Origin: Geothrix sp. 21YS21S-2
GTDB taxonomy: Bacteria; Acidobacteriota; Holophagae; Holophagales; Holophagaceae
NCBI RefSeq assembly: GCF_030846775.1
Contig: NZ_CP132910.1
Location: forward strand, 1,770,001-1,834,000
Reading direction: 5' to 3'
DNA: 64,000 bases
Part shown: piece by piece, positions 1 to 64,000 of the stretch
How the letters are laid out: each line of letters starts with the position of its first letter
How positions within the stretch are numbered: the stretch's first letter is position 1
The notes under the pieces: model-generated
The model's input: the letters and a program-made list of their open reading frames with translations, nothing else
What the model was told of the DNA's origin: nothing
The model's database searches: none
Program-made: the position numbers and the translations under genes

Positions 1-1
1 G

Positions 2-1900
<1,899 letters not shown>

Positions 1901-1904
1901 ACCG

Positions 1905-1939
1905 CCGGGCGGCGCCGGCCTTCGCCCGGCGCCGCCCGG
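1905..1939 (+). terminator. Strong GC hairpin between secDF and the antiporter gene
   Basis: A perfect 14-bp stem (1905-1918 with 1926-1939) encloses a 7-base loop just after the secDF stop. No T-run follows, so it may be a weak terminator or a 3'-end stabiliser rather than a full intrinsic terminator. The next gene's Shine-Dalgarno (GGAGG, 1951-1955) lies downstream within a small CCTCCGGAGG palindrome. Confidence 0.4.
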
Positions 1940-1960
1940 AACTTCCCTCCGGAGGATCCC

Positions 1961-3721
1961 GTGCTCATCGCCCTCGCCCCGACCAGTTCACCCGCCATCC
2001 TGGCCGACCTTGCCAAGGTCCTCGGCGTGTCGGCGCTGACCACCATCGCCTGCCGCACCTTCCGGCTGCCAACGGTCCTCGGCTACCTGATCGCCGGACT
2101 CATCATCGGGCCCCATGTCCCCATCCCCATGGTGGCCGACCCGGGCAACGTGCACACCCTGTCCGAGCTTGGGGTCATTCTCCTGATGTTCACCCTCGGG
2201 CTCGAGTTCAGCCTGGCCAAGGTGGCCCGGGCCGGACCCGCCGCGGCCCTGGTGGCCGTCACCCAGGCGGGTTTCATGATCTGGATGGGCTACCTTGCGG
2301 GCCGGATGGTGGGCTTCAGCGCCGTGGAGAGCCTGTTCGCGGGAGCCGCCCTGGCCATCAGCTCCACCATGATCATCGCCCGGGCCTTCGAGGAACTGGG
2401 GATCAAGGGGCCGTTGTCCGAGCTGGTGATTTCTGCGCTGATCGTGGAGGACCTGCTTGCCATCCTGCTTCTGGCCCTCCTGGGCGCGGTGGCTTCGGGG
2501 GCGGGGTTCAACGTCGCCGCCCTGGGGCTGACCGCGGCGAGGCTGGCGGCCTTCCTTGCGGTCGTCCTGGCTCTTGGCCTCTGGCTGCTTCCACGATGGG
2601 TGCGCCGGGTGGCCGCGCTGGGCCATGATGAAACCCTTCTCATCGCCGTGGCCGGCCTGTGCTTCAGCTTTTCGCTCCTGGCCGCCAAGGCCGGCTACTC
2701 CGTTGCGCTGGGGGCCTTCCTGGGCGGAATGGTGGTGGCGGAATCCGGGCTGTCGCACAAGGTCGAGGCCCTGCTGGCGCCCCTGCGGGACCTGTTCGTG
2801 GCCGTGTTCTTCGTGTCCATCGGCATGTCGCTCGATCCCGGCCAGTTGATGCCCAATTGGAAGGCTCTGGTCCTGTTCGGCCTCCTGGTCCTCGTGGGCA
2901 AGTTCGCTTCGGCGTCGGCCGGGGCCCTGCTGGGCGGGAACAGCCTGCGGACCTCCCTGCGCACCGGCGCCAGCCTCGCGCAGATCGGCGAATTCAGCTT
3001 CATCATCGCCGCCCTGGGCCAGAGCCTGGGGGTCGTTGGACCGGCCCTGTTCCCGGTCCTGGTGGCCACCTGCGCCTGGACGACGCTCACCACCCCCCTG
3101 CTGATCGGACATTCGGAGACCCTGGCCGACCGCATCGAGCGGGCCCTGCCCAGCCACTTGAGGCATTTCCTCCTACATCACCGGACCGCCATGGGCCATC
3201 TGCGGGAAGCGCCCTTCAGCCGATCCGCCGGAAGCCGCCTCCGGCGGCCCTTTGGGCTCCTCCTCCTGTTCGCCCTCCTGACGGCGGCGCTGGTGGTCCT
3301 GGGGACCTTCCTGGGGCGCAGCCCGGCACTGTCCACCTCCGGGGCCGGCGGTGGCTTCGCCAAGGCCCTGGCCTGGGCCGGGGCGGCCGGGATCGGGGCA
3401 GCCCTCCTGGCGGGGATGGTCCAGCAGACCCGCACGCTGGCCAGGGCCCTGGCCGAGGGCCTGGAGCGGACCGGGAGACCAAGCGGGAAGGGTGTTGGCG
3501 ACGCGATCCGGTTCATCCTTGAACTTGCCATCGGCTGCCTGGTGGGGCTGCCCCTCCTTGCCGTCCTCCAGCCCTTCCTGCCGGTCGCCCTGGTGCTTAC
3601 CGCAGTGCCGATGGGGCTGATCCTGCTCGCGGGGGTCTTCTTCCGCCGCACGGGCCGGCTCCTGGAGCGCAGGGAGCTCCCGCGGGATGAACCCCCTCCG
3701 GTCCCCCCGGAGGTCTCATGA
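1961..3721 (+). CDS. CPA2-family cation:proton antiporter (Kef/Na+-H+ exchanger type)
   Basis: Predicted polytopic inner-membrane antiporter of 586 residues, exchanging K+ or Na+ for protons. The first ~400 residues are the Na_H_exchanger fold, with about a dozen hydrophobic segments and the CPA2-type glycine-rich opening (GYLIAGLIIGPH, residues ~37-48). After about residue 420 come further hydrophobic segments and a short polar tail. The NAD-binding RCK/TrkA-N domain usual in KefB/KefC is absent, so nucleotide or glutathione gating is not expected. GTG start with GGAGG five bases upstream. The stop overlaps the next start as ATGA, which suggests translational coupling. Ion specificity cannot be read from the sequence. 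Confidence 0.88.
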   Translation: MLIALAPTSSPAILADLAKVLGVSALTTIACRTFRLPTVLGYLIAGLIIGPHVPIPMVADPGNVHTLSELGVILLMFTLGLEFSLAKVARAGPAAALVAVTQAGFMIWMGYLAGRMVGFSAVESLFAGAALAISSTMIIARAFEELGIKGPLSELVISALIVEDLLAILLLALLGAVASGAGFNVAALGLTAARLAAFLAVVLALGLWLLPRWVRRVAALGHDETLLIAVAGLCFSFSLLAAKAGYSVALGAFLGGMVVAESGLSHKVEALLAPLRDLFVAVFFVSIGMSLDPGQLMPNWKALVLFGLLVLVGKFASASAGALLGGNSLRTSLRTGASLAQIGEFSFIIAALGQSLGVVGPALFPVLVATCAWTTLTTPLLIGHSETLADRIERALPSHLRHFLLHHRTAMGHLREAPFSRSAGSRLRRPFGLLLLFALLTAALVVLGTFLGRSPALSTSGAGGGFAKALAWAGAAGIGAALLAGMVQQTRTLARALAEGLERTGRPSGKGVGDAIRFILELAIGCLVGLPLLAVLQPFLPVALVLTAVPMGLILLAGVFFRRTGRLLERRELPRDEPPPVPPEVS

Positions 3722-4293
3722 CGGCCGGGGCCGAGGCGAGGGGACACCTCCGCGGGCAGGTGCTTCCCTGGCTTTCAGAGGGAGCGGCGGCGAGCGCCTT
3801 CCTGGGCGAACTCTACGTCCGCCTTGAAGACCCTCGCCAGCGCGCGGCCGCCCTGCAGGCTCTGGACGCGGCGGGGAGCCTGGCCGGGCATCTCGGATTG
3901 ACGCCGCACCCGGCGCCCTTTTCCACGGAGGGTCTGACGGTGGTGGAAGCGGAAGCCGGGGCATGGAGCCAGCTGATTCAAGCCCAGGCGGGGCTTTGCG
4001 CCTTCAGGGCCCTGGTGCCGGGCCCTGGGCCCCGCCCGGTCCTTCGCCCTTGGCGGGCCATGGAAACTGCCTTCAAGGCTTCCGTGCTTGGGGTCCGCAC
4101 CGCCTTTCCGGACGCCATGGCCGAGGATCTCCTGGCCCGGGCCTTCCAGGCCGTGGCCCGTACCTGCGCCGACCTGTTCGTGGCGGACCTCGGGGAGGAA
4201 GCGGGTCCCCTCGCCAGGCAGCGCTTCCATGCTGCCATCCGGACGGAACTCCTCCAGGGCTTCCAGGCGGCCGCCGAATCGGTCAGGCCCTGA
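3718..4293 (+). CDS. Hypothetical protein, coupled to the antiporter
   Basis: Soluble, Ala/Leu/Arg-rich, probably helical protein of 191 residues with no signal peptide or membrane segment and no family I recognise. The start overlaps the antiporter stop (ATGA at 3718-3721), so the two are almost certainly co-translated. It may be an accessory or regulatory partner of the antiporter, but only the coupling supports that. Codon use matches the neighbours, so it looks like a real gene. Confidence 0.7.
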   Translation: MTAGAEARGHLRGQVLPWLSEGAAASAFLGELYVRLEDPRQRAAALQALDAAGSLAGHLGLTPHPAPFSTEGLTVVEAEAGAWSQLIQAQAGLCAFRALVPGPGPRPVLRPWRAMETAFKASVLGVRTAFPDAMAEDLLARAFQAVARTCADLFVADLGEEAGPLARQRFHAAIRTELLQGFQAAAESVRP

Positions 4294-4336
4294 TCCGCCG
4301 TCGGCAGGCGCCACCCGCGTCAGAGGCTCCGTCCGG

Positions 4337-4367
4337 GGGCGGTGCCCTGCAGGTTCCCGCCCGTTTT
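4337..4367 (+). terminator. Possible intrinsic terminator of the antiporter operon
   Basis: A GGGCGG/CCGCCC stem (4337-4342 with 4357-4362) with a long loop is followed by GTTTT. It sits between the convergent ends of this operon and the prepilin-like gene. The stem is short and the loop long, so the call is tentative. Confidence 0.3.
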
Positions 4368-4404
4368 GGGTTTCCCACACCCCTTGGGGTCCTCGGGGCG
4401 AACC

Positions 4405-4905
4405 TCACGGGGCACCCGGTGAGGGGAACGCCCCGCTCCAGGTCCGCAGGTCCCGTCGCCAGCGCTGCAGGTGCACGTCGCCCCGGCCGGAGAGCCGCAT
4501 GCACAGGGCGTCCCGGCCGTCCGTGAGGAACCAGGCTCCGGCGGTGGCGGTGCCCTGCGGGGTGATGGTGACGAACGGATGCGCGGCGCCGGTGAGGTGG
4601 GCCTTGCGGGGCGGGTCCATGCCCGGAGGGAACGGCACGCCGGTGCGGGGAAGGCCCCACCTCACGCCGTGGGGCAGGAGCACCGGCGCCACGTCGCCGC
4701 CCGGGCCCCCCAGGGCCAGCCGCACGTCGCTTCCGCGGGCCCGGGCCAGGAGGAAGGCCTGGTCCAGCGCGCCCCGCAGCTCCGCCGCCAGAAGGGCCAG
4801 GGACGGCCCCCGGTGGTCCAGCGCGAGGCTTCCCCCGGCCGCCAGGATCGACAGGAGGCCTAGGACAAGCAGGGCCTCCAGGAGGGTGTGGCCCCGCTCC
4901 CTCAC
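4405..4905 (-). CDS. Prepilin-like protein (GspH/FimT-type pseudopilin)
   Basis: Short protein of 166 residues opening with a type III (prepilin peptidase) signal: a basic leader RERG, then HTLLEALLVLGLL. Cleavage would fall after Gly5 and leave the conserved Glu at mature position 5, followed by a hydrophobic helix of about 20 residues. The rest is a variable globular domain as in minor pseudopilins (GspH/FimT). It is likely processed at the inner membrane and built into a type IV pilus, competence or type II secretion pseudopilus. The usual first mature residue is Phe or Met; here it is His. The GTG start overlaps the stop of the upstream ComEA-like gene (GTGA), so the pair forms an operon. 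No other pilus genes are in the window. Confidence 0.75.
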   Translation of the reverse strand: MRERGHTLLEALLVLGLLSILAAGGSLALDHRGPSLALLAAELRGALDQAFLLARARGSDVRLALGGPGGDVAPVLLPHGVRWGLPRTGVPFPPGMDPPRKAHLTGAAHPFVTITPQGTATAGAWFLTDGRDALCMRLSGRGDVHLQRWRRDLRTWSGAFPSPGAP

Positions 4906-5177
4906 GGCACGTCCGCCGTGCGGATGTGGGGCCGGAGGCGGAGGAAGGCCTTCTCGCCGATGCCCTTGATGTTCATGATCTCCTCGGGCTTCTGGAAGGG
5001 GCCGTGGGTCTTCCGGTAGTCCAGGATCCGGGCCGCGGTCCGGGCCCCCACCCGGGGGAGCTGCATGAGCTCGGTGGCCGTGGCGGAGTTCAGGTCGACG
5101 GGTTCCGGGGGCGCCTTGGGCTTGCCGCCGAAGAGCGGCAGAAGGGAGAGGAGGCAGGAGAGGAGGACGGCTTTCAT
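4902..5177 (-). CDS. ComEA-like helix-hairpin-helix protein
   Basis: Small exported or membrane-anchored DNA-binding protein of 91 residues. Residues 1-18 form a signal peptide or anchor. A short Pro-rich linker leads to a tandem HhH unit (residues ~28-90) with the family signatures VDLNSATATELMQLPRVG and NIKGIGEKAFLRLRP. ComEA proteins bind incoming DNA in the periplasm during natural transformation; short ComEA-like proteins are also common where competence is unproven. The start ATG at 5177 is chosen because AAGGAG lies eight bases upstream and the signal peptide begins there. The frame stays open far upstream, but only as antisense to the HD-GYP gene. The stop overlaps the prepilin-like gene's start. 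Confidence 0.82.
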   Translation of the reverse strand: MKAVLLSCLLSLLPLFGGKPKAPPEPVDLNSATATELMQLPRVGARTAARILDYRKTHGPFQKPEEIMNIKGIGEKAFLRLRPHIRTADVP

Positions 5178-5341
5178 GGGCGCTCCTTGAGGACGTGCCG
5201 TGGGTGTTTCAATCGGCGTGCCGGACCGTATCCGAAGGGCCGGCGGGCCTTCCTGCTTCGCCCCCGTCCAGGTTGTCATCACCCGATGACAGGGGATCCC
5301 CGCAGTCCCTCCTACAGGTGCCCTGCCCTTTTGAGATAAGG

Positions 5342-5359
5342 CATTGTCTTTGGACAATG
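5342..5359. promoter_or_regulatory. Palindrome CATTGTC-N4-GACAATG, candidate operator
   Basis: Perfect 7-bp inverted repeat with a 4-base spacer, in the 258-bp divergent gap between the ComEA-like and HD-GYP genes and about 77 bp upstream of the HD-GYP start. Size and symmetry fit a dimeric repressor or activator site. The cognate regulator cannot be named and no clear -35/-10 pair was found beside it. Confidence 0.35.
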
Positions 5360-5435
5360 ACATCGCAACTTTCACATGACACTCTTTGGGCACGCCGATA
5401 GCCTCTAGTTTGCACAAGCCATTCCAGGCGGACCG

Positions 5436-6689
5436 ATGATCAAGAAGGTGAAGAAGCAGGACCTCAGACTGGGAATGTTCATCCACGACCTCAACTGCGG
5501 CTGGATGGAGCACTCCTTCCTGAGGAACAGCTTCATGCTCCGCAAGGAGGCCGATCTGGAGAAGATCGCCAAGAGCGGCATCACCGAGGTCTACATCGAC
5601 ACCCAGAAGGGCATCGACGTCCTGGAGGATGTGGAGGCGCCCAGCCAGGAAGCGGTGGAGCAGATCATCGAGGAGAAGATCCTCCACTCCCCCGTGGCCA
5701 CCGCCCCGGGCGCCGAGGTCAGGACCACCCACCAGGAGGAGCTGGTCTTCGCCAAGCAGATCACCAAGGAGGCCAACAAGGTCATCCACTCCATCCTGGA
5801 GGACGTGCGCATGGGCAAGCGCATCCAGGTGGAGCGGGTGGAGCCGGTGATCAACCAGATCACCGATTCCATCCTGCGCAATCCCGGCACGCTGGTGAGC
5901 CTCTGCCGCATCCGCGAGGGCGACACCTACACGTTCCAGCACTCGGTGAGCGTGGCCACCCTGCTCATCTCCTTCTGCCGGGCCATGGAACTGCCGCCGG
6001 AGATCATCCACGAGGCCGGCGTGGGCGGAATGCTCCACGACATCGGCAAGATGCGGGTCCCCGACCACATCCTGAACAAGCCCGGCAAGCTCACCGACGC
6101 CGAGTTCACCATCATGAAGAACCATGTGAACCTGGGCCTGGAGGTGCTGCACAAGACCCCGGGCATCTCCGAGACGGTGTTCCAGATCGCCGGCGAGCAC
6201 CACGAGAAGTTCTGCGGCACAGGCTACCCCCTGCGCAAGAAGGGCCTCGACATCTCGCTCCTCGGGCGCATGGCCGCCATCGTGGACGTGTACGACGCCA
6301 TCACCTCCAACCGGGTCTACCACAAGGGCATGGAACCTCCCCTGGCCCTCAAGAAGATCTACGAGTGGAGCGACCCCGGCGCCACCACGGAGCCGCACAT
6401 GGACGAGGAGCTGGTCCAGCACTTCATCCACGCACTCGGCATCTACCCCGTGGGCTCCCTGGTGCAGCTGGAGAGCCAGCGCCTGGCGGTGGTCCTGGAA
6501 CAGAGCACGGAGGGCCTGCTCAGCCCGAAGCTCCGGGTGATGTACGACTGCGTGAAGCGCTCCAAGATCGACCCCTTCGATCTGGACATGGCCGCGCCGG
6601 AGAACGGCATGGACGCCATCGTCGGCAACGAGGATCCGGAGGACTGGAAGGTCAACCCCTACGATTACCTGGACATCCCCAAGGTCTAA
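5436..6689 (+). CDS. DUF3391 + HD-GYP domain protein (cyclic-di-GMP phosphodiesterase family)
   Basis: Cytoplasmic signalling protein of 417 residues. The first ~130 residues match the DUF3391 domain that often precedes HD-GYP. From about residue 150 an HD-GYP phosphohydrolase domain follows, with the metal-binding pair in LHDIGK (residues ~199-204) and the second block HHEKFCGTGYP (from residue 255). HD-GYP enzymes hydrolyse cyclic di-GMP (or cGAMP) to control motility, biofilm and secretion. The second block normally reads HHExxDGxGYP; here the Asp is Cys, so activity is likely but not certain. It appears monocistronic, with a 258-bp upstream region holding a palindrome. Confidence 0.88.
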   Translation: MIKKVKKQDLRLGMFIHDLNCGWMEHSFLRNSFMLRKEADLEKIAKSGITEVYIDTQKGIDVLEDVEAPSQEAVEQIIEEKILHSPVATAPGAEVRTTHQEELVFAKQITKEANKVIHSILEDVRMGKRIQVERVEPVINQITDSILRNPGTLVSLCRIREGDTYTFQHSVSVATLLISFCRAMELPPEIIHEAGVGGMLHDIGKMRVPDHILNKPGKLTDAEFTIMKNHVNLGLEVLHKTPGISETVFQIAGEHHEKFCGTGYPLRKKGLDISLLGRMAAIVDVYDAITSNRVYHKGMEPPLALKKIYEWSDPGATTEPHMDEELVQHFIHALGIYPVGSLVQLESQRLAVVLEQSTEGLLSPKLRVMYDCVKRSKIDPFDLDMAAPENGMDAIVGNEDPEDWKVNPYDYLDIPKV

Positions 6690-6719
6690 CGGTTCGAGGA
6701 TTAGGCCCAAAGGTTGAGA

Positions 6720-7751
6720 CTAGTCCGGCACCTCGAGTTGCCCGAGGCGGATCTGGGCTCCCTGGTGCCCCGCCGCGCCGGCCCGCTGGAACCAGGCCCT
6801 GGCGTCCCCGGAGGGAGCCAGCAGCTCGCCCAGCTCGGCCATGGCCTCCACGTGGCCGGCCTCCGCGGCCCTCTGGAGCCACCTCTTCGCGGCCTCCGGG
6901 TCCCGCGGCTTGCCGCCGGTGCCGCCGAGAAAGCTCATGCCCATCCTGAAGCAGGCCTGGCCCCGGTCCGGATCGGCGGTGGCGATGGCCTCGATGGTGG
7001 CGTCCCATCCCCGGGTGATCTCCCCGCTGGCGCGGGGACCGAACCGGCGGGTCCTCGCGAAGTGGCTGATCCGCAGCCCGACGGGCTCGGCGGCGCGGGC
7101 CTTCATGGTCCAGTACACAGCCATTTCCAGATCCTCCGGCAGGTCCTCGCCGAATTCGTAGGCCCGGGAGAGCCAGTCCATGGCGGGCCGGAACCCGTCG
7201 TTGGCGCTGCGGAGGTACCACCGCTGCGCGGCCCCGGGGTCGCGGGACGGGCCGATGCCCCAGCGCAACAGTTCGGCCAGGCGGAAGGAGGCCTCCGCGT
7301 GCCCCGCCTCCGCCGCGGAACGGTAGTGCCTCGCCGCCACCTCCCGCCCGGCCTGGCCCATGCCGCCCTCCTCGTAGAAGAGACCCAGCTCGAAATGCGC
7401 CTCCGGGTGGCCCAGGCGGGCCGCCTCTTCCAGGAAGGCCACCGCGGTTCCGCGGTGGGAGGCCGCGAGACCCCAGCGGTACCACACCTCGTCCCGGGAT
7501 CCGCGGAACCTCGCCAGCACCCGCCGGATGGCGAGCTCCAGCCGGTTCGCGGGGTCCTCCTCCGCCGCGCCGGGGCGGTTCCAGAGGACCGCCCCCGCCC
7601 CGGCCGACGCCAGGGCGAGGCCCAGCAGGACGAGGACCGCCTGGGGCCCGGGCCCGCGCCCCGCCAGGGCCAGCAGCGCCGGGACGCACACGGCCGCCAT
7701 CGCGAGGCCGATGAGCCAGCGTCCCAGGGGGTTGGGGTTCTCGTGATGCAT
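6720..7751 (-). CDS. Sel1-repeat (TPR-like) membrane-anchored protein
   Basis: Predicted inner-membrane-anchored scaffold of 343 residues. Two hydrophobic segments lie near the N-terminus (about residues 12-60). Then come at least five Sel1-like helical repeats with the pattern A..G....A...LG..Y..G, for example GHPEAHFELGLFYEEGG and GHVEAMAELGELL. Sel1 proteins act as protein-protein adaptors in signalling and envelope processes; the partner here is unknown. The chosen ATG (7751) places the first membrane segment directly after the start; an in-frame ATG 15 codons upstream (7796) is possible. Neither has a strong Shine-Dalgarno. It converges with the HD-GYP gene across a 30-bp gap. Confidence 0.78.
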   Translation of the reverse strand: MHHENPNPLGRWLIGLAMAAVCVPALLALAGRGPGPQAVLVLLGLALASAGAGAVLWNRPGAAEEDPANRLELAIRRVLARFRGSRDEVWYRWGLAASHRGTAVAFLEEAARLGHPEAHFELGLFYEEGGMGQAGREVAARHYRSAAEAGHAEASFRLAELLRWGIGPSRDPGAAQRWYLRSANDGFRPAMDWLSRAYEFGEDLPEDLEMAVYWTMKARAAEPVGLRISHFARTRRFGPRASGEITRGWDATIEAIATADPDRGQACFRMGMSFLGGTGGKPRDPEAAKRWLQRAAEAGHVEAMAELGELLAPSGDARAWFQRAGAAGHQGAQIRLGQLEVPD

Positions 7752-7979
7752 GCCGCGTCCAGGGTCCGAGGAGGGTTCCCCTCGATGATAAGCCATGGAA
7801 CCCGTGAACCTGGCCTGCGGGTTGCGGACGGGGTAAGGGCTCGGACCCCATTTAAATAATTTATCGTCTTAGATGCCGGGATCTTGCGGGCTGACAGAAA
7901 AACATTATCTATTCATTCACATCTCATCGCCCGACGTTTCCACCTCCGGGCCTCATCAACGTCCTTCACGGAGACCCCC

Positions 7980-8408
7980 ATGCCATCCCTTCGCCCCCTC
8001 CACCTGCTCCTCCTGGGCGCCGCCTTCGCCGTGACCGGGACCCTACCCGCGGCCGAGGACCTGATCCGGGTGACCAACCACTCCACGGCCAAGTACTACC
8101 TCCTGCTCAATGACAACGACGGCAGCACGGGGAAGATCACCGTGTTCATCGACGGAAAGTCGACCGAGTTGAAGGCCTGGGACGAGATGGCGCTGCCGCC
8201 CCAGAAGGTCGCCAACATCTTTGTCGGCCGCGCCGCCGATGGGAAACTCAAGCAAGCCTTCCGTATCAGGGATGAAGGCTACAAGCAGATCGAAGTGAAG
8301 GCCACCGCCGGAAGGACAGGGGAAGCCATGAAGGTCGCCCTGCCCGCCGGCGCCAAGATCATCCTCTCCGCCGGCGACAACCTCGTCATCGGCCAGCCCC
8401 GGCTCTGA
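7980..8408 (+). CDS. Small exported protein of unknown function
   Basis: A 142-residue protein with a clear Sec signal peptide (residues 1-24, Leu-rich core, likely cleavage after LPAA). The mature part alternates short polar and hydrophobic stretches and is probably a periplasmic beta-rich domain; I do not recognise the family. The ATG at 7980 is preferred over an upstream in-frame start because ACGGAGA precedes it at a good distance and the signal peptide begins there. An AT-rich divergent region (about 7845-7925) lies upstream and probably holds its promoter. Confidence 0.75.
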   Translation: MPSLRPLHLLLLGAAFAVTGTLPAAEDLIRVTNHSTAKYYLLLNDNDGSTGKITVFIDGKSTELKAWDEMALPPQKVANIFVGRAADGKLKQAFRIRDEGYKQIEVKATAGRTGEAMKVALPAGAKIILSAGDNLVIGQPRL

Positions 8409-8531
8409 CCGCAAAGATAGGCAGCAGCGGCCTCCTTCCATCCGGGTTTCTCGACAACTCCAAGGGGCCTGAAGTCCACTGCTGCCGACTTGCTATCCGA
8501 TGAATCCGGCGAACTCCATCGAAGGGCCTAT

Positions 8532-8571
8532 CGCCGAGGGAGCCGAGGAAGGCCGAGGATCGCCGAGGAAT
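8532..8571 (+). repeat. Dispersed GCCGAGG repeat, single arm
   Basis: Four GCCGAGG units start at 8533, 8542, 8552 and 8562. The core GCCGAGGATCGCCGAGGAA is identical to part of the right arm of the inverted-repeat element at 56512-56660, about 48 kb away. Only one arm is seen here, so this is a solo or degraded copy. Confidence 0.75.
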
Positions 8572-8683
8572 AAACTTAGTGATGGGATCAGGATGGTCTA
8601 CGACCACCCTTCCCAGGGCCCTTCTCAAGGGCAGGCCAAAGCGCGTGCGGGTCGGAGCCTTCAATCAATTCCGTGAAGAACCG

Positions 8684-8719
8684 AAAAAGAAGGACGCCCC
8701 CGCGGGGGCGTCCTTCTTT
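8684..8719 (-). terminator. Intrinsic terminator of the serA-serC operon
   Basis: A perfect 34-bp palindrome (8686-8719, centred on GCGC) forms a very stable hairpin. Read on the minus strand it is followed by a run of T (A-run 8684-8688 on plus), the textbook arrangement 15 bp after the serC stop. Confidence 0.92.
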
Positions 8720-8733
8720 CAGGTGAAGCCCGA

Positions 8734-9837
8734 TCAGCCGTTCTTCTTGACGAACTCGTCCATGAACTGGACGAGGGTCTGGACGTTCTCGACGGTCACG
8801 GCGTTGTAGGTGGAGGCGCGGATGCCGCCCACGTCGCGGTAGCCCTTGAGGCCGACCATGTTGTTCTTCTTGGCTTCCTTGACGAAGGCGTCGGTGAGCT
8901 CCTCGGTGGGGAGGAAGAAGTCGACGTTCATCAGGGACCGGTCGGCCTTCTCGGTCACGAAGGGCTTGAAGAAGCCGGCGTGCCTGTCGATGCAGCCGTA
9001 GAGGAGCTCGCCCTTCTTGCGGTTGTTGGCCTCGATGGCCTTGAGGCCGCCGATGGACTTGTTGTAGGCCAGCACGTTGCGCAGGATGTAGATGCCGAAG
9101 GTGGGCGGGGTGTTGTAGAGGCTGTTCTTCTCGGCGTGGAGCTTGTAGCGCAGGTAGCTGGGCAGGTCCTGGGCCTCGGCCTTGGCCAGGAACTCGTCGG
9201 AGACGATGTGGAGGGTGACGCCGGAGGGTCCGAGGTTCTTCTGCGCGCCGGCGTAGATCATGCCGAACTTCGACACGTCGAACGGGCGCCACATGATGTC
9301 GGAGGACATGTCGCAGACGTAGGGGATCCCGCCGGTCTCGGGGAATTCCTGCCACTGGGTGCCTTCGACGGTGTTGTTCGAAGTGAAGTGCACGAAGAGG
9401 GAGTCGGGGTGGATGGTGAGCTCGGACTTCTTCGGGAGGCGGGCGTAGTTCTCGGCCTTGGTGGAGCCGGCGAGGCGCACGCGCTCTTCGCCGCCGACGA
9501 GCTTGGCCTCCTTGTAGGCCTTCTCGGCCCAGTTGCCGGTGTTGATGTAGTCGGCCTTGTGGTTCCCGCGCAGGTAGTTGAGGGGGATCATGCCGAAGGA
9601 GAGGTGGGCGCCGCCCTGGAGCAGGATGACCTTGTAGTTGGCGGGGATGCCCATGAGCTCGCGGGTCAGCGCCAGGGCCTCCTCGTGGACGGCGTCGTAC
9701 TCCTTGGAGCGGTGGCTGACCTCCATGACGGACATGCCGGTGCCGGCGAAGTCCAGGAGCTCCTCCTTGGCCCTTTCCAGGGCGGGCAGGGGCAGGCCGG
9801 CGGGACCGGCGTAGAAGTTGATGGTGCGGTTGGTCAT
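8734..9837 (-). CDS. serC: Phosphoserine aminotransferase SerC
   Basis: PLP enzyme converting 3-phosphohydroxypyruvate and glutamate to O-phosphoserine and 2-oxoglutarate, the second step of the phosphorylated serine pathway; also usable in pyridoxine synthesis. At 367 residues it is full length for the family. It opens with the SerC signature INFYAGPAGLP and carries the PLP-lysine motif in YAGAQKNLGPSG. Cytoplasmic. It starts 9 bp after the serA stop with a good GGAG-type ribosome site, and a strong terminator follows, so serA-serC form a transcription unit. Confidence 0.96.
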   Translation of the reverse strand: MTNRTINFYAGPAGLPLPALERAKEELLDFAGTGMSVMEVSHRSKEYDAVHEEALALTRELMGIPANYKVILLQGGAHLSFGMIPLNYLRGNHKADYINTGNWAEKAYKEAKLVGGEERVRLAGSTKAENYARLPKKSELTIHPDSLFVHFTSNNTVEGTQWQEFPETGGIPYVCDMSSDIMWRPFDVSKFGMIYAGAQKNLGPSGVTLHIVSDEFLAKAEAQDLPSYLRYKLHAEKNSLYNTPPTFGIYILRNVLAYNKSIGGLKAIEANNRKKGELLYGCIDRHAGFFKPFVTEKADRSLMNVDFFLPTEELTDAFVKEAKKNNMVGLKGYRDVGGIRASTYNAVTVENVQTLVQFMDEFVKKNG

Positions 9838-9846
9838 GGGAATCTC

Positions 9847-10719
9847 CTAGATCTTGAACGTGGAAAGGGTCTCGACGACGATGTCCCCGATGCGGCCGAG
9901 GTTCTCCTTGCTGCTGCCGCCGATGTGCGGGGCCATGAACACGTTCTTGGCCGTGAGCAGGGGGCAGTCCGCGGGCGGGGGATCGCTGGGCCACACGTCG
10001 GTGCCGTAGGCGCGCACCTTGCCGGACTCGAGGGCCGCGGCCAGGTCCTTCTCCACCACGACCTTGCCCCGGCCGGTGTTGATGATGATCACGCCGTCCT
10101 TCATCTTGGCGATGGTCTCGGCGTTGAACATGCCCCGGGTCTGGTCGGTGAGCGGCGTGTGGAAGCTGAGGAAGTCGGACTGGGCGAGCACCTCGTCCAG
10201 GGTCTTCAGCTCGGCGAAGGCGTGGGTGGAGAGGAAGGGATCGTAGGCGATGACCTTCATGCCGAAGCCCGCCGCGCGCTTGGCGACTTCGGTGGCGATG
10301 GCGCCGGCGCCGATGAGGCCCAGGGTCTTCTTGAAGAGTTCGGTGCGCTTCAGTTCGTTCTTGGGGAACTTGCCTTCCTTCATGGCCATGTGGGCCTCGA
10401 TGAGGCGGGCCGGGATGGCGACCATGAAGGCCATGGCCATTTCCGCCACGGACACGCTGGAGGCGGCCGCGGTGTTCATGACCTTGATTCCCTTGGCCTT
10501 GCAGGCCTCCTTGTCCACGTTGTCCAGGCCCACGCCGCCCCGGATGACGAGCTTGAGGTTGGGGGCCTTCCCGATGAGCTCGGGGTTGACGGTGGTCTTG
10601 GAACGGATGAGGAGGACATGGGCGCCGCCCAGGTCCGCCATGTCGCTGGAAACTTCGCCGAGGGCTTCAAGGCGCTTGGGCAGCGTCGCGTCGAACGCGT
10701 CCGCGATGAGGATCTTCAT
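9847..10719 (-). CDS. serA: D-3-phosphoglycerate dehydrogenase SerA, short form
   Basis: NAD-dependent oxidation of 3-phosphoglycerate to 3-phosphohydroxypyruvate, the first step of serine synthesis. The 290 residues hold the NAD-binding Rossmann motif (GLIGAGAIATEVAKR), the catalytic Arg region (NTGRGKVV) and the catalytic His in APHIGGSS. There is no C-terminal ACT domain, so this is the short type and serine feedback through ACT is not expected. The start at 10719 is chosen because GGAGG lies eight bases upstream; the open frame extends 20 codons further but through the preceding terminator. serC follows at once. Confidence 0.93.
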   Translation of the reverse strand: MKILIADAFDATLPKRLEALGEVSSDMADLGGAHVLLIRSKTTVNPELIGKAPNLKLVIRGGVGLDNVDKEACKAKGIKVMNTAAASSVSVAEMAMAFMVAIPARLIEAHMAMKEGKFPKNELKRTELFKKTLGLIGAGAIATEVAKRAAGFGMKVIAYDPFLSTHAFAELKTLDEVLAQSDFLSFHTPLTDQTRGMFNAETIAKMKDGVIIINTGRGKVVVEKDLAAALESGKVRAYGTDVWPSDPPPADCPLLTAKNVFMAPHIGGSSKENLGRIGDIVVETLSTFKI

Positions 10720-10746
10720 GCTGTACCTCCATGGGGGAATGGGCAT

Positions 10747-10774
10747 AAAAAGGGGGCCGCCCGTGGCGGCCCCC
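10747..10774 (-). terminator. Terminator between the DUF1015 gene and serA
   Basis: A 10-bp stem (GGGGGCCGCC, 10752-10761, with 10765-10774) and 3-base loop are followed on the minus strand by five T. It lies just after the DUF1015 stop, so serA-serC may receive only read-through or start from their own promoter. Confidence 0.85.
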
Positions 10775-10783
10775 GTCATTTCG

Positions 10784-12022
10784 CTAGTCTTCGTAGAGGC
10801 GCACCAGCAGCCCGGACCGAAGCTTGGGCTCGAACCAGGTGGACTTGGGCGGCATGATCTGGCCGGCGTCGGCCACGTCCATCAGCTGCTCCAGGGACGT
10901 GGGGAACATGGAGAAGGCCACGGCGTAGCCGTTGGCCACGCGGCGCTCGAGCTCGTCCATGCCGCGGATGCCGCCGACGAAGTCGATGCGCGTGTCGGTG
11001 CGGGGATCCTGGATGCCCAGCACGGGGGCCAGGAGGTTCTCCTGCAGGATGCTCACGTCCAGGCTCCGGACGGGATCGTCCGCGGGGAAGGAGCCGGGCC
11101 TGGCGGTCAGGGAATACCACTTCCCGCCCAGGTACATCCCGAAGGAGGTGGGGGCCTTGGGGCTGCGGTCCGCCGCGGGCGCCACGGCGAACTTCTCGCC
11201 GACCTTGGCCAGGAAGGCCTCGGGGGTCAGGCCGTTGAGGTCCTTGACCACGCGGTTGTAGTCCATGATCTTGAGCTGGTCGTGGGGGAAGACGACGGCC
11301 ATGAAGCTCTCGAAGTTCTCGTCGCCGGAGGGGTCCTGGGCGGCGGCGCGGCGGGCCTGGCCGTAGCGGATGGCGGCGGCGGTGCGGTGGTGGCCGTCGG
11401 CGATGTAGAGGGCGGGGATGGCGTCGAAGAGGTGGTTGAGGGTGTAGATGTGGGTCTCGTGGTCGATGAGCCACACCGTGTGCCCGATGCCGTCGGGGGT
11501 CGTGATGTCGTAGAGGGGCGCGGTGGCGCGGATCTTGTCGACGAGGGAGTCGATGTAGGGCACGGCGCGGTAGGCCAGGAACACGGGCTCGGAGTTGGCC
11601 TCCTGCTCGGTGACGTGGCGGGTGCGGTCGTCCTCCTTGTCCTTGCGGGTGTACTCGTGGCGCTTGATCTGGCCGTCCTCGTACTCCTTCACCGAGCACA
11701 GGCCCACGAGCCCGGCCTGGACGTGGTCGCCCATGCGCTGCTGGTAGACGTACAGGCAGGGCCGGTCCTCGTGCAGGAGCACGCCCTCGCTGATGAGGTG
11801 CTTGAGGGCCTTGACGCCCTGCGCGTACACCTCATCGGCGTGGATGTCGGTGGACGCGGGGAGGTCGATCTCCGGGCGCCCCACGTGGAGGAAGGAGTGG
11901 GGATTGCCGGCGGCCAGGGCCCGCGCCTCGTCGGTGTTCACGACGTCGTACGGAACGGCGGCCACCTGGCCGGCGAGTTCGGGCTTGGGACGGTAGGCCT
12001 TGAAGGGCTTCAGCTGGGACAT
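10784..12022 (-). CDS. DUF1015 family protein in the serine block
   Basis: Cytoplasmic protein of 412 residues, close to full length for DUF1015. Typical family landmarks are AVPYDVVN near the N-terminus, the central YIADGHHRTAAA segment and the C-terminal PPKSTWFEPKLRSGLLVR. The biochemical role is not settled in my knowledge. I recall the family often sitting next to serA and serC in anaerobes, which suggests a link to phosphoserine or serine metabolism. Here it is the gene upstream of serA, with a terminator between them. On the minus strand, TTGCCA-N17-TTTAAG (12083-12055) is a weak candidate promoter in the AT-rich leader. Confidence 0.85.
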   Translation of the reverse strand: MSQLKPFKAYRPKPELAGQVAAVPYDVVNTDEARALAAGNPHSFLHVGRPEIDLPASTDIHADEVYAQGVKALKHLISEGVLLHEDRPCLYVYQQRMGDHVQAGLVGLCSVKEYEDGQIKRHEYTRKDKEDDRTRHVTEQEANSEPVFLAYRAVPYIDSLVDKIRATAPLYDITTPDGIGHTVWLIDHETHIYTLNHLFDAIPALYIADGHHRTAAAIRYGQARRAAAQDPSGDENFESFMAVVFPHDQLKIMDYNRVVKDLNGLTPEAFLAKVGEKFAVAPAADRSPKAPTSFGMYLGGKWYSLTARPGSFPADDPVRSLDVSILQENLLAPVLGIQDPRTDTRIDFVGGIRGMDELERRVANGYAVAFSMFPTSLEQLMDVADAGQIMPPKSTWFEPKLRSGLLVRLYED

Positions 12023-12140
12023 ACGATCCTTCCTGGTTGATGGGTTATCTAGGGCTTAAAAAGATGATGAGGTATTTTGGCAAAAGAGAGGGGGATAAGA
12101 AAGAAATTTCCTGGTGAGTGAAAATTTTTTGCTATCCGTC

Positions 12141-12779
12141 CTAGAGCTTCCGGTGGACCACTTCGCCGAACAGGTCATGGAGGTGGGCCGCGTCGTTGAG
12201 CCGCACCACCTGGAGATGATCCACATCGTTTCCTTCAAGCAGGTTAAGACAGGTCGGCGCCTGGCGGAAGGACCAGACCCGGCTGAGATCCAGTCCCAGG
12301 ATGCGGGCCAGCAGCGCGCGGTTCACGCCGTCGTGGGTGACCAGCACCGCCAGCTCCTCCGGACCCAGGCCCCGGCAGGCCTCGCACAGGGCGGGCCAGG
12401 CCCGGGCCTCCACGTCCCGGAAGCCCTCCCCGCCGGGAGGACTCACCAGGTGGGGGGTCTCCCGCCAGGCCCGGCGCAGGTCGGGGTGGGCCTCCTGGAT
12501 CTCGGAGGTCAGGCGGCCCTCCCACGCCCCGTGGGACAATTCGACCAGACGGGCGTCCAGGGTCAGCGGACGGTCGCCCAGGGCCAGCTCCGCCGTCTGC
12601 CGCGCCCGCAGCAGGGGCGAGGCCACGGCGCGGGCGATGTCCAGGCCCCCCAGGCGCCGGCCCAGGGCCAGGGCCTGCTCCCTTCCCCGCTCGGACAGGG
12701 GGATGTCGAAGGTCTGGCCCTGGTGGCGGCCCTCGACGTTCCACTGGGTTTCGCCATGGCGGGCGAGGATGATGCGCAT
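12141..12779 (-). CDS. Histidine phosphatase family protein, probable phosphoserine phosphatase (PspA type)
   Basis: Phosphoglycerate-mutase-like phosphatase of 212 residues with the phospho-acceptor His8 in ARHGETQWN, the acid Glu80 and the second His149 in VTHDG. Beyond the superfamily core it keeps features I recall from the metal-independent phosphoserine phosphatase of Hydrogenobacter thermophilus: LSHGAWEG (His83), a PH..PPGGE segment, LGLDLSRVWSF, and a C-terminal LN..AHL (His199) that in that enzyme contacts the substrate carboxylate. With the serine genes just downstream, phosphoserine to serine is the best guess for its reaction. Alpha-ribazole phosphatase (CobC) or a generic mutase-like enzyme are alternatives. 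Its start lies 2 bp after the receiver-DUF4388 gene, with which it is surely co-transcribed. Confidence 0.82.
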   Translation of the reverse strand: MRIILARHGETQWNVEGRHQGQTFDIPLSERGREQALALGRRLGGLDIARAVASPLLRARQTAELALGDRPLTLDARLVELSHGAWEGRLTSEIQEAHPDLRRAWRETPHLVSPPGGEGFRDVEARAWPALCEACRGLGPEELAVLVTHDGVNRALLARILGLDLSRVWSFRQAPTCLNLLEGNDVDHLQVVRLNDAAHLHDLFGEVVHRKL

Positions 12780-12781
12780 GG

Positions 12782-13525
12782 TCAGGCGTTCCAGGAGTCG
12801 TCGTAGAACGGGTTGCGGGGCAGTTCCTTCTTGGTCTTCATGTCCCGGAAGAGGGCCAGGTTGATGAGCACCTCCGTCAGGGGCAGGTCGATGGTCTGCT
12901 CCACCCGGCAGGTGTAGACGAACTCCACCTGGGCGCCCTCCCAGCTCAGGAGCTGGTACGCGGCCACCAGGCCCTCGTCCTTGCCCAGGGCGGCGTGGAT
13001 CAGCTCGCCCTCCCGCACGTAGAGGTAGCCCGTGGCGTCGGGGCCGCGCACGGTGAAGGTGGCGGTGCGGCGCTCCCAGTTCATGAGCTGCAGGAGGCTG
13101 CCGATGCCCACGCCCCGCACCAGGCCGGGGGCGGTGAGGCTCGCCGCGGTGCGGATGGCCTCCATGAGCACGGAGAGCTTGGGGGGCTTGGGGATGACCT
13201 GCAGGGCCCCCAGGTCCAGGGCCTGGTTCTGCAGGGAGGGGTCGGCCACGGAGGTGATGACGATGATGGGCAGGCTCGGGTACCGCTGGGCCAGCACGGC
13301 GATGAGGCCGTAGCCGTCCAGCACGGGCATGTTGAGGTCGGTGACCACCACGTCCACGGCCTTCTCCTGGAGCAGTTCCAGGGCCTCCCGGCCGTTGGTG
13401 GCCGAGAGGAGGGTGAACTCCTGCAGGCCCTTGAGCCCGGCCAGGTAGAACCGGAGGGTGGACTGCTCGTCCTCCACCAGAAGGGCGGTCTTGGCGGGGC
13501 GGGATGGGCTGGGCGGGGAGATCAT
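12782..13525 (-). CDS. Response regulator: receiver + DUF4388
   Basis: Signalling protein of 247 residues. Residues ~12-130 form a receiver domain with the phospho-acceptor Asp in VVVTDLNMP and the conserved Lys near KPPK. Residues ~135-240 match DUF4388, a domain frequent in deltaproteobacterial and acidobacterial regulators and thought to mediate protein interactions. No DNA-binding domain is present. It is sandwiched in an operon: 11 bp after the glycosidase-like gene and 2 bp before the histidine phosphatase gene. No kinase is adjacent. Confidence 0.85.
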   Translation of the reverse strand: MISPPSPSRPAKTALLVEDEQSTLRFYLAGLKGLQEFTLLSATNGREALELLQEKAVDVVVTDLNMPVLDGYGLIAVLAQRYPSLPIIVITSVADPSLQNQALDLGALQVIPKPPKLSVLMEAIRTAASLTAPGLVRGVGIGSLLQLMNWERRTATFTVRGPDATGYLYVREGELIHAALGKDEGLVAAYQLLSWEGAQVEFVYTCRVEQTIDLPLTEVLINLALFRDMKTKKELPRNPFYDDSWNA

Positions 13526-13536
13526 CGGTTGCCAGT

Positions 13537-14805
13537 TTAGTGGGTTTCGGTCTCCCGGCCCTTGGGGATTTTATGTTTGGGACGGGGCTCGCCGGCGATG
13601 ACGGCCCGGGCCTCGGCGGCGTCGGCGGGGTGGGAGGCCATCCAGGCCTCGGCCCAGGCCGGCACGGCCCCGTCCTCGTAGTCCCGCTCCTTGCGCAGGT
13701 CGCTCACCAGGGTCTGGACCATGGCGTCGTGGCGGTCGCCGGGCTTGGGGGGGATGTGGCCCTCGAAGATGGGCAGGGCGAAGTAGTCCCTCAGGGTCTT
13801 CTCCACGGGCTTGCCCCAGACGGCGTAGGTCCGGTCCTCGGGGCCGCCCACGGGCTTGACGTTGATGTTCTCGCCGTAGAGGTAGTAGAAGACCGCCTCC
13901 CCGTCGCTCCAGTTGCGCAGCACCTTCAGGGCCCCGCCCACCAGCAGGTCCTGGAGCTCCAGGTCCCGGGGCTTGTCGGTGCGGAAGTCCCAGGGCCCCA
14001 CGTGGGCGTGGGCGACGCTGGGGTAGCCCACCTCGGTGACCATCACGGGCTTCCCGAACCGCGCGTGGAGGGTGCGGGCCTTGTTCACGATCCACCACCA
14101 GGCGTCCCGGATGGCCTCGGGCCTGGGGTACTCCTCGAACTTGTCGATGGGGTCGTAGGTGTTCATCCCGATGACGTCCAGGCAGTCCCCGAAGGTGAAG
14201 CTGTCGTGGCTGTCGAAATTGACGCTGTAGGTGATCTTGCCCTTGTAGACCTTGCGCACCTCGGCGACGAGGGCCCGCCAGCGGTCCGGGAAGGGGTGGG
14301 TGCTGGCCATCTCGGTGCCCACGCTGTACCACTCCACGCCCTCCTCCTGGGCCAGCGCGGCCAGGTGCACGTTGAAGGCGGTGTAGTCCGCCCACCACCG
14401 GTCCCAGTGGGCGGGGCGGATGTTGCCCCGCCACCACTTGGCGTTCTCCGCCTCGTCCCGCAGGTTGATGGTGGGGAAGAACATCACCCGCAGCTGCAGG
14501 TCCCGGGCCTGGCGGAAGGTGCGGCGGAGCGCGCGCTCCGTGGGGCTGCTGGTGGGGTGGCGCACGATCTCGTCGGAGGTCCCGGTCTCCATGCGGTAGA
14601 TGGCCTGGAGGCTCACGCAGGTGGCGCCGGTGCCCGCGATGCGCTCCAGCTCCTCCCGGTAGTCGTAGTCGGGCAGGCCCGCGTACATCCCCAGCACCAT
14701 GCCCCGGGGCTGGGGCACCAGGCGGTGGGCGGACTTGTACCGGATGACGGCGACGGTCGCCGGGATCGCGGCGAGGGCCAGGGCGGCCAGGATCTTCTTG
14801 AACAT
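13537..14805 (-). CDS. Clan GH-A glycosidase-like protein (GH113-like), membrane-anchored or secreted
   Basis: Protein of 422 residues with an N-terminal signal or anchor (residues 1-22) and a TIM-barrel glycosidase-like domain. The putative acid/base Glu165 sits in SVGTEM after strand 4 and the putative nucleophile Glu258 in MVTEVGYPS after strand 7, the layout of clan GH-A and closest, from memory, to GH113 beta-mannanases. The C-terminal ~60 residues are charged and variable. The substrate is unknown; an envelope polysaccharide is plausible. ATG with GGAG upstream. It is first in the operon with the receiver-DUF4388 and histidine phosphatase genes. Confidence 0.72.
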   Translation of the reverse strand: MFKKILAALALAAIPATVAVIRYKSAHRLVPQPRGMVLGMYAGLPDYDYREELERIAGTGATCVSLQAIYRMETGTSDEIVRHPTSSPTERALRRTFRQARDLQLRVMFFPTINLRDEAENAKWWRGNIRPAHWDRWWADYTAFNVHLAALAQEEGVEWYSVGTEMASTHPFPDRWRALVAEVRKVYKGKITYSVNFDSHDSFTFGDCLDVIGMNTYDPIDKFEEYPRPEAIRDAWWWIVNKARTLHARFGKPVMVTEVGYPSVAHAHVGPWDFRTDKPRDLELQDLLVGGALKVLRNWSDGEAVFYYLYGENINVKPVGGPEDRTYAVWGKPVEKTLRDYFALPIFEGHIPPKPGDRHDAMVQTLVSDLRKERDYEDGAVPAWAEAWMASHPADAAEARAVIAGEPRPKHKIPKGRETETH

Positions 14806-14884
14806 GCAAACTCCAACCCATTCAGCTTAAGTCGCGGACGGGAGAATTTCCCGGTTAAACTGGGCCATCGCCTGAGGCCGCCCC

Positions 14885-15247
14885 ATGCCGAAGATCCTGC
14901 TCGTGGAAGACAACGAGATGAACCGGGACTCCCTTTCCCGGCTCCTGGCGCGCCGGGGCTACGAGATCATCTTCGCCGAGGACGGCGAGGAGGCCGTGGC
15001 CGTGACCCGGGCCGCCCAGCCCGACCTGGTCCTCATGGACATCAGCCTGCCCAGGCTGGACGGCTACGAGGCCACGCGGCTCCTGCGCACCTTCGAAGCC
15101 ACGCGGGACATTCCCATCATCGCCCTCACCGCCCACGCCATGACCAGCGACCGGGAAAAGGCCATGGCCGCGGGCTGCACCGATTTCGAGAGCAAGCCCG
15201 TGGAGTTCACGCGCCTGCTGGGGAAGATCCAGGCCTACCTGTCCTGA
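14885..15247 (+). CDS. Single-domain response regulator (DivK/CheY type)
   Basis: Stand-alone receiver domain of 120 residues. Acidic pocket VEDNEMN, phospho-acceptor Asp52 in LVLMDISLP, the switch Thr in ALTAHA and the conserved Lys in ESKPVE are all present. The EDNEMNRD opening and KPVEF ending resemble the receiver modules that act with hybrid histidine kinases. With no output domain it probably works as a phosphorelay or protein-interaction switch. Its last 13 bp overlap the tail of the convergent CorC-type gene. Confidence 0.9.
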   Translation: MPKILLVEDNEMNRDSLSRLLARRGYEIIFAEDGEEAVAVTRAAQPDLVLMDISLPRLDGYEATRLLRTFEATRDIPIIALTAHAMTSDREKAMAAGCTDFESKPVEFTRLLGKIQAYLS

Positions 15248-16491
15248 CGCTGCACCAGCACCTGGAGGATCCTGCGGCCCTCCATCTTCTGCACCGTGAG
15301 CCGGGCGCCCTCCACCTCGACGACCTCCTGGGACACGGGGATGCGGCCCAGGCGCGCCATGATGAGGCCGCCCAGGGTGTCGAAGCCGTCCCGCTCGTAG
15401 ACGAGCCCGGTGCGCTCCTCCAGGTCGTCCACGTGCACCTGGCCCGACACCAGGAACTCGCCCGGGGCCACCTCGACGATCTCGGCCTGGAACTCGTGCT
15501 CGTCGTGGATCTCCCCGAAGACCTCCTCCAGGAGGTCCTCCAGGCTCACGATGCCCGAGACGCTCCCGAACTCGTCCACCACCACCGCCAGCTGCTGGCG
15601 GTTGCGCTGCATCTCCCGCAGGAGCTGCAGGATGTTCTTGCTCTCGGGGACGAAGCAGGGGGGCTTGGCCAGGCCCGGCAGGTCCACCGTGGTGTCCCGG
15701 CCCACCTGCATGAGGTCCTTGAGGATCAGCACGCCCACGATGGTGTCGATGGTGCCGTCGTAGAGCGGCATGCGGGAGTGGCGGCTGCCGCGGAAGGCCG
15801 CCCAGGCCTCCTTGAAGGTGGCCGTGAGCGGGATGCCCTGGATGAGGGTGCGGGGCGTCATCACCTCGCGCACCACGGTGTCGCGGAATTCCACCACGTT
15901 GCGGATGAGCTCCCGGTCCTCCTCCTCCAGGATGCCCTCGGCCTCGCCCTCCTCCAGCAGGGCGTTGACGGCCTCCTCGGGCACGTCCTCGTCCTCGTCG
16001 ATGCGGGAGCGGTCGTGGTCGGCGCGCTGGCGCTGCACCACCCGGGCCAGGGGCGCCACCAGGGGCGCCAGGATCCGGTGGGCGGGGGCGTACCAGGGGA
16101 AGAGCCGCTCCATCCAGATCCCGGGGTCGCTGGCCACCACCAGGGTGGGCAGCGCCAGGTCCATGGCCCAGAGGTAGACGAGGATCAGCGCGGCCAGCGT
16201 GTAGGCCCCCCCCGGCAGCAGCTGGCGCAGGGGCCAGATCAGGCTCAGGAGGACCACCAGGAGGGCCTGGTTGAGCAGGGAGATGCCCAGGCCCAGCACG
16301 TGGGGGTCCACCAGGAGCCGCGCCAGGAGCCGGTTGCGGAGGGTCTCGCCCTCCAGCATGCGGCGGCGCTGGATGGAAGGCAGCGCGTGGAAGGCCTCCA
16401 GGAGCCCGGCCATGACGGCCCGGTACAGGAGAACGAGGGCGATGAAGGCGACGAGCCAGGGGCCTGGGGCGATACTCGGGGGTTCAGTCAC
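15235..16491 (-). CDS. CorC/HlyC-family transporter (CNNM-like) with CBS pair
   Basis: Inner-membrane protein of 418 residues. The N-terminal ~150 residues hold three to four hydrophobic segments in the position of the DUF21/CNNM transmembrane domain, though weakly similar to it. A CBS pair follows (about 205-325; REVMTPRTLI, VVVDEFGSVSGIVSLEDLLEE) and then the CorC_HlyC C-terminal domain. Family members are linked to Mg2+/Co2+ transport; the old name hemolysin is misleading. The start overlaps the end of the acyltransferase gene by 8 bp, so the two are coupled. Confidence 0.87.
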   Translation of the reverse strand: MTEPPSIAPGPWLVAFIALVLLYRAVMAGLLEAFHALPSIQRRRMLEGETLRNRLLARLLVDPHVLGLGISLLNQALLVVLLSLIWPLRQLLPGGAYTLAALILVYLWAMDLALPTLVVASDPGIWMERLFPWYAPAHRILAPLVAPLARVVQRQRADHDRSRIDEDEDVPEEAVNALLEEGEAEGILEEEDRELIRNVVEFRDTVVREVMTPRTLIQGIPLTATFKEAWAAFRGSRHSRMPLYDGTIDTIVGVLILKDLMQVGRDTTVDLPGLAKPPCFVPESKNILQLLREMQRNRQQLAVVVDEFGSVSGIVSLEDLLEEVFGEIHDEHEFQAEIVEVAPGEFLVSGQVHVDDLEERTGLVYERDGFDTLGGLIMARLGRIPVSQEVVEVEGARLTVQKMEGRRILQVLVQRQDR

Positions 16492-17884
16492 GACGCAATT
16501 CTAGCAGGCGTTTCTCCTCCGGCGTGAGCTTCCCGCGGAGCCGGGCCTTCTCGCGGATGGCCTCCATGGGGTCGCGGCTGAGCCCGTCGGGCGTGGGGGG
16601 CAGGCCCTTGCGCGCCCGCGCGGCGTTGAGGAAGGCGTAGGGCTCCGTGGCCAGCTCGGGGCTCCGGCGGAAGTGGTGGTAGGAGATCCAGCCCCCCGCC
16701 ACGAACCAGATGCCCAGGGCCACGAGGCCCGCCCGCTGGAGCCGCCAGGTGCGCGCGGGGTCCTTGCGCACGTTCTGCCAGGCCACGCCCGCCGCCAGGT
16801 TCAGGCCGATGATGGCGGCCGTCAGGGCGAGGGTCCCGGTCCAGCCCAGCTGGTACCAGCCCCATCCCGTGCGCAGGCGGATGGGATCGGCCAGAAGGAG
16901 CCCAAAGATGATGTTCAGATGTAGCAGATAGAGCAGCAGGGACTCGCGGGAGGCCGCCATGACCACGTTGGCGCCGGGCCACCGGCCCCGCACGGCCTCG
17001 AACCACCCCAGGAAGCCCCCCGCCAGGCAGATCACCCCCATGCGCTGGGCGACGCTGGGCAGGGTCGTGTTGTGGAGCCGCCCGATCTCCCAGTCGGACC
17101 AGGGCCCGTTCCACAGCCAGGTCTTCGCCTGCCAGGTGCCCCAGGCCAGGAGGACCACGCCCGCCGCCGCCAGCACCGTCAGCCAGCGCCCCTCGGTCCA
17201 GCGCGCCCGGCCTTCCACGGGCAGCACCCGGAAGTGCCGGTACAGCGCCCCCAGCACCGACCCGAAGGCCGCGAAGGCGAACCACGGGAACAGCGGGAAC
17301 AGCGCCGTGACCCCCCGGTCCGTGTTGCCGTTGACGAACCCCCGGATGGGCATCCAGAGCCCGTCGGCCACCCCGACGCGCCAGAGGTGGGGCGAGGCCA
17401 GCGTGACCCCCAGCGCCAGCGCCAGGGCCACCCCCGCGTAGACCATGGGCCTGCGGATGAGCCGCGCCAGCCCCTGGAGGATCAGGAGGGAGTACACGAT
17501 GCATTGCAGCACGTCGATCTTGAAGAGCTCACGGTATTTCTGCGGCGTGGCCAGGACCGTCCACTCCGCCAGGGTCAGGCCGGGGGCGTGGAGGAGGTAG
17601 GCGCACAGCAGGATGAAGCCCAGGCGCCTGGCGGTGGGACCGAAGGGCCGGATCGTCCCGTCGGGACGGAAGGTGGACAGGGCCAGGCTGTAGCCCGCGG
17701 CCAGGATGAAGCTGGGCGCCACCAGCCCGTTGAGGTAGTTGAGGCCGTCGGGGATCAGCCCCTTGTGGAGCCAGACGTTCACGCAGTGGACCTCGATCAT
17801 GACGATCACGGCCCACCCCCGGATGAGGTCGAGCCAGTCGCAGCGCCTGGATGGGGTCGGATCGGAGAGGGCCTGTAGGGACAT
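16484..17884 (-). CDS. Polytopic membrane acyltransferase-like protein (DUF1624 / HGSNAT-like)
   Basis: Integral membrane protein of 466 residues with about ten hydrophobic segments. The opening WLDLIRGWAVIVMIEVHC is the signature of the heparan-alpha-glucosaminide N-acetyltransferase/DUF1624 group, which moves acyl groups onto sugars across the membrane. The soluble C-terminal tail after about residue 410 is charged. It may acylate a periplasmic or surface glycan. Operon with the CorC-type gene by an 8-bp overlap; an SDR gene ends 32 bp upstream on the same strand. Confidence 0.78.
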   Translation of the reverse strand: MSLQALSDPTPSRRCDWLDLIRGWAVIVMIEVHCVNVWLHKGLIPDGLNYLNGLVAPSFILAAGYSLALSTFRPDGTIRPFGPTARRLGFILLCAYLLHAPGLTLAEWTVLATPQKYRELFKIDVLQCIVYSLLILQGLARLIRRPMVYAGVALALALGVTLASPHLWRVGVADGLWMPIRGFVNGNTDRGVTALFPLFPWFAFAAFGSVLGALYRHFRVLPVEGRARWTEGRWLTVLAAAGVVLLAWGTWQAKTWLWNGPWSDWEIGRLHNTTLPSVAQRMGVICLAGGFLGWFEAVRGRWPGANVVMAASRESLLLYLLHLNIIFGLLLADPIRLRTGWGWYQLGWTGTLALTAAIIGLNLAAGVAWQNVRKDPARTWRLQRAGLVALGIWFVAGGWISYHHFRRSPELATEPYAFLNAARARKGLPPTPDGLSRDPMEAIREKARLRGKLTPEEKRLLELRRD

Positions 17885-17916
17885 GCCTAAAGGGTGCCTT
17901 ACTTGGCCCCCCGGTG

Positions 17917-18576
17917 CTACCAGGGGATGGGCTTGCGGTTCCTGAAAAAGCCCCCGTTCGGGCCGTCGGGAGGCAGGGTGGCGAGCCAGATCGGCGTGCC
18001 GGCCCCCTTCTCCGGCGTGAGCGTCGCACCGGGGCCGCCCATGCGCGTGGCCACCCAGCCCGGGCAGCAGGCGTTGATCTTCACGTCGCCGGTGAGGTCA
18101 TGGCTGATCGAGAAGGTGAGGGCGTCCAGCGCGGCCTTGGAGACGGCGTAGGCGAAGGGGCCCGTCAGGCCCTCTCCGAACGAACCCCAGCCCGAGCTCA
18201 GGTTCACGATGCGCCCGTAGCCCCGGGCCACCATCCCCGGCAGCAGCCCCCGGATGAGCGCCAGCGGCCCGAAGACGTGCACCTCGAAGGCCTGCCGCAC
18301 CACCTCCGGCGCCACCTGCAGCGCCGTACCCTCCGGGCACACGCCGGCGTTGTTCACCAGCACGTCCACCGGACCCAGGGCCGCCAGGGCCCAGGCCACC
18401 GAGGCCCCGTCGGCCAGGTCCAGGGGCAGGAAGGTGGAGCCGGGGATTCCTGCGGCGGCGGCCTCGCCCTCGGCCGCGTCCCGGCAGCCCAGCACGACCT
18501 CCAGGCCGAGGGCCGCCAGGCCCCGGGCCGTGGCGAGGCCGATGCCGCGGTTGGCCCCCGTGACCAGGGCCCGCAT
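17917..18576 (-). CDS. Short-chain dehydrogenase/reductase (SDR)
   Basis: NAD(P)-dependent oxidoreductase of 219 residues. The cofactor motif TGANRGIG opens the protein, NNAG follows in the middle, and the catalytic Ser (NLSSGWGSF) and YxxxK (YAVSK) are in place. The carbonyl-reductase-like class is likely, but the substrate cannot be told. The ATG at 18576 is preferred because it overlaps the UspA stop (ATGA) and puts the Rossmann motif at the N-terminus; the open frame continues upstream only as antisense to uspA. Confidence 0.9.
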   Translation of the reverse strand: MRALVTGANRGIGLATARGLAALGLEVVLGCRDAAEGEAAAAGIPGSTFLPLDLADGASVAWALAALGPVDVLVNNAGVCPEGTALQVAPEVVRQAFEVHVFGPLALIRGLLPGMVARGYGRIVNLSSGWGSFGEGLTGPFAYAVSKAALDALTFSISHDLTGDVKINACCPGWVATRMGGPGATLTPEKGAGTPIWLATLPPDGPNGGFFRNRKPIPW

Positions 18577-19004
18577 CAGCGCACCTTCCCCTGCCTCACC
18601 ACCAGCACGTCGCAGGGCGCGTGCTTGACGACCCTCGCCGCGGTCGAACCGAACAGGAGCCGCTCGATGCCCGAATGCCCCACCTGGGCCACCACCAGCA
18701 GCGAGTCCGCGTCGGCCAGGGCCACCAGCTCCTCGGCGGGGCTGCCCCACTTCACCTCCAGGGCCGTGCCCGGGAGATCGGCCACCCACTGCCCGAGGTG
18801 GTCCTTGGCATGGGCCTCCATGGACTGCAGCCAGGCCGGGTCCGGCAGGGCGATCTGGGCCTCGGGCAGCATGGGCGCGGGCGGTTGCAGCACGTGCACC
18901 GCCACCAGGGGCGCCCCGAAGGTCCGGGCCCACGCGGAGGCCTTGCCCAGGGCGGCCCGGGAGGCATCCGAGAAATCCACTCCGACGATCACCCGATTGA
19001 TCAT
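18576..19004 (-). CDS. Universal stress protein UspA family
   Basis: Single Usp domain of 142 residues (VGVDFSDASRAAL start; GHSG...GSTAARV nucleotide-binding loop; HAPCDVLVVR end), of the ATP-binding type by motif. Such proteins are induced in starvation and stress and bind ATP. It is coupled to the SDR gene by an ATGA overlap. The 120-bp gap to the divergent pirin gene holds a good promoter for pirin. Confidence 0.93.
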   Translation of the reverse strand: MINRVIVGVDFSDASRAALGKASAWARTFGAPLVAVHVLQPPAPMLPEAQIALPDPAWLQSMEAHAKDHLGQWVADLPGTALEVKWGSPAEELVALADADSLLVVAQVGHSGIERLLFGSTAARVVKHAPCDVLVVRQGKVR

Positions 19005-19077
19005 GGGGCATCTCCTGGGAACACCTCCAACATAGTCCCGCTGTCAAGCCCGGGCCAGGGAAGTCGGGGGCCGGCCC

Positions 19078-19105
19078 TTGAATTAGATGTTTAAACATGT
19101 ATACT
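19078..19105 (+). promoter_or_regulatory. Sigma-70-like promoter of the pirin gene with an embedded palindrome
   Basis: TTGAAT (19078-19083), 16-bp spacer, TATACT (19100-19105), about 20 bp before the pirin start, in an AT-rich patch of otherwise GC-rich DNA. The spacer contains the perfect 12-bp palindrome ATGTTTAAACAT (19087-19098), well placed for a repressor to block RNA polymerase. Confidence 0.6.
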
Positions 19106-19124
19106 AGTTCCCGGAGGTGGTCCC

Positions 19125-19823
19125 ATGATCATCCTGAGACCCGCGAACGAACGCGGACATTTCAATTTCGGCTGGCTCGACACGCACCACAGCTTCTCCT
19201 TCGGCAACTACCAGGACCCCGCCCACGAGCAGTTCCGGGCCCTGCGGGTCCTGAACGAGGACCGGGTGGAGCCCGGCCAGGGCTTCGGCGCCCACGGGCA
19301 CCGGGACATGGAGATCCTCACTTGGGTGCTCTCGGGCTCCCTGGCCCACGAGGACAGCACCGGCGGACGCCACGCGCTGCCGCCCGGCACCGCCCAGCGC
19401 ATGACCGCCGGCCGAGGCATCCGCCACAGCGAATTCAACGGGTCGGACACCGAGCCGGTGCACTTCCTCCAGATCTGGGTGCTGCCGGAAAGGGCCGGCC
19501 TGGCCCCCGGCTACGAGGAGAAGGCCTTCCCCGCGGAGACGCGGCTCAACCGCTTCGCGCTCCTGGCGAGCCGGGGCGGCCGGGAGGGGTCCCTGCACTG
19601 GAACCAGGATGTCGACCTGTGGACGGCCGTGCTGGAGCCGGGCGCGAGCCTGGAACTCGCCCTGCGGCCCGGCAGGGCCGCCTGGGTGCAGGTGGCGGGC
19701 GGAAGCCTCGACCTGGACGGCGTGGCCATGGCCGCCGGGGACGGGGCCGGGGTCACCGAGGCACCCGGCCTGCGCCTCACGGGGAAGGAGCGGGCCGAGG
19801 TGCTGGTGTTCGACCTGGCTTGA
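19125..19823 (+). CDS. Pirin family protein (YhhW/quercetinase-like)
   Basis: Bicupin protein of 232 residues. The N-terminal cupin carries the pirin metal motif in GAHGHRDMEILTWVL and the downstream RHSEFN, giving the usual His/His/His/Glu site. YhhW-type pirins have quercetin dioxygenase activity in vitro; the physiological role is often redox or stress related. GGAGG sits eight bases before the ATG. It is transcribed from the divergent region shared with uspA and ends only 3 bp from the convergent lipoprotein gene. Confidence 0.93.
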   Translation: MIILRPANERGHFNFGWLDTHHSFSFGNYQDPAHEQFRALRVLNEDRVEPGQGFGAHGHRDMEILTWVLSGSLAHEDSTGGRHALPPGTAQRMTAGRGIRHSEFNGSDTEPVHFLQIWVLPERAGLAPGYEEKAFPAETRLNRFALLASRGGREGSLHWNQDVDLWTAVLEPGASLELALRPGRAAWVQVAGGSLDLDGVAMAAGDGAGVTEAPGLRLTGKERAEVLVFDLA

Positions 19824-19826
19824 AGC

Positions 19827-22800
19827 CTACTTGGGAAGCGCGTCGAGGTTGGATTTCACGGTGACCCTGCGGGGATCGGAAGCCATGCCCGGAATCCGGA
19901 GGAAGTCCTCGTAGCACTCCCGGGCCGTGGGCACGTCGCCGGCCAACCGCGCCAGATCGCCTCTGCGCACCAGGCCGTCGGCCGCCAGCGGCCGGATCCG
20001 GCCCATGACCGGCCCATCGACCGGGATCCTGCTCACGTTGCCAAACTTGACGTACTTCCGGTAGTGCTCCAGGGCCAGGTCCGCGTTGCCCGCCGTCTGC
20101 GCCTGGTCGCCGAGGCCGGCCCAGAGGGGCAGGGCCGCCTTGATCGCGTCTGCGAAGTGCTTCCACTCGGGGTGCTTCTCCGCCATGCCCAGGTACTTCT
20201 CGAGCCTTTCGAGGGCGCCGGCCGGATGGGACGCGACCAGGGCCAGGCCCTTGGTGAAGTGGGTGTTGGCGATGGCTTCCGCCTGGGAGATCGATCCGGT
20301 CCCGGAAGGGCCCCTGGAGGCGCCGGCGCCGCCCCCGGCCCTGGGGTTGTGGGCGGCCTGGGTCGTCCACGCGGGGTTCGGGAGCGCCTCCCGGTAGGGG
20401 AGCAGCGGCGCCGTGACCTGGACGATGGCGTCCCCGCAGGAAAGGGCCAGGTCGTCCTCGGGGGTCACGGCCAGGCCCCGCGGGGCCAGGAGGGGCGAGG
20501 CGAGGGCCTGGCCCGGCTCCGCCCCGGTGAGGTGGTTGACGCCGGGAAGGCCGGCGGCGCACTCGAAGGTCCGGGTGCCCTCCCTCAGGACCCAGACGGC
20601 CCCGTTGGCGGCGTCGGCCAGGAAGAGATTCCCCCTGGAATCGACGGCTGCGGCCTCGATCTCGGGGAACCCGCCCGCGGTCCGTCCGGCCAGGCCGGGG
20701 ACGTTCGCGGCCACCCCGGGCCCGAAGGCGAAGGGCGGACCGTCCGGAATCCAGGCGGGGCCCCCGGGCGCACCTTCCCGGTAGGTGTGGATCATGCAGA
20801 GGTCCTGGTCGCGGTCGGGCAGGACGACGTGGACCCGGTTGTCCCGGCCGATGGCCAGGGACTGGGGCCCGTGGGGCAGGCCGTCGGCCACCGTCTCCAT
20901 GGCGAAGGCCGGGGCGGGTCCGGTGCCGGTGATCCTGCACAGGGTGACCCGCCAGGGGCCGCCGCCGGGGTTGGCCGCCAGGTAGGCCGCGTAGGCCCCT
21001 TCGGCCAGGGGCGCCGGCGCGGCACCCGGCCTGGGGGTCGGGGCCGGCGCCGCGGGGCTGCTGCAGAACGCCACCATGGCCTGCGCGTCCGGAGGATCCA
21101 GGGGGTTCGTGCGCGCCAGGGGGCCCCTGCCCCGGGCGGCGATGTGGACCCCCGCGCCCCCGCGGACGGGGTCCAGGACGTTCAGGACGCGGCCGTTGTC
21201 GATCATCTTGATGCGGGAGCCGCCATCCTCCAGGACGAACATCCGGGCCGAACCGTCCATCGCGATTTCGGTGGGGTTCTTGAACCGGGCGCCGGCGAGG
21301 GGTTCCGGTCCCAGCTGGGCTTCCTTCACCTTGGGGCTGCCGGCGAAGGTGCCCACCGCCCCGGACGGGACGGACCCCAGCCCGCGGAGGGCCACCCGGC
21401 GGATGCAGTTGTTCCCGGCGTCCACCACGTAGGCGTCGCCGGTGGACTGTTCCACCGCGATGCCCCTGGGACCCAGGAACCGGGCCTCGTGCCCCTTGAG
21501 GTGGTCGGCCCAGGGCTTTTCCGGCGTCGGGGTCCAGGGCGCGCCCAGGGAGGTGACGCCGCCGGGAAGGCCCAGGTGGACCCGGCGGATCATGTGCTCG
21601 TCCTGGTCCGCCACCCAGAAGGTTCCCGGGGCGGCGCCCGCTGCGAGCTGCGAGGGCCGGTTGAACCGCGCCTTCAGGGGTTCCGGGTCATCCTGGAAGC
21701 CCGCGTTGACGCGCCCCCTGGCGAGGGCGCCGGCCACGGTCCCGACCTGGCCGGCGGCGACGCTCCCGGCCCCGTCGGGGACGATGGCGACGGTGCGCAG
21801 GCAGTGGTTGTCGCGGTCGGCGACGAGGAGCTCGCCGTTGGCCACCAGGAGGCCGGCGGGGTTCCGGAACCTGGCTCCGGACTCGAGGCTGGAGCCGGGG
21901 CCGTCCTCGTAGCCGGACTTGATCCGGCCGGCGAAGGGCTTCAGCGTCCACAAAGCGTTGACGGGGTCGTCCCGGTCCGAGGCGAGCACCTGGATCACCC
22001 CGTTCTGGTCCCTGGAATCCCCCGCGGCCGTGAGGTCCCACTGGGGCCCCTTCTCCGTGGCGACGAAGACGAACCAGCGGTGGGCGCCGATGGGCGGCGG
22101 GAGCAGAAGCCGCGCAGCCGCGATCGCGACCGGGCGCCTCAGCCTGGGCGTGAGCACGGACCCGTAGAGCGGGTGGGTGTACGGGGCGCTCTCCGGGGCC
22201 AGGAGCCGGGTCTGCCCGTGGACGAAGTCCAGGACCCGGACGCCGTGCTCCAGGTCGGCCACGAAGGCGAAGCCGCCGGCCTCCGCGATGCCCGTGAGCG
22301 TGCCGAAGCGGGCGCCTCCGAAGGTCGTGACGGGTTCGGCCGGGAGCCCCGGATGGAGCGCGGTCGGGGGGAGCTGGGGGGCGGGTGCCGGAGCGGCGGG
22401 GCCCGGGGTGCCCGCGAGGGTGACGGGCGCGGCGCTCCCGTCCGGAGGCATGGCCTTGATGGTGTGGGTGCCGTTGTCGCAGATGAGCAGCACCCCATTC
22501 GCCACAGCCATGGGGCCGGGATTGGCGAAGCGGTCGGGGCTGGCCCCGTGGTCCGGCAGCCGGTACGATCCGGCGAGGCGCTCCACCACGCCGCCCACGG
22601 CGGCGATGCGGCGCAGGGTGGCGTCCGGGCCTTCGGAGATGATCACGTCCCCCCCATGGGCGGCCAGGCCCTTCACGTTGCGCCACCGCCCTTCCCTGGG
22701 GGCGCCGCCCGTCCGGGAATCCCCGTATTCCGGGGCGGGATGGGCCTTCCCGGGGTCCCCCGCCACCACCTCCAGGGACCGCCTGGCCAGGGATATCGTC

Positions 22801-25800
22801 GCCACCTGGTCCGGGGACCCCGGCCGGTCCTGCGCGGTGAGGGTGTAGGCCTGCCGGCGGGTGACGGTCACGTCCGCCCCGCTGGCGCCCGGCGCGAGGG
22901 GCACCTCGGGATCCAGGTCCGGGGAGGAGGCGCGGGCGCCCCCGGCGAGCCTGGCCAGGAGGTTGCGCCTGAGCGACAGGCCCGAGGGCAGGCCCGCGAA
23001 CGTCCAGGAGAGGTGCGTGGAGTCCTGGTCATGGGCCAGGGGGTTCACCGAGGCGGCCAGGGTCAGGCCTCCCAGGGGCACGAAGGGCACCACGGTGTAG
23101 GCCGTGGAAGGGGAAAGCGCCGAATCGTTGGATGTGCCGTCGGAAAGGATGGCGGTCACGGAGACGCTGAAGGCGTAGCTGCCCGGATGGGTGGCGACCC
23201 CCGAGATCCTGCCGGTGCCGGGATCCAGGTCCAGTCCCGGCGGGAGTCCGGGGATCCTGCCGGTGGCGGGATCCGGGCCCATCCCCGGGGTGAAGGGGGT
23301 CAGCAGGACGTACCGGTGGGAGACGGCCTCGGGATCGTCGTTGGCGATGGCCGGGTCCCGGCCGATGGGCAGGTTGTCGTCGAAGTGGAAGTCGTCGTAG
23401 CGAAGGGTCATCGCGGGGCCCGGGTCCACCTGATAGACCAGGTCCGCCGTGCCGGTGCGGTCCCAGTTGCGCGCGGTGATCCGGAAGGGGTAGGTGCCCG
23501 GGACCCGGGGCACGCCGCTGATGCCGCCGGTGGTCGTGTCGAAGTGGAGTCCGGGGGGCAGGTCGCCGGTCCGGGTGAAGACCAGGCCGAACAGAGGGGC
23601 CGCGTTGGCGACGGAGGGGACCTGTTCGGTGAGCCGCTCCCGGGTGCGGCAGACGATCACCCCCGTGCCCGGATAGGACAGGCCGAGCGCGGAACTGTCG
23701 GAAACGACCAGGCTCACGGGGTCGGTCTCCGCCTTGTTGCCGCCCCCGTCGACGACCTCGACGGAGATGGAGGCGATCTCCACCCGGTCGGGCGTCCCCG
23801 AGATCACGCCGGTGGCGGAGTCCCAGGCGAGTCCGCTGGGCAGGGCGCCACGGAGTTCGAACCGCGCGAGGGGCAGGACCGCGTGGGTCACGATGGGGCC
23901 GATGGCGGCGACCGGAACGCCTCGCTTCAACGTCCCGGAGGCGTAGGCGATGCGCAGGGCAGGCACCGCCGTTCCGCCGCCGGCGGCCGGCGTGCTCCCG
24001 GGCCCCGGCGCGGGCGTGCCGCCGGCCGGCGGGGGAGCCCCGCCTCCGGACGGAACCGGATCCGGGTCCGGCGGAACGGCGACGTTTCCGGTGAAGGTGG
24101 CGGACGCGTGGTCGCCAAGGAGGTTGGTGGCCACGCAGGTCAGCACGAAAGCGCCCGGCGCAGGTCCGGAGATGAAGGCCACGGCGGCCCCGGCGCCTCC
24201 GGAGAGGGTTCCCTGCGGCGCCAGGGTCCAGGCGTAGGTCTCCCCCGGGCGGCCGCCGTGCAGCAGTCCCGCCACCTGCGCGGTCGAGGGCGCCACGGTC
24301 GCCGGGGCCAGGATGGTGGGAACGGAGGGGGCGGCCACGACGGCACAGGTTTCCGCCGCCGTGCTGGTGGCCCCGGTGACGGGGTTCCGGGCGGTGCAGG
24401 CGAGGAGGACGTGGTCGGCCTGGGGCGTGAACGCCACCTGCGGCCCGTCCGCCGAGGCCAGGGCGGCGCCCAGGGCGGTCCAGGCGTAGGTCTGGCCGGG
24501 GACGGGGTCCACCACCTCGGCGGCGTGGGGTCCCGCTCCCGCCCGCACCCGGGCGGGGACCGCCAGCCTGGGCGGCTCGAGGGAATAGGGAACGGCGGTC
24601 AGGGTCAGGGCGGTGGGCGCGGACACGTCCCCGGCAAGGTTCGCGGCGCGGCACCGCAGCGTGAAGGGGCCGGGCCTGCGCACGGTGAAGGTGACCAGGG
24701 GGCCCGCGGCCGTGGCCCGGTCCTGGGCGAAGGAGCCCTGGGCCGGGTCCATCTCCCAGTCGTAGGTCACCCCGGCCTGCGGCTCGAGGACGAAGGCGCC
24801 CTGGGGGGCGCCGGCCACGGTGGTCTCCCCGGCCTTCAGCTGCGGGGGGTCGGGAGGATCCAGGATCATCAGGCCGGCGGTGGTGCTCATCAAACCGTCC
24901 TCGCAGGTGACCAGCAGATGGTTCGCGTCGCCCGCGGTGACCGTCACCTCCGGGCCGCTCCCGGAAAGGGTGCCGTTCTTCACCGTCCAGCGGTACGTCG
25001 CCCCCGGGCGCGCGGGGTTGACCCGCACCTTGCAGGCCTTCCCCCGGGTCAGGAAGGCCTGGTCGGCCTGGAGGACCGGCTCCAGGCCGCTGCCCCGCAC
25101 GACCTTCCCCTGGAAGGTGAACACACGCGCCTCGGCGGCGGCCTCCCCGGCGACGCCGCGGGCCTTCACCTCCAGCCGGTAGGTGGAGACCCCGGGTTTC
25201 GCCCGGAAGAGCACCACGTGGGCGGTGGGCCGGGTCCGGGCGCCCAGGAACTCCACCTCCCCGGAGCTCCATTCCACGTCGGTGTTGGCCCGGTTGAACC
25301 AGGCCACGTGGAGGTTGCCCACCCGGGCCACCGCGGGTGCGCTTATGTCAGGCAGGGTGTGGGTGGCCGGGACCACCTCCACCGTGGTCTTCGCGCTGGC
25401 GGTGGCGCCCAGGGCGTTCGTCACCACCAGGGTGTAGGTGGTGTCCGCCCCGGGTGTGACGGTGACGGGGGAACCGCTGGTCACCGCCACGGACCCCGGC
25501 AGGATCCGTCCGGTCCCCCCGGTGAATTCGGGGGTGAGGACGACGGAGGCCCCTGCCCGGATGCGGGCCGGGTCCGCCTTCAGGCTCCGGGCCACCGGCA
25601 GGGGGTGCACCCTGGCCTCGGCCACGTCCATGGCTTCGGGGGCCACCTGGGACTGGACCATGACATGGAACAACCCTTCCTGGAGGGGCGCCTTGTACAC
25701 GCCCCCGGGGGAGACCTCCCCGCCCCCGGGTTCCATGACCCTCCACCGGACGTGGCGGTCGGTGGTCCCCCGCACGGTGAACCCCAGGGCCAGCTCCGTC

Positions 25801-25961
25801 CCGGCGGTCATTTCCGCCGTGCGCGGTTCGACCGTGATGCTGACCTGCTTCGCGGCATGCCGGTACCCGCCGTCCTGGCTGCAGGCGGGGGCCAGGGCGA
25901 GCCCGAGGGCGATCGGCAGGAACCTGAAGGTGGAGGGACGAACGAGGGCGAACGGGAGCAT
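19827..25961 (-). CDS. Giant Ig-like/NHL-repeat lipoprotein (2044 residues)
   Basis: Very large surface or periplasmic protein. The N-terminus has a signal with a probable lipobox ending LAPAC (Cys27). Residues ~40-620 are tandem Ig/PKD-like modules with spaced aromatic motifs such as TYRWTV and TYAWTA. A Pro/Gly-rich linker spans ~624-667. Residues ~670-960 are putative Ig modules with the repeat LPPGL..D..TG.ISGVP. Residues ~1070-1850 hold NHL/beta-propeller repeats (for example VVDAGNNCIRRVAL and VADRDNHCLRTVAI). The last ~160 residues are helical and TPR-like (ALEHYRKYVKFG; ARECYEDFLRIPG). It is probably an adhesion or envelope-scaffold protein. A very long antisense frame runs opposite but is a codon-bias shadow. 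Confidence 0.88.
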   Translation of the reverse strand: MLPFALVRPSTFRFLPIALGLALAPACSQDGGYRHAAKQVSITVEPRTAEMTAGTELALGFTVRGTTDRHVRWRVMEPGGGEVSPGGVYKAPLQEGLFHVMVQSQVAPEAMDVAEARVHPLPVARSLKADPARIRAGASVVLTPEFTGGTGRILPGSVAVTSGSPVTVTPGADTTYTLVVTNALGATASAKTTVEVVPATHTLPDISAPAVARVGNLHVAWFNRANTDVEWSSGEVEFLGARTRPTAHVVLFRAKPGVSTYRLEVKARGVAGEAAAEARVFTFQGKVVRGSGLEPVLQADQAFLTRGKACKVRVNPARPGATYRWTVKNGTLSGSGPEVTVTAGDANHLLVTCEDGLMSTTAGLMILDPPDPPQLKAGETTVAGAPQGAFVLEPQAGVTYDWEMDPAQGSFAQDRATAAGPLVTFTVRRPGPFTLRCRAANLAGDVSAPTALTLTAVPYSLEPPRLAVPARVRAGAGPHAAEVVDPVPGQTYAWTALGAALASADGPQVAFTPQADHVLLACTARNPVTGATSTAAETCAVVAAPSVPTILAPATVAPSTAQVAGLLHGGRPGETYAWTLAPQGTLSGGAGAAVAFISGPAPGAFVLTCVATNLLGDHASATFTGNVAVPPDPDPVPSGGGAPPPAGGTPAPGPGSTPAAGGGTAVPALRIAYASGTLKRGVPVAAIGPIVTHAVLPLARFELRGALPSGLAWDSATGVISGTPDRVEIASISVEVVDGGGNKAETDPVSLVVSDSSALGLSYPGTGVIVCRTRERLTEQVPSVANAAPLFGLVFTRTGDLPPGLHFDTTTGGISGVPRVPGTYPFRITARNWDRTGTADLVYQVDPGPAMTLRYDDFHFDDNLPIGRDPAIANDDPEAVSHRYVLLTPFTPGMGPDPATGRIPGLPPGLDLDPGTGRISGVATHPGSYAFSVSVTAILSDGTSNDSALSPSTAYTVVPFVPLGGLTLAASVNPLAHDQDSTHLSWTFAGLPSGLSLRRNLLARLAGGARASSPDLDPEVPLAPGASGADVTVTRRQAYTLTAQDRPGSPDQVATISLARRSLEVVAGDPGKAHPAPEYGDSRTGGAPREGRWRNVKGLAAHGGDVIISEGPDATLRRIAAVGGVVERLAGSYRLPDHGASPDRFANPGPMAVANGVLLICDNGTHTIKAMPPDGSAAPVTLAGTPGPAAPAPAPQLPPTALHPGLPAEPVTTFGGARFGTLTGIAEAGGFAFVADLEHGVRVLDFVHGQTRLLAPESAPYTHPLYGSVLTPRLRRPVAIAAARLLLPPPIGAHRWFVFVATEKGPQWDLTAAGDSRDQNGVIQVLASDRDDPVNALWTLKPFAGRIKSGYEDGPGSSLESGARFRNPAGLLVANGELLVADRDNHCLRTVAIVPDGAGSVAAGQVGTVAGALARGRVNAGFQDDPEPLKARFNRPSQLAAGAAPGTFWVADQDEHMIRRVHLGLPGGVTSLGAPWTPTPEKPWADHLKGHEARFLGPRGIAVEQSTGDAYVVDAGNNCIRRVALRGLGSVPSGAVGTFAGSPKVKEAQLGPEPLAGARFKNPTEIAMDGSARMFVLEDGGSRIKMIDNGRVLNVLDPVRGGAGVHIAARGRGPLARTNPLDPPDAQAMVAFCSSPAAPAPTPRPGAAPAPLAEGAYAAYLAANPGGGPWRVTLCRITGTGPAPAFAMETVADGLPHGPQSLAIGRDNRVHVVLPDRDQDLCMIHTYREGAPGGPAWIPDGPPFAFGPGVAANVPGLAGRTAGGFPEIEAAAVDSRGNLFLADAANGAVWVLREGTRTFECAAGLPGVNHLTGAEPGQALASPLLAPRGLAVTPEDDLALSCGDAIVQVTAPLLPYREALPNPAWTTQAAHNPRAGGGAGASRGPSGTGSISQAEAIANTHFTKGLALVASHPAGALERLEKYLGMAEKHPEWKHFADAIKAALPLWAGLGDQAQTAGNADLALEHYRKYVKFGNVSRIPVDGPVMGRIRPLAADGLVRRGDLARLAGDVPTARECYEDFLRIPGMASDPRRVTVKSNLDALPK

Positions 25962-25983
25962 GGGGATCCTGAAGGAATCAAAT

Positions 25984-26000
25984 CGATGAATTAATCATCG
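25984..26000. promoter_or_regulatory. Inverted repeat CGATGA-N5-TCATCG upstream of the giant lipoprotein gene
   Basis: A 6-bp inverted repeat around ATTAA, 23-39 bp before the lipoprotein start in an AT-rich pocket. It could be an operator or a leader hairpin. No regulator can be named. Confidence 0.3.
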
Positions 26001-26220
26001 CAGATAGGTCCTTCATACGTGCCGCCGGGAACGCCCTTGTTCCCGCCCGGACCGGAGCGGAGGGATGGGCGCACCTTTTCCCAACCGCGCCTCCACTCCT
26101 CAACGGAACTCCAGGCAATTCCTTCAAGCATAGGGAGATAAGGTGCGCCAGGCCCCGGGTTCATGGTGAAATCGAGCATTCCCTTGAGAATCCCAATCGA
26201 CCCCGCCCGAAGAAGAGACC

Positions 26221-26358
26221 ATGACCGAAAGCCCCTCCACGCCCCTCACCCCCCGGCAGGAATACATCGCCAGCGTCTGCAATGCCTGCGACCGGAACCT
26301 GTTCTGTCCGAGAGCCTACGGCGAAGGCTGTTCCTACCTCCAGGACCTCGCCCCCTGA
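26221..26358 (+). CDS. Tiny Cys-rich ORF (45 residues), hypothetical
   Basis: Short frame with four cysteines in a C-x2-C-x5-C-x7-C pattern (residues 20, 23, 29, 37), preceded by a purine-rich AGAAGAG that may serve as ribosome site. The spacing could bind a metal ion or cluster, but no family is recognised. It stands alone between the lipoprotein gene (divergent) and rarA (convergent). It could be a chance frame; the Cys pattern is the only positive sign. Confidence 0.4.
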   Translation: MTESPSTPLTPRQEYIASVCNACDRNLFCPRAYGEGCSYLQDLAP

Positions 26359-26470
26359 CCTGGAACCTTGCCGGCGCGGGACCTGGAGCGCGGGAAGGGA
26401 TCCGGCCCGGCGGAGCTTGATGGGATGATCCATCCTGCCGCGGCCTCCGGGGCCCGTGGCGGAGGCGGGC

Positions 26471-27883
26471 TCAGGTCCCGGGTTCCGCCCCTTCCGGCCG
26501 CACCCGGAGCACCCGTTCCAGCTTCCAGCTCCCGGCGCCGAGCCTCCCCAGGGCCCGCGCCAGGGCCTCCCGGCTGCAGCGCAGCTCCGTCGCCCAGGCG
26601 TCCAGGGGCACCTCGCCCCCCTCGGGGCGGTTCTCGAGCCAGGCGGTCCAGAGCTCGCCCAGGGCGCCGGCGTCCGGCTCGGTCCGGTCCCGCCAGTTGC
26701 GCTCCTGGGGGCGGTTGGGCTGGTAGAAGGGCGTGCCGCGCAGGGCCGCGGGCAGGAAGGCCTGGGGGCGGTCGTAGTCGGCGTGGGAGTAGAAGTAGCC
26801 CTCTCCCTTGCCGGCGGAGCGGCTGGTGGCGGTGTGGGCGTCGCCGATGGCGTCGGGGACCGGCAGGTCGGGGGCGGCCATGGCGGCGTCGATGGCCAGG
26901 ACGGTGGCGTTGCTCTTGGGGGCGTTGGCCACGTAGAGGACGGCCTGGGCCACGGGGATGCGGGCCTCGGGCCAGCCGATCTGCTCGGCGGCGCGGCTCG
27001 CGGCCTCGGCGATGACGAAGGCCATGGGGTCGGCGTTGCCCACGTCCTCGGCCGCGCACACCAGGAGGCGCCGGCAGATGAAGCGGGGGTCCTCCCCCCC
27101 GCGGATCATGCGCGAGAGGTAGTAGAGCGCGGCGTCGGGGTCGGAGCCCCGCAGGCTCTTCTGGAAGGCGCTGGCCAGGTCGTAGTGGCCGTCGGCGCGG
27201 TCATACATGAGGCGGCCGCCCAGGGCCTCCCGGAGGCCCTCCAGGTCGGCGCCCGGCATGTTCAGCCAGGTCTCCAGGCCCGCCAGGGCCGAGCGCAGGT
27301 CGCCGCCGGCCCAGTTCGAAAGCCACGCCAGCACTTCGGCGGGGGGCTCGGCCTCCGGGCGCTCCAGGGCCCAGGCCCGCGCCAGGACCCGCAGGATCTC
27401 CGCGGGCTCGATGGGCTTGAGCGGCAGGAGCTGGCAGCGGCTGCGGAGGGCGGGGTTCAGGTAGAAGGCAGGGTTCTCCGTGGTGGCCCCCACCAGGATG
27501 GCCTCGCCCCGCTCCAGGCTGGGCAGGAGGATGTCCTGCTGGGCCCGGTTGTAGCGGTGGATCTCGTCCAGGAAGAGCACGGGGGGGACGGTGCGGAATA
27601 GGGGCTGTTCGCGGTGCTCGTTGAGGAACTTCTTCAGCTCGGCGGCGGAGCCCGAGGCCCCGGAGAACTCCAGGAAGGGGTGGCCCGTCGCCTGCGCCAG
27701 GAGCCGGGCCAGGGTGGTCTTCCCGGTGCCGGGGGGGCCCCAGAAGACCAGCGACGGCAGCCGCCCCCCGGCCGTCAGCCGCGTCAGGGCGCCCCGGGGG
27801 CCCAGGAGATGGCCCTGCCCCACCACCTCCTCCATGGCGTGGGGCCGCATGCGCTCAGCTAGGGGGACGTGGTTGCCGTTCAT
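26471..27883 (-). CDS. rarA: Replication-associated recombination protein RarA (MgsA)
   Basis: AAA+ ATPase acting at stalled replication forks, related to clamp-loader subunits. Of 470 residues, the Walker A motif GPPGTGKTT lies at 49-57, Walker B LFLDEIHR at about 103-110, sensor 1 in ILVGATTENP, and the C-terminal MgsA tetramerisation domain follows (GYFYSH, FLPAALRGTPFYQPN). Full length for the family. Transcribed away from the ArnT-like gene across a 71-bp divergent gap. Confidence 0.95.
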   Translation of the reverse strand: MNGNHVPLAERMRPHAMEEVVGQGHLLGPRGALTRLTAGGRLPSLVFWGPPGTGKTTLARLLAQATGHPFLEFSGASGSAAELKKFLNEHREQPLFRTVPPVLFLDEIHRYNRAQQDILLPSLERGEAILVGATTENPAFYLNPALRSRCQLLPLKPIEPAEILRVLARAWALERPEAEPPAEVLAWLSNWAGGDLRSALAGLETWLNMPGADLEGLREALGGRLMYDRADGHYDLASAFQKSLRGSDPDAALYYLSRMIRGGEDPRFICRRLLVCAAEDVGNADPMAFVIAEAASRAAEQIGWPEARIPVAQAVLYVANAPKSNATVLAIDAAMAAPDLPVPDAIGDAHTATSRSAGKGEGYFYSHADYDRPQAFLPAALRGTPFYQPNRPQERNWRDRTEPDAGALGELWTAWLENRPEGGEVPLDAWATELRCSREALARALGRLGAGSWKLERVLRVRPEGAEPGT

Positions 27884-27954
27884 CGCTTCCAGATTATCCC
27901 ATCCCCTCTCGAAAGCCCTTGGCTTGATCCGCCCAGGCAGGGGAGGATAGGGGA

Positions 27955-29694
27955 ATGGGTGAATTTGATACTCCCGGTGACGCCTGCAGCATCCATTCCG
28001 CGCCCGAGACCGGCAACCGGCTCCTGGCGTGGCTCGGGAGGAACCGGGTCCCGCTGCTGTTCGCCCTGGCCCTCCTGCTGGTCCTGCCCATGCGGGACCT
28101 GTGGAGCCCGGACGAGCCCGACTTCGCCCAGTGCGTGCGCGAGATGCGCGAAAGGGGCTCCTGGCTGCTGCCCTACCTGAACGGGGAGCCCTACGCCGAG
28201 AAGCCGATCCTCTTCTACTGGCTCATGAAGGCCTCGGCGATCGCCGGGGAGGCCGCCACCGGAGGCCGGGGCTTCGTCTTCGGCATCTCCGCCTGGGCCC
28301 TGCGCCTGCCCTCGGTGCTGGCCTCCATCCTCTTCCTGTTCGGGTTCAGGCGGTGGACGGCGCGGTTCCTGCAGGCCGACATGGGGGACCTGGCGGCCCT
28401 GATACTCGCCTCGACGCCCATCTGGCTCTGGCAGTCGCAGCTGATCCAGATCGACATGGTCTTCACGGCGCTCCTGGCGTGGAGCTGGCTGGCCTGGATC
28501 GGGGGCTACCTGCTCATCCGCGACCAGGCCAACCCGCGCTACCCCTTTGAGGAACGGGTATGGTTCCTGTCGGCCTACGCCTCCATGAGCCTGGCCTTCC
28601 TGGCCAAGGGGCCCCTGGCGCTGGTGCTGTCGGGGGCGCTGCTCGCGGCCTTCCTGGTCTGGGAGCGGGATTTCAAGGCGCTGCGGCGCACGCTGCCCGG
28701 GTGGGGCCTCCTGGTCATGGCCGCGGTCATCGCGCCCTGGTACGTGGCCGCGGGGGTCAGGGGGGGCGCCGGCTACGCCTATCAGATGATCGTCCACCAG
28801 AACTTCGAGCGGGCCCTGAAGGCCTGGGACCACATCCAGCCGTTCTGGCGCTACGCGCAGTACCTGGCCGGGGACTTCTTCCCCTGGAGCCTGCTGCTGC
28901 CGGCCCTGGGCCTCTTCCTCCGGGGCACCGGGGCCCGGCGCAGCCCCCTGGCGCGGTTCCTCCTCCTGGCGGCCGTCGTGCCGTTCGTGCTCCTGAGCTG
29001 CTCCCAGAGCAAGCAGGGCAAGTACATCCTCATGATCTACCCGTTCCTGGCCCTGCTGCTGGCCGCGCTCCTCCAGCCCCTGTCCGTGGAGGCCGTCGGC
29101 CCCACCCGCCTGCGCCGCCTGGGGGGGATCCTGGCCGGAGCCCTGGCGGTGCCGGGCCTGGCCCTGGGCGCCCTGGCCTTCCTGCACGCGGGGGGCCCCA
29201 GGATCCAGGCCGAGATCCTGCCCTACCTCGGCCCCCTGCGGGTCTGCGCGGCCATCGCCCTGCTGGGGGCCCTGTCCATCCTGGGCCGGGTGCTGGCCGG
29301 CGAAGGCCGGCACGTGGTGCGGGACACCGCCGTCACCATCATCCTGGCCTTCCTTGTGGTGGGCACCTGGGGCTTCCGGCTCCTGGACGCCCGCAAGGGC
29401 TACCGCGCGTGGACCGAGGCGGTCCAGCCCCTCATCCAGGGTCGCAGGGTCTTCTTCTGGCAGACCATCCGCAGCGGCGCCATGGTCTACACCGACCACC
29501 GCATGCCCGAGCTGCGCACGGCGCGGGACCTGGAGGCCCTGGGCCCCGAGGACCGCCTCGTCTCCATGCGCCGGGAATGGGACATGGACGACTGGGGCCT
29601 GGACCGCCAGCGGTTCGAGGTCATGCTGAGAGTGCCCGTCGGAGGAGGGGAAGCCCTCCTCATCCGAAGGAAGCCCGGAAAGGAAGCCAAGTGA
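27955..29694 (+). CDS. ArnT/PMT-family lipid-linked glycosyltransferase
   Basis: Integral membrane GT-C glycosyltransferase of 579 residues with about twelve hydrophobic segments. The first periplasmic loop carries the catalytic Asp in LWSPDEPDFAQ and the conserved EKPILFYWLMK, as in ArnT and related PMT enzymes that move a sugar from undecaprenyl phosphate to lipid A or another acceptor. The sugar is unknown; no Ara4N synthesis genes are in the window. The downstream SMR-like gene overlaps its stop (GTGA), which mirrors the arnT/arnEF pairing. Confidence 0.85.
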   Translation: MGEFDTPGDACSIHSAPETGNRLLAWLGRNRVPLLFALALLLVLPMRDLWSPDEPDFAQCVREMRERGSWLLPYLNGEPYAEKPILFYWLMKASAIAGEAATGGRGFVFGISAWALRLPSVLASILFLFGFRRWTARFLQADMGDLAALILASTPIWLWQSQLIQIDMVFTALLAWSWLAWIGGYLLIRDQANPRYPFEERVWFLSAYASMSLAFLAKGPLALVLSGALLAAFLVWERDFKALRRTLPGWGLLVMAAVIAPWYVAAGVRGGAGYAYQMIVHQNFERALKAWDHIQPFWRYAQYLAGDFFPWSLLLPALGLFLRGTGARRSPLARFLLLAAVVPFVLLSCSQSKQGKYILMIYPFLALLLAALLQPLSVEAVGPTRLRRLGGILAGALAVPGLALGALAFLHAGGPRIQAEILPYLGPLRVCAAIALLGALSILGRVLAGEGRHVVRDTAVTIILAFLVVGTWGFRLLDARKGYRAWTEAVQPLIQGRRVFFWQTIRSGAMVYTDHRMPELRTARDLEALGPEDRLVSMRREWDMDDWGLDRQRFEVMLRVPVGGGEALLIRRKPGKEAK

Positions 29695-30074
29695 GCCCCT
29701 ACGTCAAGGCCCTCCCCCTCATTCTCATCGGCGTTCTCCTCAACGCCTTCGCGCAGATCGCCATGAAGAAGGGCCTCCAGGCCGTGGGCGGCATGACCTG
29801 GGACCTGCCGTCCCTGTTCAGGCTGGGGCTCAACCCCTGGACCCTCACGTGCCTGGGCTGCTACGCCTTGAGCGTGGTGCTCTGGGCCGGGGCCCTCAAC
29901 CTGGTGGAGGTGAACTACGCCTATCCCTTCCTGGCCCTCGGGTTCCTGGTCAACGCCCTCCTGAGCCAGGCGGTGCTGGGCGAGAGCATCCCGCCCCTGC
30001 GCTGGGGCGCCCTGTCCCTGATCATCCTGGGGGTCGCCCTCCAGGCGTTCACCGGGGTGGCCAAGCATTCCTGA
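29691..30074 (+). CDS. SMR/EamA-like small membrane protein (ArnE-like flippase candidate)
   Basis: Four-helix membrane protein of 127 residues with the EmrE/ArnE layout (N-terminal NAFAQIAMKKGL helix, VNYAYPFLALGF, LGESIPPLRWGALSLIILGV). ArnE/ArnF-type members flip undecaprenyl-phosphate sugars to the periplasmic side. The GTG start overlaps the ArnT-like stop, supporting a job in supplying that enzyme's lipid-linked sugar. A drug-efflux SMR protein is the alternative; the coupling favours the flippase reading. Confidence 0.8.
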   Translation: MSPYVKALPLILIGVLLNAFAQIAMKKGLQAVGGMTWDLPSLFRLGLNPWTLTCLGCYALSVVLWAGALNLVEVNYAYPFLALGFLVNALLSQAVLGESIPPLRWGALSLIILGVALQAFTGVAKHS

Positions 30075-30105
30075 AACACGCCATCCCCGGTAGGAGTCCA
30101 AAGCC

Positions 30106-31215
30106 ATGGACGGAAGCCCTCCAGCCCTTCCCATCGACTGGCCCCTGCCGGGCCACGACCCCAAGGACATCCACATCCTGGTGGTGGATGACCAGGAGAT
30201 CATCCGCATGGCCCTGCTGCGCACCCTGCGCAAGCATGGCTTCACCTGCTCCGAGGCCTCCGACGCCTTCAAGACGCTCGAGATGCTGGACTCCGCCAGG
30301 ATCGACCTGGTGCTCTCCGACATCCGGATGCCGGGCATGACCGGGCTCGCGCTGGTCAAGGCCGTCGCCCACCGCATACCCGACATCGCGGTCGTGATGG
30401 TCAGCTCCATGGACAACACCGAGATGGCCATGGAGTGCCTGCGCCACGGCGCCTACGGTTACGTGCTCAAGCCATTCAAGACCAACGATATCCTCATCGC
30501 GGTGGCCGCCGCGCTGCGCCGGCGCATGCTGGAGCTGGACTACCGGGACCGGGAGGCCATCCTGGCCCGCCGGGTGCAGGAGCAGACCCTGGAGATCAAG
30601 GCCTCCCGGGACGAGGTGGCCCTGCGCCTGATATCGGCCTCCGAGCACCGGGACAACGAGACCGGAGCCCACGTGCGCCGCATCGGCCTCTACGCCGCCG
30701 AGATGGGGCGGCTGCTGGGGTGGGACGAGGAGCGCATCGAGACCGTCCAGGCCGCGGCGCCCATGCACGACATCGGCAAGATCGGCGTCCCGGACCGCGT
30801 CCTCCAGAAGGACGGCCGCCTCACGGAGGAGGAGTGGATCATCATGAAGACCCACACCACCATGGGCGCCAACATCCTCAAGGACTCCACCGTCCCCTTC
30901 ATCCGCATGGGCGCGAGCATCGCCGCCTGCCACCACGAGAAGTGGGACGGCACCGGCTATCCCCTGGGCCTGTCGGGCGAGATGATCCCCATCGAGGCGC
31001 GCATCACCTGCCTGGTCGACATCTACGACGCGCTGATCCACCGGCGCGTGTACAAGACGCCCTGGACCGAACCCGAGGTCCTGGCCTACCTCAAGGACAA
31101 CAGCGGCAAGCTCTTCGACCCCGCGCTGGTCCGGCTCTTCTTCGACAACCTGCCGAGGTTCCGGGAGATCATGCTGGCGCACCCCGACCAGTACGCCGAA
31201 CCCGAGATCCCCTGA
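30106..31215 (+). CDS. Response regulator: receiver + HD-GYP
   Basis: Two-component output protein of 369 residues. The receiver domain (about 15-135) has the phospho-acceptor Asp in LVLSDIRMP and the Lys in LKPFK. A linker helix follows. The HD-GYP domain (about 170-355) has all motifs intact: MHDIGKIGVPD, HHEKWDGTGYP and DIYDAL. It should be an active cyclic-di-GMP phosphodiesterase switched by phosphorylation (RpfG-like). It begins 31 bp after the SMR-like gene and abuts the convergent oxidoreductase gene with no gap. Confidence 0.93.
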   Translation: MDGSPPALPIDWPLPGHDPKDIHILVVDDQEIIRMALLRTLRKHGFTCSEASDAFKTLEMLDSARIDLVLSDIRMPGMTGLALVKAVAHRIPDIAVVMVSSMDNTEMAMECLRHGAYGYVLKPFKTNDILIAVAAALRRRMLELDYRDREAILARRVQEQTLEIKASRDEVALRLISASEHRDNETGAHVRRIGLYAAEMGRLLGWDEERIETVQAAAPMHDIGKIGVPDRVLQKDGRLTEEEWIIMKTHTTMGANILKDSTVPFIRMGASIAACHHEKWDGTGYPLGLSGEMIPIEARITCLVDIYDALIHRRVYKTPWTEPEVLAYLKDNSGKLFDPALVRLFFDNLPRFREIMLAHPDQYAEPEIP

Positions 31216-32316
31216 TCAGACGCCGAGCACGTGTCCGGCCAGGGCGATGCACGCGGTGAGCCCCGGGGACTCGATGCCCAGGAGGTTCACCAGGCCGGGG
31301 ACGTCGTGGTCGGCCGCGCGCTGGATGACGAAGTCCCGGGCCTCGGCATCGCCGGGGCCCTGGAGCTTGGGGCGGATGCCCGCGTAGGCGGGCTGGAGGG
31401 CCCCGTCGGGCAGGCCGGGCCAGTAGCGCCGGATCTCGGCGTAGAAGGCGTCGGCGCGGGAGAGGGCCACGTCGTAGTTCTCCTCCTCGACCCACTCCAC
31501 GTCGGGACCGAACCGGGCCTGGCCGCCCAGGTCCAGGGTCAGGTGCACGCCCAGGCCGGCCGCTTCGGGCACGGGGTAGACGAGCCGGGAGAAGGGTGCG
31601 GGCCCGCTGAGGGCGTAGTAGTTGCCCTTGGCCAGGAACACCGGGGGAAGGGCGTCCGCGCGCACCCCGCGGATGCCCCGGGCCACCTTCCGGGCGCCCA
31701 GGCCGGCGCAGTTGTACACCTCCGAGGCCAGGATGGCCAGGGGCTCGGGGCCGCCGACCTCCATCCGGACGCCCTCAGGATCGGCCGCGCCGCCGAGAAC
31801 GGGGCTGCGGAGCACCAGGGTGGCGCCGTGGTCCTCGGCGTCGGCGAGGAGGGCCTTCATGAGGCCGTGGGTGTCCACGATCCCGGTGGAGGGGGACTGC
31901 AGCGCCGCCAGGCACGTCAGCCGGGGCTCCGCCGCCACGGCCTGGGCGCCTGTGATCATGCGCAGGCCGGGCACGCCGTTGGCGAGGCCGCGGGCCAGGA
32001 CCTTCTCCAGGGTCTCCACCTGGCCGGGCCGGGTGGCCACGATGAACTTCCCGCAGCGCCGGTGATCCACGCCGTGGGCCTCGCAGAAGGCGTACAGCTC
32101 GGGGTTGCCCTCGACGCAGAGGCGGGCCTTGAGGCTGCCGGTGGCGTAGTACATGCCGCCGTGCACCACTTCGCTGTTGCGCGAGCTGATGCCGGTGCCG
32201 AAGCGGTCCTCGCGCTCCAGGATCACCACCTCCCGGCCCTTCAAGGCCAGCTGGCGCGCCACGGCGAGGCCCACGACGCCCGCGCCGATCACCACGCATT
32301 CGATCCGCTCGGTCAT
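31216..32316 (-). CDS. FAD-dependent oxidoreductase (L-2-hydroxyglutarate oxidase LhgO-like)
   Basis: DAO-family flavoenzyme of 366 residues. The dinucleotide motif [12 protein letters not shown] opens the protein, followed by the FAD-contact Glu ([20 protein letters not shown]). The [14 protein letters not shown] block and the C-terminal [10 protein letters not shown] are typical of LhgO/YgaF proteins, which oxidise L-2-hydroxyglutarate and feed electrons to the quinone pool; glycerol-3-phosphate-type enzymes are relatives. The ATG at 32316 is chosen because the Rossmann motif begins eight residues in and AGGA lies upstream. The open frame extends 72 codons further without coding character. 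Confidence 0.87.
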
Positions 32317-32581
32317 GAAAATCCTGTGGGGAAATGTCAGAATGGAGTGCCCGGATTCTACCCCCACTTGCCCGGAAGGGGCCAGCAGGATCCGGCGCCC
32401 ACTCTTCCCGCTCCCGTGAGGCCCCGCCATGAACCGGATGGACGGGATGCAGGGGATGAAAAAACGAAAATTCCGGATCCGCGTAAAACCTTTTGACGAC
32501 TTGCCCGGCTTCAGGATCCGTCCCGCGGACATACAGATCTATGAGACCGGGCGGGTCGGAAAGTTCGGCTAGGATTGACCC

Positions 32582-33664
32582 ATGCGGCGCTCCTGGATCT
32601 GGCTCCTTCCCCTGGCCCTGGCCTTCAACACCTTCTGGCTCAGCAGCCGGAGCTCCCTGCCGGTGTCCCTGGGACACCCCCTGGACTGGTTCGCCCACGC
32701 CACGGAGTTCGCGGCCCTGGCGCTGACCGCGGAAGTGGCCGCGCGCTGGACCTGGGGGACCGTTCCCACCTACCGGCGCCACCTGGCGATCTTCGCCCTG
32801 GCCTCCCTCTACGGCATGTCGGACGAGATCCATCAGATCTTCGTCCCGGGGAGGGACGCGTCGATCCTGGACTGGGCGGCCGATTCCATCGGCGCGGTCC
32901 TGGGCCTGGGCCTCTCGTGCCTGCCGCTCCTGTGGCGCCGCTGGATGGCCTCCCTCGGCTGGCTCCGGGGCGAACCCCGCCGGCCCGACCCCTCGGCGCC
33001 CCTGGTCCTGGTGGCCGACCCCCACTGGAGCGGGGACCTCACGGGGCTGCGGGAGGCCACCGCCGCCCATCCGGGGGCCGACTGGCTCTTCCTGGGGGAC
33101 GTCTTCGACGTGTGGGTGGGGATCCCGGGCATGGAGTCGCCCCAGCAGGAGGCCTTCCTGGCCTGGGTGGACGAGCGGCGCCGTCAGGGCCGCTGGGTGG
33201 GACTCTGGCTGGGCAACCGGGAGTACTTCCTGGACGGACTGTCCGGACGCTTCGACCTCATGGGCGAGGGCATCGGGGGCGGCCTTCCCGCGGAGGCGCT
33301 GGCCTGGGAGCACGGGGACCTCATCAACGCCGCCGACTGGCAGTACCGGCTCTGGAACCTGGTCTCCCGCAGCGGCGTCATGTGGCTGGTGGCCCGGGCC
33401 CTGCCGCGTTCCACCGCCCGGTCCCTGGCCGCCCGCCTCGAACGGTCCATGCGCACCACGAACCGGGCCTACAAGCTCGCCTTTCCCCGGGAGGCCTTCC
33501 GGGCCGCCGCCGCCGCCCACGCGGGGAAAACCTTCATCACGGGGCACTTCCACTCCCATGAGGTCGAGGGCAACGGCACGGCGCTGCCCTGGGCCCACGA
33601 TGGTAATTTCATGGTCTGGGAGCAGGGAATCCTTAAACCTCTGACTCCCTTGGCGCATCTATAG
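32582..33664 (+). CDS. lpxH: VanZ-like domain fused to UDP-2,3-diacylglucosamine hydrolase (LpxH-type)
   Basis: Fusion protein of 360 residues. Residues 1-~125 are a VanZ-like membrane domain with hydrophobic helices and the signature DEIHQIFVPGRDASILD (81-97). Residues ~140-355 are an LpxH-type metallophosphoesterase: ADPH (Asp146, His148), LGDVFDVWVG (Asp173), GNREYFL (Asn212), HGD (His244) and GHFHSH (His322, His324). LpxH cleaves UDP-diacylglucosamine to lipid X in lipid A synthesis at the inner membrane. Two motif changes are visible: ADLH to ADPH, and GNRD to GNRE; the metal ligands remain. I do not know this fusion as a standard architecture. No frameshift or stop separates the halves. 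A weak Shine-Dalgarno (AGGATTG) precedes the ATG. Confidence 0.85.
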   Translation: MRRSWIWLLPLALAFNTFWLSSRSSLPVSLGHPLDWFAHATEFAALALTAEVAARWTWGTVPTYRRHLAIFALASLYGMSDEIHQIFVPGRDASILDWAADSIGAVLGLGLSCLPLLWRRWMASLGWLRGEPRRPDPSAPLVLVADPHWSGDLTGLREATAAHPGADWLFLGDVFDVWVGIPGMESPQQEAFLAWVDERRRQGRWVGLWLGNREYFLDGLSGRFDLMGEGIGGGLPAEALAWEHGDLINAADWQYRLWNLVSRSGVMWLVARALPRSTARSLAARLERSMRTTNRAYKLAFPREAFRAAAAAHAGKTFITGHFHSHEVEGNGTALPWAHDGNFMVWEQGILKPLTPLAHL

Positions 33665-33682
33665 TCCAGTCCGGAGGTTCCC

Positions 33683-34243
33683 ATGAACTTGAAAAGCGCC
33701 CTGTTCCCCCTGACCCTGGCCGTACTGGCCGGTTGCACGCCCTACACGGTCAGGTACGACTACGATGCCCATGCCTCCTATGCGTCCTTCAAGACCTGGG
33801 ACTGGTATGCCGCCAGCAAGAAGGCCCAGGGCAAGTCCGACGGCGTGAACAACCCCATCATGGACCGCCGGGTCCGGGCCGCCGTGGAGCGGGAACTGGC
33901 GGCCAAGGGACTGAAGGTGGAGAAATCCGCCGAGCCCGACGTGCTGGTGACCTACTACCCGGCCTACCGCCAGGGCACGGTGTACACCACCACCACCGTG
34001 GGCACCCACTTCGGCTACTGGCGGCCCTGGGGCTACGGGGTGGGCACCCAGTTCACCGAGGCCCGGCGCTACCGGGAGGGCAGCATCATCCTGGAGATCG
34101 TCGACAACAAGACCAACCAGCTCATCTGGCAGGCGGTTGCCGAAGGGGCCCTCACGGGCCTCACCGACCCCGAGGATGCCGAACAGCAGGTCTCCCAGGC
34201 GGTAAACACGATGCTTTCCCGCTTCCCTCCCCCCCGGAAATGA
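33683..34243 (+). CDS. DUF4136 lipoprotein
   Basis: Predicted lipoprotein of 186 residues with a short signal ending LAGC (Cys18) and a mature domain matching DUF4136 (YASFKTWDW near the start; PDVLVTYYP; ILEIVDNKTNQLIWQA). DUF4136 proteins are outer-membrane or periplasmic lipoproteins of unknown role. The start lies 18 bp after the VanZ-LpxH stop with GGAGG upstream, so it is likely co-transcribed. Confidence 0.88.
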   Translation: MNLKSALFPLTLAVLAGCTPYTVRYDYDAHASYASFKTWDWYAASKKAQGKSDGVNNPIMDRRVRAAVERELAAKGLKVEKSAEPDVLVTYYPAYRQGTVYTTTTVGTHFGYWRPWGYGVGTQFTEARRYREGSIILEIVDNKTNQLIWQAVAEGALTGLTDPEDAEQQVSQAVNTMLSRFPPPRK

Positions 34244-34275
34244 AGCTTGGGGTAGGATAGGGGTCCAGGACCCCT

Positions 34276-35709
34276 ATGGACACCTATAACATCCTGATCG
34301 TGGACGATGAATCGGACTTCCGGACGCTTCTTGTGGAAGCGCTGGAGAGCATGGGCTACCTGTGCGAAGGCGCGGAGACGGCCGAGCTCGCCCTGGACAT
34401 GGCGCGCACCCGCCACTTCGCCATCATCTTCACGGACCTGAACATGCCCGGGGGCCTCTCGGGCCTGGACCTGCTGCAGGCCATCCAGGAGATCGACCCC
34501 AAGACCTTCTGCATCCTCATGACGGGCTACGCCACCACCGACAGCGCCATCCAGGCGCTCAAGAACGGGGCCTACGACTTCATCCAGAAGCCCTTCAAGC
34601 TCGCAGAGCTGGACGCCAGCCTCCAGCGGGCCCTGAACCACTACAAGGCCCTGCGCCAGAACGAGGCCTACCAGTCGGGCCTGGAAGAGCGGGTGGCCGA
34701 GCGCACACGCGAAGTGGTGAAGCTCAAGGACGACATCGAGAAGCTCTTCGAGGGCTTCGTGCAGGCGGCCGTGTTCGCCATTGAAGCGCGGGACCCCTCC
34801 ACCTCGGGCCATTCCAACCGCGTCGCCACCCTCACCGTGGGCCTGGCGGAGGCCGTGAACCGCACGCCGTCCGGCGCCTACGGGCCCCTCCACTTCAACG
34901 AGCACCAGGTGAAGGAGCTGCGCTACGCCAGCCTCCTGCACGACTTCGGCAAGGTCGGCGTGCGCGAGCAGGTGCTGGTCAAGGCCCGCAAGCTCGAGCC
35001 CGAGCGCCTGGAGCGCATCCTCCAGCGCCTCTACCAGCGGGACCTGGAAGCCGCGGCCCGGCGCCTTCAGGAGGCCTGGAAGCGCAACGAGGCCTTCGAG
35101 GAGGGCTACTTCGAGATCCTCATGGCCGCCCACCGCGCCGAGAGCCAGCGCATCGCGGACCTGGTGCTGCGCTGCAACGAGCCCAAGCTCCTCACCCAGG
35201 AGGTGGTGGACTCAATGGACGAGCTTGAGGACCTGGCCTTCCTGCACTGGGAGGGCGCTCCCGCCAAGGTCCTCGAGCCCACCGACATCGCCGCCCTGCG
35301 GATCCCCCGCGGCAGCCTCTCCAAGGCCGAGCGGGACGAGATCAACAGCCACGTGGACAAGACCTACCGTTTCCTCAAGCAGATCCCCTGGACCGGCACC
35401 CTGGCCGACGTGCCCGGCATCGCCTACGCCCACCACGAGAGGCTCAACGGCATGGGCTACCCCCGCGCCCTGAAGTCCGAGGCCATCCCGCCGCAATCCA
35501 AGCTCATGGCCATCTGCGACGTGTACGACGCCCTGGTGGCGGCGGACCGCCCCTACAAGGTGGCCGTCACCGTGCCCCGGAGCCTGGAGATCCTCGAGGA
35601 CGAGGCCAAGGCCGGGCTCCTGGACGGGGACGCCCTGGGCATCTTCCTGGAGGCCCGGATCTTCGACCTGACCATGACGCAGATCAAGGCCGAGCCGGAG
35701 CGGGCATGA
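34276..35709 (+). CDS. Response regulator: receiver + HD-GYP variant with a large insertion
   Basis: Signalling protein of 477 residues. The receiver domain (residues 1-~125) has the phospho-acceptor Asp in IIFTDLNMPGG and Lys in QKPFK; a coiled-coil linker follows (~130-165). The HD-GYP domain begins GHSNRVATL, with the HD pair in LHDFGKVGV (about 221-229). The second block HHERLNGMGYP comes only at residue 386, so HD and HHE are ~164 residues apart instead of the ~55 seen in the 30106 gene: a helical insertion of about 110 residues. In the second block Asp is Asn. Phosphodiesterase activity is uncertain. Its stop overlaps the next gene's start (ATGA). Confidence 0.88.
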   Translation: MDTYNILIVDDESDFRTLLVEALESMGYLCEGAETAELALDMARTRHFAIIFTDLNMPGGLSGLDLLQAIQEIDPKTFCILMTGYATTDSAIQALKNGAYDFIQKPFKLAELDASLQRALNHYKALRQNEAYQSGLEERVAERTREVVKLKDDIEKLFEGFVQAAVFAIEARDPSTSGHSNRVATLTVGLAEAVNRTPSGAYGPLHFNEHQVKELRYASLLHDFGKVGVREQVLVKARKLEPERLERILQRLYQRDLEAAARRLQEAWKRNEAFEEGYFEILMAAHRAESQRIADLVLRCNEPKLLTQEVVDSMDELEDLAFLHWEGAPAKVLEPTDIAALRIPRGSLSKAERDEINSHVDKTYRFLKQIPWTGTLADVPGIAYAHHERLNGMGYPRALKSEAIPPQSKLMAICDVYDALVAADRPYKVAVTVPRSLEILEDEAKAGLLDGDALGIFLEARIFDLTMTQIKAEPERA

Positions 35710-36599
35710 TCCGCGAACCGATCCTTCTGGTGGACGACGAGGAGGATCTCAGGACCTTCCTGAAGGATGCCCTCACCCACGACGGCTACCTGGTGGACGA
35801 CGCCCCCGACGCCAACACGGCCCTGGCGATCCTCGCCCGCAGGCACTACCCCGTGGTGCTCACGGACCTCAACATGCCCGGCGGCCCCACGGGCTTCGAC
35901 CTCATCTCGGCGGTGCACGCCCGGGACCCCCGCACCCTCTGCGTGGTCATCACCGGCTACGCCTCCCTGGAGACCGCCATCCGGGCCGTGAAGTTCGGAG
36001 CCTACGACTTCGTGCAGAAGCCCTTCCGCCTGGCCGAGATCGAGGCGGTGCTGGACCGCGCCCTGGACCACGCCGTGGTGGTGGGCCAGCTCCAGGACTA
36101 CCAGCGGGACCTGGAGGGCCGCGTCCTGGCGCGGGTGCGGGAGAACCGGGAACTCGTCGAGGAGATGGAGCGGCTCAACGCGCTGCTGCTGGCCTCCCAG
36201 GCCGAGGCCTCCGAGGCCCCCATCCTCCGGGCCTTCCTGGACCACCTCCAGCAACGCTGGCACACGGGCGGCCACATGGCCCTCCTGCCCGCCCCCGACG
36301 ACGCCTGGGAGCTGGTGGCCGAAGGCGGTCCCCGCGGACCCCGCACCCACGGCCTGCCTCCCCCCTCGAAGCTGGACGAGGGGCGGGAGTGGGCCTGGGA
36401 GGGCGGCTACCCCGATGGCCACCTGATCCCCCTGCGGGCCAACGGCATCCTGCTGGGCGCGCTCTTCATCGGCTTCGAGGAGCGGAGCTCCTTCCACCCC
36501 GAGGCCCCGGCCTTCCTGCTCTGGCGGCGCCAGCTCGAGGCCGCGCTCCACGGCCTCCGCCGCGCCCGCGCCCTGGTGGACGCGGCCCGGGTGCGCTGA
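35706..36599 (+). CDS. Response regulator: receiver + coiled coil + GAF-like domain
   Basis: Signalling protein of 297 residues. The receiver domain (1-~125) is very like that of the preceding gene (VVLTDLNMPGG, FVQKPFR), suggesting duplication. A coiled coil follows (~130-180), then a C-terminal domain with a GAF-like pattern (HLIPLRANGILLGALFIGF). No enzymatic output is seen. Translationally coupled to the HD-GYP variant (ATGA), with which it probably works; the nagZ-like gene begins two bases after its stop. Confidence 0.82.
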   Translation: MIREPILLVDDEEDLRTFLKDALTHDGYLVDDAPDANTALAILARRHYPVVLTDLNMPGGPTGFDLISAVHARDPRTLCVVITGYASLETAIRAVKFGAYDFVQKPFRLAEIEAVLDRALDHAVVVGQLQDYQRDLEGRVLARVRENRELVEEMERLNALLLASQAEASEAPILRAFLDHLQQRWHTGGHMALLPAPDDAWELVAEGGPRGPRTHGLPPPSKLDEGREWAWEGGYPDGHLIPLRANGILLGALFIGFEERSSFHPEAPAFLLWRRQLEAALHGLRRARALVDAARVR

Positions 36600-36600
36600 G

Positions 36601-37608
36601 GTGGACCGGTCCCCCGCCCACCGCCTGCTCTGGACCGGTTTCACGGGCCTGGACGCCGTCCAGGTCCAGCCCGGGTTCCAGCCCGGGGGCATCGTGCTCT
36701 TCGCCCGCAACCTCGACCCGCACCCCGTGGCGGGCCCCGCCCGCTGCCACGCCCTGATCGGGGCCCTCCAGGAGCGCTGGGGACCCCTGGCGGTGGCCGT
36801 GGACCAGGAGGGCGGCGCCGTGAGCCGCCTGCGCGAATGGGTGGGCCTCACGCCCGGCCTGCGCGCGGTCTTCGAGGCGGGAGGCCCCGAAGGCTGCCGC
36901 CGGTGGGGGGGCCTGTGGGGCCGGGGCCTGCGGATGCTGGGCTTCAACGTGGACTTCGCGCCGGTGGCCGACCTCTACGACCCGGCGCCGGATTCGGCCC
37001 TGGGCGGGCGCTGCGCCAGCCCCGACCCGCAGGAGACCATCGCCGCCGCCGGCGCCTTCCTGGAAGGCCTCGAAGCCGAAGGCGTAAGGGGCTGCCTCAA
37101 GCACTTCCCCGGCCTGGGCGGCACCCGCCTGGACAGCCACGTGGGCCTGCCCGAAACCAGCGACCCCGCCCGGCTGGAAGCCAACCTGGCGCCCTTCCGG
37201 GCCCTGGCCCACGCCGACCGCCTGGTGATGGTGGCCCACCTCAAGGTGCCCCAGAGCCAGGGCCTCCCCGCGAGCCTCTCCGCGCGCTGCGTGGCCGGCA
37301 ATCCCTGGGGCGTGAAGGCCCGGTGGATCCCCGACGACCTGCAGATGGGCGGTGCCGACGGGTGGAGCTGGGAGGACAAGGTGCGCCACTGCCTCCTGGC
37401 GGGCCACGAGGCCCTCCTGGTGTGCCAGACGCCCGAAGCCTCCCTGGCCTGCGCCGAAGCCGCGGCCCGCATGCCCGAGGCCCTCTGGGCCCCCGCCGCG
37501 GCCCGGTTCCGCAGCCTGCGCCGGCTCCTGCACTGCCACGCCGGCCCCTTCCAACCCGCCCTTTGGAAGGCCTGGCTGGAGGAGGTCCGGGAGGAAACTG
37601 ATGTATAA
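36601..37608 (+). CDS. nagZ: Glycoside hydrolase family 3 protein, NagZ-like beta-N-acetylhexosaminidase
   Basis: Probable cytoplasmic enzyme of 335 residues that removes GlcNAc from muropeptides in peptidoglycan recycling. It has the GH3 N-terminal barrel only, as in NagZ: VDQEGGAVSRL near residue 65, NVDFAPVADL, KHFPGLG with the following DSH, and the nucleophile region in IPDDLQMGG. NagZ usually reads KHFPGHG; here the His of that motif is Leu, though the catalytic DSH dyad is present. GTG start one base after the preceding stop codon. Confidence 0.85.
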   Translation: MDRSPAHRLLWTGFTGLDAVQVQPGFQPGGIVLFARNLDPHPVAGPARCHALIGALQERWGPLAVAVDQEGGAVSRLREWVGLTPGLRAVFEAGGPEGCRRWGGLWGRGLRMLGFNVDFAPVADLYDPAPDSALGGRCASPDPQETIAAAGAFLEGLEAEGVRGCLKHFPGLGGTRLDSHVGLPETSDPARLEANLAPFRALAHADRLVMVAHLKVPQSQGLPASLSARCVAGNPWGVKARWIPDDLQMGGADGWSWEDKVRHCLLAGHEALLVCQTPEASLACAEAAARMPEALWAPAAARFRSLRRLLHCHAGPFQPALWKAWLEEVREETDV

Positions 37609-37670
37609 ATTAGCAATAAGACTATCCAGCCCGAAGCCAACGCAAGTATCCTAAGCCCGAAGGAGCACCC

Positions 37671-38267
37671 ATGGAACGCGCCTACTATCCGCCCATCGTC
37701 ATCGAGGAAACCCCCCGGGGCGAGCGGAGCTACGACATCTACTCCCGCCTGCTCAAGGACAACATCATCTTCCTCGGCACCGCCATCGACGATTCCGTCG
37801 CCAACGCGGTGGTGGCCCAGATGCTCTTCCTGGAGAGCGAGGACCCGGACAAGGACATCCAGATCTACATCAACAGCCCCGGCGGCAGCGTCACCGCCGG
37901 CCTGGCCATCTACGACACCATGCAGTTCGTGAAGAACGACATCGTCACCTACTGCATCGGCCAGGCCGCCTCCATGGGCGCCCACCTGCTGGCCGCCGGC
38001 ACCAAGGGCAAGCGCTTCGCCCTGCCCAGCGCCCGCATCATGATCCACCAGCCCTCCGGCGGCGCCCAGGGCCAGGCGTCGGACATCGAGATCACCTTCA
38101 AGGAGATCCAGCGCCTGAAGGACAACCTCGCCGCCGCCCTGGCCAAGCACACGGGCCAGAACCTCAAGAAAGTCATGAAGGACATGGATCGTGACTATTT
38201 CATGAGTGCGGACGAGGCCCAGGATTATGGGCTCATCGACCGCGTCCTGTCCGAACGCCCGGCCTGA
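37671..38267 (+). CDS. clpP: ATP-dependent Clp protease proteolytic subunit ClpP
   Basis: Serine protease of 198 residues that forms the double-heptamer chamber fed by ClpX or ClpA. The catalytic triad is Ser101 (GQAASMGA), His126 (MIHQPSGG) and Asp175 (DRDYFMS). Normal length. GAAGGAG sits seven bases before the ATG. Neither clpX nor tig is adjacent here; tig is 15 kb downstream. Confidence 0.97.
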
Positions 38268-38339
38268 AAATCTTCCGGGTTGTGACGCATTACGCCGTTG
38301 CGTAGAGGCATGGTAGTGGTTACTCCACAGGATCACGCC

Positions 38340-39473
38340 ATGACTCTGCTGTCCAACCATGCATTCGAGCAACTCCGCCAGATCCCCCTCTACGTCCCCG
38401 GGAAACCCATCCAGGAGGTGCAGCGGGAGCTCGGGCTGGAATCCATCGTCAAGCTCGCCAGCAACGAGAACCCCTGGGGCCCCAGCGAGGCCGTGAAGGC
38501 CCGCGTCATCAAGGCCGTCACCGGGGGCCGGGACGAGGGCCTGGGCCTCTACCCCGTCTCGGACGGCTTCTACCTGCGCTCGGCCATCGCCAGGCGCCGG
38601 GGCTTCAACCTGGGCCAGATCATGCTGGGCAACGGCAGCTCCGAGATCATCGAGATGGCCGCCAAGGCCGCGCTCCTGGGCGGCGGCAGCGGCGTGGCCC
38701 CCAAGCATTCCTTCGCCATCTACGGCATCGCCACCCAGACCGCGGGGGGCCGGTTCATCGAGTGCCCCTGCAGCCCCACCGAGGTGGACGCGGACGCGAT
38801 CCTCGGCGCCGTGCAGCTGGACACGCGCATCGTCTACCTGGGCAACCCCAACAACCCCACCGGCGTCATGCTGGGCCGGGAAGGGCTGGCGCGCCTGGTG
38901 CGCGAGCTCCGGGACGACATCCTGCTGGTCGTCGATCAGGCCTATTCGGAGTACGAGGATCCGGAGACCTACCCCGACGCCACGAGTTTCCTGGACGAGC
39001 GCAGCAACCTCCTCGTGCTCCACACCTTCTCCAAGATCCACTCCCTGGCCGCCATGCGCATCGGCTACGGCATCGGCCACCTCAAGCTCATCGCCCTCCT
39101 GGAGCGCGTGCGCAGCCCCTTCAACACCAACATGCTGGCCCAGGTGGCCGCCGAGACGGCGGTGGAGGACTACCCCTTCGAGGCCTTCTCCCGCGCCCGC
39201 AACGCCGAGGCCCGCCAGGCCTTCTTCGCCGAGGCCGCCAACCACAGGTGCAAGGCCACGGGCATGGCCGGGAACTTCATCCTCCTCGAGAGCGTCCTGC
39301 CCGCCATGGAGATGTTCAAGGACCTCCTCAAGGCCGGGGTGATCGTGCGCCCCATGCACGCCTACGACCTGCCCAACCACGTGCGGGTCACCCTGGGCAA
39401 GCCCGAGGAGATGCAGGCCTTCTGGGCGGCGGCCACGCCCGTGCTGGACAACGCCGGCTGCGGTTGCCGGTAG
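38340..39473 (+). CDS. hisC: Histidinol-phosphate aminotransferase HisC
   Basis: PLP enzyme of histidine synthesis, converting imidazole-acetol phosphate to histidinol phosphate, of 377 residues. Family features: KLASNENPWGPS near residue 40, NPNNPTGVM, VDQAYSEYED and the PLP-lysine region HTFSKIHSLAAMRIGYG. The ATG at 38340 matches the usual N-terminus (MTLLSNHAFEQL) and has AGGA upstream; earlier in-frame starts add 14 residues without a ribosome site. No other his genes are nearby, so aromatic or broad-range aminotransferase activity is possible. Confidence 0.93.
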   Translation: MTLLSNHAFEQLRQIPLYVPGKPIQEVQRELGLESIVKLASNENPWGPSEAVKARVIKAVTGGRDEGLGLYPVSDGFYLRSAIARRRGFNLGQIMLGNGSSEIIEMAAKAALLGGGSGVAPKHSFAIYGIATQTAGGRFIECPCSPTEVDADAILGAVQLDTRIVYLGNPNNPTGVMLGREGLARLVRELRDDILLVVDQAYSEYEDPETYPDATSFLDERSNLLVLHTFSKIHSLAAMRIGYGIGHLKLIALLERVRSPFNTNMLAQVAAETAVEDYPFEAFSRARNAEARQAFFAEAANHRCKATGMAGNFILLESVLPAMEMFKDLLKAGVIVRPMHAYDLPNHVRVTLGKPEEMQAFWAAATPVLDNAGCGCR

Positions 39474-39511
39474 GCTCTCCCGGGCCTATGATGTCCGATC
39501 GGGAGGCCTCC

Positions 39512-40387
39512 TTGGGCACCTACCACATCGCAGGTGACCTGCTCCGCGCCTCGGTGCGGACAGCGGGGGCCGAGCTCTGCCGGCTCCAGACCGGCGCCGG
39601 GACGGACCTGCTGTGGGACGGCGACCCCACCGTGTGGGCCCGGCAGGCCCCCAACCTCTTCCCCATCGTCGGCGCGCTCAAGGGCGACCGGCTCCAGCAC
39701 AAGGGCAAGGCCCACACCCTGGGCCGGCATGGCTTCGCCCGCGACCGGGAGTGGGCCCTCAAGCGCCTCACCGCCCATTCCGTCACCCTGCGCCTCTGCG
39801 ACGACGAGGCCACCCGGGCCGCCTACCCCTTCCCCTTCGAGCTGTGCGTCACCTTCCGCATCGACGGGAACCAGCTGAGGGTGCAGTACGACCTGCACAA
39901 CCCGGGCGGGAGCGCCCTCTTCGCCAGCCTCGGAGCCCACCCCGCCTTCCGCTGGCCCCTGCACCCCGACATCCCCCGGGAAGCCCACCGCATGGTCTTC
40001 GAGAAGCCCGAGATGGCCTTCCTGCCCGTGCTGGACGCCCGGGGCCTCCTGGGCGCCGGCAACCAGCCCAGCCCCCTCAGGAACCGGGAGCTCGCCCTCC
40101 GGGACGAGGTCTTCCAGGAGGACGCCCTCATCTTCAACCCGGTGGAGAGCCGGTTCCTGCGCTACTCCGCCCCCGGCACCCCCGTGGTGGAGGTCAGCTG
40201 GGAGGGCTTCCCCCAGCTGGGCATCTGGACCCGGCCGGGAGCCGGCTTCGTGTGCATCGAGCCCTGGCGGGGTTTCGCCAGCCCGGCGGCCTTCGAGGGG
40301 GAGTTCAGCGAGAAGCCCGGTATCTTCCAGGTGGGGGCCGGGGCCACCACGACATCGGCCTATTCGGTACGAGTGCTTCCCGGTTGA
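39512..40387 (+). CDS. Aldose 1-epimerase family protein (LacX-like)
   Basis: Galactose-mutarotase-like fold, 291 residues, likely acting on sugars or sugar phosphates; the LacX subgroup lacks a firm role. Typical features: RTAGAELCRLQ at the N-terminus, PNLFPIVGAL, HGFARDREW, SLGAHPAFRWPL, IEPWRG near the end. The TTG at 39512 is chosen because GGGAGG lies five bases upstream and the family starts at this point; ATGs at 39488 and 39491 in frame are possible but lack a ribosome site. Confidence 0.88.
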   Translation: MGTYHIAGDLLRASVRTAGAELCRLQTGAGTDLLWDGDPTVWARQAPNLFPIVGALKGDRLQHKGKAHTLGRHGFARDREWALKRLTAHSVTLRLCDDEATRAAYPFPFELCVTFRIDGNQLRVQYDLHNPGGSALFASLGAHPAFRWPLHPDIPREAHRMVFEKPEMAFLPVLDARGLLGAGNQPSPLRNRELALRDEVFQEDALIFNPVESRFLRYSAPGTPVVEVSWEGFPQLGIWTRPGAGFVCIEPWRGFASPAAFEGEFSEKPGIFQVGAGATTTSAYSVRVLPG

Positions 40388-40429
40388 GCCCAAGCCTGGG
40401 ACACTGGAGGATTAGTCGAAGGAGACCGA

Positions 40430-41530
40430 ATGGCAGTGCAGTGCGGAATCGTGGGCCTTCCCAATGTGGGTAAGTCCACCCTTTTTAACGCTTTGACCCG
40501 GGCCGGGGCCGCTTCGGCCAACTATCCCTTCTGTACCATCGAACCCAACACCGGCGTCGTGGACGTGCCGGACTCCCGCCTGGACAGGCTGGCGGAGATC
40601 GTGGTCCCCCAGCGGGTCCTCCCCGCCTCCCAGGAGTTCGTGGACATCGCCGGGCTCGTGCGGGGCGCCAGCAAGGGCGAGGGCCTGGGCAACGCCTTCC
40701 TGGCCAACATCCGCGAGACCGACGCCATCGTCCAGGTGGTGCGCTGCTTCGTGGACGGGGACGTCACCCACGTCGAGGGCGGCGTGGACCCCGCGCGGGA
40801 CCTCTCCATCATCGACACCGAGCTGATCATCAAGGACCTGGACGGGGCCGAGAAGGCCCTGGACCGCCACCGGAAGATCGCCAAGAGCGGCAACAAGGAA
40901 TCCCAGCAGCTGGTGGCGGCCCTGGAGAAGGTCCACGGCGCCCTGGACCGCGGGGAGTGGGCCTCCACCGCCGATATGTACAAGGAGGAGCTCGCCCTGG
41001 TGAAGTCCTTCGGCTTCATCACCCTCAAGCCCATGCTCCTGGTCGGCAACATCTCCGAGGCCGACATCCCCGACCCCGGGGCCAACCCCCACTATGCGGC
41101 CCTGGAGGCCGCGGCGGCCCAGCGCGGGTGCCCCGTGATCCCCATCTGCTCCAAGCTCGAAGCCGAGATCCAGGAGCTGAGCCCGGAGGAGCGCCCGCTC
41201 TTCCTGGAGGAGGCCGGCCTCAAGGAGCCCGGGCTCAACCGGCTGATCACGGCCTCCTTCCGCCTGCTCAACCTCCAGACCTACTTCACCGCCGGCGTCA
41301 AGGAAGTGCGGGCCTGGACCATTCCCATCGGCGCCACCGCCCCCCAGTCCGCCGCGGTGATCCACACCGATTTCGAGAAGGGCTTCATCCGGGCCCAGGT
41401 CATCGCCTTCGAGGACTTCATCACCCACAAGGGCGAGCAGGGCGCCAAGGAAATGGGACGCATGCGTTCCGAGGGCAAGGAATACATCGTCAAGGATGGC
41501 GACGTGATGCACTTCCTCTTCAACGTCTGA
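40430..41530 (+). CDS. ychF: Ribosome-binding ATPase YchF
   Basis: OBG-family P-loop ATPase of 366 residues. The P-loop GLPNVGKST is at residues 9-17, the switch region [11 protein letters not shown] follows, and [17 protein letters not shown] is the G3 region. The C-terminal TGS-like domain ends [17 protein letters not shown]. YchF binds ribosomes and affects stress responses; it hydrolyses ATP in preference to GTP. AAGGAG precedes the ATG. Full length. Confidence 0.97.
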
Positions 41531-41646
41531 GGATTTCCTTTCCCCGGCGTCCCAGCGAACCCTCAGGATTTGATCTACACTCTGGGGAACACAATGGGTT
41601 CCATCAAGTTGACGAACCGTTCGCGTGGCCACAGGCTGAACAGGTG

Positions 41647-42915
41647 ATGGCAAAGCTCAAGGCAGGCAAACCCGCAGATTCCGGCACCCGCATCGAGGAT
41701 CCCGCCATCCTCCGGGACGTGTTCCAGCAGCTCTTCGACCTGGAAGCGGAATTCCCCATCAAGGTGGAAGGCACCAGCACCCTGCCCTACTTCTGCTCCA
41801 TCCTGAAGCTCAACTGGGACGAGGGCTGCCTCGTCCTCAAGCTGGTCCGGCCCCTGCCCCACGAACTCCTGGTGGGGGCCGTCTTCCACTTCCTCTGCGC
41901 GTCGGGGGAACAGCGCTACGAAGGTTTCATCACTTTCCAGGGGCGGGAGGGCTACCTCCAGTACCGTTTCGAGCGGCCCGCCTACCTTCTCCTCTCGGAC
42001 CGCCGCGTCCACAAGCGCTACCCCTTCCGGCCCCGGGAGAGCGCCTACGTGATCCTCCAGGATTCCGGCGTACCGGGCCTGGGGGTGGCCGGGCCCCTGG
42101 TGAACATCGGCCTGGGCGGCCTGGCGCTGAGGGTGGACCGCATCATCCGGCTCGACACCGGGGTGCGGATCCCGCCCTCCACCGCCATCTTCGACCGGGG
42201 CAAGGGCTTCCCCCGGATCCGGGTGCAGGACCTCCCCCGGATCCACCTCCTGGAGGCCCGGGGCCTCTCCACCCACGCCACCGAGCGCGGCAACGAACTG
42301 GTCCTGGGGCTCGCCTTCACGTCCCTGACGCCCGAGGAGGAGGCCCTCATCCAGGCCGCGCTGGAGGTGCGCGACCGCCTGCAGCGGGGCGGCGGCCCCC
42401 GCTCGGAGGGGGGCGCCGTGGCCCTTCGCCCGGACGGTCGTCCCCTCCTGCCTGGCGAGGGGGCCCCCCCGGACGCGCAGGTGGCCGCGGGCGATATCCT
42501 GCGCCGCCTGAGGCGCCGCACCTCCACCGTGGGCCTGGTCATGCCCGAAGGCCCCCAGCGCGACGCCCTTGAGCTGCGCCTCCGGGAAGCGGGCTTCCTC
42601 CGTCTGCAGGTGGCCGGTTCCATGGCCCAGCTGGCCGCCCTGGCCGCCGGGGAGCCCCGCCGCCATGCCCCCCGCCTGTGCATCGTGGACCTCGCCGTGG
42701 CCCACGCCGGTGACGCCGAGCCCCTGGAGGCCGTGCGCTCCATCGAGGCCGAGGTCGCGGGCCTTGGGAGCATCCCCACCGCCATCCTCTGCGATGCCGT
42801 GGACCCCACGCTGCTGCTGGCCCAGGCCGACCTCACCCGGTTCGTGTCCACGGAAGTGGGACCGGAGTCCCTGGCGACCCTGGACGCCATGCTGGACCGG
42901 GATCCGGCGGAATAG
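41647..42915 (+). CDS. PilZ-domain protein with receiver-like C-terminus
   Basis: Protein of 422 residues. The N-terminal ~115 residues resemble the YcgR flagellar-brake domain. A PilZ domain follows, with the RxxxR element as RYPFR (about 125) and NIGLGG in place of the (D/N)xSxxG motif; the Ser is Gly. Cyclic di-GMP binding is likely but weakened. After an Arg/Gly-rich linker (~245-285) a Rossmann-like receiver-type segment ends the protein ([20 protein letters not shown]). It lacks an obvious full acidic pocket, so it may be a pseudo-receiver. ATG with ACAGGTG just upstream; monocistronic, 116 bp after ychF. Confidence 0.78.
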
Positions 42916-42935
42916 TCCCGGATGCCGTCTGGGCA

Positions 42936-42965
42936 CCTCGCCCCCGGACCTTGTGGGAGGCGAGG
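42936..42965. terminator. Hairpin between convergent PilZ and kinase genes
   Basis: CCTCGCC (42936-42942) pairs with GGCGAGG (42959-42965), with further C/G pairing inside. No T-run on either side, so a bidirectional terminator is only a possibility. Confidence 0.3.
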
Positions 42966-43019
42966 ATACCGGCGATGCCTGGCGCCTGCACTCCCGCTCG
43001 GAGGAAGCGCCGGCCGGGT

Positions 43020-45158
43020 TCAGGCCTTCCTCACCGGCGCGACCTTCACGGGCTCGCCGCTGGCGGTGGTGCGGATCAGGTCGTCCTGCAGCCGGTTCCC
43101 GCCGCGCAGGATGGGGTCGGAGGCGTCCTTGGCCAGCAGGATCCCGCCCCGGGCGTTGCGGTGCACGACGCATTCCTCCAGGGTCACCTCGGCGTCCTCC
43201 AGCAGGAGGATGCCGGTGTCCTTGCCGTCCCGCAGGTCACAGCGCACCAGGAGGAGGCTGCCCCCGGGCTCGACCTTGGCGCCGGTGCCGGCATTGCCGA
43301 AGATCTCGCAGCCTTCCAGAACCCCGCGGCCCCGCCACGAGCAGACGACCCCGAAGGACCTGCCGTCGAAGATCCTGCAGGACTTCAGCTGCGCCGTGGC
43401 GCCGTTGTGGACCACCACGGCGGGTTCCTGGTTGCCGGAGAGTTCGCAGTCCTCCATGGCGAGCAGGCCCTGGTCCATGATCGAGCTGCCCAGCCCGTAG
43501 TTGCCCGCCATGCGGCAGCGCCGCAAGGTGATCGTGGCGCCGTAGGCCCCGTGCACGGCGCTCAGGGCATGACCCCCCAGGTCGCAATCGTCCAGGGTGG
43601 CCTGGCCCCGCTCCAGGACCAGGACGCCGATGGAGCGGGAGTCCATGACGCGGCAGCGGCGCAGTTCGGCCCGGGCCTCGGCCTCGACCTCGATGCCGCC
43701 GGCGGCCTGCCCCGAGACCTGGCAGTCCTCCAGCGTGGCCTGGGCGCCGGGCAGGAGGTGGACGCCCACGCCCGGGGGGTTGGTCAGCCTGCAGCCGTTG
43801 AGCAGCACCCGCGCGCCTGCGCCCACCCGAACCGCGGCCAGGAAGTCCCCGGCCAGATCGCAGGCCTCCAGGCGCGCCAGCGTGTTGGCCTCGGCCAGGA
43901 CGGCCGCCGGGGCCGCGCCCCGGACCGAGCACTTCAGGAAGGTCGGGTCCACGGCGCCGCCCGCGATCTGGATGGCGGGGCCCCCGGCCACGTCGAACGC
44001 GCAGCCCTCGGCCACGATCCGGCCCCGCAGCGCCAGCAGGGCCGCGGCGGAGTCCGCGCTGCGCAGCGTGAGCCCGCAAAGCCTGACGTCGCCGGCGTCC
44101 AGGACCAGACAGGGGCCCTTGGGGCTCTCGATCACCACCTCCGAGGCCTCCCCCTGGCCCTCGATGGTCACGTCCTTGTCCACGACGAGGGACTCCCGGT
44201 ACACGCCCGGCAGGACGACGATCCGGGTGCCGGGCTCGGCCTGGCGCAAGGCCACCCGCAGGCTCATGCACTGCGCCTTCCCGCCCTTGCCCACCATCAG
44301 CGTGCGGAGGCCGGCGGTGTCCGCGGGCTTCGGGAACGGGGCCGCCGCAGCCTCCCGGATGGCCTCGGCCAGGGCCTCGGCGGACGGGAATCGTTCCCCG
44401 GGCGCCTTGGCCAGGGCCCGGTCCGCCACGGCCAGGAGCGCCGGACTCAGTCCGGCCAGCTCCGCCGGGGTGAAGGGCGCCGGAGGCCGGCCCAGGATGG
44501 CGCCCAGGATGGAGGCGGGGGTTTCGCCCGCGAAGGGCCTGCGCCCCCCGGTGAGGATCTCGTAGAGCACGACCCCCATGGCGAAGAGGTCCGAGGCGGG
44601 CAGGGCCTTGCCGGTGTCGAGATACTCCGGGGCCATGTAGCTGGCGGTGCCCATCCAGTTGCCCTTCTGGGTGAGCTCCGACTGCTCCACCCCGGCCACG
44701 CCGAAGTCCATGAGCTTGGCCTGGGCCTTCCGGCCCAGCCGGCTCACGAGGATGTTGGCGGGCTTGATGTCGCGGTGGATGATGCCGTGCTCGTGGGCGA
44801 AGGCCAGCCCGTCGCAGGCCTGGGCCAGCAGCTCCAGCAGGTCCTCCCGGCTGTGCGCCCCGGAGCGGATGGCCGCCCCCAGGTCCTCGCCGTCCACGTA
44901 TTCCATGGCCAGGAAGTGCGTGCCTTCGTCCTCGCCGAATTCGAAGACCGTGACGATGTTGGGATGGTTGAGGGATCCCGCGGACCGGGCCTCCCGCTCG
45001 AAGCGCGCGTTGGCGTCGGGGGCGAAGCTCGCGTTCAGGCGGATGGTCTTGACCGCCACGGCGCGGTCCAGGAGGGGGTCCTTGGCGAGGTACACCTCGC
45101 CCATGGAGCCGTGCCCCAGCATCCTCACGATCTCGAACTTGCCGATCCGCTCGCGCAT
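43020..45158 (-). CDS. Ser/Thr protein kinase fused to a right-handed beta-helix domain
   Basis: Protein of 712 residues. Residues ~8-265 are a complete Hanks-type kinase: glycine loop [11 protein letters not shown], Lys37, HRDIKPANI (Asp130), DFG (Asp151) and MAPE. No transmembrane segment follows, unlike most PknB-type kinases. Residues ~310-700 are tandem short repeats of the pattern L..C.....G...V...A...L..C, a right-handed parallel beta-helix (pectate-lyase/carbohydrate-binding type) with a DUF1565-like start ([17 protein letters not shown]). The helix may bind a ligand or act as a scaffold; no lyase residues can be assigned. It is last in a six-gene minus-strand run, 11 bp after htpX. 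Confidence 0.9.
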
Positions 45159-45169
45159 CGGCTCCTACA

Positions 45170-46009
45170 CTACCGCATCTGGATCGCCATGGCATTGAGC
45201 CGTTCGATGCGCTTCTCCATGGGCGGGTGGGTCGAGAAGAGCGACAGGATCCCGCCGCCCCGCAGGGGGTTCACGATCATCATGTGCGCCGTGGCGGGCT
45301 GGGCGTCCCGCATGGGCACCTGCTGGTTGTACGCGGCCAGCCGGCCGAGGGCCGAGGCCAGCTGGTCGGGGCGGCCCGTGATGTGGGCGGAGTAGTCGTC
45401 CGCCTCGTACTCCCGGGAGCGGCTGACGGCCATCTGCAGGAGGAGGGCGGCGATGGGGCCCAGGATCATCACCAGGATGGCCACCAGGGGGCTGCCGGAG
45501 TCGTCGTCCCGCCGGGGGGTGAACCAGAAGGCCATGCGGGAGAGCAGCATGATGGCCTGGGCCAGCACGGCGGCGAGGCTGCCGATGAGGATGTCCCGGT
45601 GCTTGACGTGGCCCAGCTCGTGGGCGAGGACGCCCTCCAGCTCGGGACGGGACAGGGCCCGGAGGAGGCCCTCGGTGACGGCCACCACGGCGTGGTCCGG
45701 GTTGCGTCCGGTGGCGAAGGCGTTGGGGGTCTCGTCGGGGATGATGGCGACCCGGGGCATGGGCAGGCCGGCCCGCTGGGCAAGGTTGGCGACGATGGCG
45801 TACAGCTCCGGCGCGTCGGCGGGGCCGACGATCTGGGCCCGGTAGGCGGCGAGGACGATCCTGTCCGAGAAGAAATAGCTGACGCCGTTCATCAGGATCG
45901 CGAAGCCCAGGGCCAGCACGATCCCCATGTCCCCGTAGAGCAGGCCGCCCGCCCAAACCAGCACGCCCGTCATGATCATGATCAGTATGAATGTTTTAAT
46001 ACTATTCAT
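45170..46009 (-). CDS. htpX: Membrane zinc metalloprotease HtpX
   Basis: Inner-membrane M48 protease of 279 residues that degrades misfolded membrane proteins under stress. Two N-terminal hydrophobic segments (~5-48), zinc motif HELGH (130-134), a further hydrophobic pair after it, and the third ligand Glu in SREYEAD (~215). Full length. It begins 27 bp after the phosphatase stop and ends 11 bp before the kinase start, so it lies inside the signalling operon. Confidence 0.95.
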   Translation of the reverse strand: MNSIKTFILIMIMTGVLVWAGGLLYGDMGIVLALGFAILMNGVSYFFSDRIVLAAYRAQIVGPADAPELYAIVANLAQRAGLPMPRVAIIPDETPNAFATGRNPDHAVVAVTEGLLRALSRPELEGVLAHELGHVKHRDILIGSLAAVLAQAIMLLSRMAFWFTPRRDDDSGSPLVAILVMILGPIAALLLQMAVSRSREYEADDYSAHITGRPDQLASALGRLAAYNQQVPMRDAQPATAHMMIVNPLRGGGILSLFSTHPPMEKRIERLNAMAIQMR

Positions 46010-46036
46010 GCGTCACTCCCGTGCCCCCATTATCCC

Positions 46037-47617
46037 TCAGAGGCGCTTGATCACCACCAGGGTGACGTCGTCCTTGAAGCCGGCCCCGTCCAGGTGCTTG
46101 AAGGTCCGGGTCAGGAGCCGCTCGAAGAGCTCGTCGGCGCTGGCGCCGGGGTTCTCCAGGACCGTGGCCACCAGCGGTTCCTCACCCAGGTCCTCCCCCG
46201 CCAGGTTCTCGGCCTCGGACACGCCGTCCGTGAAGATGACCAGCGTATCGCCGGGATGCATGGTGGCCCGCCCTTCGCTGAACACCGCGCCGGGAAGGAG
46301 GCCCACCATGGGCCCCGTGGGCTGCAGATGCTCCAGGGGGCGCCCGTCCCCGGGCACCAGGAGGGGCGGGTTGTGCCCGGCGTTCACGTAGCGCAGATCG
46401 CCGGTGGCGGGGTTGAGGCTGCCCATGAAGAGGGTGGCGAACCGGTTCCGGTCCCGCACTTCGTTCATGCGTTCGTTGAGGCGCAGCGCCAGCGCGCCCC
46501 AGTCCACCACGCGCCGGTCGGCCATGGCCCGCAGGAAGGCCGAGAGCTGGGTCATCATGAGGGACGCCGGCAGGCCCTTGCCCGAGATGTCGGCCAGGGC
46601 GAGATGGAGCCGGGGGCTGCGGTCCAGGTCGGAGGCCATCCAGAGGTCGTAGAGATCGCCGCCCACGGCCTGGTAGGGCAGGTTGGCGGCGGCGCACTGC
46701 CAGCCTTCGGGCTCGGGCAGGCGCTTGGGGAGGATGCGGCGCTGGATGTTGCGGGCCAGCTCCAGGTCCTTCTCCAGCTTCATCGCCTGGAGCCGCGTCT
46801 CCCGCAGCTCGAGGCTGCCCAGCTGGGTGGAGGTGATGTTCAGGAGCGTCTGGAAGAACAGCTCGTCGTCGTCGTTGAGCTTGCCCTGGGCGGGCTCGGC
46901 GGCGTAGGCGAAGCCGTGGCTGTGGTCCTGGTCCCGGAGCTCCACGGCGTGCACGAGGCCCTTCTCCTCCACGAGCCCGTTGATGCTCTCCCCCTCCAGG
47001 ACCGGCGGCAGCTTGCCCAGGCCCCGGCTGTGGATCACGGTGCCGTCGGCGCCCACCACCAGGAGGCGCTGGATGTGGAACTCCCCGGCCAGCGTGTTGG
47101 CCATGAGGCGGATGAGTTCGCCCCGGGTCTCCACCTCCCCGAGGTTCCGGGTGAGGTCGAACAGGGTGTTCAGCCGGGACAGCTGGAGGGCCAGGGCCCG
47201 GTTCTGGTCGCTGCGGTTGGCCTCCAGGCGCCGCCAGGCCAGGAGGGGCGCGGAAATGGACAGCAGGAGGGTGAGGGCGGCGGGCACTTCCGGGGTGCGC
47301 ACCACCAGGAAGCCGTAGGGTTCCTCCCCGTAGGCCCAGGGCAGGCTCGTCCACCCCGGGCCCGGGTGGGTGGGGAACGGCGAGGCGTTGCCCCGCAGGA
47401 AGATCCACCGGGTCCCGTTCCAGATGCCGCCCTGGGGGGCCTTGGCGATGCCCAGGGCCGTCACCCCCACCAGGTGGATCAGATCCTCCTCGGTGGCCTG
47501 GGCCGGGAAGGTTTCCAGGAAGTCGATGATGGGCAGCAGTTCCTGGGTGCCTTCGGGAATGCGGGTGCACAGCTCCCGCAGGCGCTCGAAGGGGGGAAAG
47601 CCGGCCGGATCGGTCAT
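46037..47617 (-). CDS. RsbU/SpoIIE-type PP2C serine phosphatase with GAF-like sensor
   Basis: Protein of 526 residues. A helical region and a GAF-like domain (~155-280) are joined by a coiled coil (RLQAMKLEKDLELARNIQRRILP) to a SpoIIE/PP2C domain (~310-525). Metal-site motifs: GGDLYDLW, ADISGKGLPA, NAGHNPPLL, GDTLVIFTDGVSEA and DDVTLVV. Such enzymes dephosphorylate an RsbV-type antagonist; rsbV and rsbW homologues lie upstream in the same run. The start at 47617 overlaps the TPR gene's stop (ATGA); the longer frame upstream is antisense-like. Confidence 0.92.
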   Translation of the reverse strand: MTDPAGFPPFERLRELCTRIPEGTQELLPIIDFLETFPAQATEEDLIHLVGVTALGIAKAPQGGIWNGTRWIFLRGNASPFPTHPGPGWTSLPWAYGEEPYGFLVVRTPEVPAALTLLLSISAPLLAWRRLEANRSDQNRALALQLSRLNTLFDLTRNLGEVETRGELIRLMANTLAGEFHIQRLLVVGADGTVIHSRGLGKLPPVLEGESINGLVEEKGLVHAVELRDQDHSHGFAYAAEPAQGKLNDDDELFFQTLLNITSTQLGSLELRETRLQAMKLEKDLELARNIQRRILPKRLPEPEGWQCAAANLPYQAVGGDLYDLWMASDLDRSPRLHLALADISGKGLPASLMMTQLSAFLRAMADRRVVDWGALALRLNERMNEVRDRNRFATLFMGSLNPATGDLRYVNAGHNPPLLVPGDGRPLEHLQPTGPMVGLLPGAVFSEGRATMHPGDTLVIFTDGVSEAENLAGEDLGEEPLVATVLENPGASADELFERLLTRTFKHLDGAGFKDDVTLVVIKRL

Positions 47618-49179
47618 GGGCGGGTCTCGGTCCTCTTGCGCATCCGGTCCATGGCCTCGGGGTAGAGGTCCTCGGCGCAGTTGGGGCAGATGCCGTGGGA
47701 GAAGGTGGCCGACGTGTGCTCGGAGACGTAGCTCTCCAGCTGGGTCCAGTAGCCCTGGTCGTTCCGGATCTTCTTGCACTGGGCGCAGATGGGAAGTAGG
47801 CCGCTGAGGGTCTTGATCTCGTTCATCCGGTCCTGGAGCTCGAGGTTGATCTTGGCCAGTTCGGCGTTGGACGCCTGCAGCGTCCGGCGGTTCCGGCGCA
47901 TGTTCTTGTTGTAGATGGCCAGCGCGACGATGGCGGTGGCCAAGGTGCCCAGGCCCAGCACCAGCACGGCCAGGAAGTACCGGTTCCGCTCCAGCTGGAG
48001 CGAGGAGATCACCCGCTGCTTTTTCAGGGCCTCGATCTCGTTGTCCTTCTTGATCGTCACGATCTTCATCGTCGATTCGGCGATCTTGTTGCTCTCCTGG
48101 ATGGTGTAGATGGAGTCCTTGATCTCCATGGCCTGCTTGAAGGCGCGGAAGGCCTCGGCGGTTTCGCCCTTCTTCTCGTGCAGCTCGGAGATCAGCTCAT
48201 AGCTGCGCTTGAGCTCGTCCCGGGCGTTGATCACCTTCGCAAGCGCGGCGGCCTCCCGGGCGATGGGGATCCCCTGCGCATAGGAACCCGAGAGCAGGTG
48301 CATGCGCGCCGTGACGTTCATCACCTGGACGAGGCCATGGCGGTGGTTGAACTTCCCGTACTGGGCCCGGGCCAGGCGGAGGTACTCCCGGGCCTGGTCG
48401 AACTGCCGCAGTTCCGAGTAGGTCATTCCGAGGTTCATGTAGTTGTAGGCCAGGTAGCTGTCGTCCCGCGTCTCCCGGGAGAGGGCGAAGGCGGCGAGGT
48501 GGTTCGCGAGGGCGTCGTCCAGCCGGCCCATCTTGAACTGGGAGAAGCCGATGTTGAGCCGGGTGAGGATGAGCCTCTTGTTGTCCGGGTGCTGCTCGAT
48601 CCGCTTGAGGATCTGCTCGTAGTATTCGATCGCCTGATCGTACTGGCCGCTGTTGTGGTACACGACCCCGATGAGGTTCAGGGACTGGGTCACGGCCTTC
48701 TCGAGTCCCAGCTCCTCGCGCAGGCGAAGGGATTCGATGGCCTCGTCCAGGGCCTGGCTGTAGGACCCGATGAAGGTGTAGGTGATCGCCATGGCGTTGT
48801 GGGCCTTGGCCATGCGCTCCTTGTCGCCCAGCTGGGTGCTCAGGGCCAGGGCCCGCTTGCCGAAATCGATGGCCTTGGGGTAGTCGCCGGACTGGCCCGA
48901 ACAGAAGGAGGTGGACGTGAGGAAGGCGGCCTCCTTCTCCCGGTCCCCCTGCTGGATGGCCAGGGCGAGCCCTTCCACGGCATAGGCCAGCGCCTCCTGG
49001 GGAGAGGCCGACTCGGTGCTGTTGGCCAGATCCAGAAGCGCCACCATCCGCGCCCGGCCGGTAAGGGTGGGCAGGGCGGCCTTCATGGACTCGACCGAGG
49101 GTTCCCCCGGCTGGGCGTGGGCAGCAAGGAACCCGAGACACATGATGACGATTTTCAGGTTCCTGACGAATGAGAGCAC
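47614..49179 (-). CDS. TPR-repeat membrane sensor with C-terminal Cys motif
   Basis: Protein of 521 residues with a signal peptide (1-23), about seven tetratricopeptide repeats (~45-370; for example ALDEAIESLRLREELG and QYDQAIEYYEQIL), one transmembrane helix (~403-425), a short coiled coil and a cytoplasmic tail. The tail carries a Cys motif LLPICAQCKKIR...FSHGICPNC. I recall this tail at the end of sensory proteins in several bacteria; it looks like a zinc or redox site. The TPR part would be periplasmic. GTG start. Coupled to the phosphatase gene by ATGA, so it is a natural candidate for controlling that phosphatase. Confidence 0.85.
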   Translation of the reverse strand: MLSFVRNLKIVIMCLGFLAAHAQPGEPSVESMKAALPTLTGRARMVALLDLANSTESASPQEALAYAVEGLALAIQQGDREKEAAFLTSTSFCSGQSGDYPKAIDFGKRALALSTQLGDKERMAKAHNAMAITYTFIGSYSQALDEAIESLRLREELGLEKAVTQSLNLIGVVYHNSGQYDQAIEYYEQILKRIEQHPDNKRLILTRLNIGFSQFKMGRLDDALANHLAAFALSRETRDDSYLAYNYMNLGMTYSELRQFDQAREYLRLARAQYGKFNHRHGLVQVMNVTARMHLLSGSYAQGIPIAREAAALAKVINARDELKRSYELISELHEKKGETAEAFRAFKQAMEIKDSIYTIQESNKIAESTMKIVTIKKDNEIEALKKQRVISSLQLERNRYFLAVLVLGLGTLATAIVALAIYNKNMRRNRRTLQASNAELAKINLELQDRMNEIKTLSGLLPICAQCKKIRNDQGYWTQLESYVSEHTSATFSHGICPNCAEDLYPEAMDRMRKRTETRP

Positions 49180-49246
49180 TGCCTGGCCTCCCTGGTGAGC
49201 ATGGCCGTGCGCCGGTTGCGTATCCAGACCCTGATAATCCCACGAA

Positions 49247-49681
49247 TCAGGCGGGAGTGCGCTTTATCATGCAGCACTCGCTGCGTCCGTCGGTGTCCTT
49301 GAAATGAATCTCATCCATGAAACGGCTCATGAGCAGGAGGCCCAGTCCGCCCTTGCGGGGGTGCTTGACGTATTCCTTGGGGTCGGGCAACACCACATCC
49401 TCGTCGTGGAGGCCGGTGCCGGTGTTCCAGATGCGGATCTCCAGGGCCTCCTCGCGGAAGCGGAGCTCGATCTCCACCTGGTGGGTGCTCTCGCCCCGGT
49501 AGGCGTGGATGATCACGTTGGTGACGGCCTCGTCCACGGCGATGGAGACCTTGGCGGCGGTGGCGTCGTCCATGCCCGCCACCAGCGAAGCCCGCTTGGC
49601 CAGGCCCGTGACCAGGTTCAGGTACCGCGTCTGGCTGGGGATGACCAGCCGGAAGCTCTCGGGATCGGGAGCGGCCCGCAC
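49247..49681 (-). CDS. RsbW-type anti-sigma factor / serine kinase
   Basis: GHKL ATPase of 144 residues with the N-box in DEAVTNVIIHAY and the G-boxes in IRIWNTGTG and KGGLGLLLMSRFMDE. Proteins of this class bind and inactivate a sigma factor, or phosphorylate an antagonist, in partner-switching systems. The GTG start follows directly on the stop of the STAS gene. No sigma factor gene is in the window, so the final target is unknown. Confidence 0.92.
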   Translation of the reverse strand: MRAAPDPESFRLVIPSQTRYLNLVTGLAKRASLVAGMDDATAAKVSIAVDEAVTNVIIHAYRGESTHQVEIELRFREEALEIRIWNTGTGLHDEDVVLPDPKEYVKHPRKGGLGLLLMSRFMDEIHFKDTDGRSECCMIKRTPA

Positions 49682-50035
49682 TCAGCCCTTCCCGCCCATG
49701 GCCTGGAAGGCTTCGGTTTCGGTGGGGAAAACCCGGTAGAGCTGGGTGAACCCGAGGGTGTCGAAGATCGCGAAGACGTTCTCGTGGAGGTTGCAGAGGA
49801 GGATGTCCCCGCCGTTGTCCCGGACCGTCTCGATGAGGCCCATGATGGCCCCCAGGCCGGCCGAGCTGATGTAGTTGAGGGCCTGGCAGTCCAGGAGGAT
49901 GGTGAAACGTCCTTCGGCCACGAGCCTTTCGAGGGCTTCCTCGAACATCCGGACCGTATGGGCGTTGATGAAGCCCTCGGGCCGCATCACCGCGACACCG
50001 TCCACCTCGCGCACCTGGATCAAAAGATCGGCCAT
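49682..50035 (-). CDS. RsbV-type STAS anti-anti-sigma factor
   Basis: STAS-domain protein of 117 residues with the phosphorylatable Ser region in NYISSAGLGAIMG and the usual ILLCNLHENVFAIFDTLGF helix. When unphosphorylated it should bind the RsbW homologue encoded directly after it and release the RsbW target. It is the first gene of the run; the 124-bp divergent gap to the GAF-like gene should hold its promoter, but no clear motif was seen. Confidence 0.93.
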   Translation of the reverse strand: MADLLIQVREVDGVAVMRPEGFINAHTVRMFEEALERLVAEGRFTILLDCQALNYISSAGLGAIMGLIETVRDNGGDILLCNLHENVFAIFDTLGFTQLYRVFPTETEAFQAMGGKG

Positions 50036-50159
50036 GCCTGTTCACTCCCTGTTGGGGCCCTGGAATCCTGGGTGAATCCTATCGCCCCGGCGGAATAATT
50101 GCCAGCCGGGGGTTGGCCGGGCGGGTTTTGGGGTACCATTGCCTCAAATCGGGAACGAC

Positions 50160-51200
50160 ATGGACGAGAATGTGCAGGCCTCTCTGAAGAATCTGCTGCA
50201 GCAATGGGTCGACACCCGGCAGCAGGCCCTCCTCGAGCAGGTGATGCTCGCCTGGAGCGACGCCACCGGGCACCTGGCGCCGGACGACGCCCTGGTGGCC
50301 TCCATCCTGGCCTCCGTGCCGGTGCCCGAACCCGTGCAGGTGGTGGCTCCCGAACCGCCCCCTGCCGTCCCGGCGACCGACGGGAACCTGGGCGCCGGGC
50401 TGGACCTCATGGAGGACGCCCACACCCAGGGCGAGGTGCTCAAGCACCTCCTGGACGCCACCCAGCTCTTCGTGGAGCGCAGCGCCCTTTTCGTCCTCAA
50501 GCAGGGCATCGCCACCGTCTACGCCCACCGGGGCTTCGACGGCGAATCCCCCAAAGCCGGCAGCCCGGTGGTCCCCCCCGCGGACCTGGAGGAGCTGCTC
50601 GGCGGCCGCGCCCGCCTCGTGGCCGGCCCCGGCCCGGCCTACCAGGCTCTCCTGGCCCCCCTGAGCCGCTTCCAAGCCCGGGACATCCTCATCCTCCCCC
50701 TGCGCCTGCGCAGGAAGACCGTGGCGCTGCTCCTCGTGGACAGCGGCCTGCAGGACGCCATCGACCACCCCAGCCACGTGCGGGCCCTGGCGCTCTGCGC
50801 CGAGGCGCGCCTGTCCTACCTGGCGGGCGTCAAGGAGGAGGAGCGGTCCGCGCCGGTGGAATCCCACCCCTCCACCCTCACCCAGCGCATCCCGGATGCC
50901 ATCGCGGAGCCCCAGGGGGCCCTCCTGGACCCCCGCGTGCGCATGAACGCCGAACGCAGCGCCCGGGTGCTGGTGGGCGACATCGAGCTCTACTTCCCCG
51001 CCAAGGTCACCCAGGCCCAGCAGGAAGGCAGCCTCTACCCCGTCCTCCGGGACGAGCTGGACCGGAGCCGGGCCTCGTTCGTGGAAAGATACGGCCTGGA
51101 CCTGGAAAACCAGCACCAGATTTTCTACCAAACGGTTGTCCAGCAGCTATGCGCGGGAGACCCCTCCCGGCTCGGGCCGGCTCCCTGGGGCGCGCACTAG
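50160..51200 (+). CDS. GAF-like domain protein of unknown function
   Basis: Cytoplasmic protein of 346 residues. An Ala/Pro/Val-rich linker (about 58-80) separates a short helical N-terminus from a central GAF-like domain (~90-225; ERSALFVLKQGIATVYAHRGF, ILILPLRLRRKTVALLLVD). The C-terminal ~90 residues have a pattern (ARVLVGDIELYFPAKV, FVERYGLDL) I recall beside FYDLN/TIGR02300-type genes in related bacteria but cannot name. The ATG at 50160 is preferred over a TTG seven codons earlier. It is divergent from the rsbV run and 71 bp before the FYDLN gene. Confidence 0.7.
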   Translation: MDENVQASLKNLLQQWVDTRQQALLEQVMLAWSDATGHLAPDDALVASILASVPVPEPVQVVAPEPPPAVPATDGNLGAGLDLMEDAHTQGEVLKHLLDATQLFVERSALFVLKQGIATVYAHRGFDGESPKAGSPVVPPADLEELLGGRARLVAGPGPAYQALLAPLSRFQARDILILPLRLRRKTVALLLVDSGLQDAIDHPSHVRALALCAEARLSYLAGVKEEERSAPVESHPSTLTQRIPDAIAEPQGALLDPRVRMNAERSARVLVGDIELYFPAKVTQAQQEGSLYPVLRDELDRSRASFVERYGLDLENQHQIFYQTVVQQLCAGDPSRLGPAPWGAH

Positions 51201-51271
51201 GCCATTCTTCCTGGTGACACGGGGCTCGAATCATGGTAAATCCTTGACCCTTAAACGGGATTGAGGAAGCC

Positions 51272-51565
51272 ATGGCGAATCTTGGAAAGAAATGGACCTG
51301 TTTCGGATGCGGAGCGAAGTTCTACGACTTCACGAAACCGGACCCCCTGTGCCCCAAGTGCGGCGCGAACCAGAAGGAGGCGCCGGCCAAGCCCAAGGCC
51401 GTCAAGAAGGAAAAGGTTGCGCTGGCCATCGACGATGACTTCATTCCCGAAGGCGACGTGGACCCCGCCACCGAGGACACCCTCGAGGAGAGCCTCGGCA
51501 TCTCCGGCGCGCGGGCCGAGGGGGTGGACCCCGGCGACCTGCAGATGGACGACTACGACGAATAG
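51272..51565 (+). CDS. FYDLN-acid/TIGR02300 family protein
   Basis: Small protein of 97 residues. The N-terminal third is a zinc-ribbon-like segment with two Cys pairs (CFGCGAKFYDF and CPKCGAN) carrying the FYD signature, followed by a Lys-rich stretch and an acidic C-terminus (DDYDE). The role of the family is unknown; the ribbon and acidic tail suggest a nucleic-acid or protein partner. GAGGAAGCC precedes the ATG. The adenosine deaminase gene begins 2 bp after its stop. Confidence 0.88.
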   Translation: MANLGKKWTCFGCGAKFYDFTKPDPLCPKCGANQKEAPAKPKAVKKEKVALAIDDDFIPEGDVDPATEDTLEESLGISGARAEGVDPGDLQMDDYDE

Positions 51566-51567
51566 GC

Positions 51568-52524
51568 ATGACAAGCCTGCCCGCCTGCCCCGGGATCGAC
51601 CGCCATGCCCACCTGGAAGGCGGCCTGGATCCCCGGTGGGTGCGGGACCGGGCCCGGGAGCGGGGACTGGCGGCGCCGGCGTCCCTGGAAGCCCTGTGGC
51701 GCGGGGAGGCCGTCCCGTTTGAGGGTTTCATCGAGGCCTTCTTCTTCGGCTGCCGGTTCCTGCGCGACGCGGGGGCCGTGCGGGACGCGGTGCGCGCCGC
51801 GGCCGCCCGGCTCCCCGGGGACAGCGGCGCGCCCCGGGGCGTGGATCTCTGGGTCTCCCCGCACCTGCTGGTGAAGCAGGCGGCCTTCCTGCGGCTGGAC
51901 GAGCTGTGGAAAGGCCTCGACGAGGGTATCCGGGAGGCCCGCCGAGCCGGCATCCGCATCGCGGTGATCATCGACGCCGTGAACCACTTCGGCGTGGACC
52001 ACGGCCACGAGGTGCTGGACCTGGTGCTGCCGGAGCGGCCTTCGTGGGTGGTCGGCTTCTCCACGGGAGGCCTGGAGCGGGTCCCCTTCCGCCACTGGGC
52101 CCCGGTGTTCGAGCGGGCCCGCAAGGCGGGCCTGCGCCTGGCGGCCCACGCCGGCGAGAACGGCCCGGGCGGCAACGTCCGCGACGCCATCCTGGACGCC
52201 GGGGTCGAGCGCATCGTCCACGGCGTGCGGGCCGCGGCGGACCCTGCCCTGGTGGAACTGCTGGCGGACCGGCGGATCCCCCTGGACGTGTGCCCCACCT
52301 CCAACCGCGCCCTGGTGCCGGACCTCGGCGTCCATCCCCTGCCCCGCCTGCTCAAGGCGGGCGTGCGCTGCGCCCTGGGCACCGACGATCCCGGGGTCAT
52401 CCCCACCGACCTGCCAGGCGAGTGGAAAGCCGCCCAGCACATGGGCCTTTCCGGCCCGGACCTGGAAACGCTGGCCCGGAACGCCCAGGCCGACGCGTGG
52501 TGCCTGTCTGCCCCTGCCGATTGA
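51568..52524 (+). CDS. Adenosine deaminase family protein
   Basis: Metal-dependent deaminase of 318 residues, probably turning adenosine (or adenine, or a modified nucleoside) into the inosine-type product. Zinc and catalytic motifs: DRHAHLEGG near the N-terminus, HAGENG in the centre, IVHGVRAA, CPTSNRAL and the Asp pair in LGTDDPGV. Cytoplasmic. ATG 2 bp after the FYDLN gene, so co-transcribed. Substrate choice cannot be read from the motifs. Confidence 0.9.
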   Translation: MTSLPACPGIDRHAHLEGGLDPRWVRDRARERGLAAPASLEALWRGEAVPFEGFIEAFFFGCRFLRDAGAVRDAVRAAAARLPGDSGAPRGVDLWVSPHLLVKQAAFLRLDELWKGLDEGIREARRAGIRIAVIIDAVNHFGVDHGHEVLDLVLPERPSWVVGFSTGGLERVPFRHWAPVFERARKAGLRLAAHAGENGPGGNVRDAILDAGVERIVHGVRAAADPALVELLADRRIPLDVCPTSNRALVPDLGVHPLPRLLKAGVRCALGTDDPGVIPTDLPGEWKAAQHMGLSGPDLETLARNAQADAWCLSAPAD

Positions 52525-52570
52525 AGCGTGAATTCCCGCCGGATTCATGGCAAAATAGCGGTTTCGTTGT

Positions 52571-52647
52571 GCGCCCGTAGCTCAGCTGGATAGAGCATCA
52601 GGCTTCGAACCTGAGGGTCGGGCGTTCGAGTCGCTCCGGGCGCACCA
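52571..52647 (+). tRNA. tRNA-Arg (anticodon TCG)
   Basis: Complete cloverleaf: 7-bp acceptor GCGCCCG/CGGGCGC, D arm GCTCAGCTGGATAGAGC, anticodon stem TCAGG/CCTGA with loop CTTCGAA (anticodon TCG), T loop TTCGAGT and encoded CCA (52645-52647). Reads CGA and related Arg codons. Confidence 0.97.
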
Positions 52648-52671
52648 CGAGGAACCTGCAGCAAAGTCTTT

Positions 52672-52756
52672 GCGAATGTGGCGGAACTGGTAGACGCACT
52701 GGATTTAGGTTCCAGCGGTTCACACCGTGCGGGTTCGAGTCCCGCCATTCGCACCA
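52672..52756 (+). tRNA. tRNA-Leu (anticodon TAG)
   Basis: Class II tRNA with 7-bp acceptor GCGAATG/CATTCGC, anticodon stem CTGGA/TCCAG and loop TTTAGGT (anticodon TAG), a long variable arm (CGG..CCG), T loop TTCGAGT and encoded CCA (52754-52756). It ends 40 bp before the tig start. Confidence 0.97.
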
Positions 52757-52796
52757 CCGCCCGCCCGAAGCACCTCAACCTGTTCCAGGAGCACCC

Positions 52797-54257
52797 ATGC
52801 AGTCCAGCCTCACGCACCACACCTCCACCCGGAAGTCCATCGACGTCACGGTCCCGGCCGCCGAGGTCAACGAGGAGTTCGGCAAGGTCCTCGCCAAGAT
52901 CGCCCCGAAGGTCAAGGTGCCCGGCTTCCGTCCCGGCAAGGCCCCCAAGGACGTGCTCATGAAGCGCTACGAGCGCGAGATCCAGTCCGAGGTCGCGGAG
53001 AACCTCGTCACCCGCCACTTCATGGCCGCCGCCGCGCAGGCCGGCGCCACCCCCATCTCCCGGCCCGCCCTGGAGAAGATCGAGCTGAAGGAGGGCGCCG
53101 AGGGTGTCTTCCGCGCCCAGTTCGACGTGGCCCCCGAGGTCGCCCTGCCCGGCTACAAGGGCCTGAGCGTCACCAAGAAGAAGCGCGCCATCGACGAGGA
53201 GGCCATCGCCGAGCATCTGGAGTCCCTGCGCCAGCAGCACGCCAAGTTCATCCCCGTGGAAGAGACCCCCGCCGCCATCGGCCACTACGCCACCCTGGAC
53301 ATCAAGGTCAAGCCCCAGGGCATGAAGCCCGTGAGCTACACCGACCAGGTCATCCAGCTGGCCGAGGGCCGTCCCTTCGACGCCGAGATCCTCGGCATGA
53401 AGACCGACGAGACGAAGAAGTTCTCCATCACCATCCCCGCCGAGGACGCCAACCGCGCCATGGCCGGCAAGTCCGTGGCCTACGAGGCCACCCTCAAGGA
53501 CCTGCGCGCCCGGGAGATCCCCGAGCTGGGCGACGACTTCGCCAAGGACCTGGGCGCCCACGAGAGCCTCGAGGACCTGAAGGCCTTCGTGAAGAAGGAC
53601 CTGGAAGAGGCCGCCGAGCGCGACGCCGTGGCCCGCCTCCACTCCACCCTCCTCGACACCCTGCTGGACGCCGCCCCCTTCGAGGTGCCCTCCTCCATGG
53701 TGAGCCTCCAGCTCGACGACTATTGCCAGGAGTTCGCCGAGATGGCCGCGCGCCAGGGCGTGGACCCCAAGAACATCAACTGGGCCGGCTACCGCCAGAG
53801 CCGCATGCAGGACGCCGAGCGCGCCGTGCGCTCCGGCTACCTCCTGCAGGCCATCGGCAACGCCGAGGACCTCCAGGTCACCGACGAGGAGATCGACGCC
53901 GAGATCCGCGCCATCATGGAAGAGCACAAGGTGCCCCAGCCCTTCGAGGCCTTCAAGGCCAGCCTCGAGAAGCGCGGCTCCACCACCGAGATCAAGGGCC
54001 GGGTGCGCACCGACAAGATCTTCCAGATGATGGTGGCTGCGGCCACCGTCACCGAGGAGCTGCTGGACAAGGACGCCTTCGCGGCCCTGGTCGAGCTGGA
54101 GCGCCGCCGCGAGGCGGGCATCCCCGCGGCCCGTTTCGACGCGGGCGGCCTCGAGGGCGGCGAGCTGGAGCACCAGGAGGGCGGGTCCCCCGATTCCGTC
54201 CAGCCCGCCGAGACCGAGCACGTCCACGGCCCCGACTGCGGCCACGACCACAAGTAG
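52797..54257 (+). CDS. tig: Trigger factor (ribosome-associated chaperone and prolyl isomerase)
   Basis: Protein of 486 residues. N-terminal ribosome-binding domain with the signature GFRPGKAP (about 42-49), central FKBP-type PPIase domain (~150-245; IGHYATLDIKV, AEGRPFDAEILGMK) and the long helical C-terminal chaperone domain. The last residues form a His/Cys tail (HVHGPDCGHDHK) unlike most trigger factors, suggesting metal binding. CAGGAG sits six bases before the ATG. The gene begins only 40 bp after tRNA-Leu and probably shares its transcript. A terminator-like hairpin follows. Confidence 0.96.
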   Translation: MQSSLTHHTSTRKSIDVTVPAAEVNEEFGKVLAKIAPKVKVPGFRPGKAPKDVLMKRYEREIQSEVAENLVTRHFMAAAAQAGATPISRPALEKIELKEGAEGVFRAQFDVAPEVALPGYKGLSVTKKKRAIDEEAIAEHLESLRQQHAKFIPVEETPAAIGHYATLDIKVKPQGMKPVSYTDQVIQLAEGRPFDAEILGMKTDETKKFSITIPAEDANRAMAGKSVAYEATLKDLRAREIPELGDDFAKDLGAHESLEDLKAFVKKDLEEAAERDAVARLHSTLLDTLLDAAPFEVPSSMVSLQLDDYCQEFAEMAARQGVDPKNINWAGYRQSRMQDAERAVRSGYLLQAIGNAEDLQVTDEEIDAEIRAIMEEHKVPQPFEAFKASLEKRGSTTEIKGRVRTDKIFQMMVAAATVTEELLDKDAFAALVELERRREAGIPAARFDAGGLEGGELEHQEGGSPDSVQPAETEHVHGPDCGHDHK

Positions 54258-54274
54258 GCCTTCCCGCCTCCGCT

Positions 54275-54307
54275 GAAGGGCGCCTCCGGGCGCCCTTCGC
54301 GCGTTTT
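54275..54307 (+). terminator. Probable intrinsic terminator after tig
   Basis: A 10-bp stem (GAAGGGCGCC, 54275-54284, with 54289-54298) and TCCG loop are followed by GCGCG and four T (54304-54307). The T-run is short and slightly offset. It lies 18 bp after the tig stop and 17 bp before mogA. Confidence 0.6.
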
Positions 54308-54323
54308 GGAGTAGGATCATGGC

Positions 54324-54851
54324 ATGAGACCACGCATCGGCATCGTCACCATCTCCGACCGCGCCAGCAAGGGCGTCTACGAGGACCTGGGCGGCCCCGC
54401 CATCCGGGACACCCTCAAGGCCTACCTCACCACCGAGTGGGAGGAAAGCTACCACGTCATCCCCGACGAGCAGCCCGTCATCGAGGCCACCCTCAAGGCC
54501 CTGTGCGACGACGAGGGCTGCTGCCTGGTGCTCACCACGGGCGGCACGGGGCCCTCGCCCAGGGACGTGACGCCCGAGGCCACCCGGGCCGTGTGCCCCC
54601 GCATCCTGGACGGCTTCGGGGAGCGCATGCGCGCCGTTTCCCTGCAGTACGTCCCCACCGCCATCCTTAGCCGGCAGATGGCCGGCCTGCGGGGCGCCAG
54701 CCTCGTGGTGAACCTCCCGGGCCGGCCCAAGTCCATCCGGGAGTGCCTGGACGCGGTCTTCCCCGCCATCCCCTACTGCATCGAGCTCGCCGGAGGCCCG
54801 ATCCTGGAGACGGACCCCGCCGTCCTCAAGGCCTTCCGTCCCGCCCGCTGA
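54324..54851 (+). CDS. mogA: Molybdopterin adenylyltransferase MogA
   Basis: Adenylates molybdopterin ahead of molybdenum insertion in molybdenum-cofactor synthesis. MoCF-fold protein of 175 residues with TISDRASKG at the N-terminus, the signature TTGGTGPSPRDVTPEAT and VVNLPGRPKS near the end. Complete. No other moa/moe genes in the window. The DUF6526-type gene starts 10 bp after its stop. Confidence 0.94.
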   Translation: MRPRIGIVTISDRASKGVYEDLGGPAIRDTLKAYLTTEWEESYHVIPDEQPVIEATLKALCDDEGCCLVLTTGGTGPSPRDVTPEATRAVCPRILDGFGERMRAVSLQYVPTAILSRQMAGLRGASLVVNLPGRPKSIRECLDAVFPAIPYCIELAGGPILETDPAVLKAFRPAR

Positions 54852-54861
54852 GGAGCCCCCC

Positions 54862-55284
54862 ATGACCCAGTCCTACGCCACCCACCGCCGTCTGGATCCC
54901 GGGTACCACTACTGGGGTTTCGGGCTGCTGGTCGTCTGCATCGTCCTGGCCGCCTACGGCGCCATCCGCGGCCACGCCGGGGCCTTCACCCAGCTCGTGC
55001 TCCTGGCCTTCCTCGGCATCCTGTTCCTCAAGACGCGGATCTACGCCCTGCGGGTGCAGGACCGGGTCATCCGCCTGGAGGAGACGCTGCGCATGAAGGC
55101 CCTGCTGCCCGAGGCCATGCAGGCCCAGATCGCCCGCCTGAAGCCCGGCCAGTTCGTCGCCCTGCGCTTCGCCTCGGACGCCGAGCTGGAGACCCGCGTC
55201 AAGGAGGCCCTGGCGGAGGAGCTGGGCGGCGAGGCCATCAAGAAGCGCATCCAGGAATGGCGCCCCGACGAATTCCGGGTGTGA
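54862..55284 (+). CDS. DUF6526-type two-helix membrane protein
   Basis: Protein of 140 residues with two hydrophobic helices (~20-38 and 44-60) and a soluble C-terminal part beginning IYALRVQDRVIRLEETLR, a layout matching DUF6526. The function is unknown. AGGAG sits directly upstream of the ATG; co-transcribed with mogA. Confidence 0.8.
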   Translation: MTQSYATHRRLDPGYHYWGFGLLVVCIVLAAYGAIRGHAGAFTQLVLLAFLGILFLKTRIYALRVQDRVIRLEETLRMKALLPEAMQAQIARLKPGQFVALRFASDAELETRVKEALAEELGGEAIKKRIQEWRPDEFRV

Positions 55285-55339
55285 CGCCGGAAGCTCCGGG
55301 ATTCCCCCACGCGCCTGCCCATCAACGCGGGAGCCGCCC

Positions 55340-55996
55340 TCAGTGGCGCCTGTGGAGCCCCACGATCCACTGGACCACCTCCTCCAGGCTCATTCCCCCG
55401 GAGTCCAGCTCCACCGCGTCCCCGGCCTTCCTGAGGGGAGCGACGGCCCGGGTGGAGTCCGCCAGGTCCCGGCGCTGGATGTCCGCCGCCACCTCCGCCA
55501 GGGGCTGGGGCGTCCCCTTGGCCTCCAGCTCCAGCGCCCGGCGGCGGGCCCGCACCTCCACGCTGGCCGTGAGGAACACCTTGCAGCACGCGTCCGGGAA
55601 CACCACCGTCCCGATGTCCCGCCCGTCCACCACCCAGCCCCCCGAGCCCGCGATGGCCCGCTGCTGGTCCACCAGCACCTCCCGCACCCGTCCGTCCGCG
55701 GACACCGGCGTGACCATGCGGCTCACCTCCGGCGAGCGGATCGCGTCGCTGACGTCCTCGTCCCCCAGGAACTCCCGGGTTCCCCGCTGCTGGATGCGAA
55801 GCCCCGCCAGGGCCCGCTCCAGCCCCTCCCGGTCCTCCAGCCCCACCCCCGCGCGCCGCAGCGCCAGGGCCGTGGCCCGGTACATGGCCCCGGTATCCAG
55901 GTACTGCCACCCCAGGGCCTGGGCCACGGCCTTGGCCGTGGTGGACTTGCCGACCCCTGAGGGGCCGTCGAGGGCGATGACGGGGAGCTTGGCCAT
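55340..55996 (-). CDS. cmk: Cytidylate kinase Cmk
   Basis: Phosphorylates CMP and dCMP for nucleotide recycling. P-loop protein of 218 residues with GPSGVGKSTTAK (10-21), the conserved LDTGAMYR, the nucleotide-specific VVDGRDIGTVVFP and the lid IQRRDLADSTRAV. Normal length. It converges with the DUF6526-type gene across a 55-bp gap and is preceded by the long gene-free stretch. Confidence 0.96.
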   Translation of the reverse strand: MAKLPVIALDGPSGVGKSTTAKAVAQALGWQYLDTGAMYRATALALRRAGVGLEDREGLERALAGLRIQQRGTREFLGDEDVSDAIRSPEVSRMVTPVSADGRVREVLVDQQRAIAGSGGWVVDGRDIGTVVFPDACCKVFLTASVEVRARRRALELEAKGTPQPLAEVAADIQRRDLADSTRAVAPLRKAGDAVELDSGGMSLEEVVQWIVGLHRRH

Positions 55997-56511
55997 GGAG
56001 TCCTTCCGGGTGAGTCAAGATGTCCAGTTTGACTCACTTCCCGGGGTTTGGCTCGGGGGCGTTGTTGCCGGCCCCGCTCCGGTCCAACCCTTGGGCGACC
56101 TGAAGTCCCAGATACGTCACGAATGGTTCGAAATCCCTGTCGCGGTGCCTGGAGCGGATCCGGGTGCGAACTCTGGCATGTTGCCCAACCCATGGAAGAG
56201 CAAAATCCGCATAGGAACGCGGATTATCAAACAGGCAGTCTTTATCCTGCCTTTTCCCTAAAATCCAATTTATCCCTGTTCCGGCAGGGCCAGCGCCAGG
56301 ATGGGTCGGCGTTGACATGCAACGTGACTCGACCCATGCCATCGCTGGCCCTACTGGAACGGGGCTGAATAGGATGGCCAGGAAAAACAAGGATCAAAAG
56401 GAGCAAAAGCCATTGCCTTGTCTGATATTTAAGGACACAGTAGTGCTAGTTCAAACGTATCCCATCAGCCGGGTATCCAACGCTGATGATAATTGGGTTA
56501 ATGCAATTTTT

Positions 56512-56660
56512 GCTTTTCCTCGGCGATCCTCGGTTTCCTCGGCGCCTCGGCGTTAAAATTTTCCTAGGTTATGCCGACGCAAAGATTACTCGCGCCGCGG
56601 CAACCGGCAAAAAACCTAACGCCGAGGCGCCGAGGGGACCGAGGATCGCCGAGGAAAAGC
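56512..56660. repeat. Inverted-repeat element with 44-bp GCCGAGG arms
   Basis: Left arm 56512-56555 and right arm 56617-56660 are reverse complements with two mismatches (an AA/GG difference). Each arm holds several GCCGAGG-type units spaced 8-10 bp. A 61-bp AT-richer centre separates the arms. No coding capacity and no terminal duplication that I could confirm. A solo arm lies at 8532-8571, so the family is dispersed; a MITE or REP-type palindromic element is the likely class. Confidence 0.8.
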
Positions 56661-56816
56661 CCAAAATCCTTTTGCAGATCAGCACTTTCGGATGGACGGG
56701 GGTGGCTGAGGGGATACGTTCAAACATTCAGGGGACCCATCCCTGGAGCGCTAGAGAGCATGGGTCTCACCGACCAATATAGGTGTATAAAAATCGAATC
56801 AAGACCCGTGCCCCCT

Positions 56817-56852
56817 AAAAATTCCGGCCGCCCAGGGCATGGGCGGCCGGAA
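56817..56852 (-). terminator. Intrinsic terminator of the transcarboxylase operon
   Basis: A 12-bp stem TTCCGGCCGCCC (56822-56833) with GGGCGGCCGGAA (56841-56852), loop of seven, followed on the minus strand by five T (56817-56821). It lies 34 bp after the biotin-carrier stop. Confidence 0.92.
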
Positions 56853-56886
56853 CTTCTGAAGGGTGCCTCCCCCTTCCATTACCCGC

Positions 56887-57363
56887 CTACTCGATGACGC
56901 AGAGCACCTGCCGCATCTCCACGTTGTCGCCCTGCTTGACGTTCATCTGGCGGATGACGCCGGCGGCTTTGGCCTGGAGCTCGTTCTGCATCTTCATGGC
57001 CTCCAGGACGAGGATGACCTCGCCGGCCTCCACCCGGTCCCCTTCCTTCTTGAGGATCTTGATGATGAGGCCGGGCATGATGGCCACCAGGGCCCCGGCT
57101 TCGGCGGCGGCGTTGGAGCTGGCGGCGCGCCGTCCCCGGGCCTGGGGGGGTTCCTCCAGGCCCTCGGCGGAGACCGTGTAGGAGATGCCGTCCACCTCGG
57201 CCACCCCGGCGCCGAGCTTGACGGTGTGGGGGGTGCCGGCGATGAGTATCTGGTTCTCCTTGGTGGCCAGGGAAAATTCCACGCCGTTGACCACCATGAG
57301 TCCTTCGCGGCGCTCCACGTCGTAGGCGTTGCCTTCCAGGGTCAGCTTGAATTTGGTCGGCAT
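56887..57363 (-). CDS. Biotin carboxyl carrier protein (1.3S-type subunit)
   Basis: Biotin-carrying subunit of 158 residues that shuttles CO2 between the two carboxyltransferase partners encoded upstream. The C-terminal ~75 residues are a biotinyl domain with the attachment Lys124 in EAMKMQNEL and flanking APMPGLI-like IMPGLIIKILKKEGD. The N-terminal ~70 residues are a beta-rich assembly domain. It is last in a four-gene cluster, 4 bp after the 5S-type gene, and is followed by a terminator. Confidence 0.93.
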   Translation of the reverse strand: MPTKFKLTLEGNAYDVERREGLMVVNGVEFSLATKENQILIAGTPHTVKLGAGVAEVDGISYTVSAEGLEEPPQARGRRAASSNAAAEAGALVAIMPGLIIKILKKEGDRVEAGEVILVLEAMKMQNELQAKAAGVIRQMNVKQGDNVEMRQVLCVIE

Positions 57364-57367
57364 CGGA

Positions 57368-58855
57368 TCACCATCCCCTCTGAGCGCCGGTCCTGCCGGC
57401 CATCTTCCACATGGAGCCGGCCCGCACGGGCCCGGCGGCGGGCTTGGCGGCCTTGGCGTCGGTCTGCGCGAACAGCGCGGCGGCGATGGCCGCGGCCACC
57501 TCCTCCTTGCCGCCCAGGCCCTGGCGGCGGCGCGCCAGGAAGGGCTTGGCGATCTGGGGGAAGAGGGCGTAGGAGCAGATGTCCTCGTCGCTCTCCGCCA
57601 GGTCCCCGATCTCCTTCTTCGCCGCCTCCCAGCCGGGCTCGAGCAGCTCCGCGGGCCGGCAGGTGATGGGCTTCTCGCTGCCGATGGCCAGCTTCTGGAT
57701 GTCGGGGTCCATGGGCGCGGGGGGCTTGCCGTAGCAGCCGCGGAAGTACTGCTTCACCTCCTCGGGGATCACCTTGTAGCGCTCGCCCAGGACCACGTTG
57801 AGGGTGGCCTGGGTGCCCACGATCTGGCTGGAGGGGGTCACCAGGGGCGGATAGCCCATCTCCTTGCGCACCTTGGGGATCTCGTCCAGGACCTCGTAGT
57901 ACTTGTCCATGGCGCCCTGGGAGCGGAGCTGGCCCACCAGGTTGCTGAGCATGCCGCCCGGCACCTGGAACTGCAGGACGTTGACGTCCACCGCGGCCAC
58001 GCCGGCCTCGAAGCTCGCGTACTTCTTGCGGATCTTCTCCATGCGGCGGGAGATGTCGGCGAGCCTGGCCAGGTCCAGCCCCGTGTCCCGCGGCTGGCCC
58101 TTGAGGGCGGCGACGATGGTCTCCGTGGGGGGCTGGGAGGTGGACATGGACATCGACGAGATGGCGGTGTCCACCACGTCCACGCCGGCTTCCGCCGCCT
58201 TGATGAGCGCGGCCGTGCCGAAGCCGGAGGTGTAGTGGGTGTGCAGCTGCACCGGAAGGCCCACCTCCTCCTTGAGCGCCTTGACGAGGTCATAGGCGAT
58301 GTAGGGGGTGATCAGGCCGGCCATGTCCTTGAGGGCGATGGAATCGGCGCCCATGGACTTGAGGTCCCGGCCCATCTGCACGAAGGCCTTGTCCGTGTGG
58401 AAGGGGCTGATGGTGTATGAGATGGTCCCCTGCACGTGGCCCCCGGCGGCCTTGGCGAACCGCATGGCGGGTTCCATGTTGCGCAGGTCGTTCAGGGCGT
58501 CGAAGATGCGGAAGACGTCGATGCCGTTCTTCCTCGCCAGCCGGATGAAGTGCTCGAGGATGTCGTCGGGGTAGTGCTTGTAGCCGACGACGTTCTGGCC
58601 GCGCAGCAGCATCTGCAGGCGGGTCCTCGGCAGGGCCTTCCTGAGCGCCCGCAGGCGCTCCCAGGGATCCTCGCCCAGGAAGCGGATGGCGGAGTCGAAG
58701 GTGGCGCCGCCCCACACTTCCAGGGACCAGTAGCCGATCTCGTCCAGGGCCTCGCAAAGGGGAAGCATGTCCTCGGTTCGCATGCGCGTGGCCAGGAGGC
58801 TCTGGTGCGCGTCCCGAAGGAGGGTTTCGCAGATCATCAAGGGTGTGGCTGCCAT
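57368..58855 (-). CDS. 5S-type carboxyltransferase subunit (transcarboxylase / oxaloacetate decarboxylase alpha family)
   Basis: Metal-dependent carboxyltransferase of 495 residues of the DRE-TIM family that moves CO2 between biotin and pyruvate/oxaloacetate. Motifs: ETLLRDAHQSLLATRMR at the N-terminus, EVWGGATFD, the carboxylated-lysine region IALKDMAGL, and QLHTHYTSG with the metal-binding His pair. The C-terminal PYC_OADA region completes it. Beside the 12S-type and carrier genes it best fits methylmalonyl-CoA:pyruvate transcarboxylase. A pyruvate carboxylase or decarboxylase role is possible, but no biotin carboxylase or membrane beta subunit is nearby. Confidence 0.9.
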   Translation of the reverse strand: MAATPLMICETLLRDAHQSLLATRMRTEDMLPLCEALDEIGYWSLEVWGGATFDSAIRFLGEDPWERLRALRKALPRTRLQMLLRGQNVVGYKHYPDDILEHFIRLARKNGIDVFRIFDALNDLRNMEPAMRFAKAAGGHVQGTISYTISPFHTDKAFVQMGRDLKSMGADSIALKDMAGLITPYIAYDLVKALKEEVGLPVQLHTHYTSGFGTAALIKAAEAGVDVVDTAISSMSMSTSQPPTETIVAALKGQPRDTGLDLARLADISRRMEKIRKKYASFEAGVAAVDVNVLQFQVPGGMLSNLVGQLRSQGAMDKYYEVLDEIPKVRKEMGYPPLVTPSSQIVGTQATLNVVLGERYKVIPEEVKQYFRGCYGKPPAPMDPDIQKLAIGSEKPITCRPAELLEPGWEAAKKEIGDLAESDEDICSYALFPQIAKPFLARRRQGLGGKEEVAAAIAAALFAQTDAKAAKPAAGPVRAGSMWKMAGRTGAQRGW

Positions 58856-58860
58856 GTCCG

Positions 58861-59193
58861 CTACTCCACTTCAGAGGGATGGGGGAACATTTCCTTGGGC
58901 TTCACCATGAGCACCAGCGCCCCCTCCAGGGATTCGGAGGAGTGGGTGGTGTAGGCCCGGACCACGGTGCTCTCGCCCTTGCGCAGGCGGATGGGGGCCG
59001 CGTTCTTGAACCGGATGGTGATCTCCCCCTGGAGCACCAGGTAGAGCTCGTCCTGGATGTGCCGGTGGAAGGGATACACGTCCTTGAAGTTCATGACGTA
59101 GGCGGCGTGGTCGTTGACCTGGCCGAGCTCGAGGTGGCTGTAGGGCGTGGTGAGATGCTTCGCGAGTTCCTTGATGCTGGTCTTGTTGCCCAT
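58861..59193 (-). CDS. Small cupin protein inside the transcarboxylase cluster
   Basis: Single cupin domain of 110 residues. YPFHRHIQDELYLVLQGE gives the His-x-His...Glu metal ligands of motif 1, and AYTTHSSES carries the second-motif His. Such small cupins often bind metal and act as isomerases, epimerases or regulators. Here it lies 8 bp after the 12S-type gene and 5 bp before the 5S-type gene, so it is certainly in the operon. Its link to propionyl/methylmalonyl-CoA chemistry is unknown. Confidence 0.88.
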   Translation of the reverse strand: MGNKTSIKELAKHLTTPYSHLELGQVNDHAAYVMNFKDVYPFHRHIQDELYLVLQGEITIRFKNAAPIRLRKGESTVVRAYTTHSSESLEGALVLMVKPKEMFPHPSEVE

Positions 59194-59201
59194 CTCTCAC
59201 C

Positions 59202-60752
59202 TCACAAAGGCATGGTGCTGTGCTTGCGCGGGGGATTGGTGTCGCGCTTGTTCTGGGAGATCTTCAGGGCCTCGATGAGGCGGGCGCGGGTGTCGGCGGG
59301 GTCGATCACGTCGTCCAGGTAGCCCCGGCCGGCGGCCACGAAGGGGTTGGCGAACTTGTCCTTGTAGAGCTCGATGAGCTCGGCGCGCTTGGCCGCGGGA
59401 TCCCCGGCCTCGGAGATCTCCTTGCGGAAGATGATGTTCACGGCGCCGTCGGGGCCCATGACGGCGATCTCGCCCGTGGGCCAGGAGACGTTGTAGTCGC
59501 CCCGGATGTGCTTGGAGCTCATCACGTCGTAGGCGCCGCCGTAGGCCTTGCGGGTGATGACGGTGAGCTTGGGGACGGTGGCCTCGCAGTAGGCGTAGAG
59601 CAGCTTGGCGCCGTGGAGGATGATGCCGCGGTGCTCCTGGTCGACGCCGGGCATGAAGCCGGGGACGTCCTCGAAGGTGATGATGGGGATGTTGAAGGCG
59701 TCGCAGAACCTGACGAACCGGGCGCCCTTCACGGAGGCGTCGATGTCCAGGACCCCGGCGAGCACCAGCGGCTGGTTGGCCACGATGCCCACGGTGTGCC
59801 CGTCCATGCGGGCGAAGCCCACGATGATGTTGCCGGCGAAGGTCGCGTGGACCTCCAGGAACTCGCCGTTGTCGACCACGTGGCCGATGACTTCGTGCAT
59901 GTCGTAGGCCTTGCGCGGATCGTCGGGGACGATGGTGTTGAGGGCCTCCTCCCGGCGGTTGGGATCGTCGCCGGTTTCGACCCTTGGCGCGTCCTCCATG
60001 TTGTTGGACGGGAGATAGGAGAGGAGGTTGCGCAGGCTGGCGAGGGCGTCCTTCTCGTCCTCGGCTACGAAGTGGGCCACTCCGCTCTTCGTGGAGTGGA
60101 TGACGGCTCCGCCCAGGTCGTCCATGGAGACGTCCTCGTGGGTGACGGTCTTCACCACGTCGGGTCCCGTGATGAACATGTGGCTGGTCTTCTTGACCAT
60201 CATGATGAAGTCGGTGAGGGCGGGGCTGTAGACGGCGCCCCCGGCGCAGGGGCCGAGGATGGCGCTGATCTGGGGAACGACGCCCGAGGCCAGGGTGTTG
60301 CGCAGGAAGATGTCGGCGTAGGCCCCGAGGCTCACGACGCCCTCCTGGATCCGGGCGCCCCCGCTGTCGTTCAGGCCCACGACGGGCACGCCGTTCTTCA
60401 CGGCCAGGTCCATCACCTTGCAGATCTTCTCGGCGTGCACCTCGCCCAGGCTGCCGCCCAGGACGGTGAAGTCCTGGCTGAAGACGTAGACGGGACGGCC
60501 TTCCACCTGGCCCCAACCGGTGACGACGCTGTCGCCCAGGAAGGTCTTCTTGTCCATCTGGAAGTCGTGGGTGCGGTGGGCGACGAAGGCGTCCAGCTCC
60601 CGGAAGGTGCCCTTGTCGAGGAAGGTCTCCACCCGCTCGCGGGCGGTCATCTTGCCCTTGGCGTGCTGGGCGTCGATGCGGTCCTGGCCGCCCCCGAGCA
60701 GCGCCTCCCTGCGGAGCTTCTCGAGCATCTCCTTCTTTGCCTTGGTATCCAT
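59202..60752 (-). CDS. Acyl-CoA carboxyltransferase beta subunit (12S / PccB / MmdA type)
   Basis: Carboxyltransferase of 516 residues acting on propionyl-CoA/methylmalonyl-CoA and biotin. Crotonase-fold repeat with the acyl-CoA oxyanion region GGARIQEGV, the [18 protein letters not shown] biotin-side loop and GFMPGVDQE in the second half. Full length for 12S/PccB. First gene of the cluster, with GGAGG eight bases before the ATG. On the minus strand a TACAAT box (plus 60846-60851) lies about 95 bp upstream as a possible -10 without a good -35. It would allow propionate formation or use through the methylmalonyl-CoA route. Confidence 0.94.
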
Positions 60753-61039
60753 CCGCGTCCTCCAAGCATCCGGTAAAGTGGGGGCAGAGCCGCGCCATCT
60801 GCAGGCGTGGGCTCCACCTGAACTCGACTTGCCCTCGATCCGCCTATTGTAGAGGCAGGCGAAATCCGGAAGCCTGGAAAAAACAGGTGAATCCTCGCTC
60901 TTGGATCGAATGGCCCGCCGCCTCTATTTTTTGGCATAAGATCATTAATTCTAATTTTTAAGATTATAGGTCACGCGCCTGCGCTTGGGGCCGGGACCGG
61001 ACCCCGCTGCAATTGGTGATGAAAGGCACAAACCGGGGC

Positions 61040-61756
61040 TCAAACCCGCTGCAGGTAGTGTTCTACCGTGTACCGGAGGTCGGGGTCCATGTCCTTGACC
61101 TCGCGCTTCATCCACGCGAGGTAGTCCTTGGGAACCTGGGCCCAGGGCACGCCCCGGTGCTTGCTGCCGAACTGGCAGGTCTCCAGGAGGCTGGGGGCCT
61201 CGGCCCAGGCGATGAGATCCTGGACCGTCTCCACGCCGGGCTGGGGATGCTCCTGGAGCCAGGCCAGTTCCCGGAGGAGAAGCCGGCTGGTCACCAGCGC
61301 GTCCGCAAGGGCCTCGTGGGCCGGCAGGCCCTCCGCCTCGACCACCTCCAGTTGGAGGAAGTACCGGAGGTATTGATTGGAATAACGGCCGAGCTTCGGC
61401 CAGAGCTTGCGGGCCAGGCGCATGGTGCAAAGGACCGGGCGTCCCGCCCTGGGCAGGAAACCGAAATCGAAGGCGGCGTTGTGGGCCGCGTAGGCGTCGA
61501 AATCGCCCTTCTGGAAGACGGGCAGCACCTCGCCCAGGGCGGGGGCGCCTGCCACGTGCCGGTCCACGATGTGGTGGATGGCCGAGGCCTCCGGGGGGAT
61601 GGGGATGCCCGGGTCCACCAGGAAGCTTTCCCGGCGGAGGATGCCCTCCCCGGTCCGGACCCAGACCCCGGCCACGGACACGACCCTGTCGGCGGACGGG
61701 CTGAGACCTGTGGTCTCGGTGTCCACCACCAGATAGGTCAAATCGGCAAAGCTCAT
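61040..61756 (-). CDS. 3'-5' exonuclease, ExoX/DnaQ-like
   Basis: DEDD-family nuclease of 238 residues. Exo I motif VVDTETTGL near the N-terminus, Exo II in HNAAFDFGFL and Exo III in HEALADALVT (DEDDh type). The C-terminal segment FGSKHRGVPWAQVPKDYLAWM is the short module seen in ExoX. It probably trims DNA 3' ends in repair. The ATG at 61756 is chosen because GGGAG stands seven bases upstream and the Exo I motif follows directly; an in-frame ATG six codons earlier is less likely. Confidence 0.9.
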   Translation of the reverse strand: MSFADLTYLVVDTETTGLSPSADRVVSVAGVWVRTGEGILRRESFLVDPGIPIPPEASAIHHIVDRHVAGAPALGEVLPVFQKGDFDAYAAHNAAFDFGFLPRAGRPVLCTMRLARKLWPKLGRYSNQYLRYFLQLEVVEAEGLPAHEALADALVTSRLLLRELAWLQEHPQPGVETVQDLIAWAEAPSLLETCQFGSKHRGVPWAQVPKDYLAWMKREVKDMDPDLRYTVEHYLQRV

Positions 61757-61844
61757 AGGGATCTCCCAAGCCATTCAGGCAGAGATGCCGGTCCGGCGCA
61801 ACGATCCCCGGGCGGGCGGAAGGGGGGGAATGCCCAGGTTTGGG

Positions 61845-61886
61845 TTGAACAATTAGTGAATGGTCCTAAAGTCGAAGTGCTTCGAC
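61845..61886 (+). promoter_or_regulatory. Candidate promoter with palindrome before the orphan HisKA gene
   Basis: TTGAAC (61845-61850), 16-bp spacer, TAAAGT (61867-61872), with the inverted repeat GTCGAAG-TG-CTTCGAC (61871-61886) overlapping the -10 end, about 30 bp before the start codon. The palindrome could be an operator; the -10 match is weak. Confidence 0.4.
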
Positions 61887-61914
61887 CTGCCCCAAACCCG
61901 GCCATGAAAGTGCT

Positions 61915-62181
61915 ATGAGCCCCAGAACCCTCCACAAGACCCAGGCGCGCTGCTGGTCCGGCGCCAAGGCCCTGGCCGAGGCCAGGGAGGAGCACCGCCA
62001 GGCCCTCCGGAAGGTGGCCCACGACCTGCGGAACCCGCTCAACAGCATCCTCCTCATGGCCCAGCTCCTGGAGGAGACGGGCGGCTCGCCCGAAGCCGCC
62101 AGGATCGCCAGGCGCATCCAGAAGCAGTGTTCGGAAATGAACGAACTGGTGGACAAAGCCCTGGAAAGAGTCCCTGATTAG
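61915..62181 (+). CDS. Orphan HisKA-domain protein (no ATPase domain)
   Basis: Small protein of 88 residues made almost only of a histidine-kinase dimerisation/phosphoacceptor domain: the H-box is VAHDLRNPLNSILLMAQLL with His at about 35, followed by the second helix (ARIARRIQKQCSEMNELVDKAL). There is no GHKL ATPase domain, sensor domain or membrane segment, and the stop is clean with unrelated DNA after it. It could serve as a phosphotransfer protein or a dimerisation inhibitor, or it could be a truncated kinase. The ribosome site is weak. Confidence 0.7.
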   Translation: MSPRTLHKTQARCWSGAKALAEAREEHRQALRKVAHDLRNPLNSILLMAQLLEETGGSPEAARIARRIQKQCSEMNELVDKALERVPD

Positions 62182-62256
62182 TCATCCAATTAGAGGGTGC
62201 CCGGCCTCGGGCATCATGGTATTCATGAGTATCCGCCTGGCATAGGAGTTTGGACC

Positions 62257-63123
62257 GTGAGTCATCCCTACACCCACTACGTTGAGGAATACGTCAAGCT
62301 GCAGGAGGAGGCCCGCACCATGCCCCTGGGCGACCTGGCTCCCGCCCATGCGCCCAGGCTCATGGACAACGCTCCCCGGGTGCTGGTCTTCGCTCCCCAT
62401 CCCGACGACGAGTCCATCACCGGAGCCCTGACCCTGCGCCTTCGCCGCGAGCTCAACTACCGCGTCTGCGTGGTGGCCGTGACCCAGGGCAGCCGGGTGG
62501 ACCGGCAGGAAGCCCGTCTCCAGGAGATGTACGGAGCCTGCCACTTCCTGGGCTTCGAGCTCATCACCACCCGGCAGAACGGCCTCGCCAGCGTCAACCC
62601 CAAGACCCGGGGCGGCAACCCCGACGGCTGGGCCACCTCGGTGGAGACCATCGCCCAGATCATCTCCTACCACCGCCCCTCCTTCATCGTGATCCCCCAC
62701 GACCAGGACTGGAACAGCACCCACCTGGGCACCCACCACCTGGTGGTGGACGCCCTCAAGACCCTCGGACCGGCCTTCAAGTGCCGCATCGTCGAGACCG
62801 AGTACTGGCATCCCATGGCGGATCCCAACCTCATGATCCAGTCCACCCCCGGGGAAGTGGCGGACCTGGTGGCGGCCACGTCCTTCCACAAGGGCGAAGT
62901 TGTCCGCAACCCCTACCACCTCACCCTGCCCTCCTGGATGTCCGACAACGTCCGCCGGGGCGGCGAGATCGTGGGCGGCCAGGGCGAGGCCACGCCGGTC
63001 TGGAACTTCGCCTCCCTCTACCGCGTGCGGGACTGGGTGCGGGGCGGCTTCGAGACCTGCCTCAAGGCCGGGCGCATCATCCCCACCGGCGGCGACCTCG
63101 CGGCCGTGTTCAAGATCCAGTAG
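62257..63123 (+). CDS. PIG-L/LmbE family deacetylase
   Basis: Zinc-dependent N-deacetylase family protein of 288 residues. The metal and catalytic motif APHPDDES (46-53) and the downstream zinc His in LGTHHLVV are present. Family members deacetylate N-acetylglucosamine-type groups in glycolipids, mycothiol/bacillithiol or antibiotics. The substrate here is unknown; bacillithiol or glycan synthesis are options, with no partner genes in the window. GTG start at 62257 with TAGGAG eight bases upstream. A hairpin terminator follows. Confidence 0.9.
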   Translation: MSHPYTHYVEEYVKLQEEARTMPLGDLAPAHAPRLMDNAPRVLVFAPHPDDESITGALTLRLRRELNYRVCVVAVTQGSRVDRQEARLQEMYGACHFLGFELITTRQNGLASVNPKTRGGNPDGWATSVETIAQIISYHRPSFIVIPHDQDWNSTHLGTHHLVVDALKTLGPAFKCRIVETEYWHPMADPNLMIQSTPGEVADLVAATSFHKGEVVRNPYHLTLPSWMSDNVRRGGEIVGGQGEATPVWNFASLYRVRDWVRGGFETCLKAGRIIPTGGDLAAVFKIQ

Positions 63124-63141
63124 CAAGATTCGGATTGTGAC

Positions 63142-63182
63142 CTCCCTCCGGAAGCCCGAAGCTGGGGTCCGGAGGGGGTTTT
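63142..63182 (+). terminator. Terminator hairpin whose 3' arm carries the next gene's ribosome site
   Basis: CCCTCCGGA (63144-63152) pairs with TCCGGAGGG (63168-63176); outer and inner C/G pairs extend the stem, and TTTT follows (63179-63182). It lies 20 bp after the PIG-L stop. The right arm contains GGAGGGGG (63171-63178), the Shine-Dalgarno of the AraC-MGMT gene, whose ATG is at 63184. The hairpin can end one transcript and, in a read-through RNA, hide the ribosome site of the next gene. Confidence 0.7.
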
Positions 63183-63183
63183 C

Positions 63184-64000
63184 ATGTCCGAGAGCGATTT
63201 CGCGCGGTGCGCCAGGGCCATCCGGTTCCTCTGCGAGAGCGTCCAGGAGCAGCCCCGCCTGGCCGAGGTGGCCGCCCGGGCCGGGGTGAGCGAGTTCCAC
63301 TTCCAGCGGATGTTCCAGCAGTGGGCGGGCATCAGCCCCAAGCGGTTCCTCCAGTACCTGACCCTCCAGGAGGCCAAGGGGCTCCTCATGGAATCCCGCT
63401 CCCTGCTGGAGGCCAGCCTGGAGCTGGGGCTGTCCAGCCCCAGCCGCCTCCACGACCTGTTCCTGTCGCTGGAGTGCATGACGCCTGGGCAGTTCAAGGA
63501 GCGGGCCCGGGGCGTCCAGGTGGGCTGGACGGTCGTGCCCACGCCTTTCGGACCGGCCCTCCTGGCGGCCCTGGACGGACGCCTCTGCGGCCTTTCCTTC
63601 CTGGAGGGGGAGGACCCCGGCCCCGCGCTGGAGGAGCTGCGGGCCCGGTGGCCCCTGGCGGAATTCCGGCGCGAGGAGCTCGCTCCCCTGGCGGAGGCCC
63701 TGGGCGCGCGCTTCCGGGGCGAGCCGGGTCGGCCCCTCTCCCTGATGCTCCAGGGCTCTCCCTTCCAGCTCCGGGTGTGGGAGGCCCTGCTGGCCATTCC
63801 GGAGGGCCGGGTGCTTTCCTACGGCGACCTGGCCCGCACCCTGGGCGAGCCCGGCGCAAGCCGGGCGGTGGGGGCTGCCGTGGGCAGGAACCCCATCGCC
63901 TGGCTCATTCCGTGCCACCGCATCATCCAGGGCTCGGGGGCCCTCGGGGGCTACCACTGGGGCGCCGGGAGGAAGCGGGTGATCCTCGCGCTGGAAAGGG
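63184..64000 (+). CDS. AraC-type HTH + methylated-DNA-protein cysteine methyltransferase (Ada-like), 3' end missing
   Basis: Fusion protein, 272 residues visible before the window ends. Residues ~5-105 are an AraC/XylS DNA-binding domain (LAEVAARAGVSEFHFQRMFQ; TPGQFKERARG). Residues ~113 onward are the O6-alkylguanine-DNA methyltransferase domain, with the active-site Cys244 in IPCHRIIQ and the DNA-binding FQLRVWEALLAIPEGRV. The N-terminal zinc-Cys domain of E. coli Ada that senses methylphosphotriesters is absent, so sensing must differ from classic Ada. It repairs alkylated guanine and may regulate genes. Strong GGAGGGGG ribosome site inside a hairpin. Confidence 0.93.
   Translation, partial: MSESDFARCARAIRFLCESVQEQPRLAEVAARAGVSEFHFQRMFQQWAGISPKRFLQYLTLQEAKGLLMESRSLLEASLELGLSSPSRLHDLFLSLECMTPGQFKERARGVQVGWTVVPTPFGPALLAALDGRLCGLSFLEGEDPGPALEELRARWPLAEFRREELAPLAEALGARFRGEPGRPLSLMLQGSPFQLRVWEALLAIPEGRVLSYGDLARTLGEPGASRAVGAAVGRNPIAWLIPCHRIIQGSGALGGYHWGAGRKRVILALER

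Follow-up and report, generated by a model that had tools for sequence, protein, structure and literature searches.

Partner switches of the Rsb/SpoII type are the closest described relatives of the locus reported here. In Bacillus subtilis, RsbV/RsbW/RsbU and SpoIIAA/SpoIIAB/SpoIIE each combine a STAS protein carrying an acceptor serine, a single-domain GHKL protein and a SpoIIE-type PP2C phosphatase. The available part of a report on Chlamydia trachomatis describes the same three-protein logic for RsbV1/RsbW/RsbU, directed at a target that is not of the SigB type but the primary sigma factor, sigma-66; RsbU of this species sits in the membrane and contains a HAMP linker, and no linkage to HtpX is mentioned in that part, two points in which it is unlike the system described below (PMC4552016). 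SypA/SypE, BtrV/BtrW, RbaV/RbaW and HmpV/HmpW are STAS switches of Gram-negative bacteria or cyanobacteria. Their targets are unclear and they lie in other gene neighbourhoods than the present one; a non-sigma partner is considered possible for several STAS switches (PMC8256260). Literature searches returned no paper joining partner switching, RsbW, SpoIIE and Acidobacteria, and none combining HtpX with partner switching.

The window analysed here, a stretch of 64,000 nucleotides from Geothrix sp. 21YS21S-2, belongs to a genome of a single contig of 5.25 Mb, which is closest to genomes of the Holophagaceae (Acidobacteriota), the family referred to below. Six codirectional genes on its minus strand (Table 1) encode the same three protein types as the B. 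subtilis switches, together with a TPR membrane protein, HtpX and a Ser/Thr kinase. The locus differs from the B. subtilis switches in that the genome has no SigB/SigF-type factor, the G1-box Asp of RsbW is replaced and HtpX is linked to the module. Judged from its sequence, the locus is a variant of a known partner switch, the unexpected part being that a strongly constrained kinase has had its G1 Asp replaced throughout the class.

Table 1. Position of the six genes and the upstream element in the window
Feature	Position	Strand	Basis
Promoter-like element CTGGCA-N18-TAGGAT 5' of STAS gene (putative promoter)	50076..50105	-	Conservation
STAS protein (RsbV/SpoIIAA-like), acceptor Ser58	49682..50035	-	Pfam STAS 7e-21; TIGR00377 above cut-off
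RsbW/SpoIIAB-like GHKL protein, GTG start	49247..49681	-	Pfam HATPase_c_2 2e-23
TPR membrane protein	47614..49179	-	Pfam TPR_12 2e-33; GTG start, GGGAGG before
SpoIIE/RsbU-type PP2C phosphatase	46037..47617	-	Pfam SpoIIE 1.5e-46
HtpX membrane zinc metalloprotease (HELGH)	45170..46009	-	Pfam Peptidase_M48 5e-38
Hanks-type Ser/Thr kinase fused to right-handed beta-helix	43020..45158	-	Pkinase 1e-45, Beta_helix 8e-32

The partner-switch module and its probable transcription unit

The gene positions and spacings of the preliminary description were confirmed throughout. The GTG start of rsbW directly follows the TGA of the STAS gene and a 67-bp gap then leads to the TPR gene, which overlaps the phosphatase gene by ATGA; 27 bp separate the phosphatase gene from htpX, and 11 bp separate htpX from the kinase gene. 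NCBIfam models agree with the assignments of the STAS, RsbW-like and HtpX-like proteins, mostly at scores under the equivalog cut-offs.

The proposal that the STAS, RsbW and phosphatase genes form a partner-switch module is supported by their families, by the acceptor serine and by the phosphatase Asp residues. The STAS protein aligns with TM1442 and SpoIIAA, and Ser58 is invariant in all 39 homologues compared. In the phosphatase the catalytic metal-binding Asp residues are invariant, and the GGDxYD, DISGKG, TDG and DDVT motifs are invariant or nearly so. Its structural model has a pLDDT of 86, and the SpoIIE domain is matched by Foldseek to RssB, Rv1364c RsbU, SiaA and SpoIIE. The N-terminus of the phosphatase is predicted to contain two alpha/beta segments ordered as in GAF domains, an assignment made from secondary structure. 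A second module elsewhere in the genome (L289, G000:C1:4434000-4452500) encodes an FHA-GAF histidine kinase, a response regulator, an RsbW-like HATPase that keeps the G1 Asp, and a receiver-SpoIIE phosphatase; no STAS gene was seen beside it.

Expression of the genes as one transcription unit is favoured by the distribution of the promoter-like element. CTGGCA-N18-TAGGAT lies at a near-fixed distance before the STAS gene in 41 of 58 family loci (2 of 58 after shuffling) and is absent in these loci before the internal genes of the run, HtpX included. Its conservation before the STAS gene only fits a single operon, and terminator-like sites within the run are at chance level; these observations make one transcription unit of six genes very probable but do not prove it. 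The element was also considered as a marker of a wider regulon, but the exact pattern has three matches genome-wide against three for the reversed control, so that no regulon can be read from it.

Several features flank the run. Four loci of genus g7 (L253, L254, L256, L257) have, immediately before the STAS gene, an apparent tRNA-Leu gene, recognised by eye, where the promoter-like element would otherwise be. The divergent gene upstream of the run (50139-51200, plus strand) is kept in most of the family and is matched by neither Pfam nor NCBIfam; Foldseek matches its model (pLDDT 81) to GAF domains, and its C-terminal part is helical and conserved. Downstream, a convergent gene (41533-42915, plus strand), also without a Pfam or NCBIfam match, adjoins the kinase gene in many family loci.

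Layers of conservation in the run

The TPR, phosphatase, kinase and HtpX proteins were searched against 81 genomes of the class Holophagae and RsbW against 199 genomes of the phylum Acidobacteriota, and neighbourhoods were mapped from 60 further stretches and 80 named loci. The trio of STAS, RsbW and phosphatase genes is present in all family loci (58/58 and 57/57). It also occurs in both remaining families of the class and in several more distant Acidobacteriota. The order STAS-RsbW-PP2C-HtpX recurs in nearly all sampled Holophagaceae, more than expected by chance. Gene order, which the preliminary description had offered as a check on its reading, is thus conserved for these four genes, not for the TPR gene and only partly for the kinase. 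The run is made up of layers: an old trio, a family-wide HtpX, an optional kinase and a recently arrived TPR gene.

HtpX adjoins the phosphatase gene in 53 of 55 family loci, mostly across a gap of 30-70 bp. The protein has the HELGH motif and the full-length similarity of the M48 family (NF002826, 362.9 bits, just under the cut-off of 369), and is unlike other HtpX proteins in its fixed position beside a partner switch across one family. In most of this family the linkage sits within a conserved block that also holds the unrelated genes ADA, tig and ychF, so that synteny alone is weak proof of it there. HtpX might therefore be a passenger whose position reflects only this generally conserved block. 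Family f2 and G043 indeed carry the gene at another site, and the only HtpX of genus g9 is a more divergent one, again at another site. We regard this explanation as doubtful, since in the termite-gut genus g7 (L253-L257), where the other neighbours are gone, the trio and HtpX are still together in four of five loci (L253, L254, L256, L257), and since the gap to the phosphatase gene is so short and no conserved promoter-like element precedes HtpX. The linkage to the trio claimed in the preliminary description thus proved reliable, but a place for HtpX within the circuit did not follow: the reduced genus g5 retains HtpX, no switch phosphatase was found there, and RsbW was not found in the one genome of that genus that was tested. 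HtpX is therefore separable from the switch.

The kinase-beta-helix gene is found in 31 of 48 family loci; in the other 17 it is missing and the switch is retained. It is missing from the locus in Geothrix fermentans, G. terrae, G. oryzisoli and others, and G016 has a full-length relative that is unlinked. A place for the kinase in the circuit is accordingly not supported.

The TPR gene has the narrowest distribution. At this locus it occurs only in the window's clade (G000, G055, G070); it is missing from 56 of 57 named family loci and, among the five genomes of its own genus, from two (G019 and G067). Ten other genomes encode relatives at unrelated loci, in five cases near shared ABC-transporter-like genes and with no partner switch. 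The gene is best explained as a recent, lineage-specific insertion. Its dN/dS of 0.25-0.29 in the three genomes indicates purifying selection, and it is probably functional in this clade. The predicted topology is an N-terminal signal-like segment, the TPR region, one TM segment, a coiled coil and a C-terminal Cys motif.

The Cys motif (LPICAQCKKIRNDQGYWTQLE...SHGICPNC) occupies residues about 440-512 of the protein, P0003 (47644-47862, minus strand), and has no Pfam match. It occurs seven times in the genome, for example at the C-terminal end of a PAS-like, a response-regulator-like and a Reg_prop-repeat protein, and most Holophagaceae genomes contain several copies. It may be a zinc-binding motif for output or docking that has not been described before.

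These distributions bear on the preliminary description, which read the six genes together as one envelope-stress circuit: the TPR protein would be the sensor at the envelope and regulate the phosphatase, with HtpX and the kinase as outputs or feedback. Six contiguous genes with very short gaps, the ATGA overlap of the TPR and phosphatase genes, the selection on the TPR gene and the conserved linkage of HtpX all speak for such a circuit. However, the TPR gene is confined to one clade of one genus, the kinase is dispensable, HtpX occurs without the switch, and the switch persists unchanged where both accessories are absent; no conserved envelope sensor is tied to the switch. Nothing was found that points to an envelope input, and the phosphatase has a cytoplasmic N-terminal region of its own. 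Of the proposed circuit the partner switch is supported, whereas the TPR input, the membership of the kinase and the release of a classical sigma factor (see below) are not, and we consider the six-part circuit improbable as a unit.

The altered G1 box of RsbW

RsbW aligns with the RsbW structure 6m36 and with SpoIIAB, and its N-box residues Glu51 and Asn55 and the glycine lid (Gly111-112-114) are invariant. In GHKL/HATPase proteins the G1-box Asp binds adenine. This residue, expected of a partner-switch kinase, is replaced by Asn86 (codon 49424-49426) in the window. Of 58 named family loci, 56 encode His at this position, as do the remaining families of the class; most outgroups keep the Asp, and so do the two RsbW-like proteins of this genome that rank next.

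The replacement was followed in a larger sequence sample as well. In the RsbW tree a branch with support of 90/82 sets every sequence lacking the Asp apart, consistent with one change. A single origin is therefore probable, and a single loss of the Asp, followed by a change from His to Asn in the window's genus, is the simplest history. RsbW proteins from other Acidobacteriota families (L160-L163; G105, G112, G206 and G157), which have His or Tyr at the G1 position, fall on the Holophagae side of this tree.

RsbW also has the lowest dN/dS in the operon (0.02-0.04), indicating the strongest purifying selection. The G1 Asp has been called absolutely conserved, and the D84A mutation inactivates the single-domain HATPase protein SspH (PMC9137472). 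With the lowest dN/dS and without this Asp, RsbW is, as far as sequence comparison can tell, a constrained but atypical member of the kinase family.

Such a G1 box could be a sign that RsbW has lost its kinase function. RsbW would then be a pseudokinase that acts as a binding partner only, Ser58 of the STAS protein being phosphorylated by another kinase, either the Hanks-type enzyme of the operon or some other. The change of the Asp to Asn or His across the class, the reported effect of its mutation in SspH and the presence of a Hanks-type kinase in the operon are in keeping with this explanation. We nevertheless think it unlikely, because the N-box Glu and Asn and the glycine lid, which a pseudokinase could dispense with, are invariant, and because the operon kinase is missing in many genomes that keep the switch. 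As a broader and tentative suggestion, Holophagae and some other Acidobacteriota may possess an anti-sigma kinase with a rebuilt nucleotide pocket. This protein would either prefer a different nucleotide or be a pseudokinase that leaves the phosphorylation of its partner to a different kinase, and the switch would act on something other than a SigB-type factor.

Candidate targets and proposed operation of the switch

The sigma factors of the genome that contain region 3 are RpoD, an RpoD/RpoS-like group-2 factor and FliA, and its other region-2 matches look like ECF factors. No SigB/SigF/SigG-type factor was found in the genome, the SigBFG model scoring 95 and 120 against a cut-off of 234. A SigB-type target was therefore rejected: the target of the switch is not the classical one, and the release of a classical stress sigma factor drops out of the account.

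Two further candidates were considered. FliA is unlikely as an obligate target in view of genus g8, which shows only RpoD and the group-2 factor and keeps the switch; the group-2 factor is unlikely in the same role in view of G053 and G043, which keep the switch and have no match to it. Both comparisons are to be read in the light of incomplete assemblies. The remaining candidates are RpoD, an ECF factor and a non-sigma partner. By analogy, a primary sigma factor, as described in the available part of the Chlamydia report (PMC4552016), or a non-sigma partner, as in other STAS switches, fits better.

We consider it reasonably probable that the locus encodes an Rsb/SpoII-type partner switch with an atypical nucleotide pocket and a target other than SigB or SigF, co-transcribed with a housekeeping HtpX and with an accessory kinase and TPR protein. 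One conserved promoter would transcribe the trio and HtpX and, in this lineage, the kinase-beta-helix and TPR genes. The N-terminal region of the phosphatase may sense a cytoplasmic signal, upon which the phosphatase would dephosphorylate Ser58 of the STAS protein; the unphosphorylated STAS protein would bind RsbW and so release its target. RsbW would reset the switch by re-phosphorylating the STAS protein, using a pocket that has Asn or His in place of the adenine-binding Asp. HtpX would be a co-expressed envelope-maintenance enzyme outside the switch, and the TPR protein and the kinase would be accessories.

The locus carries a warning against deducing function from a single operon, as the TPR sensor, the member that most invites a functional reading, arrived last. 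Measurement of nucleotide binding and phosphorylation by RsbW would tell whether such kinases work without the adenine-binding Asp. The class appears to possess a switch without SigB, the kinase of which lacks a residue called absolutely conserved although no other protein of the operon is under such strong constraint, a combination that can be tested.
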